Part shown: piece by piece, positions 1 through 64,000 of the stretch
Layout of the letters: every line of letters starts with the position of its first letter
Numbering within the stretch: the first letter of the stretch is position 1
Notes under the pieces: generated by a model
Databases searched by the model: none
Told to the model about the DNA's origin: nothing
The model's input: only the letters and a program-made list of their open reading frames with translations
Made by a program: the position numbers and the translations under genes
NCBI RefSeq assembly: GCF_030867095.1
Contig: NC_081824.1
Location: forward strand, 115,204,162-115,268,161
Direction of reading: 5' to 3'
DNA: 64,000 nt
DNA from: Alligator mississippiensis
Lineage: Eukaryota; Chordata; Crocodylia; Alligatoridae

Positions 1-248
1 CTTCACTGTCAGTTGTTTCTACACTGAATTAATATTACTACACCTGAGTTAAGGTTTTTAGCTGGAGCTAGAAAACAGTCTGCTGGGCTTTGAAATAGAA
101 GAGAGATATTACCAGGAATGGCTGGCAGACAGCAAACTTGCAGAAAGACGGTTTGAATAGTGGAACATCAAAGACATTAAAATGTAGAGAGGGTCGTTAA
201 CCCCTATGGAATGAAGAGACATTAGCAGGAATCAGGTAGATTTTAGTA

Positions 249-1340
249 AGCCGTGAAGTAAATTGACTCCCTCAGTGTTGCCTGATTAGAAATGGAACCA
301 GTAGGTTGGTTTTTAAGTTTGGGTACAGCAGGAATCAAGGAGGGGTGCAACTGCACCACTGCACCCCCACTACATCTGCTGCTGGACAGGGTGATCCTCA
401 TGGCAGGTCCCTTGGCCCCACCTGGCCCAGGGTCAGGAGGTAGCCTAGGCACTGCAGACAATGCATGCAGCTGGTCCTGCCACCCTGGGTGCAGAGGTGC
501 CACCCGGCATAAGGTACAACCTGCCCTATCCCTAAATGCAGCTCTTGGGCACACCAGAAGCTGTAGTCTGGGGGCTGGGTGGCACGGCAATGGGGTAGCA
601 GCTGTGGCAGCATGGTGGCCTGACTCTGCTTCCCGGCAGTCCCCATGATGGCAGTTCGCTCTGCCCTCACGCTTCCAGCTGCCACTGCCAGTGTTTCCAC
701 CACCACTACTGGACCCAGTCCTGCTGCCCAGGCACCCTGGCCCATCCACCCTGCACCTACTGATCAGAATGGGCAAGCAAGTGGGCAAGGTCTCCATGGA
801 GTTTGGCTCAGGGCCCCCGCAAACTGGGCAAGCTCAGCCAAGCTCAGCCAAGTGAATGGGATGGGGTCATGGGCAGGTCGGGAGCAGAGTCTGGGAGTAG
901 AATGGGTAGCTGGGGCCAGGGCTGGGTTCACAGGGCAGTGATAGAGTGGGGCCAGGGCCCAAGGCAGAGCCATGATCTGCTCCTCACATGTCCCTGCAAC
1001 AGGCACTGCTCCCTGCCTACTCACGGCCCTATTCCATCTGCCTGGCCAAGCACACCCTGCCCCCAGGGGTCCTTGGTCAGTCTTTATGGAGACCCTGCCA
1101 GCCTGTTCTGTCCAGTGCCCCTGGTTGTGGATGCGGGGCCGATGGGCCTCGGGTCAGACAGGATCAGTTAGCATCTTCCCAGCCCCCCACCCCACCCCAT
1201 GCACCCTGCCAGGCAGTGTAAACAGCTGTAACGGGGGGGCAGAGGCCAGGTCAGCACTACCCCCCTCCTCTCCTCTGGCCCTCCACATCTCACCAAAACT
1301 CCTTAAGTGGCCCTCCAGCCCAAATAATTGCCCACCCCTG
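249..1340. mobile_element. Probable hAT-type non-autonomous DNA element, GC-rich interior
   Basis: The right edge ends in TTGCCCACCCCTG (1328-1340), the reverse complement of the CAGGGGTGGGCAA terminus seen in other hAT-like copies of this window. The 8 bases after it (TCTTAGTA) match 7 of 8 bases at 241-248 (TTTTAGTA), which would be an 8-bp target duplication as hAT elements make. The left terminus itself is poorly conserved, so the left edge is uncertain. The interior is GC-rich with open frames in all directions but no recognisable protein. Confidence 0.45.
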
Positions 1341-1572
1341 TCTTAGTAGAATTTTAAATGCCAACTTGAACAAAAAATTGTGGAACAAGTTCCTCAGACT
1401 GGCTTGTGTGAAGCATAGTCTAAACAGGGATCCTTATCCCATTACCTGGATTAGCTTTAGTGACCCCTTCATCCATACAAGTGCATTATTTGTTTGCCCC
1501 TCTGAGCACTGCCCCTTTCCCCTACAGTCTCCAGCCTCCCTTCCTTCCCTGTCTTTTGCATCAAAATCACGC

Positions 1573-1990
1573 AGTGCTGGTATTGCTCAATCTTTTGGCC
1601 CCATGGGCTAGGTAAGTGTTGCAGGGCTGGTCTGTGGGCCAAACTGGGGTCTGTGCTGCCTCTGCCAGATCTCTGCCACCTCGCTCAGATTTGCACCATC
1701 TTGCTCAGATCCGTGCTACCCTGATCAACTTTATGCTGCCCTGCTCAGCCCTATGCCATCCCACTCAGCCATGTGCCATGCTACCCTGGGACATCCCACT
1801 CAGCCTCATGCACTCAGTCTAGTACACAGGGTCATGCTGTCCAGCCCATAGGGCTCCCCCTGGGTCTAGAAATATGACAACAGAGGAGGAGCAATTAGCT
1901 GCCACCACTCCCCTGCCACCAGATTTTCAAACCCAGGCAGAGTCCTATGGACCAGATCCAGCCCACAGGCCAGGGCTTCAGCATTCTGAT
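1573..1990. mobile_element. hAT-like repeat carrying an internal minisatellite
   Basis: The block opens with a CAGTGCTGG... terminus followed by 'ttttggcccc' and closes with 'ccagcccacaggcc...cattctg', the usual layout of short hAT-derived repeats in this window. Between 1670 and 1812 the sequence is a degenerate tandem array with a period near 20 bases (units of the form TGCTCAGATCCGTGCTACCC). No coding capacity is evident. Confidence 0.4.
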
Positions 1991-4604
1991 TTATTTGGTA
2001 GCCTGCTCTCTGCATGCCCTTTCTTAGCATCTGATAAAGTTGGCTCTTACTATGAAAGCTTATGCATCTCTGATTCAGTTAATCTGTAAGGTGCATCTCT
2101 ACCCTGCCTTCTTCAGTAAGCAATAATGCCACAATTCTAATAGCTGAGGCATGCTTCACACACATACTGAGCTAAGCCTTCTAGCCAAGACCTCACTATT
2201 TCCACAGAAGTGGTTGGTAGTACCATCAATAGTACACATTGTATGCTCACTTTGCATCCATGGTGTCCATGCAGTATCTTATCCAGTGATTTTATTTCTG
2301 AAAACAATCTTAAATCTCAACTCTTCAGTCATTACTATTTCAATAAGGTATAACTAAAATATGTGTATTTAAAAAAATCACATAAGCACACAACTCCAAG
2401 TCAATGGCCAATTAAGTAAGTTTTTAAATAGCCATGTTTTCTGTGGAAATCAAATAGAAACACATTTTTAATTTTCGCTTGCCTGTTATAAAGATATGTG
2501 GGAAATGTTACCACTAGAAAAATGCATTAACAGAGCTAAGAACCGGCTCCTTCTTGGTTACATAAGCACCTCAATGGGACTTACCTGGAATTTAGGTGCC
2601 CATGTTCCAAATACTGATTTCTATTGGCTCTGTTCCAGCAGCCCCAGAGTTCAGTAGGTGCCCACATTCAGATGGCACTTGGACTCCATTTTGGACTCCA
2701 AAATTTCTTGGGTACTTTGCCTGCACTTGGTGTTTGAATATGCACAGACGTGATTCAAGTTGATCACTTGTTCATCTAAGTCTCCTCCTGTCCAGTCCCT
2801 CCTTCCAATCAAGAGTGGTTTTAGGGCAATGCCGAAGTTCCTAATCTTCTAGTCAAAATTGTGGCATCTCTAACTTATACTGATGGCAATGAGTGCAGCA
2901 TGAAAACACCAGTAGAGACTAGGCCCAACTTTTCCCCAGTCGCCCTAGTAGTTAGAAGTGGGGAACTTTGGTTCCAGGCTGTTGTCAACCTAAAGGGACC
3001 CAAACACCTACCTCTGACCTCCCCAGAAACTACCCTAATCATCAGAGTGTGGAATTATCTATGTAGGTACACCTCCCATCCCTCCTGTCAAAGCTAGGCT
3101 ACTGCACAGCTAAGACTGCAAAACTCTTGGAGCCAGAAGGAGAGTCAGCACAACTGAATGTGCCTCTGTAGCTTAATTTCTAGGGCACTACTCTGAGATG
3201 TGGGCCTGGGTTCCCATCCCTGTTCCCAGGGTTATTTCTTTGTTTTAACCATTCACTGCTTATGTATAACATGTGCACAGTCCTAGGCTTAGGTTAGCTT
3301 TAACAGGATGGATGAAGAGTTTCCTATTACCTAGAACTTACCCGAGAAGTGGGAACTGTGTGTTTGAAACCCCTCAGGCTGGCAGGGTTATATAACCCTG
3401 GTCTCCCTCTTGCTAGCAAATGCTCTGACATCTAGATTAGCTTGCAAGATAAGGGTGGCACCACCACCCCTGGTCAATTAACTACCTACCTTCAGAAAGG
3501 ACTGGATGTTTGGAGCACAAGTGAATGAAGGTACTTAATGTTCATTTAGACACACAAGTTTTTGAGAGATGAGTTCAATATACACCCCTGTACTTAGCTT
3601 TCCCTATTAGTTATTTCTAGATACCACTGAGCTTTCAGGAACACTCTTTTGATGGATCTAACATTCTCATTGACTGTATAGGGATCCATGCAAAATTTAA
3701 GAAATGCCTCCTTAAATATGGAGAAAGGGGAAGATTTTTCAAGCAATTATACCTTTGTTTGTTCTGCCCCAAATTTTTCTACCCATAGTGAACCTTTTAG
3801 TGAATCTTGATTTTCAATATATTAACAGTTGTTGGGGATTTTACAAAGGTGTTGCTAAAACAAATATATAAATTGAATCATTGGGTTGTTTCTCCCTGTG
3901 GAGGAGATGAGCAAAAAAATGTTTTAGTGCAGGACAGACATACATGTGTCAGAGGATTTGGTAAACTAACTGAAAGAGGGCCTTTTAATCCCAGAACCAT
4001 TAGGATTTGGGCACCATGGTCCTTGGTACTGTACACACATAAAATAAAAGATAACTTCTTCCCCAAACAGTTGAGAGTCTACTAGAAGCAGATAGTATAT
4101 TGTTTCAGGTGACCTTCAGACAGTAAGGCTAAGTGCATTCAGTTGGAAATAATTTTTTTAGGCTACACATATGAGCCTTGAGATTATTTGTGGAGTCTCA
4201 GTAGTTTCAAGTTTGTGATAGACCATAGTCAGTGGTGACAAAGCCAAAGTATTACAGACTGGAAGGAAGAACTGGAAATACCCATGCATATTACTGGGTT
4301 CTAAATTTACTGTGATCACTTAGATAACTGTAACTACTCAAGATAAAAGCACTCCAGGAAACCAAAACAAAACAGTGAAATGTGTAAGTGAACGATTTAA
4401 TGGATATCTTTGTAGCCAAAGGTCAGCCTGTGTTTAGATGACACATTGGGTAGCATACCTGAAGCATGCCAGTTTCTGTAGTCAATTGCATAGCAGGAAA
4501 GAATGTGGTTAGCATTGCAGCTGGCCACCTTTGACCCCAGCTCAAATGACCAGGTACCCATTTATAGCTGGATTGTCTTCAGCATAAACTCATACCTTAA
4601 CTCA

Positions 4605-5040
4605 GGGGTGGGCAATGATTTGGGCAGGGTCAGCACCCCCTGGCCCCCTGGCCCACAACAGCTCACCAAAACTCCCTAAAGTTGCCAGCCTGCCCTGTGC
4701 TTGGACAGCCAGATGGGATGGGGCCACAGGCAGGTGGGAAGCAGCATCCGGGAGTGGGACAGGTGGGCGAGGCTGGATCTGGGGCCATGATGGTGTGGAG
4801 GGCTATGAGTTTGAGGCAGAGATGCAATCCACTTCCCGCACGTCCCCGTGATAGGTGCCAGTTCTGCAGGCAGGGGCATATGGAGAGTGAATTGCAGCTC
4901 TGCCCCAGGATGGCTCCATCCGTATCCATCAAGCATAGCCTGGGTGTACATGGGTTTGTACTTCCTTCTCCAACTGAGGGAATTATTGTCAGGGCAGTGT
5001 GCTGTGGAGGGACACAACAGCCCAGCAGCCACCTCCGTCC
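4605..5040. mobile_element. hAT-type terminus, truncated copy
   Basis: CAGGGGTGGGCAATGATTTGGG starts near 4605, the same terminus as the 1597-bp element at 47542. Following sequence ('gctcaccaaaactcc') also matches the reverse complement of 1280-1310 beside the other hAT edge. No matching right terminus was found, so the copy is truncated or overrun by the next repeat. Confidence 0.45.
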
Positions 5041-5059
5041 CCTACAGAGTCAGGTCCGG

Positions 5060-5168
5060 TCAATCAATTACTTAACTATATACAGATTTATTATTACAAC
5101 AAAACCATTAAAGGGTAAGGACATAGATTATATATATATGTACAAATTTACAAAACAATAAACCTATA

Positions 5169-5212
<44 letters not shown>

Positions 5213-6400
5213 GTCTATATATACACATACACCCAGTTATCATTTAAAAATACAGATGAACAATAGAACAAACCAGAACCAAAGTATATTGATTGGGCAA
5301 CCGTATAACTCTATCCCTATACAAACTTTTACTTCAAATAATTCACATAAACTGTAAGGCACTGTCCACAAATATAATCAGCAGTCCTTAGACTACCTGG
5401 GTGCCCTCCAGGGCAGGGGCCCCACCCCCAAGGTACCACTACAGGAAAGGAGGTGAGGGGAAAGAAAAACGAGAGGAAGACCCCAAAGAGTCCTAAACTG
5501 CCCCGCTATCACCCAGGAGCTGCCCACGTGGTGCCCCTTCGCAACCCTTGTCAGGGGTCCCTCCCCTGTAAGGACCCTCTCTCCAGGGTAACTTTTTACT
5601 CCACAGTCCTGGAGTAAAAAGCCTCTTGTTCTCCAGGTCAAGCACTGTTCCCTGCTGGGTTTCCTTGCTGCCTGACTCTGCTGTTGCTGTCCTGGCTTAG
5701 GGCTACATGCACTGCTGTGTGTAGTGGGTACTTTGCTTTGTGCTAGGGGTTGGAGGCCTGGACAGCCTTGTGCAGTACCGGGGCTCAGTCTGTTCCCAGA
5801 CCCTCTGGGCAGCATCGTCTGCACTGAGCTGCTGCCCCGTGTCAGCGGCTGTAGACCCGAGCCACCTCAAGCGGCTCCCAGGGTTTCTCACCCTCCCTGC
5901 AGCACCTCCTGCACCGAGCTCCCAGCCTCATTTCGGGGTTGAGGACCTGAGCCTCCCCAGGGTCTCCAAAGATCCTGCTCCGTGCACTGGCCTGTGCACC
6001 GTGTCTCTGGCTGCACGCCAGAGTTTGCAGACCCAAGCTGCCTCATGCAGCTCCCAGGGTCTAGACGCCATGCTGCACACTGAAAGCCTAACCACCGAGC
6101 TGTTATCCACTCCCCATTGATAGAAGTTTTTAGGGGCTTTTCCTGGCTACTGCTGAGCAGCTCTCCTCAGCTCTTCTAAGCCCCGCTCTTCTCTTTTCCC
6201 TGTCCCCAGAGCATCTCCCTCATGCTGGGCATGCAGCTCCTTTTATACACTCCAGGGCTCTGCCCCTGAAGTCTTCTGGACCTGACAGTTTGCAGTCTTC
6301 AATCAGGTCCAGGGGAGCTCTTCACTCCCTCCCCTCAGAAAAGAGGCATAATATTATTTCTCTTGCTGACTCCTGATTGGTGGATGGGCTGCACTAATCA
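5060..6400 (-). mobile_element. Possible solo LTR of an LTR retroelement, fossil
   Basis: Read on the minus strand, this block has a CCAAT motif near 6376, a TATAAAAGG box near 6239 and an AATAAA signal near 5086, in the order expected for an LTR promoter and polyadenylation region. No gag, pol or env coding is attached, so it would be a solo LTR or a fragment. The ends are not defined by a clear target duplication. The layout resembles the block at 55959-57584. The family is not identified. Confidence 0.35.
5169..5213. repeat. (CT)n microsatellite
   Basis: A nearly pure CT dinucleotide run of about 45 bases with two TTT interruptions, inside the candidate LTR. Confidence 0.95.
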
Positions 6401-6436
6401 AGACATTAGGATCTCAAACCTGGGACTCAACCCAAG

Positions 6437-6606
6437 CTCTGAAAGGTAAGCCTGCTATAAAGCAATGCTGGAACGAACACTTCAAGACCCTATTCAACCG
6501 TGAATCTGAGGTCTCAGCTGCCACCATTGAGTCCATCCCCCAACACCCCGTAATAGAATCTTTTGCTAATTCCCTATCCTTCAAGAAAGTCTGGCATGCC
6601 AGCACT
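6437..6606 (+). mobile_element. Short LINE reverse-transcriptase fragment, not CR1 (RTE-like)
   Basis: One plus-strand frame reads GKPAIKQCWNEHFKTLFNRE and continues into SIPQHPVIES, with no stop over about 55 codons. The pattern WxEHFxxLxNRxS followed by IPQxPVI is typical of the region just upstream of the reverse transcriptase core in RTE-like and related non-LTR elements. It differs clearly from the CR1 frames elsewhere in the window. Only this short piece is kept. The clade is my inference from memory of the motif and may be wrong. Confidence 0.5.
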
Positions 6607-7129
6607 CAGACCAAGAGCAAGGAGGGAAGAACCGGGGTCCCCTGCAGGTCAGGGGCTGCATGACCCGCTGGCAGCTCACCCCTTAGCCACAGGAGATGCA
6701 AGCAGGCTCCAGGAGGAAAAAAAAAATCAGGCCCCTAGAAGTTTTTTTTCTGTTTTCTGGGTTGCGGAGTCCCTGAGCTGTGGGAGGAGGGTGGTGCTTC
6801 CCTCCATGGCGGTAGTGCCTTCCAGGGCTGCCCAGGCAAGTTGATATCTGTACGAGTGTAGCCCCAGCTCCCATACAGCACCCATCGGATCCAATGGTGC
6901 ATAAGGCTCTGGAAGCATGCGACCACCCAGGCTAGCTGCCCCAGAAAAGTGTCAGGAAGGCGTCTGAGTGTGCTGGCAGCCAGAGAAGGTGGTGGGGATG
7001 GTGCTCAGGGCACTGGAAGCACACTAAGCCTGAGCTTCCCCGAGCATGCCCAGGCTTCCAAAGCCCCGTGCACTGTTCCAGCCGCCTTCTCTGGATAGGG
7101 CCCTTGGAATATCGCTGTAATTTGTTACT

Positions 7130-7610
7130 TAGCAAACTAAAATGCAGGGGCCCTAAATTGAAGCAGTGGGTTTTAAAAAACAGCGCTTCAATTTAGGGCT
7201 GATTAAACCCCCGTGTCATGCACACGCCCTGCTGACTTAACTGCCTCACCAGCGGGGAGAAAAGGGCAAGCTGCCAGCGGGCAGAGTGGTCCCTGCGCTG
7301 CAGGGGCTGGTGCTTCCCTCTATGGCAGTGGTGGCTCTCCCCGCTGGCGGCACCCACAGACAGCTGGCTCAGATGATCCCGGGGGCACCACAGCCATGGA
7401 GGGAAGCACTGAGCCCCTGCGCAGCTCAGGCAGACAGGCAGGCACCAGGGAAGAGTGGGGGGATAGAGAAAGATCAGGTTCCCCACTTTTCTTGGGTGGA
7501 GCCTGCTTTCCTGGGCTGCTGCCAGGCTTCCTACAGGGCTTCCTGCTGAGCCCCTGAGCTGCATGGAGCTTGGTGCTTCACTCAACAGCTTGAAGGAGTT
7601 TTAGTTTGCT
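7130..7610. mobile_element. Candidate inverted-repeat element with inner hairpin
   Basis: AGCAAACTAAAA near 7130 is mirrored by TTTTAGTTTGCT near 7599-7610. Just inside the left arm, CCCTAAATTGAAGC (7151-7164) pairs perfectly with GCTTCAATTTAGGG (7185-7198) across a 20-base loop. The interior is GC-rich, includes another inverted pair around the 'ggtgcttccctc' motif, and has no recognisable protein. Target duplications were not resolved. Confidence 0.35.
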
Positions 7611-9415
7611 GCACCCCAAGTCATTTAAGACGCTTTATACCACTAAATTTCCTACAGTGGCTGGAATTAATGCACAACACACTGCCAAGGCATGCAAACA
7701 CCAACACCATTAAAGCGGTGCAAAAGCATTTAGCCTACTTTAAAGTGTCGTGCACACATGCCTCTGGTTTCATTTACACACGGCCCATGAGATGTGTTTA
7801 AGCTTGCTTTGTAAAGAAGTCATTTAAGTCAAAATACACCGCCGAGCCTGTACAATGTTATGAAATGTATTTGTACTATGCCGATGAATGTGTACACTGT
7901 TACACAAATCATTAAAAAGGGCAATTAAACCACTAAAAGGGGCAATTTCCTTACACGTACAAGGGCCCTTTGTCACATGTGCAAGGACTCTTGGACCCAG
8001 GGAACCCTTCAAGCCCTGAGCTGGCATTCAGCAAAAAGTTAACAATTCTACCCACTCCTGTATCTTCAACCCTTTAATGACAGCTGATTCCACCAACTGG
8101 TTTCTCTTCCTAGTCACCCCAAACAAATCTGTAACTTGATTACAGTCTGCCTAGTAGACCTATTCAAAAGCTTAATGTTGTCATTGTTTCCATTTAACTT
8201 TTAGAATTGTTAATGGTTTCTTTCAGGCTGCAATGAAAGTCAAATACTTCTTGGAGCTAAAAAAAGAGCCCAAGATATGTTATTTTTTTATATAAATATA
8301 TCAGAATGCCATAGAAATTACCCATCACATGAGGTCTTCAGGCCAGGGGCTGTTACTGTGTCTTTCTGCTGTGTTTGTACTATGTCTACCAAAATGAGGG
8401 CTTACTCCCTGCTTGGGGTCCTTCAGTGGTGCCACCATATAGCAATGAGGAGGAGAAAAGTACAAAACCTAATAGGAAAAAGAAAGAAAGAAAGGCCTAC
8501 TAAAACAAACTAGGCTGAAATTTAAAGATAGGTCCTAATGTCACAACCCTCATCGCCTTCCTTGATTGTTTCAGAACTGACATCCTGTGGCAGTCAATAT
8601 TTTTATGTTTATAAAGCATGTTAGAGAAGTCACAATGCAACACTCAAATAGTGGAATGCTATGGATACTCAGGAATTTTGTGACTTTTTCATGATAGGGA
8701 ATGGGATTCTATAAAGCTGGTCATGAGTGCTTGAATATTTTCATCAAGCATGATTAAGAAAAAGCAGTCCTGTGTAACTGTGATATTATCTACTACATCA
8801 AGTAGGCGAATCCTTTCATTCTAGATTTAATAGTTTATTTTGTTTAGTAATTCATAGCATCCTAGACTATATTGAATTTTCTTACACTGGAAACATTCAA
8901 GATTATCCATTATTACCCGCTAGGTGGCACAACAGTGCCTGTTGTGATCACTGAGTTCAACAAACAGAAGCATACATGATTGTGAACTATATAGCAGGTT
9001 TTATTCTGGAGCAGTAAGGAATCCTGCATACCCTGTGTCCTTCTTTGACCAACAAACTAAATAACAGCTACTACCTAGCTAGTTAGCTGCTGCCTGAGGG
9101 ATCATCTACCAATCCCAATCCCTATTCTCCTCTTAGGGAGCATCTTTGAATCATAACTTCTATAACAGCAACTTAACTTGTGTCTGCCTGTTTCTTAGAC
9201 CTGAGGAAGAATACTTGATGCTGAGAAGCTTGTCTAACAGCTCTCCCAACAACACAGTTGGTCCAATAAATGATGTCCCAAGATATCATGGCTACAGCAA
9301 TGCTCTCACCCTTCATCCATAAAATAAGCATAGTGTATGTAAAGCGTACAGGAACACTTACCCATACACCCTCACAGTAATAGTATACGTGTACAAAATA
9401 TAATCTTTTATATCA

Positions 9416-9728
9416 TTGGAGAGGTGTAGGGGATGCACACAGGTGCACGTACACACCCTGAGTGTGGCGGTGCACCTCCTGCGAAAAGGTCGGGTCGGCA
9501 GCGCCTGTGGTGGTTGCTGCTTGCCACCCCCCACCAACACTGCCGGCGGTGTCTGCGGGCAGTCTGCAAGTACCGCTGGCTGCCGCCAGTGCTGCCAGTG
9601 ATGTCTGCAGGTGGTCACTGACCACTGGTTGGCGCTCGCCACCTCCCCTGACTGCCACTGACAGTGCTGCTGCTGTCTGCAGGAGCTCGCTGTCCCCCCC
9701 AAGCCTCCAGAGGCACATGGCATTCATG
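9416..9728. mobile_element. GC-rich 313-bp insert with 10-bp target duplication
   Basis: TTTTATATCA occurs at 9406-9415 and again at 9729-9738. In unit C the same flank runs on without the insert ('tttgtatcactagttttg' near 31375), so this is an insertion made after duplication. The insert is strongly GC-rich in an AT-rich setting and lacks an open frame of known type. The long target duplication suggests a retroposon rather than a cut-and-paste element. Confidence 0.65.
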
Positions 9729-10152
9729 TTTTATATCACTAGTTTTGTAATTTCTAGGTTTTTAAAGAAATTAAGTGATATGTCTGTTTCCCAATTTTTC
9801 ACATGCTTTAGAAAAATTACTAAATCAAATGTCACACAATTATACATTTTGATTCTTTCTTTCTTTGTCTTTGCTTAATTCTTAGAACTCTGTTATGTTG
9901 CTAACCTCACCCAACTATCATTGGGTGAGATATCTTTTCATCCTACTCAAATCTTTACCTAAGAGTATTTACCAATACCAAAACCTTGATAACATGCAGG
10001 AAAACGTATTTCAAAATGATAAAAAAGACACAGCATGTATATAATTTAAAAGATAATATTTATTTTGGTTAAATAAAGACACAGAACGATTTATAAAATG
10101 GGTAAAGTCTATGTATTTTCATTTGAGAGACTCTATGTAAGATCCTATATTT

Positions 10153-10740
10153 TTAAAATAAATTAATTGTTAAACAATCATGCTTCAGTATTTTATAGCT
10201 CACAATCATTTTCATTGCCTTTCTGAACCAAGGATAAAGAAGAGAGTAAATCAAGGGATTCGTGGCAGATAAACCAAACAATAATGTTGAAGAAAAGGAG
10301 TAAAATTAGCAAGTCAAAGGAAGCATCAGCTATGAGGGTAGTTAAATAAAGTGATCAGAATATGAAGCAAGCAGTCATGGGTATTCCCAACATTTTAGCA
10401 GCTTCTTTCTCTTCCTTACTTTGCCATTTTAATTATCAAAAGACTGCATATTATTAGTCTATCTTTCTACTTAGCAATTTAGCTACATTAAAGATGTTTC
10501 TGTAAAGTGCTATCACTGAAAAAAGAGTATAAAGAATCTGATTCAAGAAAAGTTGACAGCTGCCTATACATGAAAGGGCATTCACTATAATCTGTAGCTC
10601 TTGCTAACTGGTCTCACTGTAAACTACTGAAAAACTGTACAGTGAGGAGAGTGTCTGTGCAGTAGTGGCAAATATGGATTATACTAAATATGGTGATAGT
10701 ATGTCCCAATTTGAATAAACATATTTCCAATTTTTGTGGG
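10153..10740 (-). pseudogene. TAAR pseudogene, 3' half only
   Basis: The minus strand encodes the C-terminal half of a TAAR receptor, from about TM4 (IFATTAQTLSSLYSFSVVY) through TM5, the third intracellular loop, TM6 and TM7 ([20 protein letters not shown]) to a stop at 10153-10155. Several stops and frame changes interrupt it, and the TM4 tryptophan is replaced. About 150 N-terminal residues are missing: the similarity fades near 10740 at the junction with the next duplication unit, where a SINE-like repeat sits. Flanking 3' DNA matches that of the loci at 20915 and 31822, so it is a tandem duplicate and not a retrocopy. It is too broken to appear as an open frame, but the homology is clear. 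Confidence 0.88.
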
Positions 10741-10769
10741 TATGTTATAAGATTACAGTAGAAAGGAGG

Positions 10770-10870
10770 TTTTGTAGTGATCTTTTTTTATTGGACCAAC
10801 TGAATAGTTGAGAGGGATGTTAGCCAAGCTTTTGAGCACATAGTGCCCTTCTTTAGGTCATTCCACCAAC
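10770..10870 (+). mobile_element. SINE-like repeat fragment
   Basis: 'tttattggaccaactgaat' followed by 'agccaagcttttgagcac' matches the repeat at 61924-62096 ('cattagaccagcttagtag', 'agcaagctttcgggcag'). Related reverse-orientation pieces lie at about 9190-9310 and 37770-37870. This copy marks the junction where unit A ends and unit B begins. Confidence 0.45.
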
Positions 10871-10996
10871 CCTCTGACTTTACTATAATAATGCGATGCC
10901 AGAACGTTAGATTTGGACAAGATACATTAGTAGAACTATGGAAAACTAAGGTCCAGGTCTTATTTGGTCACGTAAGGTCCTAAGTAGGATTTAGAT

Positions 10997-11183
10997 CAGG
11001 GGCAGGCAATTATTTTGGGTGGAAGGCCGCTTACTGAGTTTTGGCAAGCCATCAAGGGCTGCATGGCAGGCAGCCCAGGGCAGATTAATATTAATTTTCT
11101 AAATTTTTTAGGGGCCCTACAGGCCAGATAGAATGGCTTGGCGGGCTGCATCTGGCCCACAGGCTGCATTTTGCCCACCCCTG
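10997..11183. mobile_element. hAT MITE, 187 bp, with target duplication
   Basis: The element starts CAGGGGCAGGCAA and ends TTGCCCACCCCTG. It is flanked by ATTTAGAT (10989-10996) and ACTTAGAT (11184-11191), an 8-bp duplication with one mismatch, as expected for the hAT superfamily. No coding capacity. Confidence 0.8.
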
Positions 11184-11534
11184 ACTTAGATGGAATTATG
11201 GACATCTATACACATGCTCAGGGTAGAGGGGGCATGCTGTTAGATCACTTAAATTTTTATGCTACACATCTAAAAGTATTAATTTGTACATAACTCCAGA
11301 CCTGTTTGCCTGCTGCTGCCAGTCAGTCCAGGTGTATAGGTGTACCTAATAATTTGGGCTGGGATCAATACGCATACCTAATCAATTGAGCAATGCCTAA
11401 GAACAAGGACTGGAACCTAAGCCACATTCAAGAAAGTGCCAAAATGAAGTCTCAATACTGCCCGAACATAGGCACCTACTAAGCTTTGTGGGTCTTGGAA
11501 CAAGGCCAATCTCAATCACTATTTGGACCATAGA

Positions 11535-11880
11535 CATACAGGACACCTATACACTCTGCTCCAATGCATGCTAATTAGCATGTGTTGGAGCTGAATCAAT
11601 TAATCGATTCTGGAGCAAGTCTGCTGAAGTGTGGTAATTAGCGCACTCCAGCAGCCTCTGCATCACATGTATTCAGCATCCCCGCATTTCAAAATGGTGA
11701 CAGGAGCATTTTAAGTAAAGCTTGTCCAATGAGCTTTTGTTAAAGTGCCCCTGCTGCCATTTTGAAGCATGGTACACTGAATAGATGTGATGCTGAATAC
11801 ATGCGATGCTCTCAAAGCTGCTCTAATTAAAGTGCACACAGCATCACATGTATTCAGTGTACCATGGTTCAAAATGGCAG
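11535..11880. mobile_element. Palindromic MITE, copy 1
   Basis: An imperfect palindrome: 'tttcaaaatggtgacagg...actttaa/taaagc' near its centre is mirrored by 'gctt...ttaaagtgcccctgctgccattttgaagc'. Outer motifs ('catgctaattagcatg', 'cacatgtattcagc') also recur inverted. Two further copies lie at 27990 and 44640. Confidence 0.6.
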
Positions 11881-12734
11881 TGTCTGACCATGGCATGCCA
11901 GGGTGCAATGGTCTCTGCTGCTGACAGCATGTGAAGAAGGCACGGAGAGCCAAGCCTGGGAGAGAGTGCCTGCCACTGAATCCCCTCCTGCTGCTGGATC
12001 CACTCCTGTTGCTGGATCCTGCCAGTGCCAGGAGGACCTCAAATTTCTTGTATTATATCTGTGCAGCAGTCTGACAATAACTGAATATTTACTACTTAAT
12101 ATGTCCTGGAGATACACCTCCCATAAAAAGTCATAATTTTACTACAATACAAATGCATTTAGCATATGTTTTACTGCTTAAATACACAGAGGGTTGTGTT
12201 TTAAGTGCAGTCAACATGTCCTAAGTGTAGCGTGCAACATGGCCTTCAGTATTCCCTCCTTCTCAGCAATGGATGAACTAGAATAGAAAACATAGAAGAG
12301 AAGAGAACAAAATAGAATAGAAAAGAATAAGGGAAAAATATACTTATCTTCCCAGAGACATGTACGCATGGCACCCTTTACTTCCTTAGGCCTTTTCCAG
12401 CCCCAAAATGGAGAGGAATCCACTCAGATAGTATTTTCCATAGTGCCTAGGACAAATGGGTAGATAGGAGCCAGTCAGTCTACTCAGTCAGAAATCCTCC
12501 TACACAGAGATCATGAAAAGAGGAATAAGTCTGCAATACTGTATTGTGGATCTACGCTCACTGCCATTCCAGAGTTTTTTTGCCAGACCTCAGAAATCAG
12601 ATGAAGTGAGATGGAGGTGAGGGTTACAATCCCTCCTCCCTGGTCTTCATGTGACTCTTACTCAACAAGGAGCCCTGGAGGGCAACCTAAAGTATGCCCT
12701 AAAGTATGCCTCATACACAACCATCTCCATAAAG

Positions 12735-13145
12735 AGACCTAGGCAACATCCCCACGAGCGGGAACATATGTTTCCCCGGGGAGAATTAGCAGTGGCACAC
12801 CTTGTGCTGTTGCTACTTGTCCCCAGGGAACACTTGTGCCACATGTGCACTGACATGCAGCAGGTTTTCCAGGTGGGGTAGGGGAGGCTGTGGCCAGCAA
12901 CTGTGCTGGCCTCAGCAGCCTTTCCTAGGGTCCTAGGGGCCTTGGGGAGTTGCAGCAACAGTGCTCCTGCAGCTGGGAGCCTGGCTGGTAGCCGGAGTAT
13001 GGCTCCAGCTGGCCAGACTCTGGTTTTGGGTGGCAAATGCTGCTACTACATGCACCACCTCATTTTTCTTTGGTGTGGGTTTTTTTGACCCCTGGATTTC
13101 CTGGGGTCAAGAATCCACACGTCTGTGCTTGTCTGGATGTGACCC
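12735..13145. mobile_element. MITE of the GTCCAGACAAGC-terminus family, eroded
   Basis: The right edge ('acgtctgtgcttgtctggatgtgac') matches the right terminus of the better-preserved element at 34949-35417. The inner part ('ccccggggagaattagcagtggcacacc', 'ccccagggaacact') is also shared with that copy and with the one near 63230. The left terminus is worn. Confidence 0.5.
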
Positions 13146-13149
13146 TAGG

Positions 13150-15040
13150 ATGCAAACAAGCATTTGCAGGGCCCAGTTTAGGTTTAGACAGCTTATTTTA
13201 ACTTGGAGAGAAAGGACTGGTGGGTCCGGCAGGGGAAAGGGGGTTGGTAGATCTTCAGAGGGGTGTTGCCCACTTGAAGGGAGGGTAGTTGGAAGGCTAA
13301 AAATATCCTGGGCAGGATTTGGGGAGATACCAACAACACAGCCCTGGGGCTGTGGCAAGTCCTAGGCTTTCCCAGCTATGGTTCTGGGCTGTACTGTGAA
13401 TGCATATAGCATTTGTTAGGTCAGATTAACTCATTTTACATTGGTTTTAAGCAGGCGAATCTAAATTTAGTTCACTATTGAGGTGTCCTAACTTTAGATA
13501 GGGCACACCAATTTTAGGATGACCTAAGCCCTGCAAATGCCTGCATGCTGAGCCATGATGTCAATCTAACCTTGATTAAGTTGATCTAAATGTAATTCTT
13601 ATGCATACTCTTAGAGTTGAGCTGAAACATAGCAAGGTAATCCCCTGATTTCTTAATGGTGAGAACAAGTGGCAGTTGAGCAAGTCTTTGTTGCTTAGCA
13701 GCTGGGAATGCCCCATGATCTTGAATTACAACCATAAAGAAAAATTATAGAACCACACTTTGTTCCATTTACTTCATTCTCTATGTAGAGAAAAGCCATT
13801 TTGGCAGAGAAAATGTTATGTGCTGTAAATCCTCCAAGGCAAATTCAAATCCTTGTACTGGGCAACGTTGCCTTAGAGCCCACCTACTGCCCTCGTCAGC
13901 CTATACCCCAGACTGTAGCAGAGGGAAAAACATAGAGGTTTTAGGCTACTATCTCCCACAACATATTTAAGAGGTTGGGTAAGATGAAGGAGGTGGGGTA
14001 TGGGCAGGAAGGGCTAGTATCACCTAGAAGGAGGGCCAACACATTGGAGAAGAGGAAAGATTGAACTCCCCTGCCATCCCAGGGGCTCTTGACAATTTGA
14101 TAACACAGCTGGAAGTGACAAAATTATTATATGAATCTTCCCTCCCAGATATCCAAGCCATCCCCACTCCTAACCCCCAAAAGCCTCATTAGAAGGATAA
14201 CCCAACCCAGAAAGACCGTGTCCACACACACACATTTTAATTTCCAAATACTAAGAGACTTGCCCAGTCTCTACTTCCATGTTCTTCACCTATCCCTAGA
14301 CTCTGCCCCTAGAGAAAGCACTGGGAATGTTCTGCTTCCCAACCTTGCAAAGCATTCCCTGATTTTCAGCCTTTATCCCTTATTATAGAGCAGGGATGGC
14401 AGACCAAGAGCCTGGGAACCCTTCAGGCCCTAGGCTGGCAAGCAGCAGAAGAGTTAAAAACTGCACCCATTTCTGAATTTAGTCCTTTATGACAGCTGAG
14501 TCCACCCACTGGCTTATCTTCTCAGTCATGCCCAGTCACAACCATTCTGGGCAGGTCTGTATCTTGATTAAAGTTTGCTTAGCAAGCCGATCCACAACTT
14601 TAATATTCTCATCATTTCCTTGTATCTTTTAGAATTGTTAGTATTTCAAGGTCTGAAATGGCAGTCTAATGCTTTCTGTAGTAAAAAAAACCTCCCAAAG
14701 TTATGTTATTTTTATATAAATATATCAGAATGCCACTGAAATTACATAACCTGTTAGTTCTTCAGGGTAGGGACACTTACAGTATTTTTCCTGAATATTT
14801 GTACAGTACCTAGTAAATGAGGGCATTCTCCCTCCTCAGGATCCTTCAGTGCTGCCACAAAACAAAAGAAAGAAATAGGAAGGACAAGACAAAGGAAAAT
14901 GGGGAAAAAGAGAGGCACAATAAAACAAATTAAGTTTAAGTTTTAAGATAAGTACTAATTCCACAAAACTCATCTTTTTTCTTGATTCAGACCTGACATC
15001 ATGTGTCCAGTCAATATTTTGATCTTTATAAACAGGGATC
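13150..15040. other. No gene seen; duplicated non-coding DNA
   Basis: Apart from the block at 14400-14990, which matches 7980-8600 of unit A, this stretch shows no receptor or transposon protein similarity. Open frames are short and lack recognisable motifs. Confidence 0.5.
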
Positions 15041-15047
15041 TTGGTCT

Positions 15048-15365
15048 GTTTAAAAATCCTAAATTCTCTGATTAAAAATCACAAAATCTGCATTTTTCCA
15101 TGATTAAAATGAAACCCCACTATATAAATACACACACACACACATACACCCACACACAAACACACACACACACACACATATCTATAGATAGATAGAAAGA
15201 TAGATAGATAGATACACACATACAGACAGTGTTTAAAAATCCCAAATTCTCTGATTAAAAATCCTAAAATCTGCATTTTTCCATGATTAAAATGAAACAC
15301 CACTATAGCTAGCTAGCTAGCTAGCTAGATAGACACACACACACACACGTGTGTGTGTGTGGTGG
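15048..15365. repeat. Duplicated 77-bp module embedded in CA, GATA and CTAG microsatellites
   Basis: A 77-bp AT-rich module ('gtttaaaaatcctaaattct' to 'ccactata') occurs at 15048-15124 and again, nearly identical, at 15231-15307. Between them lie (CA)n and (GATA)n runs. After the second copy come (CTAG)n, (CA)n and (GT)n. The array is specific to unit B. Confidence 0.85.
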
Positions 15366-15796
15366 GGGGGTATCAGTTGGACACTATGTTGTACTTATAT
15401 AGTCACAGTTTTATAGCAATTTGGAAGTCTGCCCATGAATTGAATATTTCATTTTGGGTAGTCATTCTTACAATCCTGATGTTTATACTGGTTTGTTTTT
15501 CTTACTTTGGAAACCTTCAAGATGAGCCAACATTACCCACTAGGTGGCACAGCAGTGCCATTCTACAATATTTCTCTTCTGGCTGAAGACCTTGATTTTA
15601 GCTTATTTTCTGAGTTCTTACACAGCTGGATTCCACTGATTCCAGCATAATCTATCCTGATTGACACAGCCGTAGTGGAAATCAGAATCCATATTCTCTT
15701 AAAGAAACAGGCCTCAGAATCTACTTTTGGATTGCTATTCCTAATCAAAGCAATTTCTTATAAACTGGCTCCTTGTAAAGAAGCACTTTAATGGGT

Positions 15797-16130
15797 TAAA
15801 CCAGGATCCTGATTGTGGGGCTTCTCACAGACCAAGTCCAGACCATGGGGCTTCTTGTGGGTAAGATGACCCATCTCTGAATCCAGCCTATGGGACTTCT
15901 TGCTGCAGGTGCCAGAGCCGGCAAGTGAGGGTTAATGCTGCTGCTGCTTTCTCCTGGCCCTGCAGCCACAGAATTGCATCTTCACTGAGGACCACAGACA
16001 GGAAATTAAAAAGTGGGCTGAGTGGTAATGGCATTAACCACCTGGGTGCTGGCCCTAATGACACAGAACTGGCCCAGATGATCCATCTCTGTGGGCCGAT
16101 CTGGCCCATGGGTGATATTTTTGATACCCC
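15797..16130. mobile_element. hAT-like repeat
   Basis: The right edge 'ctggcccatgggtgatatttttgatacccct' is the form of a short hAT-derived repeat terminus (GGCCCATG...TTGATACCCCTC). The left half carries repeated 'tggggcttct' motifs. No coding capacity and no clear target duplication. Confidence 0.4.
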
Positions 16131-16706
16131 TCAACTAAAACCTATTTTCCATCTCCATGAATATGTATCACTTAGGTAGCCAAATAATTACAAGTTTTGG
16201 CATAGAATGGAATCACCCGGATATATACATAACTGCCAGAAGTAAAATGAAGGAGAAAGGACCTCCCAGTTTTTAGCCCAATAGCTTACTGGTTGGGACA
16301 GTTGCTCAGCGAGTAGAGGAACCCAGGTTCTAGGTTTAAAAGAGCCTTAAACAAAAAATGGTATTAAGTGCTGTATCCATTGTCATGCAATTGTATTGGA
16401 AACAGAATAATGGAACTTTGAAGTGCTTAGACCCCGCTTGGGCTGTTCATGTAAAATTCCAGCCAACACTAGCCGGACTCACCGCTTGACTTGCTGAAGT
16501 GGTCAGGCTTGACCAATGGCAGCCCTCTTTTCAAAGACACTTGGGTATTCTGCAGAGCCGTATAATAACTTATGGTTTATTGAGTTTTCTCCTCCCCTTT
16601 GAAATATTCAGCCAGCCAGGGAAGTGAAGGATCCTTTCTGTTGTACACCTGGGATTCACAGTCTGTTGTTCACCTGGGAAAACTGTTACTTAGCAGCCCT
16701 CTGTAG

Positions 16707-17055
16707 CAGTGGTTCTGAACCTTTTTTATACCAGGATCCATTTGTAAACATGAATGGCTAGTTCCAACCCAGTGCTCATCACTCCTGACCCACTATCACC
16801 CATCCCCAGGCCCTAGCCCCCCAGTGTGCAGGGGTAGGGGGTGGGTGTGTGGGGCATAGGGGGCCCCAGGCAGCCCTGTACAGGCTGGACCTCTGCCAGC
16901 CTGCAAGGGAAAAACCATGGTTCCCCATGTTTTTATCCATTAAAGGAGAATCCATTTTTTAAGTTTGTTTATCCATTTTTAAAATTTATTCGCAATCCTT
17001 TCATATATTCTTGCAACTCACTTTTGGGTCATAACCCACGGGCTGAGAAAGGCTC
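16707..17055. mobile_element. hAT-like repeat with CAGTGGTTC terminus
   Basis: It begins CAGTGGTTCTGAACC and ends in the degraded mirror 'gggctgagaaagg', enclosing 'gggtcataaccc'. This arrangement (CAGTGGTTCTCAACC...GGTTGAGAACCACTG) is typical of hAT MITEs. It is absent at the matching place in unit C, so it inserted after the duplication. Confidence 0.5.
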
Positions 17056-17324
17056 CTTTATAAGGCCTCATTGGTACAGTGTGCTGTGTGCTGTGGTGAA
17101 CTTCATTCTCTGCAATGAAACATTTGATTTCTGTTTCTTTTGTTCTGAACAGCAACAATGAAAAGAGTCCTTGCGCAATGGGAAATTATAGAACTGATAC
17201 ATCCAGAGCAGTTTATTTTCTTCTTTTTCCTCAGGACAAATAATAATTGTTATTCTTGTTTGTTGGATCAATTTTTTAAAATTAGACTGTGGTTCAGTCT
17301 CACTTTACATCCCAGGTCTGTGGA

Positions 17325-17795
17325 GTTTCTTGTGGGCCAGATCTAACTCTGAGGCACTTGGTGAGAGCGGCAGCTCCAGCTCCAGCTCCATCATGGATAC
17401 ATGGCACAGCTCCAGCTGTAGCCACATGTACTATACCAGAGCTGAAGCTACCGCCATCACCTTACATCCCATGCTGCAATGGCCATGTTAGCTCTAACAT
17501 GGGCATGTGTCAATGGTGGCAACTCTTGAATGGGTCTAGAAGCTGAAGAGCTGGGGTTGTGATAGAGGCAATGGGCAAAGCAGCTGGATGGCAATGAGGG
17601 CTGTGCTGGCCCTCTCTTGTCCTCATGCTGCTAATCACTATATCCACAGGGAACTGAGGGCCCTAGACTCTGTGGCAGGCCACTGCCCCTAGCCATACCT
17701 CCAACTTCCAGTGGCCTGCCTGGCACCCAGCAGGCCAGATAGACTGGCTCTGCAAGCTAAATCCCTTTGTGGGCCATATATTTGACACTTGAACT
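17325..17795. mobile_element. hAT-like repeat
   Basis: It opens with 'gtttcttgtgggccagatc' and closes with 'gtgggccatatatttgacacttga', mirrored motifs seen in other short hAT repeats here. The interior has a run of 'agctccagctcc' repeats. Low certainty on the edges. Confidence 0.35.
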
Positions 17796-18626
17796 AGACT
17801 AACATCTAGAGGTCTAGAGGTGTGAACAAGATGGGATTCCCATTATGGTGGGTGCATATGGAAGAAGATGGTTCCTGGGTTTAACAACTTGCAAGGACTA
17901 CATATTCTGCAAAGCTGCTTAAGCAACAACATGACCGCTCTGGCATTATTTTGTATATTATTTAAGATGCCACATTCACTTCATTAGGTCAATATTGAGA
18001 GACTTTGCATTTTCCTCTCATCTCATGTCTGTGTTCAAACATACTGTTGTTTTTATTTTCATCCTTTCTTCCTTTCTCAATCACTTTTCCTCCCAGCAAA
18101 AAGATGAGATTCCCCCCCGCCAAAAAGCCAAAAGATTAGTAGGCAGGGTCGCCTGCTGTGTGCAAATCAGGGCAACTGCCCTGGGGCCTGCGCTTTGTGG
18201 AGCCCTGCAGATCTGGGCAGAGTGGCCACGGTGACTCCATGCTAACACCAGCTTCATGTCCAGGCACTCGGCACCACCCCCCTGCCCCGCCAAATCAGGT
18301 GCATCTAGCCGCTCAGCCCCCCCCACCCCCTGCCCTTGCCACCAAATCTGGTGCCAGCTTTCTCACATCTGGGGGTGGGGCCCCGCACAGGCTGATTTGC
18401 CTTGGGCCCCACACCCTGCTTGGGTCATCTCTGTTAGTAGGTAAAAGGGAAACCATGATTTACATGAAGTAGAGACTTGGTCAAGATTCCTTAGCCAAGA
18501 TCTCTGTCTGAGACCAGCAGCCTTTTGGGCTGGCCTGTTGAAGACTGTAGTTTCCTTAGGCAATGACTCACAAAGGAGTATTGTAGCTACCACCATGGCA
18601 AACTAAGCTCCCACGTAGGTTTTCAG

Positions 18627-18894
18627 TGGGTGTGTCTACACAAGGCACTGACTGTGCAGTAGCCTAATAACACTGCACAGTAGCAGGCCTGGAAAAACCC
18701 ATGCTAATATGCTACTGTGCAGTAGTATTAGGCTACTGCACAGTTAGAGTCCAAAAAAACCCATGCACCAATACTACTGCATGGTAGCGTGAGTTTGCTT
18801 TAGTTAGCGTGCATTGCTTTAGTACTTGGTTATACAAGTACTAAACTTAATGCACAGTAACTATGGCATATTAATGAACATGTAGATGCACCCA
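18627..18894. mobile_element. MITE with TGGGTGTGTCTACA terminal inverted repeats
   Basis: The left end TGGGTGTGTCTACA and right end TGTAGATGCACCCA are inverted repeats matching at 12 of 14 positions. Inside, CTGTGCAGTAGCCTAATA (18652-18669) pairs perfectly with 18726-18743. There is no open frame. The related element at 56673-56930 has similar ends. Confidence 0.65.
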
Positions 18895-20689
18895 GCATGA
18901 AATAAACTCAATAACAGTTGATAATCATTCTGTAAAGTCTGCAACTTTGGTTTATTGCATTTAAATAAAAGATAATAAGGGCTGGCATAAATCAAACGAT
19001 GGGTGGTAAAGTTATGCTTAAATTACAGGCATAAAAGTATCAGAATAATTGCTGAATTATGAAAAGACAATCAACAAAGGAAAAAGAAAAACAAGTCTTA
19101 ATAAGAGTTTCCAGCAAGATTGTCTGGCTATTAACAAATTTTCTCCATTCTCTTTTTTGCTTTTTCCCTTCCCCCTCTGAGTGACAACTTGATTCTTCTG
19201 TTTAAACTTATTTTTATTTAAGCACAAAAAATTGAAAGGAACCAGTGTCTAGTAGATTCTGCTACTGTGGATGCGATATTTCCCTGACCTCTGGGCTTCC
19301 CTACTTCATATATCACAGAATGTATCATAGTTCTTAGACAATGGATCTTGCAGGCATTACCTATGGAGCTGCAGAAAACTGGTATATCCTGAACTGTAGT
19401 GCTACGATCTAGAAATTGCTGCTTCTGCCTGCAGTCAAAGGAAATATGATGAAGCTACTGCCCCCCTACTCCAATGGATGTGCCAGGAGAAAAGGACACA
19501 GCCATGCAGTCTACTTCAACAGTACTGATATTAGATCAATATTATGATATCCTTTGTTAGTTTACTGAACTAATACTCAAAAAGTGGGGTTTTTCTATTC
19601 TTATTGCTAACCAGGCTCTAAAATGATGAGTCAGCTGCACATCTATAAAACAGTAGCTGCAGAAAAATCAATGGCATGTCAATATTTCAGGTACACTATA
19701 GCAAATCAGATCTGAAGTAGTTCCTGTTCTTATCCTGAAATATTATACAAACTCTAATGGTCATTGTCCTCCTTACATGTAATGCATGTTTAAAATCCAG
19801 TCCCCTTGCCATGAGTAAGAAATATCTTAGTGCTTGTCTTCATGGTGGATTGAATCAGAATAACTACTGTAGAATATTAGCTAATACACTTTAAATTTAT
19901 GCCCTAATCTAAAATAATTGTTAAGTGCCCACAAGCTTTTAGAACGCTGCTGAGACACAAGAGCTCTTCTGTCTGGTGAAGAATCCTTGCACACAACAAA
20001 GTAACATCTTTCCACCCAAGCATTCCCTAACAGAAAGATTGTTCCTGTGTTCAGGACACACAGCTTGAAGTTTCTGAGTCTGTGAATGAGCAAGTAATTT
20101 AGAAGTAATTTTTTTCTTTTCTAAGAAGTCTTTGTTGGTTTTGCCACTAGCTGCAAAGACAATAGTACTGAGCCCTTTCTTAGGGGTTTTCAAAGAAGCC
20201 AGGCCCAATTTCCTCATCTGTGAAATGATGATTGTATCTACGGCAAAAGGGTGTTGTGAGACTTAACTCACTTGCATGTATAAATTGTATCTGGGCACTC
20301 CTAGACTCACGGTAATATTATAGATGTACAAACTCTTTGTATCACCAGTTTTGTAATTTATACCTCATTGCTTCTTGAAGGAATGAAATAATATATCTGT
20401 TTCCCAGTTTTGTTTAGATTTCTGAGAAAATACTAAACCAAATGTCATTTAAAAGGTATATTTTGATTCCTCTTTCTTTGCCTTTGTTTAATTCTTAGCA
20501 CCGTAGCAAATTGTTGCCACCAAGTTTGCCACCAAAACCAACTGTCATGGCTTTACAGTTTGGTCCAGTCCTTCCTTAAGAATATCTGCAATAGATAGTC
20601 TTTTCTTAAGAATAACATGCAGCAAAACCTGTTGCTGAAAATGATAAGAAGGACACAAGTTTATCAATTGGATGTTTATCTTTCTGGGA

Positions 20690-20795
20690 TCCTGTGACCC
20701 CAGCTGACTTCCAGCCTTTGGCGCAGGGGGCTGGACTCGATGATATTCTGAGGTTACTTCCAGCCCGAATGTCTATGAAATCTATGAAGTTATAT
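20690..20795 (+). mobile_element. CR1 LINE 3'-tail fragment
   Basis: 'gggggctggactcgatgatattctgaggttacttccagcccgaatgtctatgaaatc' is the CR1 3' untranslated tail ending in the short direct repeat typical of CR1 termini. It lies just downstream of the TAAR pseudogene's 3' end and is not in the unit C copy. Confidence 0.75.
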
Positions 20796-20914
20796 AATTA
20801 AAATGACGCTATTTAAATTAGTTAAAAATATAAACACACAGAAGACTGATTTGTAAAAGGGACAGAGTGTGTGAATTTTAGTGTGAGAAGATCTATTCAG
20901 GATACAATAGGGTC

Positions 20915-21934
20915 TCATTTCTGAACTAAATTCATTGTTGAACAATCCTGCCTCAGGATTTTAAAGCTCACAATCACTTCTGCTTTTTGAGACCAAGGAT
21001 AAAAAAGAGAGTAAATCAAAGGATCCATGGCAGAGTTAGCATAAGTAAACTACACCATAACATCAAAGAAAAGGGTTGAATTATAAAGTTAAATAAGGCA
21101 TCTATTATTAGCATCATAAAATAAGGTGACCAGAATATGAAGAAAGCAATCATGGCTATGCCCAGAGTTGTAGCAGCCTTTTCCTCTCTCTTGCTAACTC
21201 TATCACTATAATTATCAGAGGACTGTGTTTTGTTGCTCACACTCTCTGTCATTCTAGCTTGTCTTTTAGCCACACTGAAGATCCTGCTGTACAGTGCTAT
21301 CAAGGTAAAGAATGGTATGAAACAAAGGAGGGAGGATATAAACACCTAGGTCTCATTGAACACAATTTGACAGCTTCCTATGCAAGTAAAAGCTTGTACT
21401 AAATCTTGTAGTCTTTCATCACTTGCACTAGCAAAGACAACAGAAAAACTGTACATGAATGGAAATGTCCAGGCAGCAGCTGCAAACATTTTTGAAACTG
21501 GCATGGTGAACTTCAAGGAGTAAACTAAAAGACCAGTAACAGCAACATACCGATCAATGGAGACAAAACATAAATGAAATATCAATGCTAGGCAAAAAGA
21601 CACATCTAAAGAACTGTGGACTCTACAGAAAGTTTCCCCAAAGTACCAACAAGTTTCAACAGATCTTATAGTGCTGAAGGGCAGCACTGACAAACCCAAG
21701 CAAAAATCAGCACAGGCCAAGGAGGCAACTAAAAAATGTGTAGGAGTGAAGCTGTTTGAAATAAGCAAATACGATCATGACCATGACATTCCCACTCAGA
21801 GTAAGAAAAGTCAGAAAATCAAGCACAACATACAAAATAGACTGGATTCCCAAAGGCCATGGAGTTTTATGGCAGGACCCATTGATGTTCTCAAAGCAGT
21901 ACTGTATTTCGTTTTGAAGAAGTGCTGAACTCAT
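20915..21934 (-). pseudogene. TAAR pseudogene, full length
   Basis: A class A receptor pseudogene that is colinear with the intact gene at 31822-32847. It begins MSSALLQNEIQYC with an N-glycosylation site in NGSC. It keeps D in TM2, the TM3 amine-binding aspartate (HSSLDVSFC), SIDRY after TM3, and the TAAR TM7 region. Reading is broken at three points that I can see: loss of two bases at the TM1-TM2 loop (LHSPTN is disrupted near 21750), a tryptophan to TAG change at the top of TM5 (21346-21348, NET*VFISS), and a one-base loss before TM7 near 21070. The 5' and 3' flanks match those of the 31822 gene closely. The middle third matches the plus-strand 41820 gene better than its tandem neighbour (see findings). 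Confidence 0.92.
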
Positions 21935-23512
21935 CTTGTTTTTCTGGAGTGTACTGATCCTACATTTTTTAGTATTTGAATATTAAATCAATGGTGATAG
22001 TGCAACACTCAATTTAAATCCTTCTGTTTTCAAGTGTTTCTGAAAAAGAGAAATAAGATGGACATTGTTGACTATACAAATATTTCCAAGATTTTCATTT
22101 TATCTACAGGTTTATGTAAAAAAACCACACAGAACAGAGCAAAATATTTGTTCTTTCTCCAGTTTTCAAGGTCAGCTAAACATTGATAAACAAAAAAATA
22201 AAGATGCAGCATAACTACAGATTTTTTCTCAATACTTTAATACATAATTTATTTTTATTTATTTCCTTTTCTTTGTTTCAGATTCCAAGATGCCTTGATC
22301 CTTCCCTGGTTAAGTCACTTGCAAAACTCCCATTGATTTCACTGTAATTGGATGGGCCCTGAATGCTGTACCTTTTGCAGCATTATTCTGAAGTCAACCT
22401 GGATTAAAACTTGAACAGATGGAAGAAAGAGACCCACATACTAAGATAGGGTTTTGTCCTGTTTGTTCCTTTAGCAAAGTTACTGGCAAAATACATATGT
22501 GCTGTCCTCTCAGAAATGGGGACTGGGAAGGACCAGCCAATGCAAGGCAAGTTTAATAATCCCATGAGGTGAAGTCCCAGCAGTAAAGGATATGACAGAT
22601 CATTGTGCAGTTTGAAAAAACCTATCATTAGGCAATACAACCCAATTCACCGCAACATAGAATGTATATAAGTGTATTCTGTTGTGCACGTGGAAAAACA
22701 AAGGCCCCGGACAGGCATTCATTTCTAGTGGTAAGAATTTCTAGAATGCCTATGATAAGGATACAGTGTCAGAAATGTTAGAATTGGACAAAATGCATTA
22801 GCAGAGCTATGGGAAACTAAGAGCCAGGTTGAGTATGTAAGCACCTCAGTGGAACCTATGTGAAATGTAGGTGCCTATGCTCCAAAGTGTGATCCACGTC
22901 GGCTATGTACCAGCAGCCACAAAGTCCTCTACGTATATATGTCCTGGTAACATTTATGTCCAGGTAACATTTTGGACTCCAAAATTCCCTGGGTGTCTTC
23001 ACTTGGTTGTGCAAACATGCTCAGAAATTATCCAGTTTGATCCCTTATTCACCTAAGCACTGCATTCTTGCTTAAGCCCTGCTTCCAATCTTGAATGATT
23101 CTGCAGTGTTGCTAGGTTCCCAGAGGGGCCTGATCTTCTGGGCATGGTTGGGACACATATAACTGACACTGAAAGCATTGAGTGCAGTGGGAAAACACTG
23201 GTTGTATTGGTACTCACCTTTTGCCCAGTAGCTTAATGGTCAGCAGTGGGGACCTTGGGCTGCTGGCTGTGGTCAGCCCAAGGAGGCTCAAACCCACATC
23301 TTCCACCTCCGTGGAGAATGTCAGAACATTGAAGGTATCAAATAGACTGAGTGGGATCCCACTTTAGCCCTTCCTGTTGAGGCTGGGTTAGTGGACAGGC
23401 AAGATGTCACAGATGTTCCCTCACTCAGAACTTCACTCAGAACCCCTCCCCAATGGTTATACAGCTTCTGTATCCCGTGCAACCCATATAGGCACAAGAA
23501 CCCTGAGTTCAG

Positions 23513-25500
23513 ATTCATAGATTCATAGAAGTTAGGGTCGGAAGGGACCTCAATAGATCATCGAGTCCGACCCCCTGCATAAGCAGGAAAGAGTGCTGGG
23601 TCTAGATGACCCCAGCTAGATGGATATCCAACCTCCTCTTGAAGACCCCCAGGGTAGGGGAGAGCACCACCTCCCTTGGGAGCCCATTCCAGACCTTGGC
23701 CACTCTAACTGTGAAGAAGTTCTTCCTAATGTCCAGTCTAAATCTGCTCTCTGCTAGCTTGTGGCCATTATTTCTTGTAACCCCCGGGGGCGCCTTGGTG
23801 AATAAAACCTCACCAATTCCCTTCTGTGCCCCCCTGATGAACTTATAGGCAGCCACAAGGTCGCCTCTCAACCTTCTCTTGCGGAGGCTGAAAAGGTCCA
23901 GGTTCTCTAGTCTCTCCTCGTAGGGCTTGGTCTGCAGGACCTTAACCATATGAGTGGCCCTTCTCTGGACCCTCTCCAGGTTATCTGCATCCCTCTTGAA
24001 GTGCGGTGCCCAGAATTGCACGCAGCACTCCAACTGCGGTCTGACCAGTGCCTGATACAGGGGAAGTATCATCTCTTTGGATCTATTCGTCCTGCATCTG
24101 CTGATGCACGATAAAGTGCCATTAGCTTTTCTGATGGCTTCATCACACTGCCGACTCATGTTCATCTTGGAGTCCACTAGAACTCCAAGATCCCTTTCCA
24201 CTTCCGTGCCACCCAGCAGGTCATTTCCTAGGCAGTAGGTGTGCTGGACATTTTTCCTCCCTAGGTGCAGCACTTTGCATTTCTCCTTGTTGAATTGCAT
24301 TCTGTTGTTTTCTGCCCACTTGTCCAACCTGTCCAGGTCTGCTTGCAGCTGTTCCCTGCCCTCCGGCATGTCCACTTCTCCCCATAGCTTTGTGTCATCT
24401 GCAAACTTGGACAGAGTACACTTCACTCCCTCCTCCAAGTCGCTGATGAAGACATTAAAGAGTATTGGTCCAAGGACTGAGCCCTGCGGGACCTCACTGC
24501 CCACACCCTTCCAGATCAAGACCGACCCATCCACCACGACTCTCTGGGTGCGACCCTCTAGCCAATTTGCCACCCACCAGACTGTGTAGTCATCCAAGTC
24601 ACAGCCTCTTAACTTGTTCACCAGTATGGGGTGGGATACCGTATCGAAGGCCTTCCTGAAGTCTTAGTATATGACATCCACCCCTACTCCTGTGTCCAGG
24701 CGTTTTGTAACCTGGTCATAAAAAGATACTAGATTAGTCAGGCATGATCTGCCTGCTACGAACCCGTGCTGGTTTCCCCTCAGCATAATTTGTCCTGCCG
24801 GGCTCTCACAAATGTGAGCCTTGATAATTTTCTCAAAGACTTTGCCAAGGATGGAGGTGAGACTGACTGGCCTATAGTTGCCCGGGTCCTTCTTCCTCCC
24901 CTTCTTGAAAATGGGGACCACATTGGCCCTTTTCCAGTCCTCCGGGACTTGGCCCATGCGCCACGAGCGTTCAAATATTCCTGCCAGTGGCTGTGCAATG
25001 ACGTCGGCCAGTGCCTTCAGTACCCTCAGATGGAGCTCATCCAGGCCTGCCGACTTAAAGGCATCCAGTTCTTCCAAGTGACTCTGCACCATCTCAGGGT
25101 CTATGCACGGTAGTCTGGTGCCCTGCTGCTGCCTCTCTACAACCCCAGTGAGAGACTTGTCCTGCCCCTCTCTTAGGAACGCTGAGGCAAAGAACTCATT
25201 AAGGAGTTCAGCCTTGTCCCCCCTGTCCATCACCAATTGCTTCTGCCCATTTAGTAGGGGTCCTATTCCTCCCTGGGTCTTCCTTTTACTCCCTATATAT
25301 CTAAAAAACAATTTCTTGTTGTCCTTTACTTGGGATGCCATCCTCAGCTCCATGGTAGCTTTGGCCCGTCTAACTGCCTCCCTACAAGCGCAAGCAGAGG
25401 AGGTATACTCCTCTTTGGTGATCTCTCCCTGTTTCCACTTTTTATGTGCTCCCCTTTTGGCCCATAGGCTGCCCTGGATTTCTCCCAAACCTCAAACTAA
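23513..25500 (-). mobile_element. CR1 LINE, 5'-truncated, nearly intact reverse transcriptase
   Basis: The minus strand reads through one frame of about 630 codons (25488 to 23602) broken by a single TAA at 24664-24666, where a leucine codon is usual before DFRKAFDTVSH. In order it holds the linker after the endonuclease (WKQGEITKEEY), the reverse transcriptase start (PEDWKRANVVPIFKKG), the FDTVSH motif, VPQGSVLGPILFN and the catalytic FADD, then a C-terminal region ending in HLAGVI. The 3' end has the CR1 terminal repeat (ATTCATAG twice, near 23513-23528). The endonuclease and ORF1 are missing, as usual for a truncated insertion. It sits inside duplication unit C and is absent from units A and B, so it is younger than the duplications. 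It is the least damaged CR1 in the window. Confidence 0.95.
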
Positions 25501-26399
25501 ATAGAGTTGTTCCCTTTCTTCTGACTGTCCAGCTCCCAGGCCAATACCCTGCTCTTCAGGTTATATCATTCATTGACCATTGTAAAGCTTGTTTGTCTGC
25601 TTCCCTTGAGGCCTTCTTCACAGGATATGTACCATGACCACCTGAAGCATCTAATCTAGTAACTCTTCTTTCCCTGTATACAGGCTAGGAAGGGAAATGG
25701 ATACATCCAACAGTATTACAACATCAACACATTTAAATGAGAGACAAACACATAGACCATTACACAAGAGTGAGAAGAAAATTGGGACCAGAAGGAGAAC
25801 AAGCACAAGGAAGTATTATTCTGCAGCTTAGTTGACAGGTCACTTCCCCAAAAGAGGGTAAAGGTTCCAGTCCCTGTTCCTAGGCTTATTTGTTTTTTAA
25901 CCATTGGCTATCTAATGCAGCATGTATCAACAGTCCTAACTTTAACAAGAGGGATGAGGAGCCTGCTGGTTCCTCATCCTATGACTCAGCCTATTCTGTA
26001 GCCTGCTTGTTAGGGAACTGTGGGTTTGAAAACCCTCAGGTTGACAAGGCATGATAATCCAGGCCCCCCTCCTGCTAGCAGGCCTGAGTTTGTTCTAACT
26101 GCTAGATTAATGTACAAGAGTTGGCAACACCACCATCCCTAGTCAATTCAGTTCCTACCTTCAGAAATGGGACTAGGTGTCTAGAACACAAGTGAATGGA
26201 AGTATCTAATGTGCAACCTGATCCAGGCATTTACATTCCCAAGGAAGGAGTTCAATATACTCCCTGTACTTAATATTTTCTATTGGTTTTTTCTAGATAC
26301 CTCTGGGCTTTCTGGATCACTCTCTTCTGAAGATCCCATCCACCCACTCCAGTATCTTCAACCCTTAAAGATAGTTGACACCTATTTGCAGTTCTTATT

Positions 26400-27185
26400 G
26401 TAGTTATAATGAGAAGAAGAAGAAGAGTAGAAAGCTTCACCTGTGGACAGTTGTGATATATTACACCTGAGACCTTGATGCCTGCTCCTTCATTACCTGG
26501 GTTTGGTGCCTAATAGAAGCAATACCAGAACTTCCCTGCTCAACCTGGCATATCCTGTACAGGTTGCTCATCATCCCAAACAGGACCAGCACCCTCTGGT
26601 ATTTGCTGAACAGGTCCTTGACTACTGCCATATTTCTCCACCTTAGACCCAACAGTGTCAGAAGCTTGCCTTTTCTGTGAGGAGTGGAAGACCACACTTC
26701 CTTGGACTGTCCCCAGCTGTGGCCACTCTTTGCCACCCAATCAGCACCCTCTTTGGAGCAACAGATTTGAACTTCTTTGAGACAACATACATTTTCTCTG
26801 TCCTGTACAGAGTGACTGAGAGAAGCATAATCTGCTTGGCCTATTTCCTGGTGGACCAAGCCAATATGGTGACCTGCAGATCTGCAGAGCCACCTTGCAG
26901 GAACTGGTTATGGTGACACTCTCCACCTCTTTCAGTTCCTGGTATGGGTGTATCTCTGCATTTTGGCACTTCACCCTGCCAAGAACATGGAAAGTTTCTA
27001 TTACACTGGGCCATGGAGGGGGCACTATGCACAGTGGAAGATGACTGGCTTGTCCTAAAAGTGTGACTGTGTGAGGCATGTGGGGAAGGGGGACTGGGTT
27101 TCAGTCACTGGTTACAATGTTAGTTTTGAATGACAAATGCTTTCATGCCCAGCCCTGCGTGGGGCTGTGCACTTACTCACTTTTA
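26400..27185. other. Unidentified unit C-specific insert with open minus frames
   Basis: Flanks on both sides align with unit A (3600-3660 with 7990-8050 on the left, 8520-8640 on the right), but this block has no counterpart there. Two overlapping minus-strand frames of 132 and 112 codons (26461-26859 and 26741-27079) run through it. I do not recognise either product. It shows no poly(A) tail, target duplication or terminal repeats that I could define. It could be a decayed gene copy or an unknown repeat. Confidence 0.4.
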
Positions 27186-27989
27186 CCTTTTTGAAGCACT
27201 AAGATTATAAGTACTAATTCCGCAGTGCACATGCTCTCCCTTGATTCATTCTGGCAGACATGAGCCAAATGGAGGAGTAATGTGGATTGTCAGAGATTCT
27301 ATGACTTTGTTATGCTAGGCAATGGGGTTCTATGAAGCTGGTTATGGATACTGTAATAATTTCTTATACCACAAGTAGTTAGGAAAAAGCACATCTATAT
27401 ATCTCTGATGCCATATACTACAGAAAATATGCATATCCTCTCATTACTATTTCATTTTGTTTAATAATTATTAGAAGGTCAGGTTTTGCATGAGTTTTTC
27501 ATACTATGGAAACATTCAGGATAATCCATTGTTGTCCACTAGATGGCACAGCAGTACAATCCTGCCACATTTCATTTCTGTCTAAAGAGTTTGGCTTGAG
27601 TTTGTTTTCTGATTTCTCATACAGTCCATTGACCTCATCATAATCACTCCTGATTTACATAACCTCATAGGAGATAAAAATCTGCCTTTTTCTTAAAGGA
27701 CCAGACCTCAGAATCTAGCTTTAGGCTAGTATTGTAATCAATACAATTTCTTTTGAAATTATACTTTTCTGAGAAAGGACACTACGCGCTAAATCTGCTT
27801 GCACCTTTACATGCCTAAGTGGCACATATAGCCACATAACTGCAAGTGTTGGCATTTGCACCAAGGTAGTCAATCACCTAGGTACATGCATCCCTGGCAG
27901 AAATTAAATATAAAAGAAAATACCTCTGGATTTTTAGCCCAATAGCCTAGAGGTTATAGCATTTGCTCAGGGAATAGAGGGATTTAAGG

Positions 27990-28323
27990 TGTCTTTACAC
28001 ATGTTCTGGAGTGGGGAGGGAGGTGCTTTATTTAAAGCAACTCTTGGGAGCCAGTCTATTTAAAGTTCCCATGGCATCTCATGTATTGAATGTCCTGCCC
28101 TTCAAAATGGTGGTGGGGGCACTTTAACTAAAGCTTGCTTAGTGACGTTTAGTTAATGGGCCCCCACCCACCATTTTGAAGCACAGTGATGTTGAATACA
28201 CATGATGAAGAGGCTGCCAGAGTGTGCTAATTAGTTTGTGCACACTCCAGCAGACTCAGTTAATCAAGTCTGCTTCAATGCGTTCTAGTTAGAATGTGTT
28301 GGAGCAGGCCTCATGAATGTGCC
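27990..28323. mobile_element. Palindromic MITE, copy 2
   Basis: The element is flanked by TAAGG at 27985-27989 and 28324-28328. The centre is palindromic: 'cttcaaaatggtggtgggggcactttaactaaagc' mirrors 'tttagttaatgggcccccacccaccattttgaagc'. The surrounding DNA matches unit B near 16300 without this insert. No coding capacity. Confidence 0.7.
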
Positions 28324-29202
28324 TAAGGTACTGCAGCCCATGGGGTGCTAAACCTGTGTCTCCTGCTTCCCAGCAAGCCATCCAAACCCTAGGACACAAA
28401 CTTATCCCTGCCCTCAGAATTCCTTGTTTCCCCTCTCCCCCACACTCACTTGCAACTGACCCAGTGGTCAGCCATGAGTTGAAGATATGGTGGCTTAGTG
28501 AGATGTACCTTGCCCTCATCAGGAGCCTGCTCTGGACCTCCAATGGCTTGTCTACTACCATTTACTATTCACTGGATAAAACTAATAAATAACAGTGGGA
28601 TAGTTCCAACTCCACTGGAGTCAGAGGTTCAGTCTTTACTAATATCAATGGATAGTGTGGGTGCACAACAACTGTGCCCCATCATGTATGGTGCTGTAAT
28701 TGACTGAGCACCATAATACAATATTTTAATTAATACTTGACTTGCTAGAGTGGTCAGGATTGAACAATGATATCCCCCTTGTCAACAGACTGCCGTTGGC
28801 TTTGTGCTGCAAAGAGCACACACATAAGAGTGCATGCTTAATTACCTTCATGCCTTCCCTCTGCAATCTCCAGCCACACAGAAAAATGAAGGTCCCTTTC
28901 TCTTGTATGCATGGAGTTCACAGCCTTTACACACATTCTTACATAACATAGGGTGGTTAACTGTGGGTGAACTTCATTTTCTGCAATGAAACATTTGATT
29001 TCTGCTGCTTTTGTTCTGAACAGCAATGAAAATAGTAATTGCAGAAAAAGGCAAATTATAGAATTGATGTATCCAAGGCAGTTCTTATTTGTATTTCTCC
29101 TAAGTACAAATCAACATCATTATTATTCTTGTTGTTTGCATTTGCATCATTATTATTCTTGTTGTTGCATCTACTTGATTTAAACTAACACCTAGAGCAG
29201 TG

Positions 29203-29335
29203 GTTCCCAATCTCAGGTCACGACCTCAATGAGGGTTACAGGGTCAACGTCGGCAGTGCCGCACACAAAAGATGACCCATGCCACATGCTGGGAGCTCCC
29301 CTATCCCTGCCCCGAGGCTGCAAAATACTCTTTAG
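29203..29335. mobile_element. hAT-like terminus fragment
   Basis: CAGTGGTTCCCAATCTCAGGTCACGACC is a hAT-type left terminus. The right end is not found, and the following GC-rich 130 bases lead back into unit sequence. Absent from unit B at the matching point. Confidence 0.4.
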
Positions 29336-29339
29336 TATT

Positions 29340-31820
29340 TTGCATATTATTTAGAATAAGACTTTAGCTTCATGAGGAATAGCTAAGCCAATACCAAAAA
29401 CTTTAGCAAATTCCTCTCTTCTTGTGTCTGTGCTCAAATATACCAGTGTTTTTATCTTTATCCTGTCTTCCTTCCTCAGTCACTTGGTTTTCATATCAGT
29501 CTGTATTGGTTATCTTTAGAAGGCAACTATTTAGAAGACTGTTTATCATTTACTATATATTTGTGCTGTAATGGCACAAAGAAGCACTGACTTGCCTGAG
29601 GCTTCTACATTTATGTAATCTTGCAGGCTATAAAACACTACAACATAGTTTATAGTTTCCCTTATTTCAATAGATAAAAGAAAAAAAATGCTATGAAGTG
29701 TTTTAGAAAAGATGAAGACTATGAAAGATGACCAGTAGGTAAAGGGAAGGAATGGTTTACATGGAGTGTAATCTTAGTTAGGGGCAAAGGTCTGTTGGAG
29801 TTCAGCAGTCTTTTGCACGACATGGTGATGGCTGTTGTTTCCTTAGGCAGTGACTTATAAAGAATTGCTGTAGCTAGATCATGGCAAAAATAACATGCAG
29901 ACAGGCACCCAACTTCCAGTAATGTTGCTATTTAATTACTATTATGGTTATTCTTTGTTAACATTATTCCTTACTGAACTGAATCCTTCTGAAAAGGGCT
30001 ATGGTTAGCCATGTGAGTTTTTTTACAGTGGTTCTAAATTGGAGAGGCTATAAAGTGAAGAGTCAGCTGCAGATCTATAAAAGTATTTTATGCTCTTAAT
30101 TAGGAATTTGGGGGGCTATAGATTTCCTGTTTGCCTGTAGCTGATGTGTTGGTGAGCTGTTAGTTTATTTTTCCTTACTCCGTGAGGCAGGTGCAACATG
30201 GTAATTTCACCAGTGGTTTAAAGGAGTTTGTAATGATTCTTTAGGTGGAATTGATGAAGTGTTGAGGACAGCCTGACTGTCTGCACTAGCTTACAGCTTG
30301 GACTAATATTTTTATTAGTAAAATCAGGCTGTAGGTAGAGGGAATGGCCCCTATACAGTATGATCAAGGTATAACTGCTACTCGACTTGAAGTTTAAAAA
30401 CTAAATCAGCTTTTGAATATTTAAAATACAATTTTATAAGCTTCTATAAAAAATATCCAGATTTTTTCATCCAATACATAGTTATTTTGACTGCTACAGT
30501 AAAGTCAGTGACATGTTAATACTTCAGTTACACTATAGCAAATCTGCTGTTCATCAGTTATTGTTCTAATTTAGCAATATTATATACATTAACAGTCATT
30601 CCCACCCCCCCACTGCTGATCTTCTGGTTGGTGGAACCGATGTCTAAAATCCGATTCCCTGCTACCAATAGAAAATATCTTAGGGCTTGTCTTTACAGTG
30701 AAATTACCCAGAATAGCTGCTGCAGAACGCTAGCTATTGAGCTTTCAATTTATGCCATACATTAATATAATTTGCAAATGTCAGCAAGCCCTTAGAATGT
30801 TCCTGTGAAACAGGTGACCTTATTGTGACCGGATTTTCCTTGAAATGTAATAAAAAGATAGTTTTCCTGTCGGAAAACAAAAGATAACACCTTTGTCCCA
30901 TTTGATTCCAAAAGAATTTGATACTGTCTTCAGTGGTGTTAAGATTTCACCCAAGTATGATTTTTATTGGGTTCCATGTCACTAGAGCAGTGTCTGGTGA
31001 AAAAGTCTTATACACAAAGAAGAACCATGTTTCCCATCAAAGCTTCCATAAGAGAAAGGCTGCTCCTTGGTAAAGACACAGAGCTTGAAGTTTCTGAGCG
31101 TGTGTGTATGGACAAGTGATTTTGACTTTATTTTTGATTCCACCAGAAGTCAGTGATGGTTATACCACCAGTTTCAAAGTCACTAAAGCTGGCCTTAAAT
31201 TATTTTAATTTTGGTGGGGTTTTCAAAGAAGCCTAAGTTGTATTTCTCAGATTCCTGAAATGAGGACATTATTAACAAGCACAAGAACATTGTAATATTT
31301 AACTCACTAGTATCTGAACTATGTGGGCACACGTAAACTCACAGTAATATTATAGGTTTACAAAATGTTATTCTTTGTATCACTAGTTTTGTAATTTAAC
31401 TTCATCTCTTGTTATACGAATTAAGTAATATGTCTGTTTTTTTAATTTTGTTCAGACACTGAAAAAATACTAAAACAATTGTCATAGAAAAGTATATTTT
31501 GACATCTTCCTTTTTTGCCTTTGTTTAATTCTTAGAGCTGTAACAAGTTGTTAATCTCATCACTACAACCAATTGTCATGGCTTTATACAGCTTTACAGT
31601 CTAGTTTAGTCTTTCCTTAAGAATATCTGCAAAAAAATTACTTGGATAACATGCAGCAAAACCTGTTACTCAAAAAGATAAAAAGGCACACAAGATATAT
31701 AATTCAATTGACAATGTTTAATTTGGTTAAAGAAATATAAATACATAGAGGAGTGATTTATAAAAAGGATAGAGCCCATGAATTTTAATGTGAGAAGCTC
31801 TATTCAGGATACAGTAGGTT
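29340..31820. other. Unit C intergenic DNA, no gene seen
   Basis: This AT-rich stretch downstream of the receptor aligns in blocks with 17900-20900 of unit B (for example 29760-29890 and 30510-31460). No open frame with recognisable protein similarity was found on either strand. Confidence 0.55.
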
Positions 31821-31821
31821 A

Positions 31822-32847
31822 TCATTTCTGAAGTAAATTCATTGTTGAACAATCCTGCCTCAGGATCCTACAGCTCACAATCACCTTCACTGCTTTTCGA
31901 AACCAAGGATAAAAAAGAGAGTAAATTAAAGGATTCATGGCAGAGTTAGCATAGGTTAACCAAATCATAATATCAAAGACAAGGGGAGGAGTTATGAAGT
32001 TAAAGAAGGCATCAATAATTACAGTTACAAAAAAAGGTGACCAGAATAAAAGGAAAGCAATTCCAGCTATGCCCAATGTTGTAGCAGCTTTTCTCTCTTT
32101 TCTGTTAACTCTGGCAATATAATTATCAGAGAATTGTGTTTTCTTGCTCACACTCTCAATCATTCTAGCTTGTCTTTTAGCCACACTAAAGATCCTGCTG
32201 TACAGTGCTATCATGGTAAAGAAAGGTATAAAGTAAAGGAGAGAAGTTATCAACACCCAGGTCTTATTGAAAACAAGCTCACAGCTCCCTACACAGGCTA
32301 AAGCTTGCACTATTTCCTGTAGCCCTTCATCATTAGCCCTACTAAAAACTACAGAAAAACTGTACACTATTGAAAATGTCCAGGCAACAGCTATGAACAT
32401 TCTTGAAACTGGCGCTGTGAACTTCATGGGGTAGACTAAAGGGTCGGTAACAGCAACATACCGATCGATGGACATGAAACATAAATGAAATATTGATGCA
32501 TAACAAAAAGATGCATCTAAGCAACTGTGGAATCTACAGAAAGTTTCCCCAAAGTACCAACAGGTCTCAACAGATCTTATAGTGCTGAAGGGCAGCACTG
32601 TCAGACCCAAGCAAAAGTCAGCACAGGCCAAGGAGGCAACTAAAAAATTTGTAGGAGAGTGAAGCTGTTTAAAATAAGCAATTACTATCATGACCATGAA
32701 ATTCCCACTCAGAGTAAGAAAAGTCAGAAAACCAAGTACAGCATACAAAGTAGGCCGGATTCCCAAAGGCCATGGAGTTTTATGGCAGGACCCATTAATG
32801 TTCTCAAAGCAGTACTGTATTTCATTTTGAAGAAGTGCTGAACTCAT
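31822..32847 (-). CDS. TAAR: Trace amine-associated receptor, TAAR6-9 group, intact
   Basis: A single-exon, seven-transmembrane receptor of 341 residues, the usual TAAR length. TAARs are G-protein-coupled receptors, most of them expressed in olfactory neurons, that sense volatile amines. Visible landmarks are an N-glycosylation site (N18 in NGSC), cysteines C13 and C21 in the tail, D77 of TM2, the amine-binding D111 (position 3.32, in CLDASFC), the DRY motif at 128-130, a second-loop CVGSC at 185-189, W269 of TM6 (FWSP rather than CWxP), Y299 (7.43) and the TAAR signature [16 protein letters not shown] at 301-316. Position 5.43 is threonine, not the aspartate of TAAR6 and TAAR8. The start is the ATG of MSSALLQNE, which aligns with the other loci. 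The closest known relatives by eye are TAAR6/8/9. The paralogue number is not assigned, so the symbol is the family name only. Confidence 0.95.
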   Translation of the reverse strand: MSSALLQNEIQYCFENINGSCHKTPWPLGIRPTLYAVLGFLTFLTLSGNFMVMIVIAYFKQLHSPTNFLVASLACADFCLGLTVLPFSTIRSVETCWYFGETFCRFHSCLDASFCYASIFHLCFMSIDRYVAVTDPLVYPMKFTAPVSRMFIAVAWTFSIVYSFSVVFSRANDEGLQEIVQALACVGSCELVFNKTWVLITSLLYFIPFFTMIALYSRIFSVAKRQARMIESVSKKTQFSDNYIARVNRKERKAATTLGIAGIAFLLFWSPFFVTVIIDAFFNFITPPLVFDIMIWLTYANSAMNPLIYSLFYPWFRKAVKVIVSCRILRQDCSTMNLLQK

Positions 32848-33659
32848 CTTGTTTTTCTGGTTGTGAATTGCTTCTGAAAGTTCTAGTATCTGAATATGAA
32901 AAGCAGTGGTGATAGTGCAGCACTGAGTTTAAACCTTCAGTTTTCAAGTGTTTCTGAAAAAGAATTAAAGTTGACATGGTTGATCGTGCTAGTAATTCAA
33001 GATTTCTAACTAATCCATTAGATCATAGTATGCTTTTGTACTGGCAATTACATTTTAGAATAAAGCAAGATATTTCCAAGATTTTCATTTTATCTACAGA
33101 TTTGTGTGAAAAATAAAAAACAGAACAAAGCAAAATATCTGTTCTTTCTTTGATTATCAAGGTCAGCTACCTAGTGGCAAACAAATAGTAAAGATGCAGT
33201 AAAACTACAATATCTCCAATATTTTAATCAAATTTTTTTTATTTATTGCTTTGTCTTTGTTTCAGTTTTCTAGATGCCTGATCTTTATCTGGTTACGTTA
33301 CCTGCAAAACTGTTGATTCCACAGTAATTGGCTGGTCCCTGAATGCCTTACCTTTTGCAAAGCTATTGTTCCAAAGTCACCCTGGATTAAAACATGAATA
33401 GATGACTGGAATACACTCGTTGTGTGTTCTTTGAGTTTTCCAGTAACTCAAAGTTACTGGCAAAATAAATATGTGTTGTCCTTTCTGAAATTGGGGGTGG
33501 GAAACACTAGCCAATGCAGAACAAATTTAGTCATCCCATGAGGTGAAATCCCAGCAGTAAAGGGGTAATAGTAAAAACATCATTAGGCAAAGCATTCCCA
33601 TTCACTTCAGGACAGATAGTCAAATAGGTATATTTTGTGCACACTCTTGAACTCTAGTT

Positions 33660-34340
33660 TATAATCTATATCTTTAAATCTAAATTCAAACATTGTTCAT
33701 TGGCTATTAGCTGTTACCAGAGAAATAGTTTTATACATTTTGCTTGGTCCAGAAATGTTGATTAAGGCAATGGTGGACATTTGTACCCTGTGACCAAGAC
33801 ATCCACAGAAGCTGCTCATGTCTGACAGACACAGAGGCCTTCAGAGCAGATGCAGAGAGGCTCCTCCCCACAATTGGCCACACCAACTTATTTCTAGGTT
33901 TGGGTCTAAGTTAGGTCAGTCACTTGATATGTAGGAAGCCAAGCTCAAGTCTCTACTTAGGTGTTCTGTTTAACTCAACTATGTCCTGCCTCCTGTATAT
34001 ACATTACGATACATATTTTATTCCTAGGGTCACATATTATATTTTCCACAACCTCTGCCTCATTCAGTGTACAGGTTGGTGAAATATCAGCTATTTATTA
34101 TTTCATTGTATCCCCTTTGATCTGTGTATTATTCAATATTGAATTACTGAATATCAAATAGCACAGTAGACAGACCCCAACCCACAAAAGGAATAATTAA
34201 TATCCTCACGTTTCCTGTGGTGCTTATTACTAGAAGATCACAACACTTTACAAACCATAATCTTCACGAGAAACCTTTGAAATGGGAAACTGAGGCAGAA
34301 AGGGACTGAAGTCAAAAGCATATGAAGATACCTTGTTTGA
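33660..34340. other. Intergenic, no gene seen
   Basis: AT-rich DNA beyond the edge of unit C. A weak match to the unit edge ('agaaatgttgattaaggcaatgg', near 33750) may be the remnant of a further unit. No coding or repeat family recognised. Confidence 0.4.
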
Positions 34341-34344
34341 ATCA

Positions 34345-34860
34345 CTTGGAAAAGATCCCAGGAGGTCATCTTGAATAACTTCTGCATAAGACAGGATAAC
34401 CCCTATCTGAATGACCCCAGCCAAATATTTGGGTATCCTGCACTTAAAAACTTCTAGTAATGAATATTCTACAACTTTTCTAGAAGATATCTTCCCCGGC
34501 TTAACTATTGTCACAGAGAGAAAATTCTTAATATAAAAAATAAATTCCCATTATTGCAACTTAAATCCATTCTTTTTTTCCATGTGCACTGCAGACATAG
34601 AGAACCATTAGTTTTTAACCTATTTATAAAAATGCCTTTTGTTTTGAATTTGAAAATTCTTCTCAAATGTTCCCTAAGTATTCTCTTCTCTAGACTAAAT
34701 AATCACAGTTCTTCCAACCTGTCTTCACATGGTATCTTTTTAAGATGTCTAATCATATTTGTGCTTTTCCTTTGATTCTTTCCAATTTGTTCATTTCTTA
34801 CATTGTGGTGCTCAGCATTGAACATAATGCTCCAGGTGAGGTTTTTCCATTGCTTGAATA
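34345..34860 (-). mobile_element. Old, degraded CR1-type LINE 3' region
   Basis: The minus strand keeps a decayed CR1 C-terminal stretch. EHHNVRNEQIGKNQRK and HLKKIPCEDRLEEL align with the VQRRATHMVKVLQTKPYEERLENL region of the younger CR1 at 23513. It also keeps 'ggtcatcttgaataac' and 'atgaccccagccaaatatttgggtatcc' of the 3' end. It is far more diverged than the other CR1 copies. Confidence 0.6.
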
Positions 34861-34948
34861 GTGGAAGAAACACTTCCCACTCCTTCCTACTATTCATCCT
34901 TTTAATACATGGGGTTTTGGAGTACAGATATTTTTCTTTCAATATTAT

Positions 34949-35417
34949 GGCCATGTCCAGATGAGTGCAGCTGTGTGTTACATGGTGAAGACCCATCTGT
35001 GATACCACACACTGCACATTCAGGCATTTATTACACTGCTACCTTGTAGCACGAGGTACAAGGAGGTCCTGGGGTAAAAAAACAATGGGGCGGAGGCAGT
35101 GCATGCTGCCCAAAACTGGAGCCTGCCCAACTGAAGCCCACTGGCTTAGTGGGTCAGTCATAGTGGGTTGCTCCAGCAGCTGGCCAGGCTCCTAACTGCA
35201 GGTGTGCCACAGCTGCAGCTTCCAGGATCCCAGGTAAGGCTGCTGGGGCCAGCACAATTGCTGGCCCCAGCCTCTCCTATCCCACCTGGGGTAACCTGCC
35301 ACATGTCAGAGGGTGTATGGTATGGGCGTTCCCCAGGGACAACTAGTAGTGGCACAAGCTGTGCCTCTGCTAGTTGTTTCCGGGGAACAAAACGTCCACG
35401 CTTGTCTGGACACAGCC
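34949..35417. mobile_element. MITE with GGCNNTGTCCAGA terminal inverted repeats
   Basis: The left end GGCCATGTCCAGATGAG and the right end (reverse complement GGCTGTGTCCAGACAAG) are imperfect inverted repeats. TAT flanks both sides (34946-34948 and 35418-35420), a possible 3-bp target duplication. The inside is GC-rich with a near-palindrome around 'gctggggccagcacaattgctggccccagc'. Relatives lie at 12735-13145 and 63228-63487. Confidence 0.65.
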
Positions 35418-35419
35418 TA

Positions 35420-38010
35420 TTATACTAGAGATTCATATTCAGCTTGCAGCCCATTATAACTTCTATATTCTCCAAATCCTGTGATATGCAGCAGCTAGTT
35501 AAAAATAACTTAGCATTATATTGCTCTTTATCTGGTAGGCTTATCCTAATGCCCCATGCATTGTACAGGGAGCCTGGAGGCTTCAGGGTTACACAAGGTG
35601 GCAGCACGTCTTAAGTTCAGAGCTGTAAAACCTAAGTCACCTATGGGAATTACTGCCCAGAGTTCATTATGGCAGGGTTGAGGGTACAACAGAGAATCTC
35701 CCTGATCTCAGTTTCTGTTGCCTCTGACTTCTGGGAGAAGCTATTGCAAAATAAGTACTGGTCATGCACTGTGCTACAGTATGCTCAGTCACTCTATGGG
35801 AATATGGCATGGCCAGTCTGGATAGAGGTGGAAGGGATGGAGCATGTTCACTGTGGATGAATCTCCTGAGAATTTTGCTGCTAAATTCTAAGATGTCTTT
35901 ACTGGGAATGTGCAAACTGAGGTTTTCAAAGGTTCATGACTTGATTGACTTTGGGCTGGTTTTGAGGACAGAGATGATTGCCCCTCTCTATCCCAATAAA
36001 ATAAAACAAAAAATAAAACCCTCACAGGCACCATCCTCTTCCATTTGTCAAATTCTTCCTTCAAAATATGGAGGCATTAGAACTTCTTAACTCCTCTTGT
36101 CCCTCAGCTCCAGTCGCTGCTTTCCCATCTTCCAAAAGTTCAGCCTGAAGCCAACACTAGGGAAAACTTCATCCCAATGGTTAAAGTTCGGTAGAGATAC
36201 AAGCAACAGAGTCTTACCATGGGAAGAGTCAGGCAGCCCTAACTAAAGGCATCCCTGCCTGCACCACCTGTAAGAGAGCAAGTTATTTTTAGGATATATC
36301 AAATCTACTCATCCTGATTTTTCTTCTTTGGGAAGCTGACCTGCCAAGATTCAACACCTGCTATTGCTTGGCAGAAAAGCAATGCTACTGTTTGGAAAAT
36401 GGGCAGTGCTCTCATATTGACAGGTTAATCATACAAAAACTTCTCTGAACATTGTAAGAAATATGACTAAAAAAGGTATAGTCAATGGAATGTAATCCAA
36501 TAGACAGAATACAACTACAGTATGTATTTAAAGTTATTGTGTGGAGAAACAAGATAAATTTTGTTACAACAAGGGTAAAGAAACACCTTGACCTGTTAAT
36601 AAGTGCAAAGAAAATAAATGCCTACAAGCTCATAAAACTCAGATGTCACCTTGTCATTTAAGTGGCTGGAGAGACAGGAATGCCAGTTTACAGTTGAGAA
36701 AGGCCAACCAACTTTCTTTCTTTAGTTACTCCTGTTCTCCCATATCTCCTTCCTTTTCTAGCCAGGTATTAGTTTGATATTGTTTTCAATTCTTTGTGGT
36801 GCTCATAAACATCCTTCACCCATTACTCTTCCTGTGGGAGAGGTCCATCTCATTATAAAATTGGCATGAGACATACACATCTGGGTACATGAAGAAAAGT
36901 CCTCAATACCGTTTGTGTATTAGGGGACAGCAGTATATACGCCCCCTGAACTATATAATGTCTGATACTGGGTTTGTGCTCCAACCAAACCATTGGCTGT
37001 TCATTGGGATGGGTGGTCCCAGTTTGTTCTATGTGCACCAGGAAAACCTACTTATATTCTTGGATGCCAAGATGTCATTTGCAGAGTTTGGAAACTTTTG
37101 ATTCTGTGGGTTTAGGTTGTTGGTTTGTGCAGATATGATGATACTTATATACATACAGACTTTCTTTCTTATGCCAGAGCAATGAACAGCTCTGTGATTT
37201 TACCCCTGAGACATTAATTCTCCATTAACACTAATGGTTGAAAAATTATATCATCAGTGCATCTGGTAAAAATGTCTATGTCCAACTAATTTTTGAAATA
37301 GTGTCCCAAAGAAATAGATATGTTTTGTGAAAACATGTTGTAATTTTTAGAATTTTTTAAGTGCAAATTTTGAAAAAAAAATTATGTTTTGGTTCGGTAG
37401 GTCAAGAGAATTCATATTATCTTCTTTTTTGCTTTGTCTTCACTTTTCCAATAGTCAAAAATAGTTTAATAAAAAATTAAAAAATACTAGAGAAATTTCC
37501 TAAAGAAATATCATCATTAAAAAAAAATCACAAAATCTTATTTCCCTTATTTGATCATCATTGGTTTGAGAATCAATGTTTTGAAATAAAAAAGAATAGA
37601 GAGCAATTTGCTTTGATGTTGACATGGCTATTTTATATTTTCTTTCTACTGTATTTCTCCTGCCTGTTAGTTATCTGATAATGTCTCTTATATCCTATTT
37701 TTATTTACATTGCAGTTTTCCATAGGCCTTTGCTCTATCTGCTATACAGACCAAGTTGTGTCTGCTTTTTTCTCAGAGGTGTGAGGAGGAGTACTTCATA
37801 CATGAAAGCTTAACTATGTCTCTCCTGACTACACGGTTGGTCCATAAAAGATATCACTCACAAAATCCTTGCTTCTTGGAGATGTCACCTTGTCATTTAA
37901 GTGCCGGGAGAAGCAGGAAAGCCAGTTCACAGTGGGAAAGTTCCAGCCATTTCTTGTAGTACCAAATTAAAATATAGGGTCTTGATTCTCCACACTATCA
38001 CACCAACTTT
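35420..38010. other. Intergenic between head-to-head TAAR groups; contains an 80-bp direct repeat
   Basis: No gene is recognised. A block of about 80 bases beginning 'agatgtcaccttgtcattta' occurs near 36643-36725 and again near 37879-37958, about 1.2 kb apart. The second copy is directly preceded by a SINE-like piece (37770-37875). The region is AT-rich, especially 37200-37620. Confidence 0.5.
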
Positions 38011-38014
38011 ATGG

Positions 38015-40460
38015 CATAGAGTCATAGAATAGAAGGACTGGAAGGGACCTGTAAGATCATTGAGTCTGGTCCCCTGCCATAGGCAGGGGGTAATTGGGTT
38101 CAAACAAACTCCACAAGGTGCTTGTCCAGCCCTCTCTTGAAAACCTCCAGGGATAGCGACTGCACCACTTCAGCTGGGAGTGTGTTCCAGATTCTAGTTA
38201 CCCTTATGGAAAAGGGGTTTTTCCTTATGTCTAGCCTTCACTTTTCCTCAACTAGCTTGTGCTCATTGGACCTCATCCTCCTGAGGGGTGCCTTTCTGAA
38301 GAGCTGATCTCCTAGATCTTGGTGTTCACCCCTGACATACTTGTAAGCGGCTATCAAGTCTCCTCTCAGTCTTATCTTACTCAGACTGAACAGGCCCAGT
38401 TCCCAGAGTCTGTCCTCATAGGGCCTATCCCCCAGGCCCTTATCGTGTGGGTGGCCCTTCTCTGTACTCTTTCGAGCCTATCCACATCGTTCTTGAAGTG
38501 CAATGCCCAGAACTGGACACTACTCCAGCTGTGGCCTCACCAATGCCAAATAGAGGGGGAGGAGCACCTCTCTGGATCTATTGGCAACACATCGGATGAT
38601 ACACACTACAGTTCTATTTGCCTTGTTGGCGACTTCATTGCACTGATGACTCAAATTCATCCTTTGGTCAATTGTTACCCACAGGTCCCTTTTGGATGCA
38701 GTGCCAGCCAGTAGGCTACCACCCATTGCCTAGTTATGGTGGAGGGTTCTTCCTACCCAGATGAAGGACGTGGCACTTATCCCTATTGAACCTCATCTGA
38801 TTGCATTCTGCCCATAGGACCAACCTGTCAAGGTCATCCTGGATACTTGCCCTGACCTCAGATGTGCCTGCACTTCGCCACAGCCTAGTGTCATCCACAA
38901 ACTTAATCGTTGCGCTTCCCACTCCCTCATGAAGGTCATTGATAAAGATGTTAAAGAGTATGGGCCCAAGCACTGATCCCCAGGAGACATCACTGGAGAC
39001 TGCGATCCAGAATGAGGCCACCCTATCAATTACAACTTGCTGGGATCAGCCGCTAAGCCACTTGCCAACCTATCTTACCATAGCCTGGTCTAGGCCAGTA
39101 CCCTCCAGCTTAACTGAGAGAATCTCATGGGAAACAGTGTCAAAGGCCTTGCTGAAGTCTAGATAGATGATGTCTTTCTTATGCCCCATGTCCAGCTGGT
39201 TAGTTACCTGGTCATAAAAGGACATCAGGTTTGTTAGGCATGACCTCCCCTTGACAAAGGCATGCTGGTTGTTTCTCAGTACCCCACCAGTTGATGGTTT
39301 CCTTGGTGATTTTTTTCCAGGATTGAAGTCAGACTGACCTGCCTATAGTTTGCAGGGTCATCCCTCTTCCTGTTCTTAAAGAGGGGCACCATGTTAGCCA
39401 TCTTCCAGTCATTTGGGACCCCTCCTGAGTTCCACGACTCTTCGAACAGCCCCGTGAGAGGCACCGCTATGAGTTTGGCCAATTCTTTTAGGACTCTTGG
39501 GTGCAGGTCGTCTGGCCCAGCCAACTTGAAAATGTCCAAATGCTCTAAGAGTACCGTCACCTGTTAGGGGCTAATTTTATATGGACTACTGTCATCGCTG
39601 TATTCTCTGGGTCTCTGGACAAGTGACAAGTTCATGCCTGGTTTCAAGAATACCGATGTGAAGTAAGAATTAAGGAGCTCTGCCTTTCCGTGGGGAACAA
39701 CTGTGAGCTCCCTCTCTGTGTTCAGTAGGGACCCACAGTGGAGCTTGATTTTTTCTTGCTGCCTATGTACCTATAGAAGGACTTTTTGTTGTCTTTTATT
39801 TCAGTTGCCATGCATGTCTTGGCCTTCCTTGTCTTATACCTGAGAGTACCCTTCTCTGGATGCTGAACTGTTTTTCCATTGCCTGTACACTTCTATTTTC
39901 CTTTTGAGAAGTTCCCTGATGTCCCTGTTGAGCCAGGCAGGTCTCTTGGCTCCTTTTCCTCCTTTTGACCATGTGGGGATGGCCTCTTTTTGAGCAGTGA
40001 AAATTGCCTTCTTAAGGAACTGCTACCATTCCTGAATTCCCAAGTTATACAGTCACTGGTTGAGAAGGGCCTTTCCAACTAGACTCCTGAGTTTACTGAA
40101 GTCTGCCTTTCTGAAGTCAAGGACTTCTGTTCTGCTAGTAGAATTCCCAGCCTTACGGTAGATGACAAATCTAATCAACTCGTGATCACTGTCACCCAGA
40201 GTATCTCCAATCTTCAGGTCGCCTACCATGTCTTCCCTTTTGGTCAGCACCAGGTCCAGAGTGGCTTTACCCCTGGTTGACCCCTCCACAGCCTGTGACA
40301 AAAACAGGTCATCTAAAGTTGCCAAGAAGTTGGTTGACCTGCTGGAGCTGGCTGAATGGTCTTCCCAACAGATGTCAGTGTCGTTGAAGTCAACCATGAA
40401 AATCAAGTCCTTAGTGCTGGCTGCATTTGTCAGTTACCTGTAAAATGCCTGGTCGCTCTC
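38015..40460 (-). mobile_element. CR1 LINE, longer but decayed copy with endonuclease end
   Basis: On the minus strand the order is the end of an apurinic endonuclease domain (FMVDFNDTDICWEDHS to GDSDHELIRFVI, 40406-40053), a degraded linker, reverse transcriptase pieces (HLDIFKLAGPDDLHPRVLKELAKLIAVPLTGLFEESW at 39560-39276; SVLGPILFNIFINDL and FVDDTRLW at 39021-38734) and the C-terminal part to 38016. Many stops and frameshifts separate the pieces, and the FADD motif reads FVDD. The tail matches the CR1 3' terminus ('catagagtcatagaatag'). It is older than the copy at 23513. Confidence 0.93.
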
Positions 40461-40640
40461 CTCTTCTTGACATGGCACTATACTGTTAACAGTCATAAGA
40501 CTGATCCACTGAATAACATAGCCCTAAATAAATGATGCGACTGAAAATAAACTGTGAGTTTTTACTGGGCCCATGAATGTTAGAATTCATGTAAGAGCGC
40601 ATGCTTCCTATTTGTTTCATGCTTCTGCAAGGGTTTACAG

Positions 40641-40959
40641 CAGTCATTCTTAACCAGGATAATGTCCTGAGGTACCTTAAGATCCTTTTAAAGGTGCCAA
40701 TGGGGTGTTACACAATTTTAGCAATGTTAGGTGTACAAACATGATTCACACAATAAACTCAGAAATTTCAAATACAAATTCATAGTCTTAAAAACATTCT
40801 TCCCTGGTGTGGGCTTTCTGAGTTCTTTGCAACAGATGCATTGATCTGTTATTTTCCTGTAGTCAAAAAAAGGAATAAAAACTAGGAACTGGCATTTCTG
40901 AGAAGTGCTTTGAGTCTAACAAGGGGTGCCCTGAGTCTAAACAGGTTGAGAACAAATAG
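40641..40959. mobile_element. hAT MITE, 319 bp, with target duplication
   Basis: It begins CAGTCATTCTTAACCAGG and ends 'cagg ttgagaacaaatag', a worn inverted terminus. The flanks GTTTACAG (40633-40640) and GTTCACAG (40960-40967) are an 8-bp duplication with one mismatch. The interior is shared with the element starting at 61776 ('acatgattcacacaataaac', 'tttctgagttctttgcaac'). Confidence 0.75.
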
Positions 40960-41395
40960 GTTCACAGGATTAAGACCTAAAATTGCCATGAGATTGAGTT
41001 AAATGTGGGTGACAAGGTGATTCCTCATGTTATCATTGATAGTGCAGAGATAGTGTAGCCTTAACAGTAAATCACTAATATAATATACCAGTAATAATGA
41101 TACTTACAACTCATTTTCATGTCAGTGTTCCCACCCCTCACCACAGGTACTTTTTGTTTGGGAACAAACTTCATCATAGGCTGCACAAGCCAAGCCAGAA
41201 CCTAGAGTATGCATGTGAAGGACTAGCCTACAATGAGATCTGTGTTACTGTGGCTTCACTGTTATCATTACCTGAGGTAGTATAATGAAACTAGGCCAAG
41301 TCTGCCTATATATGCCACAGCTGTGCCAGTGTGGAGAGAGGAGAGAATATGTTCTCATTAACTCTGCTAGAAGAACTTAAGGGAGGAAGCATTAC

Positions 41396-41744
41396 TATAA
41401 ATTACAAGTGCCTTCCAGTGTTCTGCTTATATCTTAATTCACTCTAATTTGCAAACAGATGTTTGTCAGAAGGTAAGGTATTAGGAAATTCAGAACAAGT
41501 AGTATGAAAGAATCTTACCACGGAATACAAAATGATTTGTTAAAGTTTTTTATTCCTAGTTATTTCATTTCTTATTTAATGTTTCAAGTGAAAAGCTGCT
41601 ACTACTAAGGACATCTGATCCATTAATATCTTTTCTTTCCTCCTGAATTCATCACAAATTCTAGGAATTCATGTGCTTATTTAAGTTACTGAGATAGAAT
41701 GATTGTATTAATAGCTGTTTTACTTGTAATTTCTTTTACCACAG
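41396..41744 (+). promoter_or_regulatory. Putative TATA box, 5' noncoding exon and intron of the 41820 TAAR
   Basis: TATAAAT at 41396-41402 is followed by 'tccagtgttct', conserved with the 54725 gene. A strong splice donor (AAG/GTAAGG, GT at 41473-41474) and a pyrimidine-rich acceptor ending CACAG at 41740-41744 would remove a 272-base intron and leave 75 bases of untranslated sequence before the ATG at 41820. The same TATA box and acceptor exist ahead of the 54725 gene. This is inference from comparison of the two loci, without transcript evidence. Confidence 0.55.
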
Positions 41745-41819
41745 GAGTGCTTAGTCTTCTGCCATTTGTTATAAATGTCAGATCCAGAATTCATCAATTG
41801 CAGACTTGCTGGGAAAAAA

Positions 41820-42853
41820 ATGAACTCAACTTTTTATGAAAAGGAAGATGTGCAATACTGCTATGAGAAAATGAATGGATCCTGCTATAAAACACCATGG
41901 TCTTCTGGGATCCAAGGAACTTTGTATGTTGTACTTGGTTTTCTCACAATTCTTACAGTAGCAGGAAACCTGATGGTAATTATTTCAATTGCCTATTTCA
42001 AACAGCTTCACTCTCCTACAAATTTTTTAATTGCCTCCTTGGCTTGTGCTGACTTTTGCTTGGGTTTGACAGTGCTGCCTTTCAGCACTATAAGATCTGT
42101 TGAGACCTGCTGGTATTTTGGGGAAACTTTCTGTAGAGTCCACAGTTCTTTAGATGTGTCTTTTTGCCTAGCATCAATATTTCATTTATGTGTCATCTCC
42201 TTCGATCGGTATGTTGCTGTTATTGATCTTTTAGTTTACCCCTTGAAGTTCACCATGCCTGTTTCAAGAATGTTTGCAGCTGCTGCCTGGACATTTTCAT
42301 TAATCTACAGTTTTTCTGTAGTTTTTACTGGAGCTAATGATGAAGGGCTACAAGAATTAGTGAAAGCACTCTCCTGTGTAGGAAGCTGTCAGCTTGTTTT
42401 CAATAAGACTTGGGTATTCATTTCATCCCTCCTTTATTTCATATCTTTCTTTACAATGATAATACTTAACAGCAAGATTTTCAGTGTAGCCAAAAAGCAA
42501 GCTAAAAGGATAGAGAGTGTGAGCAGCAAAACACAGTCCTCCGATAATTACAATAACCAAGTGGGGGAAAAGAGAGAGAGAAGCTGCTAAAACACTGGGC
42601 ATAGCTGTGATTGCTTTCCTCATATTCTGGTCACCATATTTTATAACAGTCATAATTGATGCCTTATTTGAGTTTCTAATTCCACCTCTTGCCTTTGATA
42701 TTATGGTTTGGGTTGCTTATTCTAACTCTGCCATTAACCCCTTGATTTATTCTTTCTTTTATCCCTGGTTTCGAAAAGCAATGAAAGTGATTGTGAGTTG
42801 CAAAAAGTTTGTGACTGACTGACTGCTCAACAATGAATTTGTTTTCTGACTGA
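41820..42853 (+). pseudogene. TAAR with two small frame-breaking changes
   Basis: The sequence from MNSTFYEKEDVQYC covers TM1-TM5 without interruption, including NGSC, D of TM2, the amine-binding aspartate (HSSLDVSFC), FDRY, and the ECL2 CVGSC. In the third intracellular loop a G5 run (42563-42567) carries one base more than the sister gene, which has GGG followed by A5, and the frame then stops at 42588-42590. The other frame resumes with [14 protein letters not shown] (TM6) and the TAAR signature [16 protein letters not shown]. Near the end, GACT is present three times in a row (from 42813) and a stop follows at 42820-42822, where relatives read on into DCSTMNL; the extended stop would be 42851-42853. 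An upstream ATG at 41775 is in frame, but the start at 41820 aligns with the sister gene. Everything else looks preserved, so the loss is recent, polymorphic or an assembly error. Confidence 0.88.
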
Positions 42854-43062
42854 AAATGTAGTCTTGTGCTATTATGTTCTCATTCCAGGTCATAGATCTG
42901 CTTTGCATAAATTGTTTTCTCTTAACATTCTTTCATATTTTTTTTTCAACCTGTAATCTTTACATCTTAGTGTGCTATTATTGATAAAGTGACATTCTTT
43001 TTCTAACTGATGTGATTCCAAGTACTCTATGTATATCTTTTTTCATAATTTAAAAGAAGCTG

Positions 43063-43068
43063 AATAAA
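43063..43068 (+). promoter_or_regulatory. Candidate polyadenylation signal AATAAA
   Basis: AATAAA in 'gctgaataaaatgg', about 210 bases after the end of the 41820 receptor, on the same strand. It is the first such hexamer downstream that I saw. Confidence 0.4.
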
Positions 43069-43079
43069 ATGGTAACTAA

Positions 43080-44329
43080 ATAGCTTTCCAGAATTTTTTA
43101 AAATTATTATGCAGTCTGTTATCCTGTTATTTTGACAGCTTGTAACCTGTCACTCTATAATCACTAGATATATGCAGCATTGACTGAACAATTCTATTTT
43201 GATTTTTTTTTTTTTCTTTGCAACTGGTTGATTTACACACTCTTCTGCCCTGAAATAAGCCTATGTACTCATCCATATAATCAAATTGTATGAAAGATCT
43301 GTCTAAAAGGAAATAGAGGTGAACTTTCTATAGTCAGAAAATAATTGCAATCAAGACAGTTTTTCTGCCATTAAAAAGACTGGTAAACTAGAAAAAAAAG
43401 TGTAAATAGGCAGATAGTACATGCTCTAAAAATAAGGTTCTAAGGTGTATTGGCAATCACCTGGATATTGACTATTGCTGACTAAAGTGCTCATTTATGA
43501 ATTTTAGACTCAATCCTACAAGATTTTACAGGTTATTTAAGAGTTCTGAGTTATGACTGGTTGGCCACCATTCCCCTAGTCCAAAGCTGCTATTGATCGG
43601 CATGATAAGTAGTTGATTGGTAAAGAGAAGGAACTGGACTGAGCAGATTGGAGTAACTAAGTATCAAGAATACTAGAGCATTCCAGGTGCAGGTAAATAA
43701 GACCCTCCCCCACCCTGCCACCCTTCCTACTAAGCATGCAAATGTGCCAAACACTCTCCCTTCCATGTCCCAGAAGAACATAACAGCATTTGGCTTACAC
43801 TCATTATGGCAGAAATAAGAGTTCTTAATCTGGGCTAAATCCTGCTGGGAAATGAAAAGTAAGCATAAAAGTCACTTCTTCCTGTAGTTTATGGGAGACA
43901 TGGAAGGAAGCAGATTATGGTGGTATGTCTCTCCAGAAAATTAGAGTCAATCTGAAGCTGGTTTTAAATTTTTTCTTATAATACACTTTGAAGAATAAGC
44001 AGAATTGTGCCCTATTGAAGTTCTATTTCCTTCCTGTTTGACTTTTAGTAGCTCCCTCCCTAAGCAAGGGAAGTCAGGTAAACTTTTCCAAGAACTTGTT
44101 TTTATTTGATGTTCAAAGAGGCTTTACTGAGATGCTTAAAAACAAACAAACAACACAACTTTAGAAGACTAAGTCTAAACCTCCAAACTGTTCTTTCACA
44201 TTCATCTGTCCTTCCCTCTTTTACTCTGATAAATTCCTAGCACCCTAACTACCTATAACCATCTAAGACATCCGACAAGCTATCTTCCTCTTTTGTAGTC
44301 CTCTCTCTCTCTCCAAATCATTCCTCATC

Positions 44330-44369
<40 letters not shown>

Positions 44370-44640
44370 CCAAAAATGTTCCTAGTTCACTATAACTATT
44401 CAGCCTCACTTGCTATCCTTTCACTGTCCTCTCACTCTGGATTCTTTTCTGCACCTTCATCAGGATGCATCCCTCACAATTTCATATTTTGCTTTTTCTT
44501 TATCACCCCATAGGTTTAGAAAGTTCACTAACCCCAAGAAAGCAATAGATAAAGTCAGAAGTGCTCACTGAATCCTTAAAGGGAAATTAAAGCAATTAAG
44601 TTGTTGGTGCAGTTGGTTCTAATCTTTTTCTGAACCTTCT
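43080..44640. other. Intergenic, with a 34-base poly(A) run
   Basis: No gene or named repeat was recognised. A run of 34 adenines lies at 44334-44367 on the plus strand. The sequence to its left is pyrimidine-rich and does not resemble a known SINE or a coding sequence, so no retroposed gene is claimed. Confidence 0.5.
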
Positions 44641-44965
44641 GAGTGCCTGTACACGTGCAGAGAGGCTGCTGTAATGTGCTATAAATATGGCACATTGGAG
44701 CAGATTCGATGAATCGAGTCTCTTGGAGTGTGCTAATTAGCATGCTCTAGCAAGCCTCCATGTCTGGTGTATCAGCATCCCTGAGCTTCAAAATGACAGT
44801 GGGGTACTTTAACTAAAGCTTGTTTGAACTTTAGTTAAAGTACCCCTGCCACCATTTTGAATCACAGTGACACTGATACGCAAGAAGGCAAGGATGCTTT
44901 AATTAGAGCAGCTTTCAGAATGCCCACCCTCATCCCTGAAGCATGTGTAAAAATGCTGTCTGAGT
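44640..44965. mobile_element. Palindromic MITE, copy 3
   Basis: The centre is a near-perfect hairpin: GTACTTTAACTAAAGC is mirrored by 'ctttagttaaagtac' about 10 bases on. Outer parts ('agcttcaaaatgacagtgggg', 'cccctgccaccattttgaa') pair as in the copies at 11535 and 27990. The same outer motifs 'gtgtgctaattagcatg' occur. Confidence 0.7.
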
Positions 44966-45242
44966 CTTTCTGAAATAAATCCTGTGAGTGGAGTAGCAGG
45001 CAGATCTGTTCTGGGGGTAGAGAGAGCTTCATTCCATGATCCAGGGTTTTAACATGACTTGCAATGTTTTTAAAGAAAAAAAGGTCCTAAATCTTTCTCT
45101 TCTCTTCTCCCTGTAAAAGTAATGGAAACCAGATACGTTTAATGTGACTGCTGTTTTTGCAGGGCTAGTCTTCTGTTCCCTTTTGGGTATGAAATTTCCC
45201 CATTAGTATTACTTTGATGTTGATTTCTCTGATAATCCCCCA

Positions 45243-46870
45243 ATTCATAGATTGTTAGGGTCTGGAAGGGACCCTGCAGATCATCGGGTCAAGCCCTGCC
45301 CCTGCTCTAGGCAGGAAAAAGACAACTGGGGTTAGGTGACCCCAGCGATGTGACTGTCCAGTGTCCTCCTGAAAACCTCCAGGGGAGGTGACTGCACCAC
45401 CTCTGGAAGGAGTTTATTCCACAGTCTGGTCACCCTGACTGTGAAGGAGTTTTTCCTGGTATTAAGCCTGAAGCAGCCTTCCAGGAGTTTATATCCATTG
45501 GTCCTTGTCTTCCCTAGGGGTGCCCTAGTGAACAGTTGTTCACTGAGCTCCTGATCCACTCCTCTGATATAGCGGTAAACTGCTATCAAGTCCCCTCTCA
45601 ACCTTCTCTCTTCTTTAGCCTAAAGAAGCCCAGGTCCCTCAGCCTTTCCTCCTGTGGTTTGAGAGAGTCTCTTCTCTGGACTCTCTCAAGTTTTTCCACA
45701 CCCTTATTGAAGTGGGGCACCCAGAACTGGACTCAGTATTCCCACTGCGGTCTCACCAGTGCTGAGTACAGTGGGAGTATCACTTCCTTAGTTGATGCAT
45801 GCTAGTGTGTTGTTTGTTTGCCCTGCTGGCCACCGCATTGCACTGTTGGCTCATGTTCATGCAGTGGTCAGTCATTACCCCTAGGTCCCTGTCAGCTGTG
45901 GTGCAGGTCAGGCTATCACTTCCAAGCCTATATGTATGTTGAGGGTTATTTGCCCCAGATAGAGCACCTTACATTTGGAAGTGTTAAACTTAATCTGGCT
46001 CCAGTCTGCCCAACTCTTGAGCCTGTCCAGGTCCACCTGTATCAGCAACATATCTTCTGGTGTGGCCACACTGCCGCATAACTTGGTGTCATCTGTGAAC
46101 TTGGCCAGTGAGCTTTTCTCTCCCCCATACAAATCATTGATAAAGATGCTGAAAAGCACCAGTCCAAGAATGGACCTCTGAGGGACACTACTGGCCACTT
46201 CATGCCAAGACAACATGGATCCATTCATGAGAACCCTCTAGATGCTACCCTGTAGCCAGTTTCCCACCCACTGAACCATTGAGCAGCTGAGCCCACAATC
46301 TTCCAGTTTTCCCACAAGGATACCGTGGGATACTAGATCAAAATCTTTTTGGAAGTCTAGGTATATAATGTCTATCTTGTCTCCCATGTGCAGGTGGCAA
46401 GAAACCTGGTCATAGAAGGAGATGAGATTGGTAAGATGAGACCTACCCATTACAAAGCCATGCTGGCTGTTGTTCACAATCTTACCTTTCGTGAGCATAT
46501 TTCACATAGATTCTTTAATGAGCTTTTCCAGGATTTTCCCTGGGATAGAGGTTAGGCTGTTTGGTCTGTAGTTGTCCAGGTCTTCCCTCTTCCCCTTCTT
46601 ATAGATGCACACAATGTTGGCCCCCTTCCAATCCTCAGGGATCTCCCCTGTGCACCACAAATTCTGAAAAAGCTTTGCCAGCGGTTCCACGATGACTTCA
46701 GCCAGCTCCTTCAGCACTCTCGGATGGAGTCCATCTGGCCCTGCTGACCCATAAATGTCTAGCTTTTCTAGTTGGTATTGCACCTGTTCAGCATCCACAG
46801 TGGAGAAGCTGACAGTTCCAGCATGCCCCCTATGAGCCTTGTCGTGCTTGACTTTCCCCATGGTCCAGTG
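45243..46870 (-). mobile_element. CR1 LINE, 5'-truncated, decayed
   Basis: Minus-strand pieces in order are LDIYGSAGPDGLHPRVLKELAEVIVEPLAKLFQNLW (46879-46502), a segment with NSQHGFVMGRSHLTNLISFYDQV (46498-46238), VPQRSILGLVLFSIFINDL and FTDDTKLC (46228-45908), and the C-terminal end with NSFTVRVTRLWNKL (45601-45332). The FADD motif reads FTDD. The 3' tail 'ttcatagattgttagggtctggaagggacc' is CR1. Frame changes separate the pieces. Confidence 0.93.
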
Positions 46871-46879
46871 AAATAACAA

Positions 46880-47540
46880 AGCAAAATTAGGGTATAACTA
46901 TACTGCAGAGAAAGACTTGAGCTAGCTTTCAACAAGCTTCTCTGGGTACTGGTAGCAAATGGGTTCCTTCAGCTTGGTGCTCAGTTTGGACTATAGTCCA
47001 ACCTGCCCTGCGAATAAATTAGCTGTCAGAGAGTTCTGTGCTGCTACAATATGACTGTGTTGGGTACCTAAATTAGCTAATCTAAAGCTAGCTCAAGTCT
47101 TTCTACACCACACTGCAATGACATTGACTACAGTCCAACCATAACCTTAGGCTAGGCCCTGGGCACCATGTCAGTGTGTCAAGTGAGCTTATGCAGCAGG
47201 TCTGAAAGGTTGAACATGTAGAATCCTTTTTTTGAAGGTTTGGACATACGCACTCCGTAACCAGACAGCTGCTTTAAAGCCAAATGATTATTTATCTAAA
47301 ATGAACAAAGCACTTAGGAAACCTATTATATGTTTACAGAGGGAGAATCATTCTTTCCCATCCCTATGATTGTTTTTTGTGACAGCATTGTATACACCTA
47401 AATTAATATTTTCATACTGTAAGCCTCCCACTACTGTAGCCAGCCTGAATTCATGTTATTAAACTGTTTAAAATCTATTAACAAAACCCACACACAAATG
47501 AAGATATCTAATAGGTTCCTACTGATTTAAACTATATTGA
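46880..47540. other. Intergenic, no gene seen
   Basis: Includes two inverted 'gagctagctttcaac' / 'taaagctagctcaagtctttc' motifs (46918-46933 and 47088-47104) that may mark a short unrecognised MITE. No coding signal. Confidence 0.4.
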
Positions 47541-47541
47541 T

Positions 47542-49138
47542 AAGGGGTGGGCAATTGTTTCAGCTAGAGTCCTGCTTAATGAGTTTTAGTGAGCTGTTGA
47601 GGGATACAAGGGTAGCCCTACCTCTTGACAGGTGCCTCCTCCCCACCCCGGTCATCATTTTGGGACCAGAAGCCCCACCCCGACCCCTAACTTTTGCCAC
47701 CAGAAATCCCACCCTTGTTCCCAGAGGTACTGCTTTTGGAAGGGGGTTGCCATCTAGGAACCAGAAAAAAACCGAATCATGTACTAAAAGTCAAACACCT
47801 ATTATAGCATATTTTGTTACAAAAAATATTTTTGTCACAATTTGTGTTTGTGTACTGTATATTGAGGTGACTGCATACTAGCTCAAAAATAAAGTCTTAT
47901 ACTTGTATAGTGTGTGTGAGGTGTGGTTGGGGGTAGATGTACATGTATGGTGGGGTGTGTGGGTGTGGTTGATGTACATGAATGGTGGGTTGCGGGGGGG
48001 GTGTATGGTTTGTGAGAAGATGTGGCTGTGTGTTGTGGGTGTAGGGTATGTTGTGGGGGGTGTACATGAGGAGGGGTTGTGGGGGCAGGGAGTGGGTGTT
48101 TGGGGTTTGTGGGGTGTGAGGAAGAGTAGTGGAGTGTGGGAACTCCCCCACACACTCCCCCTCTATGGTACACAGCTGCTGCTACCACCACCAGCAGTAG
48201 CAAGCAACAGGCCCTTGGGGTGCTCGTGGCACATGCAGGCACTGCCGCCTGGTGGCACACAACTCTGGTCAGAGCTGCAAGTGGAGACAAGGAGCTCAGT
48301 CAAGTCAACATTCCTCTCTTGCATGGGGCTCCCCGCGGTGCATATGCAATTCCTGGTACTTGCATGCTACCAGGGGAAGCCCCGCTCAATGGAGCTGTCT
48401 GCCTTTCCTGCTCTCTGCTGCCATGTGCAGCTTCTGGCACTTGGCTGGGAAACAGAGGTCAGGGCTCCCTGTCACTTCTAATGAAGTCCCAGGACATGTA
48501 CGTGGCAGAAAGCAGTGGGAAAGGCAGCCAGCTCCATTGCACAGGCCTTTCCTTTGGTGGTGCAAGGTGCCAGGAGCTTCACATGAGCCCTGTGCAATAG
48601 AAGTGGGCCAGCTTGGCTTTGCTCTTGCTGCCATGTGCGGTTCTGGCTGGAGTCACATACCACTGGGTGGCAGTGCCTGCACAGGCCATTAGCACCCCAA
48701 CAGCCCATTGTCTGCTGGTGATGGCAGGGGCTGTGTGCCATGCAGGAGAGAGTGTGGAGGGGTCCCCAAACCCACCCAAGCTCTGCGCTTCTGCCACCCC
48801 TTGGGCATGGGCTCTGTGTTCCTGCCAGCCCCAGCCCCACACTATAACTCTGCTGATTCCCTACCTGCTCTCCAGAGTGAGTGCTTCAACAGGAAGATGA
48901 GGAGGAGCTGCTGGACCCCAGCAAAGCTGACCGGGCCCCCAGTGGCTGCAGCAGTGGCAACAGCAGTATTCCTTCCTGGAAGCTGTGTGTGCTGGCTGGG
49001 CCAGGTCTTTCCATGCACAAGGGTGGGAGCAAGGTGCATGGTCTAGGAAGGGTACAATTAATTGCTGGGCACCCATGGGCTGGATGACATTGCTTGGTGG
49101 GCTGCATCCAGTGCATGGACTATATTTTGCCCACCTCG
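47542..49138. mobile_element. hAT-type element, about 1.6 kb, with 8-bp target duplication
   Basis: The left end AAGGGGTGGGCAATT and the right end TTTTGCCCACCTCG are worn versions of the CAGGGGTGGGCAA terminus. ATATTGAT (47534-47541) and ATGTTGAT (49139-49146) flank it with one mismatch. The interior has a G/T-rich stretch at 47905-48130 and then a GC-rich half with many unselected open frames. No transposase is recognised, so it is non-autonomous. Confidence 0.75.
47905..48130 (+). repeat. Strand-asymmetric G/T-rich low-complexity tract
   Basis: About 225 bases of the plus strand are almost free of cytosine and consist of varied GTG, GGGG and TGT motifs, with at least six separate runs of four or more G. 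It lies inside the hAT element. The open frames over it are compositional artefacts. Confidence 0.85.
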
Positions 49139-50037
49139 ATGTTGATTCATAAAATAAGCATCCCTGTACCACAGCCTGGGTCTAATAGTCTCAAACTATC
49201 ACAGGGAAGCTGCAAATCTGTCACAGATCTTTTGATCACAATGGATCATATAGAAAGTTCTCTTGTGCCCTGGCAAGTCCTTGTTCCTTTAGCGCATGCA
49301 AGTGCTGAGTCTGCTGATTTTTTTATTTATTTGTGAGGGAGTGAAAACAGCAATCCCTCATTCCTTAATGAACCAGTCCCCAAGGCTGTATCCTAGGGTT
49401 TCCTTTGCACTAAGGTACCGAATGAAGAACTTCTGAATAAGTAGAATAGTCAGGACCTTTGTAGCCCCCCAATGAGCTTACATATGTAGTCATTCTTAGG
49501 CTCCAGTTACCTACTATCAAGTAGAAAAGGCATTCAGGCATTCTCCCTCTGCCTTTTCCACAGTTCTAACATGTTGTCTGAATGCATTTGTTCCTACCTT
49601 GGACAGGGTCCCTATGAGGAAACCACTTCCTCCTTGGGAATGATCCTTTGTATCCACCTTAGTGATAGAGGCCTCTCTCTGATCCATCATGATGGGGAAC
49701 AAGAGCCTCGTAGTCGAACACACACACATACGCACATGCAAACACTATTTCTATAGTAAGGAGAAGCAGGGGGGCCAGGTACAACTCGGTCTAAGGTTTA
49801 CCGCCCATGCTACCACCACAGAGCGAATGGTGAAAGTGTGTTCTGTTTGCTACCTATCTAAAATATGCTGCTTACAGAAAACCACATAACTTACATTGAT
49901 TCCACCTCAGGCTTTTTGAATGTCTGCATCTGGCCTGAATGTTCTGTCCCGCCTATTAAATCTGGCCCATACATGTTTGTATGTGAGATAGCTTGGCTTA
50001 CACAGTTCCTCCTCAGATTCATCTGCATTCCACAAAT

Positions 50038-50190
50038 CCAAGAATCATAGAAAATGAGGGATGGAAGGGACCTCAGGAGGTCACCTTTTCCAACCCCCTG
50101 CTCAAAGCAGGACCATTACCGTACTAGATCATCCCAACCAAGGCTTTGTCTATCTGGGCTTTAAAAACTATGCCTACCCAGGTCTTAAAA
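50038..50190 (-). mobile_element. CR1 LINE 3'-tail fragment
   Basis: 'atcatagaaaatgagggatggaagggacctcaggaggtcacc' followed by 'ccaaccccctgctcaaagcagg' is the 3' end of a CR1 subfamily different from the longer copies here. About 150 bases are kept. Confidence 0.8.
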
Positions 50191-50934
50191 ACCCAGATTC
50201 TGCTTCAGGAAGGCAGGGATGTTGCTTGATGAGTGTTTGTTTGGTGGGCAGTATGTTTGGGCTTGTGCTCGGAGCAGTTTGAAGTGCTGCTAGCTGGGTG
50301 ATGGCTGCCTATGTCTGACAAAAGCCCTAACAATCCAGGCCTAGGAGGGTATAAAAGGAAACTCCCTGTGGGACCAGGGAGCAGGTGACCAGGGGAAGCA
50401 AACAGGGTGGTTTGCAAGCAGGTCACAAGTCAGTTAGCAGGTCAGTTTGCAGCCACACTCTTTGAAGGGGGCTTTTAAGGTAAACTATTTCCTGAAATAA
50501 GAATAACTATCCTACATATATTTAGCATAAGTAGTTAAAGATCATCAGTTAGACCAATACTTAAGTCCCTTGTTTAACTAGAGTCTAGAGCGAGGGAGAA
50601 CTTGCTAGGGAGTTTGCCTGGAAAATTTTCTCTATTGCCTCCCTTCACTGTAAGCTTCTTGAGAGGAAGCAGGTTAAGAGGGAAAAGGGAACCTTTGAGG
50701 ACCAAGGAGCAGTGAACAAGTCAGCTTGGAGGGGGATTTGCTAGTGAAGGTTTGCTTGAAGTCAGAGGCAAGAATAGAAAGGAGGCAGATTTAAAGAGAC
50801 CCAAAGAAATGGCTGAAGGATGTTGCAATGCTGGAGCCACTGCCACTGCCAGCTTTTCTTCTGCTTGTACCTGCCTGGGACAATCAGCAGTAGAATAAGG
50901 GAAGAATGAAGCCCCATGAGAGTGGTAGGGGTTA
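50190..50934 (+). other. TATA-bearing segment of unknown identity, possible LTR fragment (fossil)
   Basis: A TATAAAAGG box near 50350 is followed by about 500 bases of non-coding sequence with repeated 'gcaggtcac/agcaggtcag' motifs. The CR1 at 50935 interrupts it, and the sequence on the far side (52650-53150) contains a weak cysteine-histidine pattern that could be a decayed gag remnant. The family is not recognised and the call is tentative. Confidence 0.25.
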
Positions 50935-52645
50935 GTTTCAGAGTTGGTAGGGGCGGAAAGGACCTGAGCAGATCATCAAGTCCGACCCCCTGCCATGGCA
51001 GGAAAGAGTACTGGAGTCAAACAACCCTGGCAAGGTGTCTACCTAGCCTCGTTTTGAAGACCCCCAGGGGGGATCAAGCACCACGTCCCTTGGAAGTTGG
51101 TACCAGCTCCTAGCCACCCTGACTGTGAAATAGTGCCTCCTGATATCTAGCCTGAATCTACTGTCAGTCAACTTATGGCCATTATTCCTTGTTACTCCTC
51201 GTAGTGCTCAGGGGAACAGGGACTTTTCCATTGCCTGCTGGTCCCCCTTGGCCAGTTTATAGACAGCCACCAGATCCCCTCTCAGCCTTCTCTTGTGGAG
51301 GCTGACAGGGTCAGGTCCTGTAGCCTCTCCTTGTAGGGCCTGCCCTGCTGCCCCCGATCATGTGAGTGGCCCTCCTCTGAACCCTCTCAGTGTCATCTAC
51401 ATGCCTCCTGAAGTGTGGCGCCCAGAACTGAACACACTACTCCAACCGCGGCCTGACCAATGTCTTATAGAGGGGGAGGATCACCTCCTTGGACCTGCTC
51501 GTGATGCTTCTGTGGATGCATGACAAGGTGTAGTTAGCCTTCCGGACTGCGTCCCCACATTGGTGGCCCATGTTCATCTTGCAGTCTATAATGACTCCAA
51601 GATCCTTTTCTGCCTCTGTGCTGATGACAAGGGAGTTCCCCAGCCTGTAGGTATGCTGCTGGTTCTTTCTCCCCAGGTGCAGTACCCTGCACTTGTCAGT
51701 ATTGAATCACATCTTACTCTCATCCACCCACCCTTGTAACCTGTCCAGATCCAATTGCAGCTTGTCCCTCCCTTCTAGCATGCCCACTTCTCCCCACATC
51801 TTGGTGTCATCTGCAATTTTGAACAAGGTGCTTTTCAACCCCTCGTCCAAGTCTCTGATGAAGATGTTGAACAGTGTGGACCCGAAAACCAAGCCCTGGG
51901 GGACCCCACTGCCCACATCCCTCCAGGTCGAAAAGGACCCATCCACCAACATTCTCTGGGTGCAGCCCTCCAGCCAGTTGGAGACCCACCTGACTGTAGG
52001 CATCGACACCACAATCTCCTGATTTTTTAACTAGAATGGGGTGAGAGACAGTGTTGAAGGCCTTCCTAAAGTCCAGAAAGACTACATCCACTGCGACACC
52101 TGCGTCCAAGGATTTTGTGACCTGGTCGTAGAAGGCCACCAGGTTGATCTGACAGGACCTGCCTCTAATGAACCCATGTTGGTTGCCCCTAAGCTTATAC
52201 TCCCCTGCTTGCCCCTCGCAGATGTGCACCTACATAATTTTCTCAAAAACCTTCCTCAGGACTGAGGTAAGACTAACAGCCCTATATTTTCCTGGGTCCT
52301 GCTTCCTCCCTTTTTTGAAAATGGGGACCACATGTGGCCCTTTTCCAGTCCTCTGGCACCTTGCCAGAGCATCATGAGTGCTCATAAAGCTGTGCCAGGG
52401 GTCCCGCAATGACCTCTGCTAATTCCTTGAACACTCTGGAGTGAAGATCATTAGGACCTGATGATTTGTGCCTCCCTTGGGACCATTGGGGATCCCGGTG
52501 CGGGGGGACGACCTGGTCCCTGCTCAGAAAAATGGAGGCAAAGAAATTGTTAAATATGTTAGTTTTGTCATCTGGTTAGACCACCAGATTTCCAAGAGTG
52601 TCCTCCAGAGGCCCCACATTACCCAGAACCTTCTTTTTACCAAGC
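50935..52645 (-). mobile_element. CR1 LINE, 5'-truncated, moderately decayed
   Basis: Minus-strand frames include ANQHGFI-type sequence (NQHGFIRGRSCQINLVAFYDQVTKSLDAGVAVDVVFLDFRKAFNTVSHPILV is the recognisable span, 52229-52050), VPQGLVFGSTLFNIFI and IADDTKMW (52012-51707). The C-terminal third is present in broken frames to the tail 'tttcagagttggtaggggcgg'. The right edge fades into the reverse transcriptase linker near 52645. It shares its tail type with the copy at the window's right edge (63493). Confidence 0.92.
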
Positions 52646-52649
52646 TGAG

Positions 52650-54010
52650 CCAAGCTGAGGTAGGAGGAGTCAAAGGAGAGGTTTGACCAGTAAGCACAAG
52701 TAGGACTGGAGGAAGAGTTATGTTTGGAAAGCCTGAAGTAAAGTGGAGGGAAGGCTGGGAGAATAAGAAATAAGTTGGTCCAAGGACTAGTTAAATGATT
52801 TTCTAAGTTTCAGTTGGGAAGGCATTCAACAAGAGAAGAAATAAGTACCAGTGAGCAGCAGACCCCAGAATCCAGAGGAGTTCAGAGAGTGGACCCTGAT
52901 ATGCATGCCCATTCTAGACCAGTGGAAATTTTCTATTGCAGGTGTCACAGGAAAGGAGCAGAGCATAGGGAAGGTGGAGCACTGCAGAAGAACTATGACC
53001 TTGCCAGATGGCCCTTTGCTGGAGAGTCATCCAACATCCCCAAAGAGAATCAAACCATCATGGTGTGGTGGGCAAGCAAGAGAGACTGATGAAGGTCAAT
53101 GAGATGCCAGCATCAACACGGGGCTAGGTTGAAAGTTCAGGCCCGCTCACAAGGAGGGCAAGCCCTCAATATGCTGCGGCTATAGAAAAGATGAACATGA
53201 TTCTAAACTGTGTCAAGGAAGTGGTTTCCAGTAGGAGTAAGGATGTGTTGTTATCATTGCTCAAGGCAATACCTGAAATACTGTATACAAATTCAGGTCT
53301 GTCATGTGCTAGATACTTGAATTCAAGTAAGATCAGGTACAGAAAAAGGCCAGTCTGATTATCAAAGGACTATCCTAGAAGAAATGATTAAAAAAACCCT
53401 GTCTTATTCAGCCCAGAAAAATGAAGGCTGAGAAACACTATGGCTGCTCTCCATAAATACCCTTGCCATGAAGGAATTTACACTGAAATGAAGAAGGCAC
53501 TATCTATTCAGCAAGGAGTTCAGTTACAAAACAGCTTCCCAGTAAAGAAATTTAGCAACTTTTAAGAAGGAAATTATTGGATTATGAAAAGGCTTGTGTG
53601 ACATAGTTGTCATTGACATCAATGGACAGGACTTGGTGCCTTTCAGTCTTTCTCAGGAATTTCTATGTTTCTTAGGAATATGGGAGTACAGCAGAGAAAC
53701 TAACCTGCTTGTGAGTGACAGTAAAAAACAGAGAAAGGCAAGGCAAGGGTTAACAGGTTCTGACAAAACTACTCTGATTGTGTTTGAAAATCTCTGTGGC
53801 CAATGGTAATTACACCACATTGATTAGATTACACCACAGGTTCTGTGGCTGACAACTGTTGTAAAAGAGCATGGAAAACAGCCCTCAGACTTGTTACTGG
53901 AAAAGACATATGCTTTTAGGGCTCATGTGGCAGTACACAGTGTTGAAGTGCTGTTGTAGCTGTGATAATCCAGTGACCTGAAGAAGAATTAATTGCATTA
54001 AAAATCTTTT
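52650..54010. other. Intergenic; no gene recognised
   Basis: An open frame of about 90 codons at 52814-53089 holds the pattern FYCRCHRKGAEHREG, which only loosely recalls a CCHC zinc knuckle. The rest (53100-54010) shows no protein similarity or clear repeat. Confidence 0.35.
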
Positions 54011-54013
54011 CTA

Positions 54014-54095
54014 GGTCATAGAATCATAGGGCTGCAAGGGACCCTGAAGGATCATTGGGTCCAGCCCCTTGCATGAGCAGGTCTATCCTTACTAT
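54014..54095 (-). mobile_element. CR1 LINE 3'-tail fragment
   Basis: 'gtcatagaatcatagggctgcaagggaccctgaaggatcattgggtccagcccc' is a short CR1 3' end, located just upstream of the TAAR promoter region. Confidence 0.75.
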
Positions 54096-54334
54096 GTAGT
54101 TAGTTTAATAAGAACCTGGCCTCTATGATAGTACAGTTATTTTCCAGAAAATAACACTCTTATGTTTCCACTGAGTTGTGATAGACTTTTTTTCAGCTTT
54201 CACCAGGTGGCAGTGGGCATTTTATCTGGAGAATTTATGACATCTATTTCTGATTCACAGTTTGTGCTATTGGAGGAGAGAGAATATGCTTTGTCTTTAT
54301 CACTGCCCAGAAAACTCAGGGGAGGAAACAGTAG

Positions 54335-54641
54335 TATAAAATGCATGCCTCCTCCAGTGTTCTCTTCACATCTCCATTTACACTGATATGTGATGTATCT
54401 GAGAAGGAGACGCATTAGGAAATTCAAAATAAGTAGGAAAGAATTCTAAAATGGCATCTCAATAAACCGAGTTATTTCTTTTTTCTAGTTACTTTGTTTG
54501 TTATCTGTGTTTAGCTTGTAAAAGCTGCTGAGAGAAAGATCTTACCTATTAGAACTCCTTTAAGTTTCTGTTACATTTTGTTTCTGTGTTCAAAATGATA
54601 CTAGGAAGATATTCTATTAACGTTGTAATTTTCTTTCTCAG
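54335..54641 (+). promoter_or_regulatory. Putative TATA box and 5' splice region of the 54725 TAAR
   Basis: TATAAAA at 54335-54341 aligns with the TATAAAT ahead of the 41820 gene, followed by the conserved 'tccagtgttct'. The acceptor 'tttctttctcag' ends at 54641 and leaves 83 bases before the ATG. At the place of the sister gene's donor (AAG/GTAAGG) this locus reads AAGGAGACG (GA at 54417-54418), so that donor is gone. Another donor or an unspliced leader would be needed. Confidence 0.5.
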
Positions 54642-54724
54642 GAGGAGCTGGGAACAGGGGCACGCACTCTTTTTTTCCTAGACAGAAGACTGTTCAAGAA
54701 TTCAAAACTAAGAGCTTGAGGAAA

Positions 54725-55759
54725 ATGATGGACTCCGCTTTTCCTGAAAAGGAAGATTTGCAGTACTGTTTTGAGGACATAAATGGATCTTGTTACAAAA
54801 TAACACGATCTCCTGCACTCCGAGTAGTTTTGTACTTTGTTCTTGGCTTTCTCACAATTCTTACCGTAGGAGGAAACCTGATGGTAATTATTTCAATTAC
54901 TTACTTCAAACAGCTTCACACTCCTACAAACTTTTTGATTGCATCTTTGGCCTATGCTGATTTTAGCTTAGGTCTCAGTGTACTGCCTTTCAGCGCTGTC
55001 AGATCCATTGAAACCTGCTGGCTCTTTGGGGAAACCTTCTGTAGATTTCACAGTTGCTTAGTTGCATTGTTTTGTTATGCATCAATATTTAACTTGTGTT
55101 TCATCTCAGTTGATCGGTTTGTTGCTGTCAATGACCCTCTGATTTATCCTCTCAGGTTCACAGTGCCAGTGTCTGGACTGTTCATAGCTGTGGCCTGGGC
55201 ACTTTCCATACTGTACAGTTTTTCAGTCTTCTACACTGGGGCTAATGATGAAGGGGTAGAAGAATCAGAGAATGCTCTCCCCTGTTCAGGGAAATGTCAA
55301 ATTACTTTCAATAAGACCTGGGTGTTCATATCCTCTCTCCTTTATTTCATACCTTTTCTGACAATGATAGTCCTTTACAGCAAAATCTTCCAAGTAGCTA
55401 AACAGCAAGCTCGAATGATAGAGAGCATGAGCAACAAAACGCAGTCCTCAGATAATTACAGTGACAGAGTGGGAAAAAGAGAGAGAAAGGCTGCTAAAAC
55501 ACTAGGTATAGCTGTGGTTGCTTTCTTGGTATTCTGGGCACCTTATTGTATGTGTGTAATAACTGATACTTTCCTTGACTATGCAACTCCACCTTTTGTT
55601 GTTGACATTGTAAGTTGGCTTGCTTATTCAAACTCTGCCATTAATCCTTTGATTTACTCTTTCTTTTATGCTTGGTTTCGTAAAGCAATGAAAGTGATTG
55701 TGAGCTGTAAAATAATAATGTATGATTGCTCAGCAATGAATTTATTGTCAGAATGGTAA
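54725..55759 (+). CDS. TAAR: Trace amine-associated receptor, TAAR6-9 group, intact but without the TM3 aspartate
   Basis: A single-exon, seven-transmembrane receptor of 344 residues from the ATG at 54725 (a second ATG follows at 54728 and aligns with the sister gene's start). It has NGSC near residue 20, D79 of TM2, C106 of TM3, DRF at 130-132, C187/C191 in the second loop, W271 in FWAP of TM6, Y301 (7.43) and the TAAR signature [16 protein letters not shown] (303-318). The third loop and TM6 entry [15 protein letters not shown] are typical. The key oddity is at position 3.32: relatives read CLDASFC or SLDVSFC, but here it is CLVALFC, with V113 in place of the aspartate that binds the ligand amine. 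TM5 has I202 and S203 at 5.42/5.43, so there is no compensating aspartate. It also reads YADFS where relatives read CADFC in TM2. The frame is otherwise clean, which suggests selection for another ligand class, or very recent loss of constraint. Confidence 0.95.
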   Translation: MMDSAFPEKEDLQYCFEDINGSCYKITRSPALRVVLYFVLGFLTILTVGGNLMVIISITYFKQLHTPTNFLIASLAYADFSLGLSVLPFSAVRSIETCWLFGETFCRFHSCLVALFCYASIFNLCFISVDRFVAVNDPLIYPLRFTVPVSGLFIAVAWALSILYSFSVFYTGANDEGVEESENALPCSGKCQITFNKTWVFISSLLYFIPFLTMIVLYSKIFQVAKQQARMIESMSNKTQSSDNYSDRVGKRERKAAKTLGIAVVAFLVFWAPYCMCVITDTFLDYATPPFVVDIVSWLAYSNSAINPLIYSFFYAWFRKAMKVIVSCKIIMYDCSAMNLLSEW

Positions 55760-55958
55760 TGCAATATATTTCTCCTATGTTTCCATTAGAGATCACAGAA
55801 AGTCCTGTAGGTATTGAATTTTGAATTGTGGTATTTTTGATTTTCAGGTTTACTACATGATTTTTTTGATCTGAATGAAAAGAATTCTTAAGTAGAAGTG
55901 TGTTGGCTATTTATTTAAAAATATTTTTGCAAGTGTTGTAAAGTGATCATAATTTTTT

Positions 55959-57584
55959 TGTAGCCCTTCTGCCAAGCACAGGTTGCCAATGAGAAGGGCT
56001 GGGTTCACATTCCTGTGTACTCGATGAGTTATATCAGGGGCTTGAGCCCCTGCCCTGAGATCTGGGAACACTAAATTTGCTGATGTGTCCTACATAAACA
56101 AAAACCCGTCATCGCAAGCAGCATAAACACAAAAGAAGATGTTTATTACAGAGAATAAAGGCAAGGAAAACACAGGAAAACACTAAATACAGTTGAAAAT
56201 ACTATTAACTATGAGGCAAAGTCTAAAGGTTGCACCCTCTTGGGGAGGCTTTATCCATGTCCAGGCAGTCTGGCACTTGGGGGGGTTGCCTAAAGGGTAG
56301 TTTCAGGGTCTTGCACCCCTATACCTGCCCTTCAACAATGGGCTGCAGAGGGCAGCCCACACTGGAGAGTCCTCTGAGCTGCTCCTTGGGTTTGCTGCAC
56401 TGCAGGAAGCTGCTCGAAAGTATGGGTACTTCTGTGTTGCAAGGGGACATGTTGCTCTTGCAGAAGTTGTAGAGTGCCAATGTCCACTTCTGCATGGTGG
56501 CTTTGAGGGGTTAACTGTGACTTTCATCAGCATACTGCATCCCAAAATTCCTCTTCCTAATCCCAGCTCTGCTGAGACAGAAAGCTGCAAAAGAATTTGG
56601 AGAGGGGGTCAGGCCTATCTGCACTGGGCCTGGACTCTGGGCAGCAAAAATTAGCAAGGCCTATACCACACTGGTTGTGTCTACACATCACTGTATGGTG
56701 ACATTGCTATGTGCTTAGCATTTGGAAGTACTAAAACATGGTGCAATATGGGCAGGTAGTGCACCGTGCATGTGGTGCACAGGTAAATTTCACTGCTATG
56801 TCACCATACTATACTCAGGGAACATACCACTATGGCATTGTAGGCACAAGTGATCCCTACATGGCTGTAGCATGCCATATGGCAAGGTAGTGCGTCATTA
56901 CGTCACCACAGATCTACACGTAGATGTGCCTACTGAGGCCTGAATCAACAACAAAAAGTGCCAGGTCTCATCCTGGCCCAAATCTGCCAGCCAAACATAC
57001 AAGGGAAGGAAGGCGGGAATACGGGTCTCAAACTCTGAGACTGACTTTCTCTCCTTCTACCTGAGGCTTTCCCTTCACATAACTTTAACTCACCTCTCCA
57101 GTGAAGAGGCAGGGGGACCTCTCTCCCCCACCCATGGGGAGCACTTTCTTTGTCTCCCAATTCAGCTTTGCAGCTCTTAGCAGTCCCAGGAGAAAGAGAG
57201 AGAGACTTAGATTAGTTGTTCTTATATACCGGGAGAGATGTCACCTAAGCCTTGTCCAATCAGGGAGTACCATGCTCCAGCCTCTCTCTTACTCAATCTG
57301 TCTAGAGGAGCCTTTGCTCCTCCTGGCCCATCAGATCAGAGTATTTTACATATCTCACCCAGATCCAAAGCCTCAGCTTTTCACTGCTGAGCAGATAGCC
57401 AGAACAACAGGAGCCATCTTGCTCACATGGCCAAACCCTATGTTTTCTCCTTAAAGCAAAAAGCCAGAGGAGAAAAGGGAAAGAAGGAAAAAAAAAAGTA
57501 AATACAGAAAAAAACCCACACAATGTACAACCATCAAAGGCACATAACCTGCCATATGCAGCACAAATATGTGTGGCTGTTACA
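55959..57584 (-). mobile_element. Probable solo LTR of an LTR retroelement, fossil, with a MITE inside
   Basis: Read on the minus strand, the block starts TGTAACAG at 57584 and ends GGGCTACA at 55959, giving the TG...CA ends expected of an LTR. A GGTATATAAG box lies near 57228 and AATAAA near 56143, in LTR order. No internal coding region is present, so it is a solo LTR. Flanks (TTTTT and TTTAT) are at best an imperfect target duplication. The family is unknown. A 258-bp MITE at 56673-56930 is inserted in it, so it is old. Confidence 0.45.
56673..56930. mobile_element. MITE with GTGTCTACA-type ends, inserted in the LTR
   Basis: The left end GGTTGTGTCTACACATCACTG is mirrored by the right end (reverse complement GGCACATCTACGTGTAGATC). 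Inner paired motifs are 'tatggtgacattgctatg' and 'actgctatgtcaccata'. It is related to the 18627-18894 element by its ends. Confidence 0.55.
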
Positions 57585-57589
57585 TTTAT

Positions 57590-58640
57590 AATAATTTAAA
57601 TTCGTTTTATTTAAAATATGCTTGAAGAAAGTTTATGCATTATTCAATTGGATTTTTAATTTGCAAAAGATGTACAATGTTTATGTATTAGGAAAAAAGT
57701 AGAAAAAAGAAGTATGGACCTAGGAACTGGTTGAAAAAAGATTTGGAGAACTGAGGGCAAATGTATTCCATGACAAAAGAAGTTATTATTAAACCCAAAT
57801 TGATGTTATTTCTGAAGGTTTTGGTTACCAGTGTTCTAGATTCCAAAAGTTTCCTTTAGAGATGGCTATTTTCAGATACATTGAGTGTTCTGACATTCTG
57901 CGTGGTATTTTCCATTATTTATATCTGCACAAGGATGTTTTTGTATGTCCTTTCCTTCCAAATAAGAGGAATTTAAAATATTTTCTTAGCAGCAATTTAT
58001 GTTCCTTTCCTACTTTCTTTGGATAATTATAAAGTAGGACAACACTGTATTGGCATATGCCTAAGCTTCTTTCAAACAGTAATATGGGAACATCACAAAG
58101 TTTGAGTTTAGTAGTATTAAAGGGGAAGTAGGAAGAAAAGAAGAGGGAAAAAACAGCAAGGAGGCAAAGATATCCATAGCTTGGAATGGACCGAGACAAA
58201 GGTCCAAAGTAACCTGAGATTTTAAATTGGAACAATTCAGGAAGATACCCAATTCTCATCCCCGACATGCTCAATTCTTCACAGAGAAGTAGTGGCATGG
58301 TAGAATAGAAATGCTGTTGAAAGCAGAAGGGTAGATTATACTGGAATCATCATGAAATAACAGGATAAGAATAATCAGCCCTAATCATAGTGATGCCTAG
58401 TAATTAGCATCTGGTTAAGAGATGATAGAAATAACAGTGGAAAGGCAGTTCTAAGGGGACTATAAGTAATTGCTTTTCTCAATATGGCCAAGCAGTGCAG
58501 AACAGAGATCATGAATTCACCCAAAGTAAAGCTCAGGCAATAATGTTTTACACTCATAATTAACAGACAGCTGGAAAGATATTCCCTTTATAAAAGAACC
58601 TTGCAAAAGCCAAATGCCCCTTTGCTAAACTTGATTTATA
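57590..58640. other. AT-rich intergenic DNA, no gene seen
   Basis: The longest frame (minus strand, 57915-58298, 127 codons) is rich in phenylalanine, leucine and lysine from AT-rich composition and lacks family motifs. No repeat family recognised. Confidence 0.5.
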
Positions 58641-58669
58641 AACAATTCACAAAGATCTTCATCCAAGGG

Positions 58670-58993
58670 CAGTGGCGACGCCTAGAGGTTGCAAGGGAGG
58701 GCACGTACATCCCCCCAGAGAGCACTGGTGCACCCCCTGACTGGCAGTGCTCCCTGCTTAGGCAGTGAGCAAAGGGGTGGGGGGGCAGGCAGGAGTGCCA
58801 GTGCCCCCCCCCCTGTAAGTGCTGGCCAGAAAGTGGGGGCACCAGGTGAAGTGCTGCTTGCACTTCTAAAAACACTGCTGGCACCTCCAGGAGTGCTGCA
58901 CGTGCTTCTCAGTCAGCATGATTGGTTGTGGGGGACCCCCCCCCGGTTGCTAACTCAGGTGGCAGCAGCAGTCGCCCATGTTCAAGAGTGCAT
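58670..58993. mobile_element. GC-rich 324-bp insert in CR1, 16-bp target duplication
   Basis: GATCTTCATCCAAGGG occurs at 58654-58669 and 58994-59009, exactly flanking a GC-rich block that starts CAGTGGCGACG and ends GAGTGCAT. The second copy is CR1 coding sequence, so the block interrupts the LINE. Poly(C)/poly(G) runs occur inside. It recalls the GC-rich insert at 9416-9728, which also has a long target duplication and a 'gtgcacgtacac' motif. Confidence 0.65.
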
Positions 58994-60008
58994 GATCTTC
59001 ATCCAAGGGTGCTGAAGGAATTGACCAGTGTCATAGCAGAGCCACTGGCATGGCTGTTCAAGCACTTATGGTGCTCAGGTCAGGACCCAGAGGACTGGAA
59101 AAGGGCTGATGTGGTCCCTATTTTCAAGAAGGGGAGGAAGGGGGATCTGGGTAACTAAAGACTCACTAGTCTCACCTCTATCCTTGGGAAAACCTTTGAA
59201 AAAATTATTAAGGATCACATTTGTGGGAGTCCAGCAGGGAAAGCAATGCTAAAGGGCAATCAACATGGATTCATAGCAGGTAGATCCTGCTTGACTAACC
59301 TTGTTTCTTTTTATGACCAGGTCACAAAATGCTTAGATGCAGGAATTGAGGTGCATGTCATCTACTTGGATTTTAAGAAGGCCTTTGATACAGTATCTCA
59401 TTATATTCTTATAGAGAACTGAGTGACTGTGACGTAGACGATTACATGGTCAGGTGGGTGGCAAATTGGCTTTGGGGTCGCACCCAGAGAGTGGTGGAGG
59501 ATGGGTCATTATTGACCTGGAAAGATGTGGGCAGTGGAGTCCCACAGGGCTTGGTCCTTGGACTGGTGTTGTTCAATGTCTGCATCAGTGACTTGGATGA
59601 GGGCATAGAAAGCACTCTGACCAAATTCTTAGGTGATACCAAATTATGGGGTACAGTTAAAACACCAGAGGGTAGGAACGAATCCAGGCAGATCTGGTCA
59701 GGTTGGAAAAGTGGGCGAAACAGAATAGGATGCAGTTCAATAAGGACAAATGCAGAGTGCTGCAACTAGGAAGAAGGAATTGCCAGCATGCTTATAGGGT
59801 GGGGGAGGACCTTCTCAGTAGCACAGCAGCAGAAAGGGATCTTGGAGTCACTGTTGACTCCAAGATGAACATGAGTCATCAGTGTGACGAAGTGATCAAT
59901 AAAGCTAACCACACTTTATCATGTATTAGCAGGTAGGTGCATGACAAACAGGTCCAAGGAGGTGATACTTCCCCTTTATGTGGTATTGGTTAGGCCACAG
60001 TTGGAGTA

Positions 60009-60587
60009 CAGGCAGTCCTCAGTCTTACGACACAATTGGCTCCAAAAACTGCATCTTAAGTTGAAACATTGTAACTCAGAACCAATTTTCTCATAAGAAA
60101 CAATGTTATAAATGGGGGATTGGTTCCTGAACCAAGGCCTGATACCCTATTTTCACCAAAAATATCCCAGAATTTTGTACTCAATCAATTATAGATGAGT
60201 AATATAGCTACATTAATGTATTTATATTGTGAATAGCAATCATATTGATTTGTAAGGACTTCTTTGAGGTGACTTTTCTGGACATTTTGAAGGGCTCTTG
60301 GTTGGACTTTTTGAAGGGTTCTTGGCTGGAGTCTTCTCAGGAGTCTTGGCTGCAGGTTTTTCTGGAGTCTTGTCTGCTCTCTTAAAGAAAGTGTCCAAGG
60401 AAGTTTGGACAGATGTTTTCCAGGGAGATGGGTGGCACAGCAAACTTGTTCGCTGGTGTAGCATCACATCGGATCAAGCATTGTAAAGTTGAAACTGATG
60501 TCAGAAAGTTGAAACCGGGTGTCAATTTATAAACGTTTTAAGTGCAAAACATTGTAACTTGAAATTTTGTAAGTTGAGGACTGCCTG
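60009..60587 (-). mobile_element. Tigger/pogo-type DNA transposon, 579 bp, nested in CR1
   Basis: The element starts CAGGCAGTCCTCAGTCTTACG and ends with the mirror 'gtaagttgaggactgcctg', flanked on both sides by TA (60007-60008 and 60588-60589), the target duplication of the Tc1/mariner superfamily. Removing it joins the CR1 sequence at 'ggagta/ctgcatcc'. Minus-strand residues VQTSLDTFFKR followed by Lys/Pro/Ser repeats (60467-60240) resemble the C-terminal tail of pogo/Tigger transposases, so it looks like an internal deletion derivative. No DDE core is present. Confidence 0.85.
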
Positions 60588-61101
60588 TACTGCATCCAGT
60601 TTTGGGCGCCGCACTTCAAGAGGGATGTGGGCAACCTTGAGAGGGTTCAGAGGAGGACCACTCATATGGTTAGGGGCCTGCAGGCAAAGCCCTATGAGGA
60701 GAGATTGAGGGCCCTGGATCACTTCAGCCTCTGCAAGAGAAGGCTGAGAGGGGATCTAGTGGCCATCTACAAATTCAGGTGGGGACAGCAAAGATAGGAG
60801 ATGCTGTGTTTACCAGGGCACCCCTTGTGGTAACTAGGAACAACAGCCACAAACTGACGGAGAGCAGATTTAGGTTAGACATCAGGAAGAACTTCTTCAT
60901 GGTAAGGGTTGCCCATATCTGGAATGGGCTTCCAAGGGAGGTGGTGCTCTCCCCTACTTTGGGGGTCTTTAAGAAGCTAGACATGCACCTGGCTGGGGTC
61001 ATCTGTCCCCAGTATTCTTTCCTGCCCAGGGTAGGGGGTCAGACTCGGTGATCTGCTAAGGTCCCTTCAGACCCAAACATCTATGAATCATCTATGAATC
61101 T

Positions 61102-61775
61102 ACACAGGTGCAAAAAAGGGCAAGTATGTTTTATGAAAAGCTTTTGAAGGAAAATAATATTTTTCATCTCAATGGGAAAAAAATCTGATTTTGTTTGTTT
61201 GTTTGTTTTTCATGCAAATTTTTTTCTATGGGAAGAGGAGAAGGTCTGGTGAGCAAAACAGGTGATTTCTTTCCTTACCCACTAGAGCAAATATTTTGAA
61301 AATTCAGGAGTCAGTTAGGTTAACAATATAATTAGGTCCTGGCTTACATTTTTAAATTGTGGGCCCAGCTCACTTTTGTGGGCCAGTCATGGCAGGGGCC
61401 ATCATTTTTACGTCCAGATTGTGGCACCCACCTCCATGCTCCCTGATTGGCTATGGGGCAGGTTTGGGGCCTGATTTAATGGCAGCAGCAGAGGCCTTGC
61501 TCCTAAGGCCTCTGATTGCTGCTGAAAAGACCAGCAGCAAAAGCCTAGCAACCCAGGGGAGTGGGGAAGAGGTCACAAAAGGGAGAGGGGAAAGAGATTG
61601 CTTGGGGATGGGTAGGGAAGGGCTGTTAGCTCCTCCAGGTGGGAAAACTGGGTGTGGGGGTTGGGGTGCCTTGAGGCTGTCTTGGCAGATGGCCCTGTGC
61701 AATTCTACCATTCCCAAAATTAGGTCACTATCCAACACATAGCTGAAACATATTGAAATCTTGGTTAGCATAAGT
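61102..61775. other. Intergenic; GC-rich hAT-like fragment, no gene
   Basis: Sequence near 61345-61560 ('ttgtgggcccagctcacttttgtgggccagtcatggcaggggcc') resembles the interior of hAT-like repeats. Open frames there are compositional. No gene recognised. Confidence 0.4.
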
Positions 61776-62215
61776 CAGTGATGCTTAACCAGCATGCCAT
61801 GGCACTCTGGGATGCCTTGAGATCCTTTCAAAAGTATCATTGGGGTGCAGCACAATGATAGTGCTGTTAGATATAAAAACATGATTGACAAATTAACCTT
61901 AGAAATTTCAAGTAGGAATCTAGGTTTTTGTTTGTAGCCGTGTTGTTCTAAGGACACAGGCAGGCAAGGTTCTTTGAAAAGATGTGATATTTTTCATTAG
62001 ACCAGCTTAGTAGTTGGAAAAAAGTTCTTAGCAAGCTTTCGGGCAGTCACCCTTTGCCAGGCATAGGGAGTCTGTGCTGGTCTCAGACTCCAAGGAAGGA
62101 ATCTAGAGTATTAAAACATTCTGCCAATTTGTGGTCTTTCTGAGTTCTTTGCAGCAGAAGAATTGCTCTATTATTTTCCATCAGCACACAATAACTGCTG
62201 CAGCCAAATGTTTTA
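61776..62215. mobile_element. hAT MITE related to 40641-40959, split by a SINE-like insert
   Basis: It begins CAGTGATGCTTAACCAG and shares its interior with the 319-bp element at 40641 ('ggggtgcagcacaatgatagtgctgttag', 'acatgattgacaaattaac', then 'ctttctgagttctttgcagcag' after the insert). The right terminus is lost. A 173-bp element sits at 61924-62096. Confidence 0.6.
61924..62096 (+). mobile_element. SINE-like element, 173 bp, with 10-bp target duplication
   Basis: AGGAATCTAG at 61914-61923 and 62097-62106 flank it exactly, and the interrupted hAT repeat defines the empty site. It carries 'gtttgtagccgtgttgttctaaggacacagg' and 'ttcattagaccagcttagtag...agcaagctttcgggc'. Related pieces lie at 9190-9310, 10770-10870 and 37770-37870. 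The family name is not known to me. Confidence 0.6.
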
Positions 62216-62259
62216 TAACCAAAATACCAATCTGTTGCCAACTCTAGACTATAGAGCCC

Positions 62260-63225
62260 TTTATGTAAGTGCTAATGTGTAGAGAAGATGTGTAGAAAAA
62301 TGTGTAGATAGGCAAATATATTGTATGCTAAAAACTGAGGCTCTAATATGACTTTTAATAAGACCAAGTGAAGTTTATAAAGAAGTTAATATAGTTTACT
62401 CTAAGTTTAGGCCTTTGGCCATAAGCCTATTTATATAATGAACTAGAAGTCTGATTTCCTTCCTGTCTCGGCCAGCAATGAAGTTTGCTGCTAGCATAGC
62501 TATGTTGATTAGAAGTAAAAACATATCACTGATATACCAGTAAAGGCCCTAAGGTAGACAAAGTTATACAAGCAACAGTACTTGGGATACTATAGTGTCA
62601 CGTGTACCATGGGGCATGCACCAGTTATGTCCTGACAGCATAAGTGGTACTGGCAGAACTTTCCTACTGCTATAAAGGCCTTTCACCAGCAGGTACTGGT
62701 GGTCTAGCTCTTCTTGTATAGCTACACTGGTAAAACATTTAAAATATAGTAAAGTAATTACCAAAGCTAGCTCTTTGTGGCTCAGTTGATCCTCCTTTTT
62801 TTCCCCTCTCTCTCTCCTCTCAGTCAGGGCCAGACACAGGCATGAGTGAACCAGGTGGCCTCCCAGGGCTCAGACAGAAAGGGGGCCCGAAAATGGTAAT
62901 TTAAAAATTATTATTACTATTATTTCTGACAACGGGGGGGGGGGGGGGGGGGCGCAGATACTAAAAGTTCACCCGGAGCTGCCAGGAGTCTAGGTACGGT
63001 GCTGCTTTCAGTCTCTCCCTTGTAAAACCTGTGGAGCAGTAAGAGTAAGAGAGGTAGTAGCTTGCTTGCTTGTAGCTAGCATGCTGACAATTATTTATAG
63101 GCTGACATCTCTGGAGAAAGACCTGAGGAGGGAGGAGGAATTGCTAGCGTTAAAATGAGAAGGGACATATATAATTGGATTTCTCTCATCTTATTCTTAC
63201 TATTTTTCATTTGCTTCAGGTGCAT
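62260..63225. other. Intergenic with a G19 homopolymer
   Basis: A run of 19 guanines lies at 62934-62952, next to a short hAT-like GC patch ('cagggccagacacaggcatgag'). No gene or full repeat was recognised. Confidence 0.55.
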
Positions 63226-63227
63226 GT

Positions 63228-63487
63228 TTCATTGTGGCCCATCAGGGCACATCTGCATCATTAGGAACATACATTTCTCTGGGGTTAAATAGCAGTGGCA
63301 TGTAGCTGTGCCACTGTTAGTTGTCCCTGGGCATGCCCCTGGCACATGGCAAATTGCCCTGGGTAGGGCAGGGGGACTGGGGCCAGCACTTGGGCTGACC
63401 CCAGTAGCCTTAACTGGGGCCTTGGGGAACTCCTGGGGCAGCAGAAGTGGCAATCTGGGTGTACAGAGCCTGGCCAGCAGGTGGATT
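63228..63487. mobile_element. Fragment of the GTCCAGACAAGC-terminus MITE family
   Basis: The motifs 'agcagtggcatgtagctgtgccactgttagttgtccctgggcatgcccc' and 'ctggggccagcacttgggctgaccccag' match the interiors of the elements at 12735 and 34949. Both termini are worn or lost, and the CR1 at 63493 follows directly. Confidence 0.5.
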
Positions 63488-63492
63488 ATAGT

Positions 63493-64000
63493 TTCATAGT
63501 TGGTAGGGTCAGAAAGGAGCTGAGCAGAACATCAAGTCCAACCCCCTGCCATGGGCAGGAAAAAATGCTGGGGCCAAACGACCCCGGCTAGGTGATTATC
63601 CGGCCTTCTTTTGAAGACCCCCAGGGTAGGAGCGACCACCACTTCCCTTGGAAGTTGATTCCAGATCCCAGCCACCCTGACTGTGAAGTAGTGCCTCCTG
63701 ATATCTAGCCTGAATCTACTCTCTTGTCAACTTATGGCCGTTATTCCTTGCTATTCCCAGTAGTGCTCAGGGGAACAGGAACTCTCCCATTGCCTGCTGG
63801 TTCCCCTTGGCAAGTTTACAGACAGCCATCAGATCCCCTCTCAGCCTTCTCTTGTGGAGGCTGTACAGGTTCAGGACCTGTAGCCTCTCCTCATAGGGCC
63901 TGCCCTGCTGCCCTCTGATCATGCGAGTGGCCCTCCTCTGGACCCTCTCCATGTTCTCCACATCCCTCCTGAAGTGCGGCGCCCAGAACTGGACACAGTA
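63493..64000 (-). mobile_element. CR1 LINE, 3' part, runs off the window
   Basis: The 3' tail 'gtttcatagttggtagggtcag' is followed on the minus strand by the C-terminal region. [45 protein letters not shown] (63961-63800) is the recognisable span. It is of the same subfamily as the copy at 50935. The remainder lies beyond position 64000. Confidence 0.92.

What the first reader, a model, noticed from the sequence alone, without database searches (positions are those of the whole stretch)
54725..55759. Intact TAAR that has lost the amine-binding aspartate of TM3
At position 3.32 this receptor reads valine (V113 in CLVALFC), while the three other loci that cover this region keep aspartate. TM5 offers no aspartate at 5.42/5.43 either, the site used by some fish and mammalian TAARs. 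The frame, disulfide cysteines, DRF, W6.48 and TAAR TM7 signature are all intact over 344 residues. It may sense something other than a simple amine. Loss of D3.32 is known in some teleost TAAR clades. I do not know of it in this group of tetrapod TAARs.
Basis: partly seen in the sequence, partly recalled or inferred. Interest (0 to 1): 0.8.

Follow-up and report, generated by a model that had tools for sequence, protein, structure and literature searches.

The report
Alligator smell receptor missing amine anchor
One American alligator smell receptor of the trace-amine family has replaced the acidic residue that normally grips amine odours with a greasy one while otherwise looking like a working receptor; it is a single-gene variation at a spot that also changes in turtles and mammals.

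Summary
Window 54725-55759 (+) encodes an intact 344-residue trace amine-associated receptor (TAAR) of Alligator mississippiensis with GTT (Val113) at 3.32. The ten other alligator TAAR loci read keep Asp, including the sister copy L005, a pseudogene. No acid sits at 5.42/5.43. It is a reptilian clade II TAAR. A codon model gives its branch w=0.285 (background 0.286) and rejects w=1 (p=1.9e-6), so most of its history was under purifying selection.

The claim that 3.32 loss is unknown in this tetrapod group needs correcting. Glu3.32 in rodent TAAR7s and positive selection at 3.32 are published. Among 185 listed relatives I count D138, E39, N6, V1, G1. Valine is the only hydrophobic case other than a gar Gly.

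Against a settled new function: six changes at conserved sites, the most of 42 non-pseudogene sauropsid rows; a neighbour with an open frame but an altered DRY; pseudogene branches also reject w=1; and no readable A. sinensis orthologue. Best reading: a retained receptor that no longer uses the canonical amine salt bridge. Ligand unknown; recent decay not excluded.

The parts
54725..55759 (+). Intact clade II TAAR gene (L001), 344 codons plus stop
   Evidence: ORF; 100% identical to an NCBI A. mississippiensis TAAR record; 7tm_1 match; best solved relatives mTAAR9 and mTAAR7f; model matches mTAAR9 best
55061..55063 (+). Codon 113 (position 3.32), GTT = Val, in place of GAT = Asp in the paralogues
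54393..54432 (+). 5' coding exon of the NCBI gene model (isoform X2); intron 54433-54641, GT...AG, 209 bases. Whether it is used is not shown
   Evidence: the spliced reading reproduces the start of P0002
31825..32847 (-). Intact clade II TAAR paralogue (L003), Asp3.32; A. sinensis counterpart P0040 is 98.5% identical
41820..42819 (+). TAAR pseudogene (L004), frameshift near 42570, Asp3.32
20918..21934 (-). TAAR pseudogene (L008), frameshifts and two stops, Asp3.32
10159..10678 (-). TAAR pseudogene fragment without TM1-TM3

Best explanation
This is an alligator-lineage duplicate of the reptilian clade II TAARs, kept as a working chemoreceptor for most of its history, that lost the amine counter-ion by one base change (GAT to GTT) after splitting from its sister L005. 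Shown: intact frame, loss found only in this copy among the alligator loci read, purifying selection averaged over the branch, and disulfide, DRF, W6.48 and NPxxY motifs kept. Inferred: it still couples to Gs/Golf in olfactory neurons, can no longer form the Asp3.32-ammonium bridge, lacks the fish substitute Asp5.42, and is tuned either to neutral or weakly basic odorants in a pocket without charge, or to amines held by other contacts (Y274 6.51, Y301 7.43, D294 7.36). Raised basal signalling is possible because Tyr7.43 has lost its partner.
For: w=0.285 on the L001 branch against 0.286 on the other non-pseudogene branches, w=1 rejected at p=1.9e-6; three smaller sets give w 0.23-0.31, each rejecting w=1. 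Neutral drift over the whole branch would leave about 8.7 stops, with no open frame in 4000 runs (stops only, started from the present sequence). C3.36, Y3.37, W6.48, Y6.51 and Y7.43 kept, no acid gained at the pocket positions tabulated. mTAAR9 D3.32A, D3.32N and D3.32E lost amine responses (PMC8546428, passages); mTAAR7f D127A raised basal activity, lowered Emax, with similar pEC50 (PMC11364543, passages). Turtle Asn3.32 proteins of 342 and 341 residues, from Chrysemys and Mauremys, form one clade (100/99; names), so an uncharged 3.32 can persist in intact receptors.
Against: Pseudogene branches also reject w=1, so the test does not cover the most recent part of the branch. L001 has six changes at columns at least 97% conserved, more than the other 41 non-pseudogene sauropsid rows (next 4), though one (Y132F) is shared with L005; relative to its divergence the excess is marginal (6 of 83 against 62 of 1903, p=0.054). 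No expression or ligand data. No orthologue from another crocodilian could be read. A neutral-ligand tuning has no direct support.
Confidence: 0.55

Rival explanations
1. The gene is a recently disabled or relaxing TAAR whose frame is not yet broken; V113 is one of the first damaging changes in a cluster with rapid gene birth and death.
For: Three of the six clade II alligator loci used are disrupted (L004, L005, L008), and a fourth fragment lies at 10159-10678. The open neighbour L002 reads DQY (CAG) where its A. sinensis counterpart P0003 reads DRY. L001 has the most changes at conserved columns among 42 non-pseudogene sauropsid rows. The rate test cannot see the last part of the branch.
Against: w on L001 equals background. 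Neutral drift of 0.067 per site, about a quarter of the branch, would leave an open frame in only 6% of runs, counting stops alone. Only about 5% of the branch postdates the A. sinensis split, judged by L002 (0.0088 against 0.16), so a change placed at random is probably older.
Confidence: 0.28
2. It is still an amine receptor: cation-pi and other contacts (Y6.51, Y7.43) and D7.36 replace the salt bridge, so tuning changed little.
For: mTAAR7f D127A kept a similar pEC50 (PMC11364543, passages). Glu7.36 helps bind polyamines in lamprey sTAAR365 (PMC8546428, passages), and L001 has D294 at 7.36.
Against: Charge-neutral 3.32 mutants of mTAAR9 and sTAAR365 lost amine responses. D7.36 is shared with 35 of 38 turtle rows, so it is no new compensation.
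Confidence: 0.12
3. V113 is an assembly error or a rare allele.
For: One base decides it; the identical NCBI record P0002 may rest on the same data, and its independence was not shown.
Against: The rest of the frame is clean, and the record's longest contig (486,595,084 bases) differs in length from the assembly's C1 (486,593,759), so it is at least another version.
Confidence: 0.05

Closest known systems
Clade II TAARs (mammal TAAR5-9; the reptile subfamily TAARR1 of PMC8890504)
   Same: Placement in the tree, TM7 motif, single coding exon for the receptor body, 7TM motifs, chromosomal cluster
   Different: Val at 3.32; nearly all listed relatives have Asp or Glu (177 of 185)
Glu3.32 TAAR7s of rodents (mouse TAAR7a, 7d; rat 7a, 7c)
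   Same: Clade II TAARs with a changed 3.32 (PMC4695389, PMC8546428, passages)
   Different: Glu keeps the charge; Val does not
Asn3.32 clade II proteins of turtles and mammals (P0020, P0034, P0123; P0059, P0153, P0185)
   Same: No charge at 3.32
   Different: Polar Asn; the three turtle ones have Glu right after the ECL2 cysteine, L001 has Ser
Teleost clade III TAARs
   Same: Asp3.32 lost
   Different: 84 of the 85 zebrafish TAARs without Asp3.32 keep Asp5.42 (PMC4695389, passages); L001 lacks both, like zebrafish TAAR19f in that paper
Mouse TAAR9 (PDB 8itf, 8iw9)
   Same: Best sequence and fold match; Y6.51 and Y7.43 shared
   Different: mTAAR9 needs Asp3.32 for its amine responses

Membership tests
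TAAR family | TAAR TM7 fingerprint NSxxNPxx(Y/H)xxx(Y/F)xWF (wording recalled) | tested here: met
   [16 protein letters not shown], residues 303-318
TAAR family | Groups with TAARs rather than other amine receptors | tested here: met
   Best solved relatives are TAAR9, TAAR7f, TAAR13, TAAR1; tree place inside reptile clade II with support 98/92 or more at the enclosing forks
TAAR family | Lies in the chromosomal TAAR cluster | tested here: met
   Eleven TAAR-like loci at about 115.22-115.37 Mb of C1, named as TAARs by similarity only
Canonical amine-sensing TAAR | Asp3.32 | tested here: not met
   Val113, GTT
Clade III-type (non-classical) amine-sensing TAAR | Asp5.42 | tested here: not met
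   I202, S203 at 5.42/5.43
Functional olfactory TAAR | Open frame under purifying selection | tested here: met
   w=0.285, w=1 rejected; covers the branch on average, not its end
Functional olfactory TAAR | Expression in olfactory neurons and odorant response | not testable with these tools
   No reads or assays at hand; an NCBI model with a 5' exon hints at transcripts but proves none
TAAR pseudogene | Disrupted frame, or dN/dS near 1 on its branch | tested here: not met
TAAR pseudogene | Disrupted or decaying orthologues in close relatives | tested here: inconclusive
   No separate orthologue cluster listed; an A. sinensis one could be hidden in the 90% cluster P0002

The most novel reading that the evidence does not exclude
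Clade II TAARs of tetrapods repeatedly abandon the amine salt bridge (Val in alligator, Asn in turtles and in mammals), in turtles together with another acid, Glu beside the ECL2 disulfide cysteine. This would be a second evolutionary exit from canonical amine recognition, separate from fish clade III, and the alligator gene would be a TAAR tuned to non-amine odorants.
Probability: 0.2. Interest if true: 0.6.

Novelty: new variant of a known kind. Interest (0 to 1): 0.36.

Why it matters
TAARs are treated as amine sensors because of Asp3.32. A retained tetrapod TAAR with neither Asp3.32 nor Asp5.42 is a natural test of whether TAARs can detect other chemicals. The assay exists: PMC8890504 (passages) cloned TAARs of alligator among others and tested receptors on 97 amines; its abstract names lamprey, shark, ray-finned fish and mammal receptors as deorphaned, not reptile ones. 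Whether this gene was in that set could not be seen, since supplements could not be opened.

Tried and rejected
Compensating acid in the pocket: not found for L001. None of the tabulated pocket positions gained an acid; D6.58 and D7.36 are shared by most relatives. ECL2 net charge of L001 is -3, but so is that of five other rows. E182 is shared with L005 and occurs in one of 138 Asp3.32 proteins; it lies in a loop modelled with pLDDT below 50, so I do not count it as a replacement.

Loss inherited from an Asn or Glu ancestor: rejected, since L005 and the other alligator copies have Asp.

Orthologue in A. sinensis, crocodiles or gharial: no listed row is named for a crocodile or gharial, and no A. 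sinensis row other than P0003 and P0040 is listed; the three searches list 120 of 967, 120 of 3600 and 120 of 1456 hits, names are cut short and some rows have none. A. sinensis P0003 and P0040 are 98.5% identical to alligator L002 and L003, so an L001 orthologue would be hidden inside the 90% cluster of P0002 (5 members), whose members cannot be read. This is the main gap.

Dating in years: not attempted.

Literature on reptile TAAR 3.32: listings show no paper whose title or abstract start treats it; only open-licence papers are held. One search was for basal activity.

tRNA scan: none in the window.

Full report
Identity of the window. The protein is 100% identical to an Alligator mississippiensis record, 'trace amine-associated receptor 9-like isoform X2'. 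The window lies at C1:115204162-115268161 of its assembly, in a cluster of eleven TAAR-like loci between about 115.22 and 115.37 Mb, L001-L011, of which L004, L005 and L008 are disrupted.

The observation. Codon 113 is GTT (55061-55063). Nine other alligator TAAR loci have GAT or GAC there, and L010 reads Asp in its printed ORF. Mouse TAAR9 and TAAR7f have Asp at the aligned column. Position 5.43, counted from P5.50 and matched to fish Asp5.42 in clade II (PMC4695389 and PMC8890504, passages), is Ser203. The finding is correct as described.

Where it belongs. In a tree of 64 rows (41 sauropsid protein rows including L001 itself, 18 mammal rows, five further alligator loci), L001 pairs with L005 at 100/99 inside the reptile clade II group. 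L005, about 20 kb downstream, is frameshifted, keeps Asp3.32 and shares the F of DRF with L001, so that change is older than the loss of Asp. The AlphaFold model has mean pLDDT 72 (174-192 in ECL2 below 50) and matches mTAAR9 best.

How unusual. Over 185 proteins (listed hits of three searches, P0002 dropped as the same gene), 3.32 is D in 138, E in 39, N in 6, V in 1, G in 1; the G is a gar protein labelled TA13C with Asp at the aligned TM5 column. In the sauropsid set of 41 it is D 32, E 6, N 2, V 1; a third turtle N row, P0123, came with the second search and is short (302 residues). On the tree the Asp label needs at least five changes that well-supported branches force. So 3.32 is a labile site in clade II, as published in part: Glu3.32 in two mouse and two rat TAAR7s and positive selection at 3.32 in TAAR7. 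PMC8890504 says that almost all clade I and II TAARs have Asp3.32 and mentions a few lacking it or Asp5.42 (passages). A hydrophobic Val is the new element in this sample. Each search lists only its best 120 hits, as clusters at 90% identity, so rare variants inside clusters are invisible.

Is it functional? Three smaller sets give w 0.28, 0.31 and 0.23, each rejecting w=1. Neutral drift over the whole branch would leave about 8.7 stops and no open frame in 4000 runs. Against this: the pseudogene tips also reject w=1, so the test speaks for most of the branch, not its end. L001 carries V95I, Y100L, H123N, Y132F, F286Y and P316A at columns at least 97% conserved, more than any other of 42 non-pseudogene sauropsid rows (next 4; L005 has 5 and L008 10); Y132F is shared with L005. 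Relative to its divergence the excess is marginal (p=0.054; third of 42 by ratio). The open neighbour L002 reads DQY (CAG) where A. sinensis P0003 reads DRY, so open frames in this cluster can hide lesions.

Mechanism. In mTAAR7f the ligand touches 3.32, 3.36, 3.37, 5.42, 6.48, 6.51, 7.39 and 7.42, and Asp3.32 also bonds Tyr7.43; D127A raised basal activity, lowered Emax and left pEC50 similar (PMC11364543, passages). In mTAAR9, D3.32A, N and E abolished responses (PMC8546428, passages). L001 keeps C3.36, Y3.37, W6.48, Y6.51, A7.42 and Y7.43 but has V3.32, S7.39, C6.52 and V7.35; L005 also differs from the common residues at 7.39, 6.52 and 7.35, so the pocket had begun to change before Asp was lost. 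From this I infer loss of canonical amine recognition, a pocket without charge, and possibly raised basal signalling. The ligand is unknown. That the Val form is older than the split of the two alligator species is inferred, not shown: about 95% if the change fell at random on the branch (lengths 0.0088 for L002 and 0.16 for L001).

Verdict. A real and correctly read substitution in an otherwise ordinary, long-constrained clade II TAAR; a new variant of a known kind, directly testable, with recent decay as the serious rival.

Noticed in passing
L002 (G000:C1:115288369-115289397, +; about 20 kb past the window's end): Clade II TAAR with an open frame whose DRY arginine is Gln (CAG) in this assembly, while its A. 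sinensis counterpart P0003 (98.5% identical) has Arg. Possibly a fresh loss of G-protein coupling in A. mississippiensis.
   Followed up: partly
Turtle proteins P0020, P0034, P0123 (no window coordinates): The three turtle proteins with Asn3.32 all have Glu right after the ECL2 disulfide cysteine, against 6 of 138 Asp3.32 proteins. The three probably form one clade (two of them do), so this is one event. Some Asp3.32 turtle proteins (P0036, P0134) have the Glu too: perhaps a relocated counter-ion gained before Asp was lost.
   Followed up: partly
L009 and L010 (G000:C1:115307264-115308268 and 115323885-115324898, -): Two nearly identical open TAARs about 16 kb apart, probably a recent duplication; they look like TAAR4 (recalled).
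   Followed up: no
window 23602-25488 (-): Two reverse-transcriptase ORFs of a LINE remnant, CR1-like by recall; RVT_1 E=9.9e-14 for one, and E=1.8e-6, just under the Pfam cut-off, for the other.
   Followed up: partly
window 54393-54641 (+): NCBI's isoform X2 splices a 40-base coding exon to the TAAR frame over a 209-base GT-AG intron, giving a longer N-terminus. Not known to be used.
   Followed up: partly
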